A stretch of 23,192 bases of DNA from a virus. Under the pieces are notes generated by a model. That model saw only the letters and a list, made by a program, of their open reading frames with translations, was not told where the DNA came from and did no database searches. This document shows positions 1 to 23,192 of this stretch, in pieces. The stretch is from positions 1-23,192 of the IMG/VR virus record IMGVR_UViG_3300020457_000103. The stretch is one strand, 5' to 3'. The translations under genes and the position numbers were made by a program. Each line of letters starts with the position of its first letter. Within the stretch, counting starts at the first letter, position 1.

Positions 1-5
1 TAGTT

Positions 6-326
6 TCATTTTGCAATCTTTTCTAATTCATCTACAGCGTTTGCAATTTCTTTCATACGCTCATCATACTCTGGTGCATACAATCTGTTTTCTATTTCAA
101 TTAAACATACATTGGTAAGATGCTCCATTATTGCATAGTAGTGTTGAGCTAAACCAAACTTACTGTGAGATATAAGATCATCAGCATACTTTGTTTGTAT
201 GATGTCTTGATATTCGTTTGACATAGTTCTGAATGTATTTACACGATTAATCTCGTGCATAGTTTTTTGATGAATTTCAGTTTCATAATGATGCTTTTCT
301 TCATCAGCTTTAAGATACTTAGACAT
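6..326 (-). CDS. Hypothetical protein, 106 aa
   Basis: I do not recognise this protein. It is 106 residues, charged and predicted mostly helical, with a His/Glu-rich N-terminus and a C-terminal stretch rich in Glu, Asp and Lys. There is no signal peptide or membrane segment. The ATG at 326 is supported by a strong Shine-Dalgarno sequence (AAAGGAG, 8-10 bases upstream on the minus strand), which makes it a credible gene. It is the last minus-strand gene before the window edge and lies downstream of about 500 bases of repeat- and hairpin-rich DNA that would form its leader or hold its promoter. It is transcribed away from the virion module, so it is probably an early or accessory phage gene. 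Function unknown. Confidence 0.75.
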   Translation of the reverse strand: MSKYLKADEEKHHYETEIHQKTMHEINRVNTFRTMSNEYQDIIQTKYADDLISHSKFGLAQHYYAIMEHLTNVCLIEIENRLYAPEYDERMKEIANAVDELEKIAK

Positions 327-375
327 TTGATACTCCTTTGTTTAAAGTCTAATATTAGTGTAACTTGTTTGTTCC

Positions 376-542
376 CCACTTTTTAGGTGGTAGCCTTTCA
401 GCGTTCAGTAGGTACAAGCTACAAAACCTTAGTCCATAATTTGTCTGTCCACTTTTCCGGTGGTAGCTTATATGTGGCATATGTTTACAGCTGACATATA
501 AGCGTATAGTTGTTATTAGGTACAAATTACAAAACCTTAATC
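376..542 (-). repeat. Two diverged tandem repeat units
   Basis: Unit A (376-434) and unit B (449-542) each run, on the plus strand, from a small hairpin CCAC-loop-GTGG followed by TAGC to a conserved block TAGGTACAA-NN-TACAAAACCTTA-GTC/ATC (409-434 and 517-542, exactly 108 bases apart). Unit B is about 35 bases longer than unit A. The extra length is accounted for by a perfect 10-bp stem, GCTTATATGT at 466-475 pairing with ACATATAAGC at 494-503, loop 476-493. Read on the minus strand the conserved block begins TAAGGTTTTGTA and lies upstream of the 106-aa gene. The repeats could be promoter-like, RNA-regulatory or replication elements; sequence alone does not decide. Confidence 0.65.
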
Positions 543-651
543 GCCAAGCATAGAACTCAAACCTATTTAGTCTTGACTTGATTGCTCGTGGAATCTGATT
601 ACATATAACCACGCTAAAGCAATCATAGTTGTTGGTGTGCATACAAATATT

Positions 652-827
652 CTATGTATATAGCTTTTGTATATATACACATAGACCTAGTATGCACGAG
701 GTTGCAAGGCCTTTGCAACCATAGTGCAGGACATTATGGGGAAGGAAACTGTGTGTCCTGCATTATGGGTGCAAGTGCAGGGAGTGGGTTGATGATAGTG
801 AAAAGGTTGCCACTTGTCCCACACTCC
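652..827. other. Chain of four hairpins (ncRNA or origin-like)
   Basis: Four inverted repeats follow one another. (1) CTATGTATATA at 652-662 pairs with TATATACACATAG at 672-684 with a 2-base bulge, and includes the 12-bp palindrome TGTATATATACA at 668-679. (2) GGTTGCAA at 700-707 pairs perfectly with TTGCAACC at 713-720, loop of 5. (3) TGCAGGACA at 725-733 pairs perfectly with TGTCCTGCA at 754-762, loop of 20. (4) GGAGTGGG at 781-788 pairs with CCCA/CTCC at 818-827 around a CA bulge, with an inner AGTG/CACT stem. CCTGCA (757-762) can pair instead with TGCAGG at 776-781, so stem 3 has a competitor. The cluster ends 5 bases beyond the stop of the minus-strand 55-aa gene. A structured RNA, an mRNA-processing region or a replication origin are all possible. 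Confidence 0.55.
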
Positions 828-832
828 GTTAC

Positions 833-1000
833 TTACTCGGTATTTTCAGCTAACCACCAGATTAACTGCTGTATCATTTTCATTCCATAGTATAAACCAA
901 ATCCTGAAGCAAACAATGATATACCATTGAACACAGGATTTAGATATACAATAGCAACTAGAATGAAAATGACTACTAGCTTATCAACAATTAAAGACAT
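833..1000 (-). CDS. Small two-segment membrane protein, 55 aa
   Basis: A 55-residue minus-strand gene beginning MSLIVDKLVV. Residues 7-21 form a strongly hydrophobic segment (Leu/Val/Ile/Phe) and residues 26-40 a second, Gly-containing apolar segment (from GISLFASG). A Trp-containing amphipathic tail ends ENTE. The start at 1000 has a good Shine-Dalgarno sequence (GGAG, 8 bases upstream). It begins only 15 bases after the T-tract of the terminator that closes the 164-aa gene, so expression probably depends on terminator read-through or on its own unseen promoter. The ATG and ribosome binding site are mirrored in the right arm of the inverted repeat (ATG at 2353), where the frame stops after two codons. 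Two membrane segments and small size are compatible with a holin or another small phage membrane protein, but I see no family signature. Confidence 0.6.
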   Translation of the reverse strand: MSLIVDKLVVIFILVAIVYLNPVFNGISLFASGFGLYYGMKMIQQLIWWLAENTE

Positions 1001-1014
1001 ATGATTATCTCCAT

Positions 1015-1044
1015 AAAAAAAGGGTAGCCATTTCTGACTACCCT
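1015..1044 (-). terminator. Rho-independent terminator of the 164-aa gene
   Basis: Perfect 7-bp stem AGGGTAG (1021-1027) / CTACCCT (1038-1044) with a 10-base loop. Read on the minus strand it is followed by a run of seven T (A-tract 1015-1021 on the plus strand). It starts 8 bases after the stop of the 164-aa gene. Confidence 0.85.
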
Positions 1045-1051
1045 ATAATTA

Positions 1052-1546
1052 TTATTTTTTTAGTGATTCAAGATACTCTTTCGCAGTATCTAATCTTTTT
1101 GTATTTGATTCTTCGTTCTCGTCATCAGAGGACTTAGGCTCAAACTTAAGACTTTCGTTTGTGATATTAGTAAACACAGCGGCCATCTCATCTTGTAGTG
1201 CCTTGTATCGTTCAATCCAAACTATACTGTTATCTACTTGGTCTTGCAGATAGCTGTAAGGCTCACGATTCTGTTTCCTACGCTCAATTTGTTCAATCTT
1301 TCTTTCCATTGAACCTTGATGGGAATAGATAACACTTGTCGGAAATTTACATAGTGCTCGTAGGATTCGCTTCTGCTCAATTTCTGAGGATGTAACCTTG
1401 ACACTACCTGGATTAACAGGCTTGGTCAAATCATCTTCATCATTGGTGAATGGTTCTAAAACAGATGCTATCCCCTCCACACACGACTTAAGTGATTTAA
1501 AGTTAATATCTTTTGAATGTAGTTTTTGTGTATTTGATTTAGACAT
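1052..1546 (-). CDS. Hypothetical protein, 164 aa (intact copy in inverted repeat)
   Basis: Unrecognised 164-residue protein, probably soluble and cytoplasmic. The N-terminal half is mixed. Residues about 80-110 are Glu/Arg/Lys-rich and likely helical. The C-terminus is acidic (SSDDENEES near residue 140) and then ends in a helix, EYLESLKK. The ATG at 1546 has an ideal Shine-Dalgarno sequence (AAAGGAG), a sigma70-like promoter 40-70 bases upstream and a clean terminator after the stop, so it is a self-contained transcription unit. A mutated mirror copy of the whole unit lies at about 1784-2357 on the other strand. That gives a natural comparison: the last third (FEPKS... to EYLESLKK) is the best-preserved coding part. 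Function unknown. Confidence 0.8.
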   Translation of the reverse strand: MSKSNTQKLHSKDINFKSLKSCVEGIASVLEPFTNDEDDLTKPVNPGSVKVTSSEIEQKRILRALCKFPTSVIYSHQGSMERKIEQIERRKQNREPYSYLQDQVDNSIVWIERYKALQDEMAAVFTNITNESLKFEPKSSDDENEESNTKRLDTAKEYLESLKK

Positions 1547-1584
1547 ATTTACTCCTTTTTTTAGTTAATATCAAAATCGCCACC

Positions 1585-1613
1585 CTTATAGGATATGTCT
1601 ACACCTACAACAA
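1585..1613 (-). promoter_or_regulatory. Sigma70-like promoter for the 164-aa gene
   Basis: On the minus strand, TTGTTG (1613-1608) is followed after 17 bases by TATAAG (1590-1585). This puts the transcription start near 1578, about 30 bases before the ATG at 1546, with the Shine-Dalgarno sequence in between. The same block is preserved in the right arm of the inverted repeat. Confidence 0.6.
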
Positions 1614-1682
1614 CAATACACCATCCCAAGGCACGACGATGGCCTGTCTAAAAAAATATTTGCAACAAACCAAGGAGTAGGG

Positions 1683-1732
1683 GGATTTCCCTCAGAAATC
1701 CATATCTTACTGCATCCCCAGATGCAGGAAGA
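1683..1732. other. Hairpins at the centre of the inverted repeat
   Basis: The symmetry centre is a perfect stem CTGCATC (1710-1716) / GATGCAG (1721-1727) with loop CCCA, extended by TCTT (1705-1708) / AAGA (1729-1732) across one mismatch. Immediately left is a second hairpin, GGATTTC (1683-1689) / GAAATCC (1695-1701), loop CCTCA. The second one has no equivalent in the right arm. Confidence 0.6.
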
Positions 1733-1783
1733 TTGACCTACGACTATGGGATTGTTAGTCAAATATTTATTTAGATGTATTCG

Positions 1784-1813
1784 TTGTTGTAGGTGTAGCA
1801 CATATCCTATGGT
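1784..1813 (+). promoter_or_regulatory. Mirror copy of the promoter, probably weakened
   Basis: TTGTTG (1784-1789), 18-base spacer, TATGGT (1808-1813). This is the right-arm equivalent of the promoter at 1585-1613. The -35 box is unchanged, but the -10 box has drifted from TATAAG to TATGGT and the spacer is one base longer. It would read into the pseudogene and on toward terS. Confidence 0.4.
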
Positions 1814-1856
1814 GGCATAATGATTTTGATATTAACTAATAAAAAGGAACAGTAAA

Positions 1857-2302
1857 TTGTCTAAATCAGATGCCAAAAACTCATTCACAAAGATATTAAC
1901 TTTAATGAACGCCCCCCAACACCCACACCCTATATATGGGGATAGCATCTGATTTAGAACCATTCAACTGATGTTCCTTGATGATTTGCCGTTAATCCAA
2001 GTAGTGGAATGTTACAGCCGAAGGAGCAGAAGCGTTTCCAAGAGCACAAATTTCCGTCAGTTTATCTATTCCCAGAATGTTCAATGGAAAGAGATTGTCA
2101 TACAAATTGAGGAAACGAATCTGAGCCGTCAGCTATCTGCGACCATTATAGTAGTAACAGTATGGTTTGGCGATACAAGGACACAAGTGAATGGCAATGT
2201 GTTTACATCACAAACAAAGTCGCACCATTTGAGCCTAAGTCCGATGAAGAGAACATCAAATCAAAAAGTACTGCGAAATATCTTGATGAACTAAAACAAT
2301 TA
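1857..2302 (+). pseudogene. Degraded inverted copy of the 164-aa gene
   Basis: Nucleotide alignment to the reverse complement of 1052-1546 shows the same gene with the start ATG changed to TTG (AAATATGTCT against AAATTGTCT). A ribosome-binding region AAAAAGGAAC remains. Several indels split the frame, and an in-frame TGA appears near 1949. Only fragments of the reading frame survive, for example the C-terminal piece FEPKSDEEN...KYLDELK (about 2229-2298), matching FEPKSSDDEN...EYLESLK of the intact protein. The original stop has become TTA and the terminator stem after it is broken (GGGTAG kept at 2314-2319, partner lost). Small frames at 1971-2294 and 2162-2386 are remnants, not genes. Confidence 0.75.
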
Positions 2303-2382
2303 ATTATACCACAGGGTAGTCGGACTTGGCTTTTTTTTATGGGAGTAATCATATGTCATAACACAATGCCTTTCGGAGTATG

Positions 2383-2411
2383 TTGACTTTTTCAACGACA
2401 CTTGATATATG
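2383..2411 (+). promoter_or_regulatory. Candidate sigma70 promoter for terS
   Basis: TTGACT (2383-2388), 17-base spacer, TATATG (2406-2411). The -35 box matches the consensus at five of six positions and spacing is optimal. The predicted transcription start, about 7 bases after the -10 box, falls on the ATG at 2418, so the message could be leaderless. An 11-bp perfect inverted repeat (CTTTCGGAGTA at 2370-2380 and TACTCCGAAAG at 2450-2460) brackets the promoter and gene start. Confidence 0.5.
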
Positions 2412-2798
2412 AAGAGTATGTCCGTTGCTAAACAAAAAGCAAATACGATTACTCCGAAAGCCCGAAAACTTGTTGATACGCTCGTAGCCTCTGGTTGTAC
2501 TATAACCGAAGCATCCAAAGTCGCAGGATACAAAGGAAATTCATCAAGAGTAAGTGCCTCCCGTATGCTACGAAAACCAGAGGTACAGCAGTATATGTTT
2601 GAGCAGATTCAGAAGAACCTTGGTATGTCCGCCGTCAAAGCACAACATAGACTACTTGACCTATGCAGTTCAGCCAAGTCGGAGTATGTACAGTTGGAAG
2701 CATCTAAGGACATATTAGACAGGGCAGGATTCAAAGCACCAGATAAACATCAGCACTTGGTCAAAGGAGATTTCAGTATTAACATAGACTTGAAGTAA
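2409..2798 (+). CDS. terS: Terminase small subunit
   Basis: DNA-recognition subunit of the packaging motor, which selects phage DNA and hands it to the large subunit. The 126-129-residue length fits small terminases of this type. Residues 31-63 (TITEASKVAGYKG... to PEVQQYM) form the typical N-terminal helix-turn-helix with the following 'kpeVq.ym' helix. The rest is helical and would form the oligomerisation core; the short C-terminal tail (FSINIDLK) could contact TerL. There are two possible starts, ATG 2409 and ATG 2418. Neither has a normal Shine-Dalgarno sequence, and the first overlaps the predicted -10 box, so 2418 (MSVAKQKA) may be the true, possibly leaderless, start. It is the first gene of the plus-strand virion module. 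The assignment rests on motif and position. Confidence 0.8.
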   Translation: MKSMSVAKQKANTITPKARKLVDTLVASGCTITEASKVAGYKGNSSRVSASRMLRKPEVQQYMFEQIQKNLGMSAVKAQHRLLDLCSSAKSEYVQLEASKDILDRAGFKAPDKHQHLVKGDFSINIDLK

Positions 2799-2819
2799 CC
2801 CTGCCCTTGTCGTCAAAAG

Positions 2820-2919
2820 GTTTTCTGTATCTGCGCACATATGATTACTCAGCCAGATGGTGTTTTCTTGTCCCCCCTATTTCACCATAGGGGGGTTCAG
2901 AAAACAGATAGCTCGGCTG
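2820..2919 (+). other. Three-tier stem-loop after terS
   Basis: Nested stems share one axis: CAGCC (2850-2854) / GGCTG (2915-2919); GTTTTC (2862-2867) / GAAAAC (2900-2905); and a perfect 9-bp inner stem, CCCCCCTAT (2872-2880) / ATAGGGGGG (2887-2895), with a 6-base loop. An upstream GTTTTCTG (2820-2827) can pair over 8 bp with CAGAAAAC (2898-2905) and so competes for the middle tier. There is no U-tract right after the stem; a run of 10 T starts about 50 bases later (near 2966). The structure sits in the 244-base gap between terS and the next gene. It could be an RNA-processing hairpin, an attenuator, or part of a packaging site. Confidence 0.6.
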
Positions 2920-3042
2920 TATATATGTCCTACTCACTCATTAGAGTCTTTCAAGGTTCGTTGCATTTTTTTTTTATTTCTGTTAAGGTTCGGTTATGAC
3001 TACATACATAATAATTAACATTTTGATCTGGGTGATATTCTA

Positions 3043-3357
3043 ATGCCTTCACCCGCTTGGACACGGAAAGCAGGTAAGAATCCTAAAGGAGGATTAAATG
3101 CAAAAGGTCGTGCATCTTACAAGAAACAAACGGGTGGTACATTAAAAGCACCTGTTAAGTCAGGAGATAATCCAAGACGAGCATCTTTCTTAGCTAGAAT
3201 GGGAAATATGCCCGGCCCCGAAAGAGATAGCAAAGGTAGACCAACTCGTTTACTTTTATCACTTAGGGCGTGGGGTGCATCTAGTAAAGCTGATGCAAGG
3301 CGTAAAGCAAAAGCAATGTCAATCAGATTAAAAAATAAAAAAAAGAAAGGTAAATAA
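3043..3357 (+). CDS. Very basic small protein, DUF6321-like, 104 aa
   Basis: A 104-residue protein with about 30 Lys/Arg and only 4 acidic residues, ending in a Lys cluster (KNKKKKGK). The pattern AWTRKAGKNPKGGLNAKGRAS (residues 5-25, near the N-terminus), then RRASFLARM, GPERD and RPTRLLLSLRAWGASSKADA, is what I remember for the DUF6321 family found in phages and large eukaryotic viruses; the family name is from memory. Function is unknown for the family. The many Lys/Arg residues suggest nucleic-acid binding. The ATG at 3043 has only a weak ribosome binding site (GGGTGA). It is the first of a run of overlapping small basic genes that lies between terS and terL. Confidence 0.75.
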   Translation: MPSPAWTRKAGKNPKGGLNAKGRASYKKQTGGTLKAPVKSGDNPRRASFLARMGNMPGPERDSKGRPTRLLLSLRAWGASSKADARRKAKAMSIRLKNKKKKGK

Positions 3358-3358
3358 A

Positions 3359-3424
3359 ATGCCCGGATATAAAATGCCAAAACCACCAATGAAAAAGAAA
3401 AAACCTAAGAAGAAGGGGTACTAA
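3359..3424 (+). CDS. Lysine-rich microprotein, 21 aa
   Basis: A 21-codon frame, MPGYKMPKPPM followed by a Lys-rich tail ending KKKGY, fills the gap between the 104-aa and 62-aa genes exactly. It starts 1 base after the preceding stop, and its own stop overlaps the next ATG (TAATG at 3422-3426). Eleven of 21 residues are Lys and four are Pro. The upstream AAAGAAAGG could serve as a ribosome binding site. Perfect fit in a chain of coupled genes and composition like its neighbours support it; its small size leaves doubt. Confidence 0.5.
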   Translation: MPGYKMPKPPMKKKKPKKKGY

Positions 3425-3612
3425 TGAAAGGCGTAAAACATTATACTAAAGCAGGTAAAGTTCACAAAGGTGGCTCTCATAAAATGCCTAATGGTGATCT
3501 TCACTCTGGTAAAACACATAACGCTTCTAGTAAGAAGCTATTTCATTTTAAAGATTTATCTAAAAGCGTACAAAGAAAGGTGCTTTCTTTAGCTAAAAAA
3601 AATAAAAGCTAA
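3424..3612 (+). CDS. Small basic protein, 62 aa
   Basis: A 62-residue Lys/His/Ser-rich protein. The N-terminal half has repeated Gly/His/Lys motifs (HYTKAGKVHKGGSHKMPNG) and the C-terminal half a short helix (FHFKDLSKSVQRKVL) with a Lys-rich end. It has no Cys, so it is not a zinc finger. I recall similar short proteins beside terminase genes of environmental phages, but know of no function. The ATG overlaps the stop of the 21-aa frame, and its stop overlaps the next ATG by one base (TAATG), so it is translated by coupling within the basic-protein cluster. Likely nucleic-acid or virion associated; unproven. Confidence 0.7.
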   Translation: MKGVKHYTKAGKVHKGGSHKMPNGDLHSGKTHNASSKKLFHFKDLSKSVQRKVLSLAKKNKS

Positions 3613-3935
3613 TGATACCTGCAATGTTTAATCGTTCTGCTATGGCACTTAAATATGCCATAGACAGAAAACCTAAAGATCAATCTCAAATGAATAAATT
3701 GCAACGAGAGTACCACACTATGTTTGGGTTTCCTAAACCAATACTATTGTATAGTCCTAAATATGGTTTTAATAAAGATGGTAGTGGGCCGATATCAGAT
3801 CAACAATATAAACAAATGCAAAAAGTAAAAGCACGACCTCCTGTTGCCAAAAAAAGATTAGGTATAAATAGACCAAGATCCCGAACAAGTTTAATGGGAG
3901 TAAACAATTTTTTACCAAGAAGAATATTGCGATAG
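3612..3935 (+). CDS. Basic hypothetical protein, 107 aa
   Basis: Unrecognised protein of 107 residues, rich in Lys, Arg, Gln and Pro. There is an aromatic/proline central part (FGFPKPILLYSPKYGF, residues about 38-53) and a strongly basic, Arg-rich C-terminal tail (KKRLGINRPRSRTS to PRRILR). There is no membrane segment or signal peptide. The start is coupled to the previous stop (TAATG). A perfect TTGACA box directly follows the stop codon, so the next gene may begin a separate transcript. Composition and position place it with the other basic proteins between terS and terL. Confidence 0.65.
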   Translation: MIPAMFNRSAMALKYAIDRKPKDQSQMNKLQREYHTMFGFPKPILLYSPKYGFNKDGSGPISDQQYKQMQKVKARPPVAKKRLGINRPRSRTSLMGVNNFLPRRILR

Positions 3936-3963
3936 TTGACAAACTACAAAAAAAAGAAATAAT
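3936..3963 (+). promoter_or_regulatory. Candidate sigma70 promoter inside the basic-protein cluster
   Basis: A perfect -35 box TTGACA (3936-3941), 16-base A-rich spacer, and AATAAT (3958-3963, five of six matches to TATAAT). It lies in the 34-base gap before the 190-aa gene, one of the few real gaps in the cluster. The predicted start of transcription falls near 3970, which is the A of the ATG; there is no Shine-Dalgarno sequence, so a leaderless message is plausible. Confidence 0.55.
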
Positions 3964-3969
3964 AACATT

Positions 3970-4542
3970 ATGAAAGAATTTAGAAATATGACATATAGTC
4001 AAGCACTTCGTAAATACCCTACGAACTATAAACTTAGAGCAATGGGTAGGAGGTCTTATGATAAAGAGTTTGGACAGACACAGCAAAAAGGTAATAAAAC
4101 TGTTACTAGACTTAAAAATAATAAACTTCAAATGGCACCAAAAGGTAGAGTATTTCTTATTGCTAATAATCCTAAAGGTGGTACAGCAGATGATTTTAGA
4201 TCAAAAGAAGGTCGTAGAATAGAAAAAGATAATAAACGATCTACATCAGATAAAGAAAGACGAATAGAAAAAGATAATAAACCATCAATAAAAAAGAAGG
4301 CAGACAAACCTGAAGTTAAAGCAAAACCAAACTTACCAAAAAAAGAGTTTGATAAACTTTCTTTTAATGAAAAAATAGATGCTTTAAATAGAAGTAAATC
4401 AGAAAAAGATAATGAACGAGCAAAAAAAATGCGAGAGCAAATGAAAGAAATTAAAGCACGACTCAAAGCTCGTAGAGATTTAAAAAACAAAAAGAAAGCA
4501 ACGGTATCTGGTGCCAAAGGTAGAAAAGAAAGAAGAAACTAA
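3970..4542 (+). CDS. Lysine-rich coiled-coil protein, 190 aa
   Basis: A 190-residue protein with an ordered-looking N-terminus (residues 1-35, MTYSQALRKYPTNYKLRAMG), then a long low-complexity part rich in Lys, Arg, Asp and Glu. A short internal repeat is visible: RRIEKDNKRS (residues about 82-91) and RRIEKDNKPS (about 97-106), with a further SEKDNERAKK near 144. Residues about 125-180 have heptad-like charged helices typical of coiled coils, and the end is very basic (KGRKERRN). No enzyme motif. It may bind DNA or act as a virion-packaged filler protein; function unknown. There is no Shine-Dalgarno sequence; a promoter abuts the start. Its end overlaps the next gene by 32 bases. Confidence 0.7.
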   Translation: MKEFRNMTYSQALRKYPTNYKLRAMGRRSYDKEFGQTQQKGNKTVTRLKNNKLQMAPKGRVFLIANNPKGGTADDFRSKEGRRIEKDNKRSTSDKERRIEKDNKPSIKKKADKPEVKAKPNLPKKEFDKLSFNEKIDALNRSKSEKDNERAKKMREQMKEIKARLKARRDLKNKKKATVSGAKGRKERRN

Positions 4543-4726
4543 AGCACAAAGAAGAAGTGCAAAATTAGCAGAAGCAATGGTTCGCACAGAAAAAGCAGAC
4601 CTTGAATTGCACAGAATGAAACAAATCAAAGACTACGCTGAATACAAAATGATGAAAGGTCATTCAAAAGAAACGGCCTACCAAATGGCAAAGGCACACA
4701 TTTTGAACAGTAATGACAAAGCGTAA
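4511..4726 (+). CDS. Small helical basic protein, 71 aa
   Basis: Up to 71 residues, highly charged and predicted to be almost all helix (AQRRSAKLAEAMVRTEKADLE..., then a Tyr/Met/Lys-rich part). The longest start is a GTG at 4511, overlapping the previous gene by 32 bases. An ATG at 4577 (MVRTEKAD) is an alternative that would not overlap, giving 49 residues; neither has a clear Shine-Dalgarno sequence. No recognised domain. The stop overlaps the next gene by 14 bases. Part of the terS-terL basic cluster, though less basic than its neighbours. Confidence 0.6.
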   Translation: MPKVEKKEETKAQRRSAKLAEAMVRTEKADLELHRMKQIKDYAEYKMMKGHSKETAYQMAKAHILNSNDKA

Positions 4727-4937
4727 TTACCGAAAAGAATACGACAAGTTCCAATCCTCATCTTCGTCAAAAAAAGATCGTGCTAATAGAAACAAAGTAC
4801 GAAGGTTAGCACTACGATTGAAAAAAGTTAAAAAAAATGATAATAAAGATATAGACCACAAGGATGGAAATCCTCGTAATAATAAAAAAAGTAATCTACG
4901 AATTGTTAGTCGTAGTACAAATAGGAGAAAAAAGTAA
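4713..4937 (+). CDS. Small HNH-type protein, 74 aa
   Basis: A 74-residue protein whose C-terminal half matches the compact HNH beta-beta-alpha motif: DIDHKDGN (residues 46-53), NN (56-57), SNLRIVSRS (60-68) and N70. In HNH_3-type nucleases His49 would be the general base and the Asn residues organise the metal loop. No zinc-binding Cys pairs are present. The N-terminus (RNYRKEYDKFQ, Ser stretch, then Arg/Lys-rich) probably binds DNA. Similar short proteins are common in phage genomes and usually named HNH endonuclease. HNH proteins encoded next to terminase genes are known packaging components in HK97-like phages, so a packaging role is plausible. It is short, so activity is not assured. It starts inside the previous gene and its stop overlaps the next ATG (TAATG). 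Confidence 0.7.
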   Translation: MTKRNYRKEYDKFQSSSSSKKDRANRNKVRRLALRLKKVKKNDNKDIDHKDGNPRNNKKSNLRIVSRSTNRRKK

Positions 4938-5302
4938 TGGCTAGGGAGTACAAAAAAGTTTTTGACGAAATTCGTAGAGATACGGAGGCAGGTAAAATTG
5001 AAAAACAATTAGACAAGGTAAGTCCAAAGTTTAGAGAACAATTAAAAAAAGAACTTGAAGAAGAAGCACGAAAAAAGAAACAAAGTGAACTAAAAAGAAA
5101 ATTAAAACAAATACAAAAAAAAAGAAAATTTAAAATAAAATTTAGAAAAGAAGAAGATTTTCCGGGATTTACTAAGGGAGAAGTAGCGGAGTCTAAACTT
5201 AAAGAAAAACAAAAGAAGAAACGAAGAGGTAGTAGTGGTAGAAGTGGTGTACCATTATCTAATAGAATTTTAAAAGGTGGCTTTGGTAAAAAAATATATT
5301 AG
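4937..5302 (+). CDS. Lysine/glutamate-rich helical protein, 121 aa
   Basis: Unrecognised 121-residue protein. Residues about 1-75 are almost all Lys, Glu, Arg and Gln and should form a long charged helix or coiled coil. This is followed by EEDFPGFTKGEVAES, a second Lys stretch, and a Gly/Ser-rich tail (RGSSGRSGVPLSNRILKGGFG). The start is coupled to the HNH gene (TAATG) with AGGAG just upstream. It has no membrane segment. Composition fits a nucleic-acid-binding or scaffolding helper of the packaging cluster; unproven. Confidence 0.65.
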   Translation: MAREYKKVFDEIRRDTEAGKIEKQLDKVSPKFREQLKKELEEEARKKKQSELKRKLKQIQKKRKFKIKFRKEEDFPGFTKGEVAESKLKEKQKKKRRGSSGRSGVPLSNRILKGGFGKKIY

Positions 5303-5304
5303 TT

Positions 5305-5703
5305 ATGAGTTCAGCTACAAAATCAAATCCTTCTCTATGGAAAAGAATTGTTGCTCGTGTAAAAGCACAAGCATCTCACGGAACGGCCGCAGGTCAATGG
5401 TCTGGCAGAAAAGCACAAGCGGCTGTCAAAGCATACAAAAAAGCAGGTGGTGGCTATAAGGGTGGCAAAAAATCTAGCAACTCGTTATCCAAATGGTCTA
5501 AACAAAAATGGCGTACAAAATCAGGTAAAAAATCTTCAGATACAGGTGAAAGGTATTTACCCGAAAAAGCTATTAAAAATTTATCATCAAAAGAATATGC
5601 GAGAACTTCGGCAAAGAAAAGACAAGACAAAGCTAGTGGAAAACAGTTTAGTAAACAACCTAAGTCAATCGCAAGAAAAGTAAGGAGATTTAGAAAAGTA
5701 TGA
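5305..5703 (+). CDS. DUF5872-like basic protein, 132 aa
   Basis: A 132-residue protein with about 38 Lys/Arg and about 5 acidic residues. Motifs in order: PSLWKRIVARVKA (residues 9-21), GQWSGRKAQAAVKAYKKAGGGYKG (30-53), SLSKWSKQKWRTKSGKKSS (60-78), ERYLPEKAIKNLSSKEYART (82-101) and GKQFSKQPKSIARKVRRFR (112-130). I recognise this architecture as the DUF5872 family, which I recall from both phages and giant viruses; name from memory. The N-terminal half looks like a small helical DNA-binding unit with conserved Trp. Biochemical function is not known to me. It starts 2 bases after the previous stop and overlaps the next start (ATGA). Confidence 0.8.
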   Translation: MSSATKSNPSLWKRIVARVKAQASHGTAAGQWSGRKAQAAVKAYKKAGGGYKGGKKSSNSLSKWSKQKWRTKSGKKSSDTGERYLPEKAIKNLSSKEYARTSAKKRQDKASGKQFSKQPKSIARKVRRFRKV

Positions 5704-5894
5704 CAATATTTACTAAATATTCTATAAGAGAAATAGAAACACTTCGTACTGTTGTTAAATCACAACATATGAAACATTACCCAAAAGACTTTGTGAATAA
5801 TCACGAAGCTGATAGAATCATAGAATCTCTATCGGAAGAAGCTAGAGAAAAACTATATGAACTAGCAGTTAATTATGGCATCACTAAGTTATAA
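5700..5894 (+). CDS. Hypothetical protein, 64 aa
   Basis: Small, probably all-helical protein of 64 residues, with the C-terminal part SEEAREKLYELAVNYGITKL forming an amphipathic helix. Unlike its neighbours it is not strongly basic. It starts inside the stop of the DUF5872-like gene (ATGA) and overlaps terL by 20 bases, so it is translationally coupled to both. It does not match a family I know. Its place directly ahead of terL makes a terminase-associated role possible. Confidence 0.65.
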   Translation: MTIFTKYSIREIETLRTVVKSQHMKHYPKDFVNNHEADRIIESLSEEAREKLYELAVNYGITKL

Positions 5895-7380
5895 GCCAGA
5901 CGGCGATACAATAAAACACTTTTTAAAAGACGATACTTTCTTTAGAGGAATACGAGGGCCTGTTGGCTCTGGTAAATCTGTAGCTTGTTGTATTGAAATA
6001 ATAAAACGAGCTATATCACAAAAGCCGAATGATGAAGGGATTCGCAAAACTAGATGGGCGGTCATTCGTAATACTAACCCTCAACTTAAAACTACTACAA
6101 TAAAAACTTGGCTAGATTGGTTTCCTGAAGAAGATTGGGGAAACTTTACTTGGAGTGTACCTTATACACACAAACTAAAAAAAGGGGATATTGATTGTGA
6201 GGTAATCTTTCTAGCGTTAGATAGACCTGAAGATGTTAAGAAATTACTATCTTTAGAACTTACAGGAGTATGGATCAATGAGGCACGAGAAATTCCTAAA
6301 AGTATTGTTGATGCTTGTTCTATGCGTGTTGGTCGTTTTCCATCTATGCGTGATGGTGGCCCAACTTGGTATGGAGTCGTTTGCGATACCAATCCACCTG
6401 ATACCGATCATTGGTGGGCAATTATGGCAGGTGAAACTGTTATACCTGATTATATAAGTAAACAAGAAGCTAAGATGTTGATTAAGCCAGATAATTGGAA
6501 ATTTTTTAATCAACCACCTGCTATGTTAGAAATAAAAAATAAAAACAATGAGATACAAGAATATAAAAAATCTGAAGTATCTGAGAATAGAAAGAATCTT
6601 ACAGAGAATTATTATAGTAATATTATCCGTGGTAAAACAAAATCGTGGATAGATGTATATGTTCTTAATAAACTTGGTACTGTTGAAGATGGTAAACCCG
6701 TATATGAATCATATAGACAAGATGTACATATGGCTAAAGGTGAACTTGCACTTGCAGAACATCTTCCTGTTTATATGGGTATTGATTTTGGTCTTACACC
6801 TGCTTGTGTCTTTGCACAAAAGATAAGAACCAGATGGATAGTATTTGAAGAACTTGTAGCAGAAGATATGGGTATTGTTAAATTTTCTGATTTAATGAAA
6901 CAATCTATGGCACGATATCATCCTAGAACTTTTTATATATTTGGAGATCCTGCAGGAGATCATAGAGTGCAAACAGATGAAAGCACACCATTTCAAATAC
7001 TAAGAGGTAAAGGTATTACTGCTCGACCTGCTCCAAGTAATGATGTTACATTGCGAATAGAGTCTGTAGCTACTTGTCTTAATAGAATGGTAGATGGTGA
7101 ATCAGGTATTCTTATTGATAAAAGTTGTATTAATTTACTTAGAGGATTTGCAGGTGGATATCATTATAGACGACTTCAAGTATCTGGTGAACGCTATGAT
7201 GAGCGACCAAATAAGAATAGATTTTCGCATGTACACGACGCTTTACAATATTTATTACTTGGTGCAGGTGAAGGTAGGTCTTTGACAATCGGTACTAAAT
7301 ATAGTAAACCTATAATAGCTAAAAAAAATTTTAATGTTTTTGATGTAAAACCCAAGAACATTTATGAAAGAAGGAGATAG
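5875..7380 (+). CDS. terL: Terminase large subunit
   Basis: ATP-driven DNA-packaging motor and headful or cos nuclease, docking on the portal. The 501 residues have the full motif set: Walker A GPVGSGKS (28-35), Walker B with catalytic acid in LTGVWINEARE (129-139), coupling motif CDTNPPD (170-176), then an RNase-H-like nuclease domain with D303 in MGIDFG, D358 in FGDPAG (356-361) and D455 in HVHDALQ. The C-terminal tail is basic (KPKNIYERRR), as expected for portal contact. All catalytic residues are in place. The start at 5875 overlaps the 64-aa gene by 20 bases with no Shine-Dalgarno sequence, so translation is likely coupled. It is separated from terS by about 3 kb of small genes, an unusual layout. 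Confidence 0.95.
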   Translation: MASLSYKPDGDTIKHFLKDDTFFRGIRGPVGSGKSVACCIEIIKRAISQKPNDEGIRKTRWAVIRNTNPQLKTTTIKTWLDWFPEEDWGNFTWSVPYTHKLKKGDIDCEVIFLALDRPEDVKKLLSLELTGVWINEAREIPKSIVDACSMRVGRFPSMRDGGPTWYGVVCDTNPPDTDHWWAIMAGETVIPDYISKQEAKMLIKPDNWKFFNQPPAMLEIKNKNNEIQEYKKSEVSENRKNLTENYYSNIIRGKTKSWIDVYVLNKLGTVEDGKPVYESYRQDVHMAKGELALAEHLPVYMGIDFGLTPACVFAQKIRTRWIVFEELVAEDMGIVKFSDLMKQSMARYHPRTFYIFGDPAGDHRVQTDESTPFQILRGKGITARPAPSNDVTLRIESVATCLNRMVDGESGILIDKSCINLLRGFAGGYHYRRLQVSGERYDERPNKNRFSHVHDALQYLLLGAGEGRSLTIGTKYSKPIIAKKNFNVFDVKPKNIYERRR

Positions 7381-7383
7381 CTT

Positions 7384-7644
7384 ATGTGTGGTGGTGGCGG
7401 TGGCTCAAGACCTGCTCCTCCTCCTCCTCCTCCTCCAATCTCTGCATCCCAAAGGGCACAGAGAGCGGCAGATAGGAGGAAGCAGTTGAGAGAGAAGGCT
7501 GAGTTGAAAGAAGAAAGATATCAAGATACACTTGCAGAAGTTTCTGGTAGAAGAGGCAGAAGGTCGCTTATGTCAGGAAGAAGAAGTGGATCGGGGTATT
7601 TAGCAGTACAAGGCACAGTTAGTCGTGGCACTCTTGGAGTGTAA
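7384..7644 (+). CDS. Pro/Gly-rich small protein ahead of portal, 86 aa
   Basis: An 86-residue protein with a low-complexity start: MCGGGGGSRP, then a run of seven prolines. A charged helix follows (residues about 22-52), then an Arg/Gly/Ser-rich end including GRRGRRSLMSGRR. Similar proteins with a Gly/Pro head and an 'RRGRRSL' tail occur just before the portal gene in many podovirus genomes; their function is not known to me. It has one of the best ribosome binding sites in the window (GAAGGAGA, 7 bases before ATG), so it is probably made in quantity. Not a lipoprotein, since there is no hydrophobic signal before the Cys. Possibly a head or connector accessory protein. Confidence 0.7.
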   Translation: MCGGGGGSRPAPPPPPPPISASQRAQRAADRRKQLREKAELKEERYQDTLAEVSGRRGRRSLMSGRRSGSGYLAVQGTVSRGTLGV

Positions 7645-9249
7645 ATGGTTGTAGATGTCATACCTCAAGCACCTGTTGATTTTTCGGAATCAAAGGTCAA
7701 ACAACTTCTTGCTAAATATAGACGAGCACAAGCAATAAAAGATCAATGGATTCCTATCTTTGAAGATTGCTATGAATATGCTTTACCTCAAAGGGAATCA
7801 TTCTATTCAGAAAGTATAGCAAAAAGAAGAAGTGAAAGAATCTTTGATGAAACTGCTGTTGTAGGGGTTCAAGAGTTTGCATCTCGTTTACAATCAGGCA
7901 TTGTACCAAACTATGCAAGATGGGCAGAGTTTACAAGTGGTACTGAAATTCCAAAAGATGAACAAAAAGAAGTAAACGAAATGTTAGATACTGTTACTGA
8001 ATATGTATTTGAAATTTTACAAAACTCAAATTTTTCACAAGAAGTTCACGAAACCTTTTTAGATTGCGCAGTAGGTACAGGATGTCTACTTGTTGAAGAG
8101 GGAGATGCTGTACACCCAATAAAATTTAAAGCAATCCCTTTACCTCATTTATTATTAGATGCAGGACACGACGAAAAGATAGATCATATATTTAGAGAAA
8201 GAAGAATTAAATTTAGACAAATATTAAATGCTTATCCTAATGCAAAATTACCTGCACGGATGATGGAAGAAATGGGCAAGAATCCAGATAAAGAATGTAA
8301 ACTTATTGAAATAGTTTATCGTAATTATAACAATACAAAAGAAGAAGAATACCAATTCTGTGTTATTTCAGAAACATATGAAGCAGAATTATTTTCACAA
8401 ACATTTAAAGGAATGGGATCAAATCCATATTTAATATATAGATGGAGTAAATGTGCAGGTGAAGTATATGGAAGAGGGCCACTACAACTTGCTCTACCTG
8501 CAATTAAAACTTCTAATCTTGTTATTGAATTGATATTAGAAAATGCACAAATGGCAATATCTGGTATGTATCAAGTAGAAGATGATGGTGTAATTAATGT
8601 TGATAATATTCAATTAATTCCCGGAACAATCATACCAAAAGCTGTTGGCAGTAGTGGACTTACACCTGTTCAACCTGCAGGAAACTTTCAGGTATCAGAT
8701 TTAGTATTACGAGATATGCGACAAAATATAAAGAAGGCACTATATAATGATATGTTAGGTACGCCAAACGAAAAGACACCTATGTCAGCAACGGAAGTAG
8801 CAGAACGAATGGCTGACCTTTCTCGTCAAATAGGTGCGGCATTCGGAAGATTACAAGCAGAACTTGTTAATCCTGTATTACAACGAGTAGTTTATATATT
8901 AAAGAAACAAGGGCGAATACAAATTCCAACTGTTAATGGTAGAGAAATAAAAATAAGATCCTCTTCGCCACTTGCACAAGCACAACAACAACAAGATGTT
9001 GCTACTTTAGATAGATTTATAGGAATGTTACAAGCCAGACTTGGCCCACAATTAACTAATATTCTTGTTAAGCAAAACGAAACTGCTAAGTTTTTAGCTA
9101 AAAAACTAGGTGTTCCAGAAGAGTTAATTCGTTCTGATAAAGAAATGGGACAAGCGGCGGGTCAAATAGGAGAAATGGTTCAAGGGTTACAGCAAACAGG
9201 TATGCAACCAAGGGATTCCATTAACGCTTTACAAAACATTACAAAGTAG
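7645..9249 (+). CDS. Portal (head-tail connector), T7 gp8-like
   Basis: Forms the twelve-subunit ring at the capsid vertex through which TerL packages DNA and to which the tail attaches. The 534 residues are almost the same as T7 gp8 (536). Typical signatures: RSERIFDETAVVGVQEFAS near residues 62-80, the GTGCLLVEEGD segment at about 139-149, YRWSKCAGEVYGRGP (about 265-280), and the long C-terminal helical region with PMSATEVAERMADLSRQ (about 380-400) leading into a Gln-rich barrel region. It starts at the base after the preceding stop (TAAATG), so translation is coupled. Family is the T7-type head-to-tail connector; confidence is high from both sequence and context. Confidence 0.92.
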   Translation: MVVDVIPQAPVDFSESKVKQLLAKYRRAQAIKDQWIPIFEDCYEYALPQRESFYSESIAKRRSERIFDETAVVGVQEFASRLQSGIVPNYARWAEFTSGTEIPKDEQKEVNEMLDTVTEYVFEILQNSNFSQEVHETFLDCAVGTGCLLVEEGDAVHPIKFKAIPLPHLLLDAGHDEKIDHIFRERRIKFRQILNAYPNAKLPARMMEEMGKNPDKECKLIEIVYRNYNNTKEEEYQFCVISETYEAELFSQTFKGMGSNPYLIYRWSKCAGEVYGRGPLQLALPAIKTSNLVIELILENAQMAISGMYQVEDDGVINVDNIQLIPGTIIPKAVGSSGLTPVQPAGNFQVSDLVLRDMRQNIKKALYNDMLGTPNEKTPMSATEVAERMADLSRQIGAAFGRLQAELVNPVLQRVVYILKKQGRIQIPTVNGREIKIRSSSPLAQAQQQQDVATLDRFIGMLQARLGPQLTNILVKQNETAKFLAKKLGVPEELIRSDKEMGQAAGQIGEMVQGLQQTGMQPRDSINALQNITK

Positions 9250-9261
9250 TATAAATAGAGT

Positions 9262-9549
9262 ATGAAAGCAAAACCTAATCGTATAGTAGGATTAGATAAT
9301 TTTGAACGAAGTCCTGACGAAGAAACCCGTCTTAATTTTATCTTTGAAAGTGTATTTAAAACTGATGCAGGTGCAGAAGTATTAAAATATCTACGAATGA
9401 TTACAATAGAAGCTGTTGCAGGTTCAGAAATAAGCGATCAGCAACTACGACATATTGAAGGTCAACGCTATATAGTAGGTTTAATACAACGCCGACTAAA
9501 TAAAGGAAGAAGTCAAAACATAATACAGGAGAAAAAAGATGTCAGATAA
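9262..9549 (+). CDS. Bbp19-like small phage protein, 95 aa
   Basis: A 95-residue helical protein. The core 'FESVFKTDAGAEVLKYLRMIT...IEGQRYIVGLIQRRL' (split here: FESVFKTDAGAEVLKYL at about 28-44 and HIEGQRYIVGLIQRRL at about 64-79) resembles the Bbp19-like phage domain, usually found between portal and scaffold genes in podoviruses. The family's role is unknown; location suggests head assembly. It follows the portal after 12 bases and its end overlaps the scaffold gene by 11 bases. The strong AGGAG near its 3' end (9528-9533) is the ribosome binding site of the scaffold gene. Confidence 0.65.
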   Translation: MKAKPNRIVGLDNFERSPDEETRLNFIFESVFKTDAGAEVLKYLRMITIEAVAGSEISDQQLRHIEGQRYIVGLIQRRLNKGRSQNIIQEKKDVR

Positions 9550-10324
9550 TACAGAACAAGCAGAAGAAAATACTGCAGAAGTAACAGAATCTACTGAACA
9601 AACGGCTGAACAACAGCCACAAGAACCACAAAATTTATCTGAAAGACCAAATGATACTTTGGTTCAACCAACAGCAGATGACTTAATTCTTGGTAAATTT
9701 AAATCACAAGAAGATTTAGAACAAGGATATAAAGAATTAGAAAAATATGTTGGTGGTAACAAAGATGAACTTAGAGATCAAATTATAGATGAACTTTCAC
9801 AAGAAGCTGATTCTGAAGTTCCAGAACATTATGAATTACCTGCATTACCAGAACATATAACAGAAGATGATGTTATGGAAAATCCTATGACAGAATGGTG
9901 GCGAGGTCATTGCGCAGAAAATGCATATGATCAAGAAATGTTTGAAGATGGTATTAATGCATATATTGATATGATGGGAGAGTACGCTCCTAATGCAGAT
10001 GCAGAAATAGAAAAATTAGGAGAAAATGCTCAAGCAAGAATACAAGCTGTAGATAGTTTTTCACAAGCATACTTTACTCCAGATGAACACGAATACCTTA
10101 GTTCAACTATAGGTACAACTGCAGAAGGTATTGAAATACTAGAAAAAATTATGCAAATGAGAAATGAGAATATATCTTCTTATCAACAACAAGAACCTCT
10201 AAATAAACTTACCCTAGAAGATGTAAGAGGGATGATGAAAGACCCTCGCTACTTTGACCCAAAAGAAAGAGATGAATCTTTTGTAAGAAAAGTAGATGAT
10301 GCATTTGCTAGACTCTATAGATGA
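9539..10324 (+). CDS. Capsid scaffolding protein
   Basis: Internal chaperone that drives procapsid assembly and leaves before DNA fills the head. The 261 residues are acidic overall. The N-terminus is a Glu/Gln/Thr-rich disordered segment (residues 1-45). It is followed by the scaffold signature GKFKSQEDLEQGYKELEKYV (52-71), a helical acidic middle, and a C-terminal helix (DPKERDESFVRKVDDAFARLYR) likely to bind the capsid protein. Composition, length and place between portal and capsid match T7 gp9 and relatives. Ribosome binding site GGAGAAAAAAG lies before the ATG. The stop overlaps the next start (ATGA). Confidence 0.85.
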   Translation: MSDNTEQAEENTAEVTESTEQTAEQQPQEPQNLSERPNDTLVQPTADDLILGKFKSQEDLEQGYKELEKYVGGNKDELRDQIIDELSQEADSEVPEHYELPALPEHITEDDVMENPMTEWWRGHCAENAYDQEMFEDGINAYIDMMGEYAPNADAEIEKLGENAQARIQAVDSFSQAYFTPDEHEYLSSTIGTTAEGIEILEKIMQMRNENISSYQQQEPLNKLTLEDVRGMMKDPRYFDPKERDESFVRKVDDAFARLYR

Positions 10325-10860
10325 TATATCAAGACCTTGCTACGCCTGATGATGCTTTTGAATTAGCATTGCATATGAAGAGTAAAGATAGGTTTGAGAT
10401 AGCATTATTTGGTCTTGATCCACTTATGGCACTATTATATCCATTTAGAGCAAACCGACCAAATACAATAACTTGGACAATTTTTGATGACAAGAAACCT
10501 ATTGCAATGTGGGGGTGTGTTCCTATTAAAGGTCATACAACAAAAGCTACTTGTTGGTTTCTTAGTGGTGAAGATGTAATGAAGAATATGCGATTCCTAC
10601 GCCAGACAAAACGGGCATTTAATTGGACAATTTCTCATTACCAACACTTGCATAACTTCGTTACAGAAGAACAAACACAAACTATAAGATGGCTTAAATG
10701 GTTAGGATTTAAATTCCAAAATGAACCACTACTTGTCAAAAATGTAAAAGTAAGATATTTTTACTATGAGTCTTGCGAAAAGACTCAAGTGGAACCCATT
10801 GATGATTTATGTGGCCCTATATGGAAAACCCGAATGAATCAAACTATGGACAATTCTTGA
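10321..10860 (+). CDS. T7 gp13-like protein (GNAT-like fold)
   Basis: A 179-residue protein resembling the T7 gp13 family (DUF2833), a GNAT-like fold. N-terminal PDDAFELALHMKSKDRFEI (9-27) matches the 'damelAenmR..D..Ei' start of that family. Then come a strand IAMWGCVP (61-68) and the C-terminal RWLKWLGFKFQNEP (123-136), typical of acetyltransferase-like ends. In T7, gp13 is needed for infectious virion production and affects assembly of ejection proteins, but no enzymatic activity is established. Here it sits between scaffold and capsid rather than next to the gp14-16 genes as in T7. It overlaps the scaffold stop by 4 bases. It is also possible that it is simply a GNAT acetyltransferase. 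Confidence 0.75.
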   Translation: MIYQDLATPDDAFELALHMKSKDRFEIALFGLDPLMALLYPFRANRPNTITWTIFDDKKPIAMWGCVPIKGHTTKATCWFLSGEDVMKNMRFLRQTKRAFNWTISHYQHLHNFVTEEQTQTIRWLKWLGFKFQNEPLLVKNVKVRYFYYESCEKTQVEPIDDLCGPIWKTRMNQTMDNS

Positions 10861-10891
10861 ACTGTAATATTAACTTTATTAGGAGATAGTT

Positions 10892-11716
10892 ATGGCAACT
10901 TCCATTACTACTGCCTTTATTAAGCAGTTTGAATCAGAAGTCCATATGGCATATCAGCGTATGGGATCAAAACTGAGGAATACAGTTAGACAGCTTAATA
11001 ATGTAAAAGGCAATCAAGCGAGATTCCAAAAGGTGGGCAAAGGTAGTGCAACTGAGAAATCAAGACACGCCAATGTTCCAACTATGGAAATAACTCACAA
11101 TACAGTTGATGTAACTCTATCTGATTTCTATGCGGCAGATTATGTTGATAGATTGGATGAGTTGAAAACTAACATAGATGAAAGACAAGTTCTTTCACAA
11201 TCAGCGGCTTCTGCTCTAGGTAGAAAAACAGATCAACTTATTGTTGATGTGTTAGATGCAGGGTCTAATAGTAACAATGTCGTACACGGCTCTGCAGGTC
11301 TTACACTTGCAAAGGCGTTAACAGTTTACGAAAATTTCGGCGAAGCTGATGTTCCTGATGATGGACAAAGATATTTTGTTGTATCTTCAGCAGGTTGGGC
11401 AGATTTATTACAAATTGACCAATTCTCAAGAGCAGAGTATATCGGTGAAAAAGAACTACCATATTCAGGTGGTATGACGGCTAAGAGATGGTTAGGGTTC
11501 TTATGGTTCTCTTTCTCTGGTCTGTCGCTTTCTAGTACAACTAGAGATTGCCACGCTTACCACAGATCATCTGTTGGTTTAGCTATGGGTTCTGATATCA
11601 GAACTGAAGTAAACTATATACCTGAAAAGGTCAGTAATCTAATCACTTCATATATGTCTATGGGTGCTGTGATGATTGACAATGATGGTGCGATAGAATG
11701 TCAAATAACAGAATAG
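10892..11716 (+). CDS. Major capsid protein
   Basis: Main shell protein of the head, presumed HK97 fold. It is 274 residues, clearly shorter than T7 gp10A (345). The sequence type (N-terminal helix FIKQFESEVHMAYQRMGSKL, then Arg/Lys-rich RNTVRQLNNVKGNQARFQKV, then VPTMEITHNTVDVTLSDFYAADYVD, residues 62-86, split here by commas for reading) is the 'phage capsid protein' type common in environmental podoviruses rather than the T7 gp10 type. A strong ribosome binding site (TTAGGAGA, 5-7 bases before the ATG) and a 31-base gap set it apart from its weakly initiated neighbours, as expected for a highly made protein. Identity follows from sequence type, position after scaffold and expression signals. 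Confidence 0.88.
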   Translation: MATSITTAFIKQFESEVHMAYQRMGSKLRNTVRQLNNVKGNQARFQKVGKGSATEKSRHANVPTMEITHNTVDVTLSDFYAADYVDRLDELKTNIDERQVLSQSAASALGRKTDQLIVDVLDAGSNSNNVVHGSAGLTLAKALTVYENFGEADVPDDGQRYFVVSSAGWADLLQIDQFSRAEYIGEKELPYSGGMTAKRWLGFLWFSFSGLSLSSTTRDCHAYHRSSVGLAMGSDIRTEVNYIPEKVSNLITSYMSMGAVMIDNDGAIECQITE

Positions 11717-11726
11717 GAGAAAACTA

Positions 11727-11975
11727 ATGGCTTTTACTCAAGCAAACTTAAAAAAGATTGCAGGTGGTGGAGATCAAAATGTTTATCTCTACAACTCTGC
11801 TGATGCTGTTGCAACCATTGCAGGATCAGGTTATTTTAATAATGCTACCAATCAACTTCATCAGAATGATGTAATCATTACTGTTGGATCAACGGGTGGC
11901 ACAAGAACAGTAGATGTCCTTGTTGTATCAAGTGCAACGGCGGCGGCTACTGTAACAACTATTAATGGTACATAG
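11727..11975 (+). CDS. Small capsid-associated protein, possible decoration protein, 82 aa
   Basis: An 82-residue protein with almost no charged residues after residue 12, rich in Ala, Thr, Val and Gly, and predicted all-beta (VATIAGSGYFNNATNQL, then alternating strands VIITVGS, RTVDVLVVSS, TVTTING). It has its own strong ribosome binding site (TAGGAGA) and follows the capsid gene after 10 bases. Small beta proteins in this position are often head decoration or head fibre proteins, and similar 'SADAVATIAGSGYF' proteins are common in phage virion clusters. The role here is inference. Confidence 0.7.
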   Translation: MAFTQANLKKIAGGGDQNVYLYNSADAVATIAGSGYFNNATNQLHQNDVIITVGSTGGTRTVDVLVVSSATAAATVTTINGT

Positions 11976-11981
11976 GGTATT

Positions 11982-11999
11982 GGGGGAGGCAACTCCCCC
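11982..11999 (+). terminator. GNRA-loop hairpin after the capsid genes (T-phi-like position)
   Basis: Perfect 7-bp stem GGGGGAG (11982-11988) / CTCCCCC (11993-11999) closed by a GCAA tetraloop, followed by GATATTTAAATT. It lies in the 36-base gap between the capsid-associated gene and the tail tube gene, the same relative place as the T7 terminator T-phi after gene 10. The following tract is only partly T-rich, so termination would be partial. The only purine-rich ribosome-binding-like sequence for the next gene (GGGGGAGG) is inside the stem, so it may also limit its translation. Confidence 0.7.
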
Positions 12000-12011
12000 G
12001 ATATTTAAATT

Positions 12012-12626
12012 ATGGCAAGTAAAATAGATATATGTAATCAAGCACTTGTATTAGTAGGAGCGAATGTAATATCTGCTCTTACAGAAAACAATACAGAAGC
12101 ACGAGTGTCTAATCAATTATATGAATCAACATTAAAAAATTTATTAACAAAAGCAAGATGGAGATTTGCTAGTAAACAACAGCAAATGTCTAAAAGTTCT
12201 ACCGATCCTTTGGACAAATGGGATTCTGCATATCAGATACCGAATGATGCATTATTAGTGCATACAATTACAGTATCAGATAATGTAATTCCTTTTGATA
12301 GATATGGTGAATTTTTATACACCAATAGTGGTGCTAACGATACTGTAATACTACATTATACTTATCAACCACACGAAGATCAGTTTCCAGAATATTTTGT
12401 TCAAATATTAGTATTTGAGTTAGCAAGTTTATTTGCAGGTGCTATAGCTAGAAATGATAATCTTTCTGTACTATATCAAAAAAGAGCAAATATTCAGCTT
12501 ACACAAGCTAGGGGTATGGAATCACAAACACAAACTACAAGAAAACTTAATACAAGTTTATTGATTGAAGTAAGGAACAGAGGTACAGCAGATGGAGTGA
12601 GAGCAGTTGTACCAAGTAGCAGTTAA
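12012..12626 (+). CDS. Tail tubular protein A (T7 gp11-like)
   Basis: Adaptor ring between portal and nozzle of the short tail. The 204 residues compare with 196 in T7 gp11. The start KIDICNQALVLVGANVISAL, followed by EARVSNQLYESTLKNLLTKARWRFA (residues 28-52), is the hallmark of the family ('aLgeIGe..i.sl...s.ea..c...yd..r...L...pW.fA'). The C-terminal ITQARG-like region (ANIQLTQARGMESQ) is the usual helix before the end. The gene has no free Shine-Dalgarno sequence, and the nearest one is buried in the hairpin at 11982-11999. It is followed after 5 bases by tail tubular protein B. Confidence 0.9.
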   Translation: MASKIDICNQALVLVGANVISALTENNTEARVSNQLYESTLKNLLTKARWRFASKQQQMSKSSTDPLDKWDSAYQIPNDALLVHTITVSDNVIPFDRYGEFLYTNSGANDTVILHYTYQPHEDQFPEYFVQILVFELASLFAGAIARNDNLSVLYQKRANIQLTQARGMESQTQTTRKLNTSLLIEVRNRGTADGVRAVVPSSS

Positions 12627-12631
12627 ATGAT

Positions 12632-15076
12632 ATGGCAATACAAAGAGTGCATCAAAATAGTTTTACCCGTGGAGAGGTTGACGAAACTGTTGTAAGTCGT
12701 ACAGATGTACAAGCCTTCCAACAAGCACTTAGAAGAGGAAGAAATATCTTTTGTCTAAATCAAGGTGCAATGGAAAGACGCCAAGGTACTTTGTATAGAG
12801 CAGATTTAAATGAAGAAACTAGGTTAGAAGCATTTATATTTAATGAGAATCAAGAATATGTACTAGCTTTTCAAAATACTAAATTACTTATATTTTCTAC
12901 AAACGGCACATTATTAGGCACATTAACAGGTTGCCCTTGGACTACTTCTAATTTATTTGAATTTACATTTACACAATCTGCAGACACAATGATTGTTGCA
13001 CATACAGCATTCAGACCACAGTTAATTGTAAGAACAGGAGCAACAACATTTACTAAAGCAGATTTTCAATTCGCAACAAACTTTAATGATACAGAAATAT
13101 TTCAACCATATTTTAAATTTGCAGATTCTAATATTACTTTAGATATAGATCAAACAACAGCACAAACGAATGTAAACTTAGTAACAAGTGTTGCTTATTG
13201 GGACTCAACTATGGTTGGTAATATTATACGATATCACAAATCAGAGATAGAAGTTACAGCAGTAACAGATAGTACAAATGCTGTAGGTACTTTACGAAAA
13301 GATGTACGAATAGAACTTGATGATGATCCAATGAAATCTGAACAAGGAACAGCTAAAATAATTGTTTTGCATCCACAACACGGATTTTCTACAGGTGCAT
13401 CAATTACTATAGAAGGTGCAGAAAGTATTTTAAATGATTCTGGTTCAGGTCTTACAGCAACAAATATAAATGGTACATTTACAATAACTGTTCTTGATGA
13501 CGATCGTTATGAATATACAGCTACAAGTGGTACAGCAGGAGATTCTCAAGATGGTGGTGGTACAAATGTTAGAATTATAGGACATCCACCTACCAAACAA
13601 TGGGATGAAGAAGTATATAATACACATAATGGCTTTCCAACAGCAGTAAGGTTTCATCAGCAAAGACTTTTTTTTGCAGGTGGATCTATAAGTGATTTTA
13701 TTTGTGGTAGTCAAACAGCAGACTTTTTTCACTTTGGTTTAGGGGATGGTGATGATACAGACGCTATCCAAATAAATATTGCATCAGACCAAGTAAATAG
13801 AATACAACATTTAATTTCTGGTAAACATTTAGAAATTTTTACAACAACAGGTGAATTTTATTTAAAACCTCAAGTAGGTAAACCAATTACACCGACAGAT
13901 TTACAAGTATTAAAACAAAGTGATCTTGGTTCGCAACTTAAATGTATGCCAAGATTATTTGATGGTGCGGCAATCTTTGTTCAACCGAATGGTAAAACAG
14001 TAAGAGAATATTTTTATAATACTGCTAATGAAGAATATACACCTACAGCATTATCTATACTTTCACCACAAGCTGTAAGTAGTCCTACTGACTCTGCAAT
14101 AATAAAATCATCCGGAATAAGAACAGAAATGTTTATGTTGTTTGTAAATGACAATGGAACAATAGGAGTGTTTTCTGCAAATAGACAAGAAAAATTATCA
14201 GGTTGGGTAATATGGGAAACAGATGGTGATTATATATCTGTAGGTGCAACAACACAATTTATGTATGCTGTAGTTAAACGAACAATAAATGGTGCTACTA
14301 AATATTATTTAGAGCAATTTTCTAACTCACAATATGAGATACCAACAGATGCTTCTGTATCTAAAGTCTTATCTTCGTCATATCAACCACACGGAACGCC
14401 TTTAGTAAAAGGTGCAGTTACTAGTGCTAATACTGTTATAATAGATGGCTTGACACAAGTACCCAGAGCAGGGGAGCAATTTACCTGTAATTCAATAAGT
14501 TGTACGATACAGAATGTAGCAACAACAAGTACATCAGGTGAATATATAGTTACAGTTGTACCTGCCCTAACAGCATCTGATAATGCACCAATAGAATTTA
14601 CTACCTCTTATACATTTACAGGGTTAAATACTTCACCAGATTTACGGGGTAAAGTAGTACACGCTACATCAGGTACAGGAGAAAATGATACAATAGTTTA
14701 TTATGGCAGTAGTACAGTTGATTCTAATGGTGTTGCTATATTTCAAAAACCTGCATCAGGTATTGATATAGGTATTGATTATACAGTAGATGTTTCTACA
14801 TTATCTATAGATGCAACTTCACCTGTAAGAGGATTAGGTTCAACATACGGATTACCTAGAAAAATAGGAAAAACTATATTAGAATTATCTAAAACACATA
14901 ATTTACAAGTAAACAGTAATGATGTAATTGTAAGCAATGGATTTGAAATGACAGGATATACAGGTAAAAAAGATGTACATAGTTTAGGTTATAGCCAAGA
15001 ACCTTTTATTACGATTACACAATCTGTGCCATTACCTTTCAGAATATTATCTATAACAAGTGAGTATTATTTCTAA
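12632..15076 (+). CDS. Tail tubular protein B / nozzle (T7 gp12-like)
   Basis: Forms the tail nozzle through which DNA leaves. The 814 residues compare with 794 in T7 gp12. The N-terminus is typical: NSFTRGEVDETVVSRTDVQAFQQALRRGRNIFCL with GAMERRQGT (about residues 9-57). The later FHQQRLFFAGG (around 340) and FHFGLGDGDDTDAIQI (about 369-384) are also family hallmarks. Residues about 245-318 look like an extra beta domain (HGFSTGASITIEG ... NGTFTITVLDDDRYEYTA). This pattern is seen in many phage structural proteins and is probably surface exposed. The end overlaps the next gene by one base (TAATG). Confidence 0.92.
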   Translation: MAIQRVHQNSFTRGEVDETVVSRTDVQAFQQALRRGRNIFCLNQGAMERRQGTLYRADLNEETRLEAFIFNENQEYVLAFQNTKLLIFSTNGTLLGTLTGCPWTTSNLFEFTFTQSADTMIVAHTAFRPQLIVRTGATTFTKADFQFATNFNDTEIFQPYFKFADSNITLDIDQTTAQTNVNLVTSVAYWDSTMVGNIIRYHKSEIEVTAVTDSTNAVGTLRKDVRIELDDDPMKSEQGTAKIIVLHPQHGFSTGASITIEGAESILNDSGSGLTATNINGTFTITVLDDDRYEYTATSGTAGDSQDGGGTNVRIIGHPPTKQWDEEVYNTHNGFPTAVRFHQQRLFFAGGSISDFICGSQTADFFHFGLGDGDDTDAIQINIASDQVNRIQHLISGKHLEIFTTTGEFYLKPQVGKPITPTDLQVLKQSDLGSQLKCMPRLFDGAAIFVQPNGKTVREYFYNTANEEYTPTALSILSPQAVSSPTDSAIIKSSGIRTEMFMLFVNDNGTIGVFSANRQEKLSGWVIWETDGDYISVGATTQFMYAVVKRTINGATKYYLEQFSNSQYEIPTDASVSKVLSSSYQPHGTPLVKGAVTSANTVIIDGLTQVPRAGEQFTCNSISCTIQNVATTSTSGEYIVTVVPALTASDNAPIEFTTSYTFTGLNTSPDLRGKVVHATSGTGENDTIVYYGSSTVDSNGVAIFQKPASGIDIGIDYTVDVSTLSIDATSPVRGLGSTYGLPRKIGKTILELSKTHNLQVNSNDVIVSNGFEMTGYTGKKDVHSLGYSQEPFITITQSVPLPFRILSITSEYYF

Positions 15077-15633
15077 TGTGTCCTCCAGCCGCCGCCATTC
15101 CATATATTAGTCTAGCTTTCACAGTTATAAGTGGTGGCTTTCAAGTATATTCTATGATGCAACAAATGAATGCTGATGATACAGCAAATTCATATGAACA
15201 ACAAATGCTAGAAGAAAGGCGTAGGCAACAAGAAGAAGAAGCCAAAGCTAGAGAATTGCAAATGCAAAAAGACTTAAATGATAGAAAAAGAGAAGCACTT
15301 AAACTACACAAATCAAACAGAGCAAGTTTGGCCGCTTCCGGCGCTGAGATAGGTTCACCAAGTTTTACTAACTTTCTGTTAGCTAATAGAGAAGCTGAAG
15401 GGCGAGATCAATCTAATATTACTTTGATGGGTAGAGAGGCACAAGCACAAGCACTTATGGATGCAAGACAAACAGGTATTGCAAAAGACGCTTCGTTATC
15501 AGCTTACAAATCAAGAAGAAAAGCAAGTATATATAGTGGTGTAGCAGGATTAGTTGGTATGGGTGCTAATGTTAATTGGTCAGCGTTTGCACAAGAGGAT
15601 GATGCACCACCACCGAAGAAGGAAGATACATAA
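15076..15633 (+). CDS. Internal virion protein, T7 gp14-like
   Basis: Ejection protein that in T7 inserts in the outer membrane to start the DNA channel. It is 185 residues (T7 gp14 is 196). There is an N-terminal apolar segment (IPYISLAFTVISGGFQVYSM, residues 9-28), then a long Gln/Glu/Arg/Lys coiled coil (about 40-95). Next comes the conserved 'RASLAASGAEIGSPSFTNFL' (about 91-110), typical of this family, and a second mildly apolar Gly/Ala segment (about 155-170). It overlaps both neighbours by one base. Assignment is from the pattern and from order between gp12-like and gp15-like genes. Confidence 0.82.
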   Translation: MCPPAAAIPYISLAFTVISGGFQVYSMMQQMNADDTANSYEQQMLEERRRQQEEEAKARELQMQKDLNDRKREALKLHKSNRASLAASGAEIGSPSFTNFLLANREAEGRDQSNITLMGREAQAQALMDARQTGIAKDASLSAYKSRRKASIYSGVAGLVGMGANVNWSAFAQEDDAPPPKKEDT

Positions 15634-17990
15634 TGGTTAAACGATCCAAGGATATGGTTTCTTATAGAGAACAAATAGGAGTAACTGCTCCTATTGGATA
15701 TCAAACAGCAATACAAAAAACACAAGAATCTGCAGTAGCTTGGGATAAAACCTTTGAAAAAATATCAGATACTTTTACAGCATTACAGAAAAAAACAGAT
15801 CAAATAAGAATGAAAAACGCTGTGCAAAATGCAAAATTTGAAATGGATGAAAAACAAATAACTGATGAAAAGACAGGTGAAGTAAGAACAGTTAAAACAA
15901 TGAAGCCATTTAAAGCAGATAGATTTTTTTGGCAAACAGATCAAGATGATTATGATAAAATGATTGTTGCTAAAATGAAAATGGATCTTGGTTTACAATT
16001 TGAAAAAGAAAGTATGGCACAATTAGAACAATCGTTTAATGCCAATGAAGATGCTAATGGATATGTAAATAGAATGGCTCCAATATTTGAGTCATATAAA
16101 CAAAATTTACCTTCAAAATTCTATGATGTAATACGACCTACTCTTGAAGCACAAATGCTACAAGATCAAAAGAAAGCACAAACTAAATTTAGACAACAAA
16201 AAGAAGAAGAAACAAGTGCTTTTGCAGAACAGTATTTTAGTAAAGCAGAACAACAATTTAAAAGAGATGTGCTAATTGATCCTAGTAGTGCTAAAGACAT
16301 AGCCAATGCATCAATAGCTGAAATACCTGAAAATCTTGTTGGTAGAAGTATTACGGAAAGAGTAAAGTTTCAATCAATGATTAATGGGTTACATAAATTC
16401 TATTCGTCAGAAGTTAGTGGTGTAAACTTACAACAGCTACTTGATCCAACTACACCAAGAAGTCAAACTAGTTTTGGCAGAAAAGAACAAGAAAGCAATT
16501 TAGTAGCTATTCGTGATTTGATTGATGGTAAAGGAGCACAGCAAATAGCATTTGGAGGCAAAGTATCAACTATTAAACAAGAAGATTTTAACAAAGTATT
16601 AGATGGTCTTACTGAAGATGAAGTAGATGCTATTGATTCTAATCTTACCGAGCGATTAGCCAATACATCTGGCTCTAGCGAACTAAGTGAAGCTATAGCA
16701 GGTTTTTCTAATTATACTCAACAAAGACAAGCATCTACAAACTATACTGATCCATTTGTACAAAAAAAAATGACAAGGGTAGCTAAAGATAGTCCTGCAG
16801 AATATTTTCAAATACTTGCACAAAGCTCAAGCAATCCATCTCGTTTAGCTAATTTAACTACATATGACCAAGCTATGAGAACACCAGAGTTTTATGAAGC
16901 ACACGGCAGACTTGGAGCAATGCCTACTGTAATAAAAGATTCTATAGAACAACTTATATTATCAGGTGATGCTGATGTAATACAAGCAATGCTTAATCCT
17001 ATGGTTGCATCAGCAACACGATTATCAGGAACTATGTATAAAGGTAAGTTTATAAGAACAGATAGTTATGAAAAAATGTTTCCTAGCTTATCTGATAAAG
17101 CACATAATATTTTAGAAGGTGTAAGAGTACGATCATTAGTTAATGATAGAATAGATTTTACTACAGTAGCTACTGAATTATCTACAGCATTTGATTCAAA
17201 TATCAAAGATACAAATAATGCTTCTGTTGTTAATAAAGCAGTTGATGATGCAATTAAGCATGTAATTGATAAAACAGGTATTATGTTTGGTGAAGATAAT
17301 TTAGCAACACCATTAAGAAATACTTTAAGAATGTATTTACGAAGTTCTACTATATATGATCCAAATGTTACAACTGAACCAACTAAAGGTTTTAAACAAA
17401 TGGGTATGAAGTTTTATAATACTCTTACTGAAAAAGGTATAATAGGCAAAAGTAATTTTAATTATATGGCAGGAGGTGATGCAGGAGAAAGTGGCGTTGT
17501 ATTATATCCATTAGAGCGACATAAGGTAACCGATCCTAATAATCCTAATAGAATGATAAATGACCATCACGAACCTTATATTATGAATGAAATTAGTAAA
17601 TTTGAAAGATATAAAAATGTTGATAGAAATAAAATGAAACTTGGTAGAGATTTTAGAGTATATCCTGTTAATACTAAAAATATGAATCTAACAGATGATA
17701 CTGCAAATATTTCTTATTATTTATTAGAAATAAATAAAGGCACAGGTGATGCTACACCTGTATTAAAAGATGATGGCACATTTTATTTTTACACACCAAA
17801 TGATGTAAAAGAAAAACTAGATAAAGCTAGAGATCAGGATATAGAAATTGGTATGGTACTTAGTAAAGATATTACACATTATGAATCACTTAATGAAGCT
17901 AATAAACAAAGGATAAGAGAAGCAGAAAACTTTGCAGACAATTATCCAACAACATTTAATGCACTAATTCCTAATTATGGCAAGAATTAA
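15633..17990 (+). CDS. Internal virion protein, T7 gp15-like
   Basis: Ejection protein, expected to form the periplasmic part of the DNA channel with the gp16-like protein. It is 785 residues (T7 gp15 is 747). It is mostly helical and hydrophilic, with no membrane segment or signal peptide. The start VSYREQIGVTAPIGYQTAIQ and the helices that follow (FEKISDTFTALQKKTDQI) resemble the N-termini of these proteins in marine podoviruses. Sequence similarity to T7 itself is not visible by eye; the call rests on size, composition and the conserved gene order. Its last 14 bases overlap the gp16-like gene. Confidence 0.75.
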   Translation: MVKRSKDMVSYREQIGVTAPIGYQTAIQKTQESAVAWDKTFEKISDTFTALQKKTDQIRMKNAVQNAKFEMDEKQITDEKTGEVRTVKTMKPFKADRFFWQTDQDDYDKMIVAKMKMDLGLQFEKESMAQLEQSFNANEDANGYVNRMAPIFESYKQNLPSKFYDVIRPTLEAQMLQDQKKAQTKFRQQKEEETSAFAEQYFSKAEQQFKRDVLIDPSSAKDIANASIAEIPENLVGRSITERVKFQSMINGLHKFYSSEVSGVNLQQLLDPTTPRSQTSFGRKEQESNLVAIRDLIDGKGAQQIAFGGKVSTIKQEDFNKVLDGLTEDEVDAIDSNLTERLANTSGSSELSEAIAGFSNYTQQRQASTNYTDPFVQKKMTRVAKDSPAEYFQILAQSSSNPSRLANLTTYDQAMRTPEFYEAHGRLGAMPTVIKDSIEQLILSGDADVIQAMLNPMVASATRLSGTMYKGKFIRTDSYEKMFPSLSDKAHNILEGVRVRSLVNDRIDFTTVATELSTAFDSNIKDTNNASVVNKAVDDAIKHVIDKTGIMFGEDNLATPLRNTLRMYLRSSTIYDPNVTTEPTKGFKQMGMKFYNTLTEKGIIGKSNFNYMAGGDAGESGVVLYPLERHKVTDPNNPNRMINDHHEPYIMNEISKFERYKNVDRNKMKLGRDFRVYPVNTKNMNLTDDTANISYYLLEINKGTGDATPVLKDDGTFYFYTPNDVKEKLDKARDQDIEIGMVLSKDITHYESLNEANKQRIREAENFADNYPTTFNALIPNYGKN

Positions 17991-20900
17991 TACTACATCA
18001 GTAGATAGTCTTAGTAATAATCAACAAGATTTTTTACGAGCATATAACTATGCACAGCTTAGACGAGTGCCTGTTATGGCTAAAGAAAATAAGTATGTTC
18101 CTAACAATTCTTTCTTTGATGATGTTATGGATCATTATAGTTTGTCTTGGCTTAATCAATGGGCAGAAAGTACATCACCTATAGACCAACAAGTAAGTGA
18201 TGAATACGATCCTAATTATGATGTATTTGCTGACAACTTTGAGCCTTACCTACCTTATATGAAAGAATTTATTGGTATTAAAAATAAAGAACAAGCTGAT
18301 TTTTTAAAACAAAAAATAGATAGAAACAATGCTAGACGAGATAGATTAGAGCAAGCAGGCAGAATACTACCGGGATTTGCGGCGGCGTTTCTTGATCCAA
18401 CTACATACTTACCTATACCTATGGTAGGAGGATTAGGATTTGTTAAAGGTGCAGTACGAGGTGGTGTAGGTGTTGGTGGTATAACAGCATTAACAGAACC
18501 TATACGACACAATTTAGATCCAACTTCTACATTTGAAGAAACAACAGCAATGATTGGATTGAGTGCACTTGCAGGTGGTTTTATCGGAGGAGTAGCAGGT
18601 TCACTTACAGCTAACTTAGGTAGCAAAACTTTAAAGAGTGCATTGCCTAAAGGTACAAAAAAAACATTAGATGACTACGACAAAGAGTTATCTGAAAACG
18701 AAGGTATCAAAGATTATAATCAAGAAGAATTTTATATAAATCCAAAAAAAAATTTTGAAGATGTAACTATAAAATCAAAGCGAGGTAAACAAGCTAGAGA
18801 GCCAGAACCTATTAGAGATGCAATAGATGCAATAGAATATCTTGATCCTAAAGGTTATAAGAGTCTTAGAATTATTGATGGTTATACAGGTAGGCACGAT
18901 AAAAATGGTAGATATAAGAAAGCATTTTATCAAAGAAAAAATAATACAATACGAATAGATAGAGAAGCTATAAAACGAACATTTATAGATTTGCCGTGGA
19001 CTAAACCTACAGTAAAAGGTGTTAAAGCATTACCAAGAGATACATTTAATAATGCAGACGAATGGGCAGATTTTGTTATGTTGCACGAATATTCACATAG
19101 TAAAATAAAACAAAAACCCGGACAGAGCATAGCAGATTATGAAAATGCAATTAATCGTAATGCTATGAAAATACTTGGTAAAATTAAAAAATTTAATAAA
19201 GGTGATGCTATTCGCATAAAATCAGTAAGTGGTATGAAAAGATTTAAAGCACTACCGGGAGAGTCTGTGCCACAGCTAAGAGGAAGAATGCAACAACAAC
19301 GAGAAATAGTAGATCAAACATTTACACAAACAGGTGTACAACAAGCTATAGAAGAAACAGAAACAGCAGGTGTTCGTAGTAATGTAGATGATGTTGTGGC
19401 TAGATATAACAATCTTACTAATGAAGTAGAATTAGATATAGTAAAAGCAAAAGCACAGTTTGAACAAAAAAAACATTTAGAACAACTAAGACAGGTTGGA
19501 GTAACACCACCTGCAAATTTATTTAGAACAGCAGATGATTGGGTTAATTACACAATAAGAAGAGCAATATTTGCTAGTGAAATTATGCCTAAAACACTTA
19601 AAGAATTTAAGGATATGCCTGTAAATGAATATCTTAGCACTCTTAATAAAAGAGTAATTGATGACATTGTTAAAGACAATGTGTCTAAAGGTGCAGAAAC
19701 TAGTGGTATTAAATATTTAAGAATATTAGAAGAAGTACAAAACCTTGGTGGCGTAGTTAATGCTGTAGGTAGAAATGTTAAAAACAAGAAATTAAGAGAA
19801 AGGGTAGCACGAGATATGCTTGAACTATTAGGCGATCACGGAGTTATGACTAAAATGAATAGGGAAGGTTATTCTGCTACACCTGATTCTGTATTATTGC
19901 GAACATTTACTCAATACCAACCAAAACTTAGAGATGCTATATTTGAAATGGAAGATGCTTATTTTGGATATCACGGGATTGCTTCTGATAAAACAGGTGG
20001 ACAAAGAACTATTGCTAGAGGTGTATTAGCTACACAACAATTTGGCTCAAAGGTTAAAAATGCTTTTAATAAAACAAAACAAGGTGAAGTACCACCAGAT
20101 GTAACGCTTAGAGATTATTATAGTATGGTTGGTAGATACATAATGGATGAAGATGTATTACAAGAAACACAAGATATTGCATTGCAAGAAGCTATTAAAA
20201 AAGGATCAATACCATTTAATAGATTAATGAAAGAATTTAATGATATAGCAAGTAGTTTGCAAATGTTTAAATCTCAAAAGAGTTTTCAAATAATGACAAA
20301 AAGGGCAGAACTTACTTTAGCTAAAGCATTAGATATGCAAAGAACAGGTAAGTTTACAGGTGAACAAGCAGAAGCACTTGCTAAAAAAATACAAAACAAA
20401 AGAGAATTTTTAAAATTACAACAAGCTGAAATAGATGTTGTAGCTAACGACTCCTTAACAGCAGGAAAAGAAAAATACTTTACTAGATATTTTAGACACG
20501 ACAAATTAGTAGAAAATGCAGATGAGTTTAAAGCAATATTAAGACGCCATTTTGAAACAACATTACCACAAAAAATAACTGATCCTAAATATCTAAAGCG
20601 TAGAAAACTAGCAGAAAAAAGAAATAAACTTACGGCTAAAGAAAAAATACCTGACGATCTAACAAATAGAGAAAAAATATTAGATGCAGAAGTAGAATAT
20701 CATTACAACCAAATTTTAGAAGGACATTCAAGATGGGGTGATATAGAAGGAATACACGGATATGGTATTGATGTTGATGGTCAATACAAAGTAGGAGCAA
20801 GACAATTACTACAAAGAGAACTTGATATTCCTAACAAAGAACTAAAAGATTTTATAGAACAAGATGCAGAAATTGTTATGCGACAATATGTACAAAGAAT

Positions 20901-22413
20901 GGCACCTGCTTTAGAATTGCATAAAAAATTCGGTGATGTACATTTAACAGAATATTTAGATAATCTTGAATTAGATTTAATAGCAGATAATGTACCACAA
21001 ACAGCAAGACAAAAAATAATTAATGGCTTTAGAGATGGAAAAGATAATTTATTAGGTACGCTTTATTCTGATGATCCAACAACATTAAGCGTACAAATAG
21101 CTAATAGTATTCGTAACCTTGCAAGTTTAGCATTTATGGGAAAAGTTACAATAAGTGCCTTGCCTGAGATAGCTAGACCATTAATGGTAAATGGTTTTCA
21201 TAGAACATATAAGGATGTAATTGGTGCTTATGTAGGAGGTTTAGAAACTATTGGTAAACATTCTAATATTAGTGAGTTAGATCAACTTGTACCTATACTT
21301 GAAGGTGAACTCTCTAGTGCTTCTTCTCGTTTTGTCTTTGACTCTACAGCGCAACAATCAAAAAATTTTGGTGGATATTTTAATAAAGCTGTTGGTCAAT
21401 GGCTTGAACGCCCACAACAAGCATTTTATCAAGCTAACATTCTTACTCCATATACAAGAGGAATTAAAAGAATTGTACGCCGTATGAGTATGCATAGATT
21501 TGTAGAAGATAGTGCAAAACTTGTAGCAGGTAAACTAGATGAAAAAGGCATTGCCCGTCTTGCATCATATGGTATTGATAAAAATGTAGCTAAAGTATTT
21601 AGTCGTATGCCAATAGAAAAAAGTAAAGGAACATATTATTTAAATTCTATGGCGTGGGATGCATTGCCCGGTGGTAAAATGGCAAGACGAAAATTACAAA
21701 GTGCAATATATGCAGATATGAATAGAACTATTGTAACGCCTAGTGCCGCTGATCAAGTAAATATGATGCACGGAGTAATTAGAATTAATGATGAAGGTAT
21801 TGCTGAACTGATGAACAATCCATTATTCAAAGCAATGGGATTCCAAAAAACAGATATGGGTGGTAAAATAAATAATGCTTGGCTTGGTTTATTATTACAG
21901 TTTTATTCTTGGGGAATAAGTGCAAATCGTAAAGTGTTAATAGGTTTAGCACAAGGAAGAGATGGCAAAATGGGACAAGCTATGGCAGGTGTATCTAGTG
22001 CTATAGCATTAGGTATGATGGCAGATTGGGCAAAAAATCCTAGATACTATGAAAACAAAGATTTAGGAGAAAAGATTGTAAGAGGTGTAGAATTGTCTGG
22101 TACAACAGCATTATTAGGTGATGCTAACTTTATGTTAGAAACTACAAGTGGTGGATTTTTTGGAGAATCAATAGGTGCAAGACCATTGTTAGGATTAGAT
22201 CAACGCTTTGGAGATGCTGATGGAGATGATGCAGTTAAAGAAATAATAGGTAGTGGCCCAAGTATGTTATTTGATGTAATAAGTGCATTTTCTAACGACA
22301 CCTTGTCAGATGTTGAAAAAAAGACTATGTTAAGAAAGTTGATACCTTTAAATAATTTTTGGTTATGGGATCAAGCATTTAGAGATTTATATAATGATGT
22401 GGTAATAGAATGA
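17977..22413 (+). CDS. Internal virion protein, T7 gp16-like, with embedded metallopeptidase-like domain
   Basis: Largest ejection protein, 1478 residues (T7 gp16 is 1318). Residues 131-150 (LPGFAAAFLDPTTYLPIPMV) and two Gly/Ala-rich apolar segments (148-172, 191-214) are typical of large inner virion proteins and may enter the membrane. No lytic transglycosylase motif is evident at the N-terminus, where T7 gp16 has one. Instead, residues about 285-400 resemble a zinc metallopeptidase: a strand region NTIRIDREAIKRTF, then EWADFVMLHEYSHSKIKQ with HExxH at 370-374 and a likely third ligand E389 in DYENAINRNA. Long helices and coiled coil fill the rest. Role: channel formation and probably local wall or protein cleavage during entry (inference). 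It overlaps the gp15-like gene by 14 bases and the tail fibre by 4. Confidence 0.85.
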   Translation: MARINTTSVDSLSNNQQDFLRAYNYAQLRRVPVMAKENKYVPNNSFFDDVMDHYSLSWLNQWAESTSPIDQQVSDEYDPNYDVFADNFEPYLPYMKEFIGIKNKEQADFLKQKIDRNNARRDRLEQAGRILPGFAAAFLDPTTYLPIPMVGGLGFVKGAVRGGVGVGGITALTEPIRHNLDPTSTFEETTAMIGLSALAGGFIGGVAGSLTANLGSKTLKSALPKGTKKTLDDYDKELSENEGIKDYNQEEFYINPKKNFEDVTIKSKRGKQAREPEPIRDAIDAIEYLDPKGYKSLRIIDGYTGRHDKNGRYKKAFYQRKNNTIRIDREAIKRTFIDLPWTKPTVKGVKALPRDTFNNADEWADFVMLHEYSHSKIKQKPGQSIADYENAINRNAMKILGKIKKFNKGDAIRIKSVSGMKRFKALPGESVPQLRGRMQQQREIVDQTFTQTGVQQAIEETETAGVRSNVDDVVARYNNLTNEVELDIVKAKAQFEQKKHLEQLRQVGVTPPANLFRTADDWVNYTIRRAIFASEIMPKTLKEFKDMPVNEYLSTLNKRVIDDIVKDNVSKGAETSGIKYLRILEEVQNLGGVVNAVGRNVKNKKLRERVARDMLELLGDHGVMTKMNREGYSATPDSVLLRTFTQYQPKLRDAIFEMEDAYFGYHGIASDKTGGQRTIARGVLATQQFGSKVKNAFNKTKQGEVPPDVTLRDYYSMVGRYIMDEDVLQETQDIALQEAIKKGSIPFNRLMKEFNDIASSLQMFKSQKSFQIMTKRAELTLAKALDMQRTGKFTGEQAEALAKKIQNKREFLKLQQAEIDVVANDSLTAGKEKYFTRYFRHDKLVENADEFKAILRRHFETTLPQKITDPKYLKRRKLAEKRNKLTAKEKIPDDLTNREKILDAEVEYHYNQILEGHSRWGDIEGIHGYGIDVDGQYKVGARQLLQRELDIPNKELKDFIEQDAEIVMRQYVQRMAPALELHKKFGDVHLTEYLDNLELDLIADNVPQTARQKIINGFRDGKDNLLGTLYSDDPTTLSVQIANSIRNLASLAFMGKVTISALPEIARPLMVNGFHRTYKDVIGAYVGGLETIGKHSNISELDQLVPILEGELSSASSRFVFDSTAQQSKNFGGYFNKAVGQWLERPQQAFYQANILTPYTRGIKRIVRRMSMHRFVEDSAKLVAGKLDEKGIARLASYGIDKNVAKVFSRMPIEKSKGTYYLNSMAWDALPGGKMARRKLQSAIYADMNRTIVTPSAADQVNMMHGVIRINDEGIAELMNNPLFKAMGFQKTDMGGKINNAWLGLLLQFYSWGISANRKVLIGLAQGRDGKMGQAMAGVSSAIALGMMADWAKNPRYYENKDLGEKIVRGVELSGTTALLGDANFMLETTSGGFFGESIGARPLLGLDQRFGDADGDDAVKEIIGSGPSMLFDVISAFSNDTLSDVEKKTMLRKLIPLNNFWLWDQAFRDLYNDVVIE

Positions 22414-23192
22414 CAATATCAAGTGCAAATAATACTCCAAGAGTAATTTACACAGCTACGGCAAGTCAAACAGTTTTTACAATACCATTTGAGTTTTTTG
22501 CTGTAACTGATGTTAAAGTATATGTTGGCTCTACTTTAGCTACATACAGTACAAACCCGACAACAACTACTCAATTTAGTATTCAAGCAACAACATCTCC
22601 ATCAGATAGTGCTTATGAATATGGTTCAGGTGGTACACTTACATTTGGATCTGGACAAACTGCAGGTACAGTAATTACTGTATTAAGAAGAATAACAATA
22701 GAAAGAACAGTAGATTTTCCTACAAGTTCTAGTTTAGATATAACAAGTCTTAATACTGAACAAGATCAAGGTATTGCTATCTTTGGTGATCTTAATGATA
22801 AAATATCAAGAAGCATTACACAAAATGATTATGATGAAAGTGCAACACTTACATTACCTGCTAAAACAGATAGAGCAAGTAAAACTCTAGCGTTTGATTC
22901 AAGTGGTAATGTTATTGCTCAATCTGCTCAAGGGGTACAAACAGTAAATGTGGCTACAGGTGATGCAGGTACAAGTGCAACTTCAACATATGATGCTACT
23001 ACAGGAGTTCTTAATTTAACTATACCTAGAGGTTCTGATGGTACACAAGGCCCTGCAGGTGCAGACGGATCAGATGGTATTTTCTTATCTATTGCTAGTC
23101 AATCTGAAGCACAAGCAGGTACAGAAAACACGAAAGGTATGACACCTCTTCGTACAAAAGAAGCAATTAGTGCACAGGTTGGTGCAATTTCT
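22410..23192 (+). CDS. Tail fibre, T7 gp17-like N-terminus (partial)
   Basis: The first 261 codons of a tail fibre gene, cut by the window end with no stop. Residues 1-150 match the T7 gp17 N-terminal tail-attachment domain in pattern: VIYTATASQTVFTIPFEFF (12-30), then LRRITIERTVDFPTSSSLD and LNTEQDQGIAIFGDLNDKI. After this come a beta-rich linker, a collagen-like Gly-X-Y stretch (GSDGTQGPAGADGSDG, 208-223) and a fibre-type repeat start (ASQSEAQAGTENTKGMTPLR). The receptor-binding end is outside the window. ATG overlaps the gp16-like stop (ATGA), so translation is coupled. Confidence 0.9.
   Translation, partial: MTISSANNTPRVIYTATASQTVFTIPFEFFAVTDVKVYVGSTLATYSTNPTTTTQFSIQATTSPSDSAYEYGSGGTLTFGSGQTAGTVITVLRRITIERTVDFPTSSSLDITSLNTEQDQGIAIFGDLNDKISRSITQNDYDESATLTLPAKTDRASKTLAFDSSGNVIAQSAQGVQTVNVATGDAGTSATSTYDATTGVLNLTIPRGSDGTQGPAGADGSDGIFLSIASQSEAQAGTENTKGMTPLRTKEAISAQVGAIS

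Follow-up and report, generated by a model that had tools for sequence, protein, structure and literature searches.

A predicted zincin-type metallopeptidase domain carried at one of two sites in gp16-like phage ejection proteins

Results

The gp16-like protein and its gene neighbourhood

The window, i.e. the whole 23,192 nt stretch of IMG/VR virus record IMGVR_UViG_3300020457_000103 that was analysed, encodes a 1478 aa protein. On its 5' side lie genes for portal, T7-type scaffold, gp13, capsid and a gp12-position tail protein, followed by a gp14-like gene and a gp15-position ORF. The genes and protein regions considered here are:

15076..15633, plus strand: gp14-like internal virion protein (phrog_418 E 2e-6; Pfam T7_gp14 E 2e-5, slightly below the family cut-off)
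15633..17990, plus strand: gp15-position internal virion protein, 785 aa, named from position and size only
17977..22413, plus strand: gp16-like ejection (internal virion) protein, 1478 aa (phrog_342 E 3e-46; gene order; link of phrog_342 to T7 gp16)
18112..18630, plus strand: conserved N-terminal module, aa 46-218, rich in Gly and hydrophobic residues (profile shared across the set; T7 gp16 alignment)
20386..22407, plus strand: conserved gp16 core, aa 804-1477 (core profile E 1e-289; phrog_342 positions 601-1051)

The match to phrog_342, a family of internal virion proteins, covers aa 806-1265, and T7 gp16 itself matches this family end to end. The profile match and the gene order gp14-gp15-gp16 are both present for the 1478 aa protein, while the 785 aa ORF in gp15 position gave no significant family match in Pfam or PHROGs. 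Because the phrog_342 match is accompanied by T7-type neighbouring genes, the gp16-like label, already used for the carrier in the initial annotation, is sound.

Domain A and its putative active site

Downstream of the N-terminal module and ahead of the core, the protein contains a domain of about 130 aa, termed domain A, with two conserved motifs:

18811..19209, plus strand: domain A, zincin metallopeptidase-like, aa 279-411, at site 1 (profile E 1e-48; model pLDDT 89.7; zincin neighbours)
19084..19098, plus strand: HEYSH motif, aa 370-374 (read from the sequence; H, E and H invariant in 30 motif-keeping relatives)
19138..19155, plus strand: YENAIN motif, aa 388-393, including E389, on the helix following HExxH (Y, E, N and N invariant in 30 relatives)

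A metallopeptidase-like domain had been proposed earlier at 18830-19180; the region was right and the computed span is slightly wider. HEYSH and E389 (codon at 19141-19143) were found where they had been reported. From composition alone, 0.015 HExxH motifs are expected in this protein. Residues F, H, E, H, Y, E, N and N are invariant across 30 divergent intact domains, a set composed of relatives that keep HExxH. The approximate domain consensus is YVPAFYN..TI.ID..I...F..K.W..P.V.GV.PLP...F.T..EW..FV..HE..H.....ES.A.YENRIN..AL.

E389, invariant and placed on the next helix in the model, is the predicted third metal ligand. The Glu of YEN and the two Asn are still conserved in copies which have lost both His, as in the cultured Pelagibacter phage EXVC031P Hodr, so conservation of E389 may be partly structural in cause. 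The expectation that HExxH is conserved in homologues holds for most of them, and fails in the lineage of Hodr.

Predicted fold and structural neighbours

An AlphaFold2 model of domain A, built with 51 relatives, reached pLDDT 89.7 and pTM 0.81. In model numbering it comprises a helix (13-27), three strands (29-32, 47-50 and 55-58) and helices 60-69, 91-107 and 116-140, with HEYSH (101-105) on helix 91-107 and E389 (120) on helix 116-140. The zincin core fold, an N-terminal helix, a three-stranded sheet and two C-terminal helices, is present in this model, as is the layout of beta-strands and active-site helix described initially.

The structural-neighbour ranking was headed by YbeY (Z 7.8), followed by IrrE (6.9, over 84 aa at 21% identity), SPRTN (6.1), abylysin (selecase/abylysin, 5.9), Wss1 (5.7), lethal factor (5.5) and ArdC (5.3), with an IrrE-type regulator also near the top. 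These top rows are zincin-type metalloenzymes or their relatives, at Z values below 8, which may reflect a shared arrangement. A Foldseek search of the model against PDB returned nothing at E < 0.001 (best E 0.48), and the PPAR-gamma rows among its results are noise. The domain sequence profile had no match among PDB chains. Among predicted structures of viral proteins, five matched at E < 0.001, all of them large phage proteins that are uncharacterised. Domain A very probably has a zincin fold. Conservation in 30 relatives, the model and its zincin neighbours together support the original suggestion of a metallopeptidase-type domain with a putative HExxH...E site.

Family placement

None of the Pfam or NCBIfam models covers the domain, either in the window protein or in representatives. 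Searches with the domain in Pfam, PHROGs and NCBIfam gave only DUF4344, a 'putative metallopeptidase', at E 0.056, and this candidate was rejected. MPTase-PolyVal (PF18818) has no match in the window, in 11 representative proteins or in 33 gp16-like proteins, and for Peptidase_M78 (IrrE/ImmA, PF06114) no match above the family cut-off was obtained in the window protein. In hhalign comparisons, with MPTase-PolyVal and M78 profiles made of bacterial sequences gathered for this analysis, MPTase-PolyVal gave a probability of only 60, with a pairwise E of 8.5e-5 over 49 columns, M78 gave 15, and an unrelated control set 0.1. By sequence and model, domain A is placed in the zincin superfamily, but in no named family.

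The best reading of these comparisons is a superfamily-level relationship with metallopeptidases of "polyvalent" phage proteins, in which metallopeptidase domains are the commonest domain type of the injected members (Iyer et al. 2017, PMC5512222). As in MPTase-PolyVal, a small domain with HExxH and Glu and a layout of a helix, three strands and two helices occurs at varying positions in large injected proteins of phages or plasmids, sometimes in several copies. Unlike MPTase-PolyVal, the domain carries a YEN..N signature in place of an EELVAE-type motif, and its carrier is a T7 gp16-type scaffold. One relative (L046:698-5437), a gp16-like/endolysin-type protein (phrog_7348), bears the domain together with a match to ART-PolyVal, an ADP-ribosyltransferase, which supports the polyvalent reading. 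An embedded metallopeptidase-like domain at varying sites of a large gp16-type protein is itself a polyvalent-type trait, and the window protein fits the class of polyvalent injected proteins, its injection being deduced by homology to T7.

HExxH and a Glu on the next helix are shared with IrrE/ImmA, which are cytoplasmic regulators; unlike them, domain A is embedded, not free-standing. The C1 domain of N4 virion RNA polymerase is likewise an HExxH domain within a giant ejected virion protein (PMC12633501). The carrier scaffold differs there, and the likeness consists of HExxH and context.

Relatives and two insertion sites

With a profile of three domain sequences, 113 relatives were confirmed among IMG/VR contigs, 80 of which were kept; a second domain profile, of intact copies, found 110 relatives, and a whole-protein profile 21 loci. 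Of the 50,697 named phage records searched, only that of Hodr contains a relative supported by tblastn, and none represents the active form of the domain. The gp16-like protein of Hodr (WDQ27578), the closest one from a named phage, is 35-36% identical to that of the window, with scaffold and site 1 in common; unlike the window, it has a single copy, which reads KEVYR at the HEYSH position. The Hodr record (L011, OQ414635.1) bears locus tags of EXVC032PBaldr, and the labels may be mixed up. A match in a Gordonia phage (E 0.2), to a protein without HExxH, looks like chance.

The single match from contigs of bacterial genomes (L115, PAAM01000029.1, 33.5 kb) belongs to a Rhodobiaceae MAG, and its gp16-like protein is nearly identical to that of the window. 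It is probably a phage contig, present in the MAG through a true host link or by mis-binning.

Alignment of the relatives disclosed two positions of the domain. At site 1, used by the window and by all relatives not assigned to site 2, it follows the N-terminal module and precedes the core. At site 2, found in about 50 proteins, the domain interrupts the core after column 410, and the core resumes cleanly at columns 412-418, with less sharp boundaries in a few alignments. The core profile behind these columns was built from site-1 proteins only, in which the domain lies upstream of the core. In the window, the equivalent of site 2 is uninterrupted:

21661..21681, plus strand: uninterrupted site-2 equivalent, aa ~1229-1235 (core-profile columns 410-416 mapped to the window)

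Vibrio phages CKB-S2 and PG9A-1 have the N-terminal module and the core, with both sites empty. The domain is a cassette that occupies one of two alternative sites of the same gp16-type scaffold.

Some site-2 proteins (L058, L167-L169, L172 and L182) have an insert of ~90-120 aa that separates the HExxH helix from that of YEN. A few bearers of the domain belong to other or unrecognised scaffolds (phrog_6651, phrog_7348 and phrog_18427). In two others (L071 and L033), the domain is found in proteins of 2349 and 2499 aa, where the gp16 core was not recognised.

A degenerate second copy and loss of the motif

Comparison with Hodr and with another relative, L009, first revealed a second copy downstream of domain A in the window protein:

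19330..19695, plus strand: domain B, degenerate second copy, aa 452-573 (profile E 5e-29; relation to domain A and to the L009 and Hodr copies; model)

Domain B, which matches the family profile with the E-value given, reads RRAIF at the HExxH position. In its model the order of strands and helices is kept at pLDDT 77, below the confidence of domain A, and among structural neighbours YbeY alone reaches Z 5.

In the window and in L095 the active copy precedes the degenerate one; in L009 it follows it. Hodr and its relatives (L097-L111) have single degenerate copies, and a separate loss of the motif is seen in L089/L091, among active relatives. Since the Hodr copy is devoid of both histidines, catalysis is, as far as sequences indicate, dispensable somewhere. 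In the scaffold tree, the window group, with its active copies, is nested in a clade otherwise made up of degenerate single copies. In the domain tree, these active copies group apart from the degenerate ones, among active copies of distant phages. Several support values in these trees are modest and some rows are long, and it is from them that we infer copy histories. Two histories fit. The lineage of the window may have regained an active copy next to a dead one; alternatively, the tandem pair may be old and several losses may have occurred since.

The two copies were also compared between the window and the Rhodobiaceae MAG contig. Domain B differs by 2 nonsynonymous and 8 synonymous changes, i.e. 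it is strongly conserved at the protein level. Domain A differs by 10 nonsynonymous and 6 synonymous changes against 20/70 elsewhere in the protein (Fisher p 0.002), a contrast drawn from one pair and 16 changes. This is the highest share of amino-acid-changing differences within the protein, as would be expected of a host-facing part.

Position relative to T7 gp16

In the composite T7 gp16 model, residues 1-156 (transglycosylase) and 157-228 are periplasmic, TMH I spans 243-410, residues 411-1118 are in the host cytoplasm, and TMH II spans 1119-1290 (PMC8954989). A joint alignment places aa 46-218 of the window protein at T7 gp16 ~210-412 (TMH I), and the N-terminal module also matches T7 gp16 298-403 directly (E 5e-9). 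In the same alignment site 1 falls at ~487-504 and site 2 at ~1035. As both map within 411-1118, both would be located in the cytoplasmic part; the mapping is a weak, low-identity alignment onto a topology that is itself composite. By homology to T7, a cytoplasmic location of the domain is likely.

The initial annotation saw no lytic transglycosylase in this protein, and rightly so: neither Pfam nor PHROGs gave a transglycosylase match in the 1478 aa, and aa 46 already aligns to T7 ~210, past the end of that enzyme. T7 gp16, with which the window protein shares scaffold family and gene position, thus differs in having an N-terminal transglycosylase and no zincin-like domain; in the window protein, which begins after the transglycosylase part, the domain lies in the part corresponding to gp16-C. 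P22-like ejection proteins also lack an N-terminal lytic transglycosylase (PMC8954989). The accompanying idea that the domain stands in place of the T7 enzyme was dropped, as the domain follows the TMH I match and as Vibrio phage CKB-S2, empty at both sites, is also without the transglycosylase part. An anticorrelation between the domain and a wall hydrolase in gp15/gp16 was rejected as well: almost no protein of the two sets contains such an enzyme in recognisable form, which left nothing to correlate. In CKB-S2, the gp15-position protein (L192:445-2586) is annotated 'lytic transglycosylase', a name without Pfam support. One site-2 gp16-like protein (L041:2083-7071) has an endolysin-type match in its N-terminal extension (phrog_7 E 7e-5, phrog_31077 E 2e-4), and a wall enzyme and the metallopeptidase-like domain can therefore coexist in one protein.

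Discussion

On balance, and by a modest degree of confidence, we favour domain A as a compact zincin passenger of gluzincin type in a gp16-like protein, delivered to the cytoplasm and cutting mostly host protein. The domain would be packaged in the head as part of the gp16-like protein and ejected with it, set, by analogy with T7, in the gp16 part that faces the host cytoplasm. There it would cut protein at the start of infection, a host regulator or defence component being a more probable substrate than the cell wall. Computation establishes the domain with its conserved motifs, its predicted fold, the two alternative sites, the degenerate copy and repeated motif loss; zinc binding, peptidase activity, cytoplasmic location and host-directed action are features we infer. 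Domain A is probably catalytically active in this phage. Given the rest, its action is rather more plausibly directed mainly at the host than at processing of its own protein.

Self-processing is the rival that deserves most attention, and we regard it as unlikely. The domain would cleave gp16 (or gp15/gp14), in cis or in trans, at a stage prior to packaging, inside the head or once ejected, and so prepare or free components of the ejectosome. For metallopeptidases of polyvalent proteins, both the carrier protein itself and host proteins have been suggested as targets, and DdrB of phage P1 undergoes proteolytic processing ahead of packaging (PMC5512222). Such a role would suit a domain lodged in a large virion protein of several parts. 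However, N4 vRNAP, which bears an HExxH domain, is packaged unprocessed (PMC5512222), two distant scaffold positions would be odd for a fixed cleavage geometry, and processing is not generally required, since Hodr, which is cultured, and other lineages are without the motif. Loss of the motif in cultured, infectious Hodr, the two positions and the changes in domain A together point to a role that is conditional and host-facing rather than to obligatory self-processing. As a second rival, the domain could be a structural or binding module within gp16-C that can do without catalysis, contacting protein or DNA, with HExxH as a historical leftover in some lineages. Degenerate copies are indeed kept as folded domains (in the window, L095 and L009, and singly in Hodr-like phages), domain B has low dN relative to dS, and ENxxN is conserved even without HExxH. 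Yet invariance of H, E and H in 30 divergent intact copies is not expected under relaxed catalysis, and the active copies of the window clade sit among those of distant phages in the domain tree, which makes this reading less likely still.

In YbeY, the first structural row (given as tied with IrrE), a third His close behind the second metal-binding one is required. The domain has no conserved His at such a place after HExxH but an invariant Glu on the next helix, and a YbeY-type nuclease was set low for the missing His. Other HExxH metal chemistry in general, including an HExxH-type oxygenase, is very unlikely, although non-peptidase HExxH enzymes exist, as cited in PMC12633501. Least probable of all is a wall peptidase that cuts peptidoglycan cross-links at entry in lieu of the T7 lytic transglycosylase. 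No transglycosylase is recognisable in the gp16-like protein or in gp15-position proteins, which would leave room for such an enzyme, but this absence is not tied to the domain, as the empty-site Vibrio relative also begins past the transglycosylase position. Besides, the domain aligns to the cytoplasmic segment of T7 gp16 and not to 1-156, the best fold matches contain no wall enzyme, and at least one relative combines a lysozyme-/endolysin-type gp16 match with the domain. The mapping of both sites to the segment placed in the cytoplasm speaks against the role in crossing the cell wall that was initially considered.

A wider version of the favoured host-directed reading is offered tentatively, as less probable than not: an undescribed family of metallopeptidase cassettes with two docking sites in the cytoplasm-facing part of gp16-type proteins may hit host proteins, e.g. 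defence regulators, very early in infection, decay to inactive copies in some lineages and, in the lineage of this phage, have been re-acquired beside a dead copy.

HExxH domains in ejected phage proteins are already known. New are a family without a curated model, its two sites in T7 gp16-type proteins and the mixture of active and degenerate forms. New too is its wide occurrence in marine phages, together with the lack of an active copy in any named phage of the collection searched. No paper describing this domain family was found in open-access text.

Ejection proteins of T7 type are usually read as machinery for DNA transfer. Here, the putative cytoplasmic part of gp16 accepts an enzyme-type cassette at two places, one or other of which is occupied in many marine phages. 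The mixture of active, degenerate and duplicated copies constitutes a natural experiment on the need for the protease. In viruses of ocean bacteria, the domain is a candidate for direct tests of an effector protein that enters with the genome, ahead of any phage gene expression, and related marine T7-like phages may bring a finished protease into the cell as infection begins.
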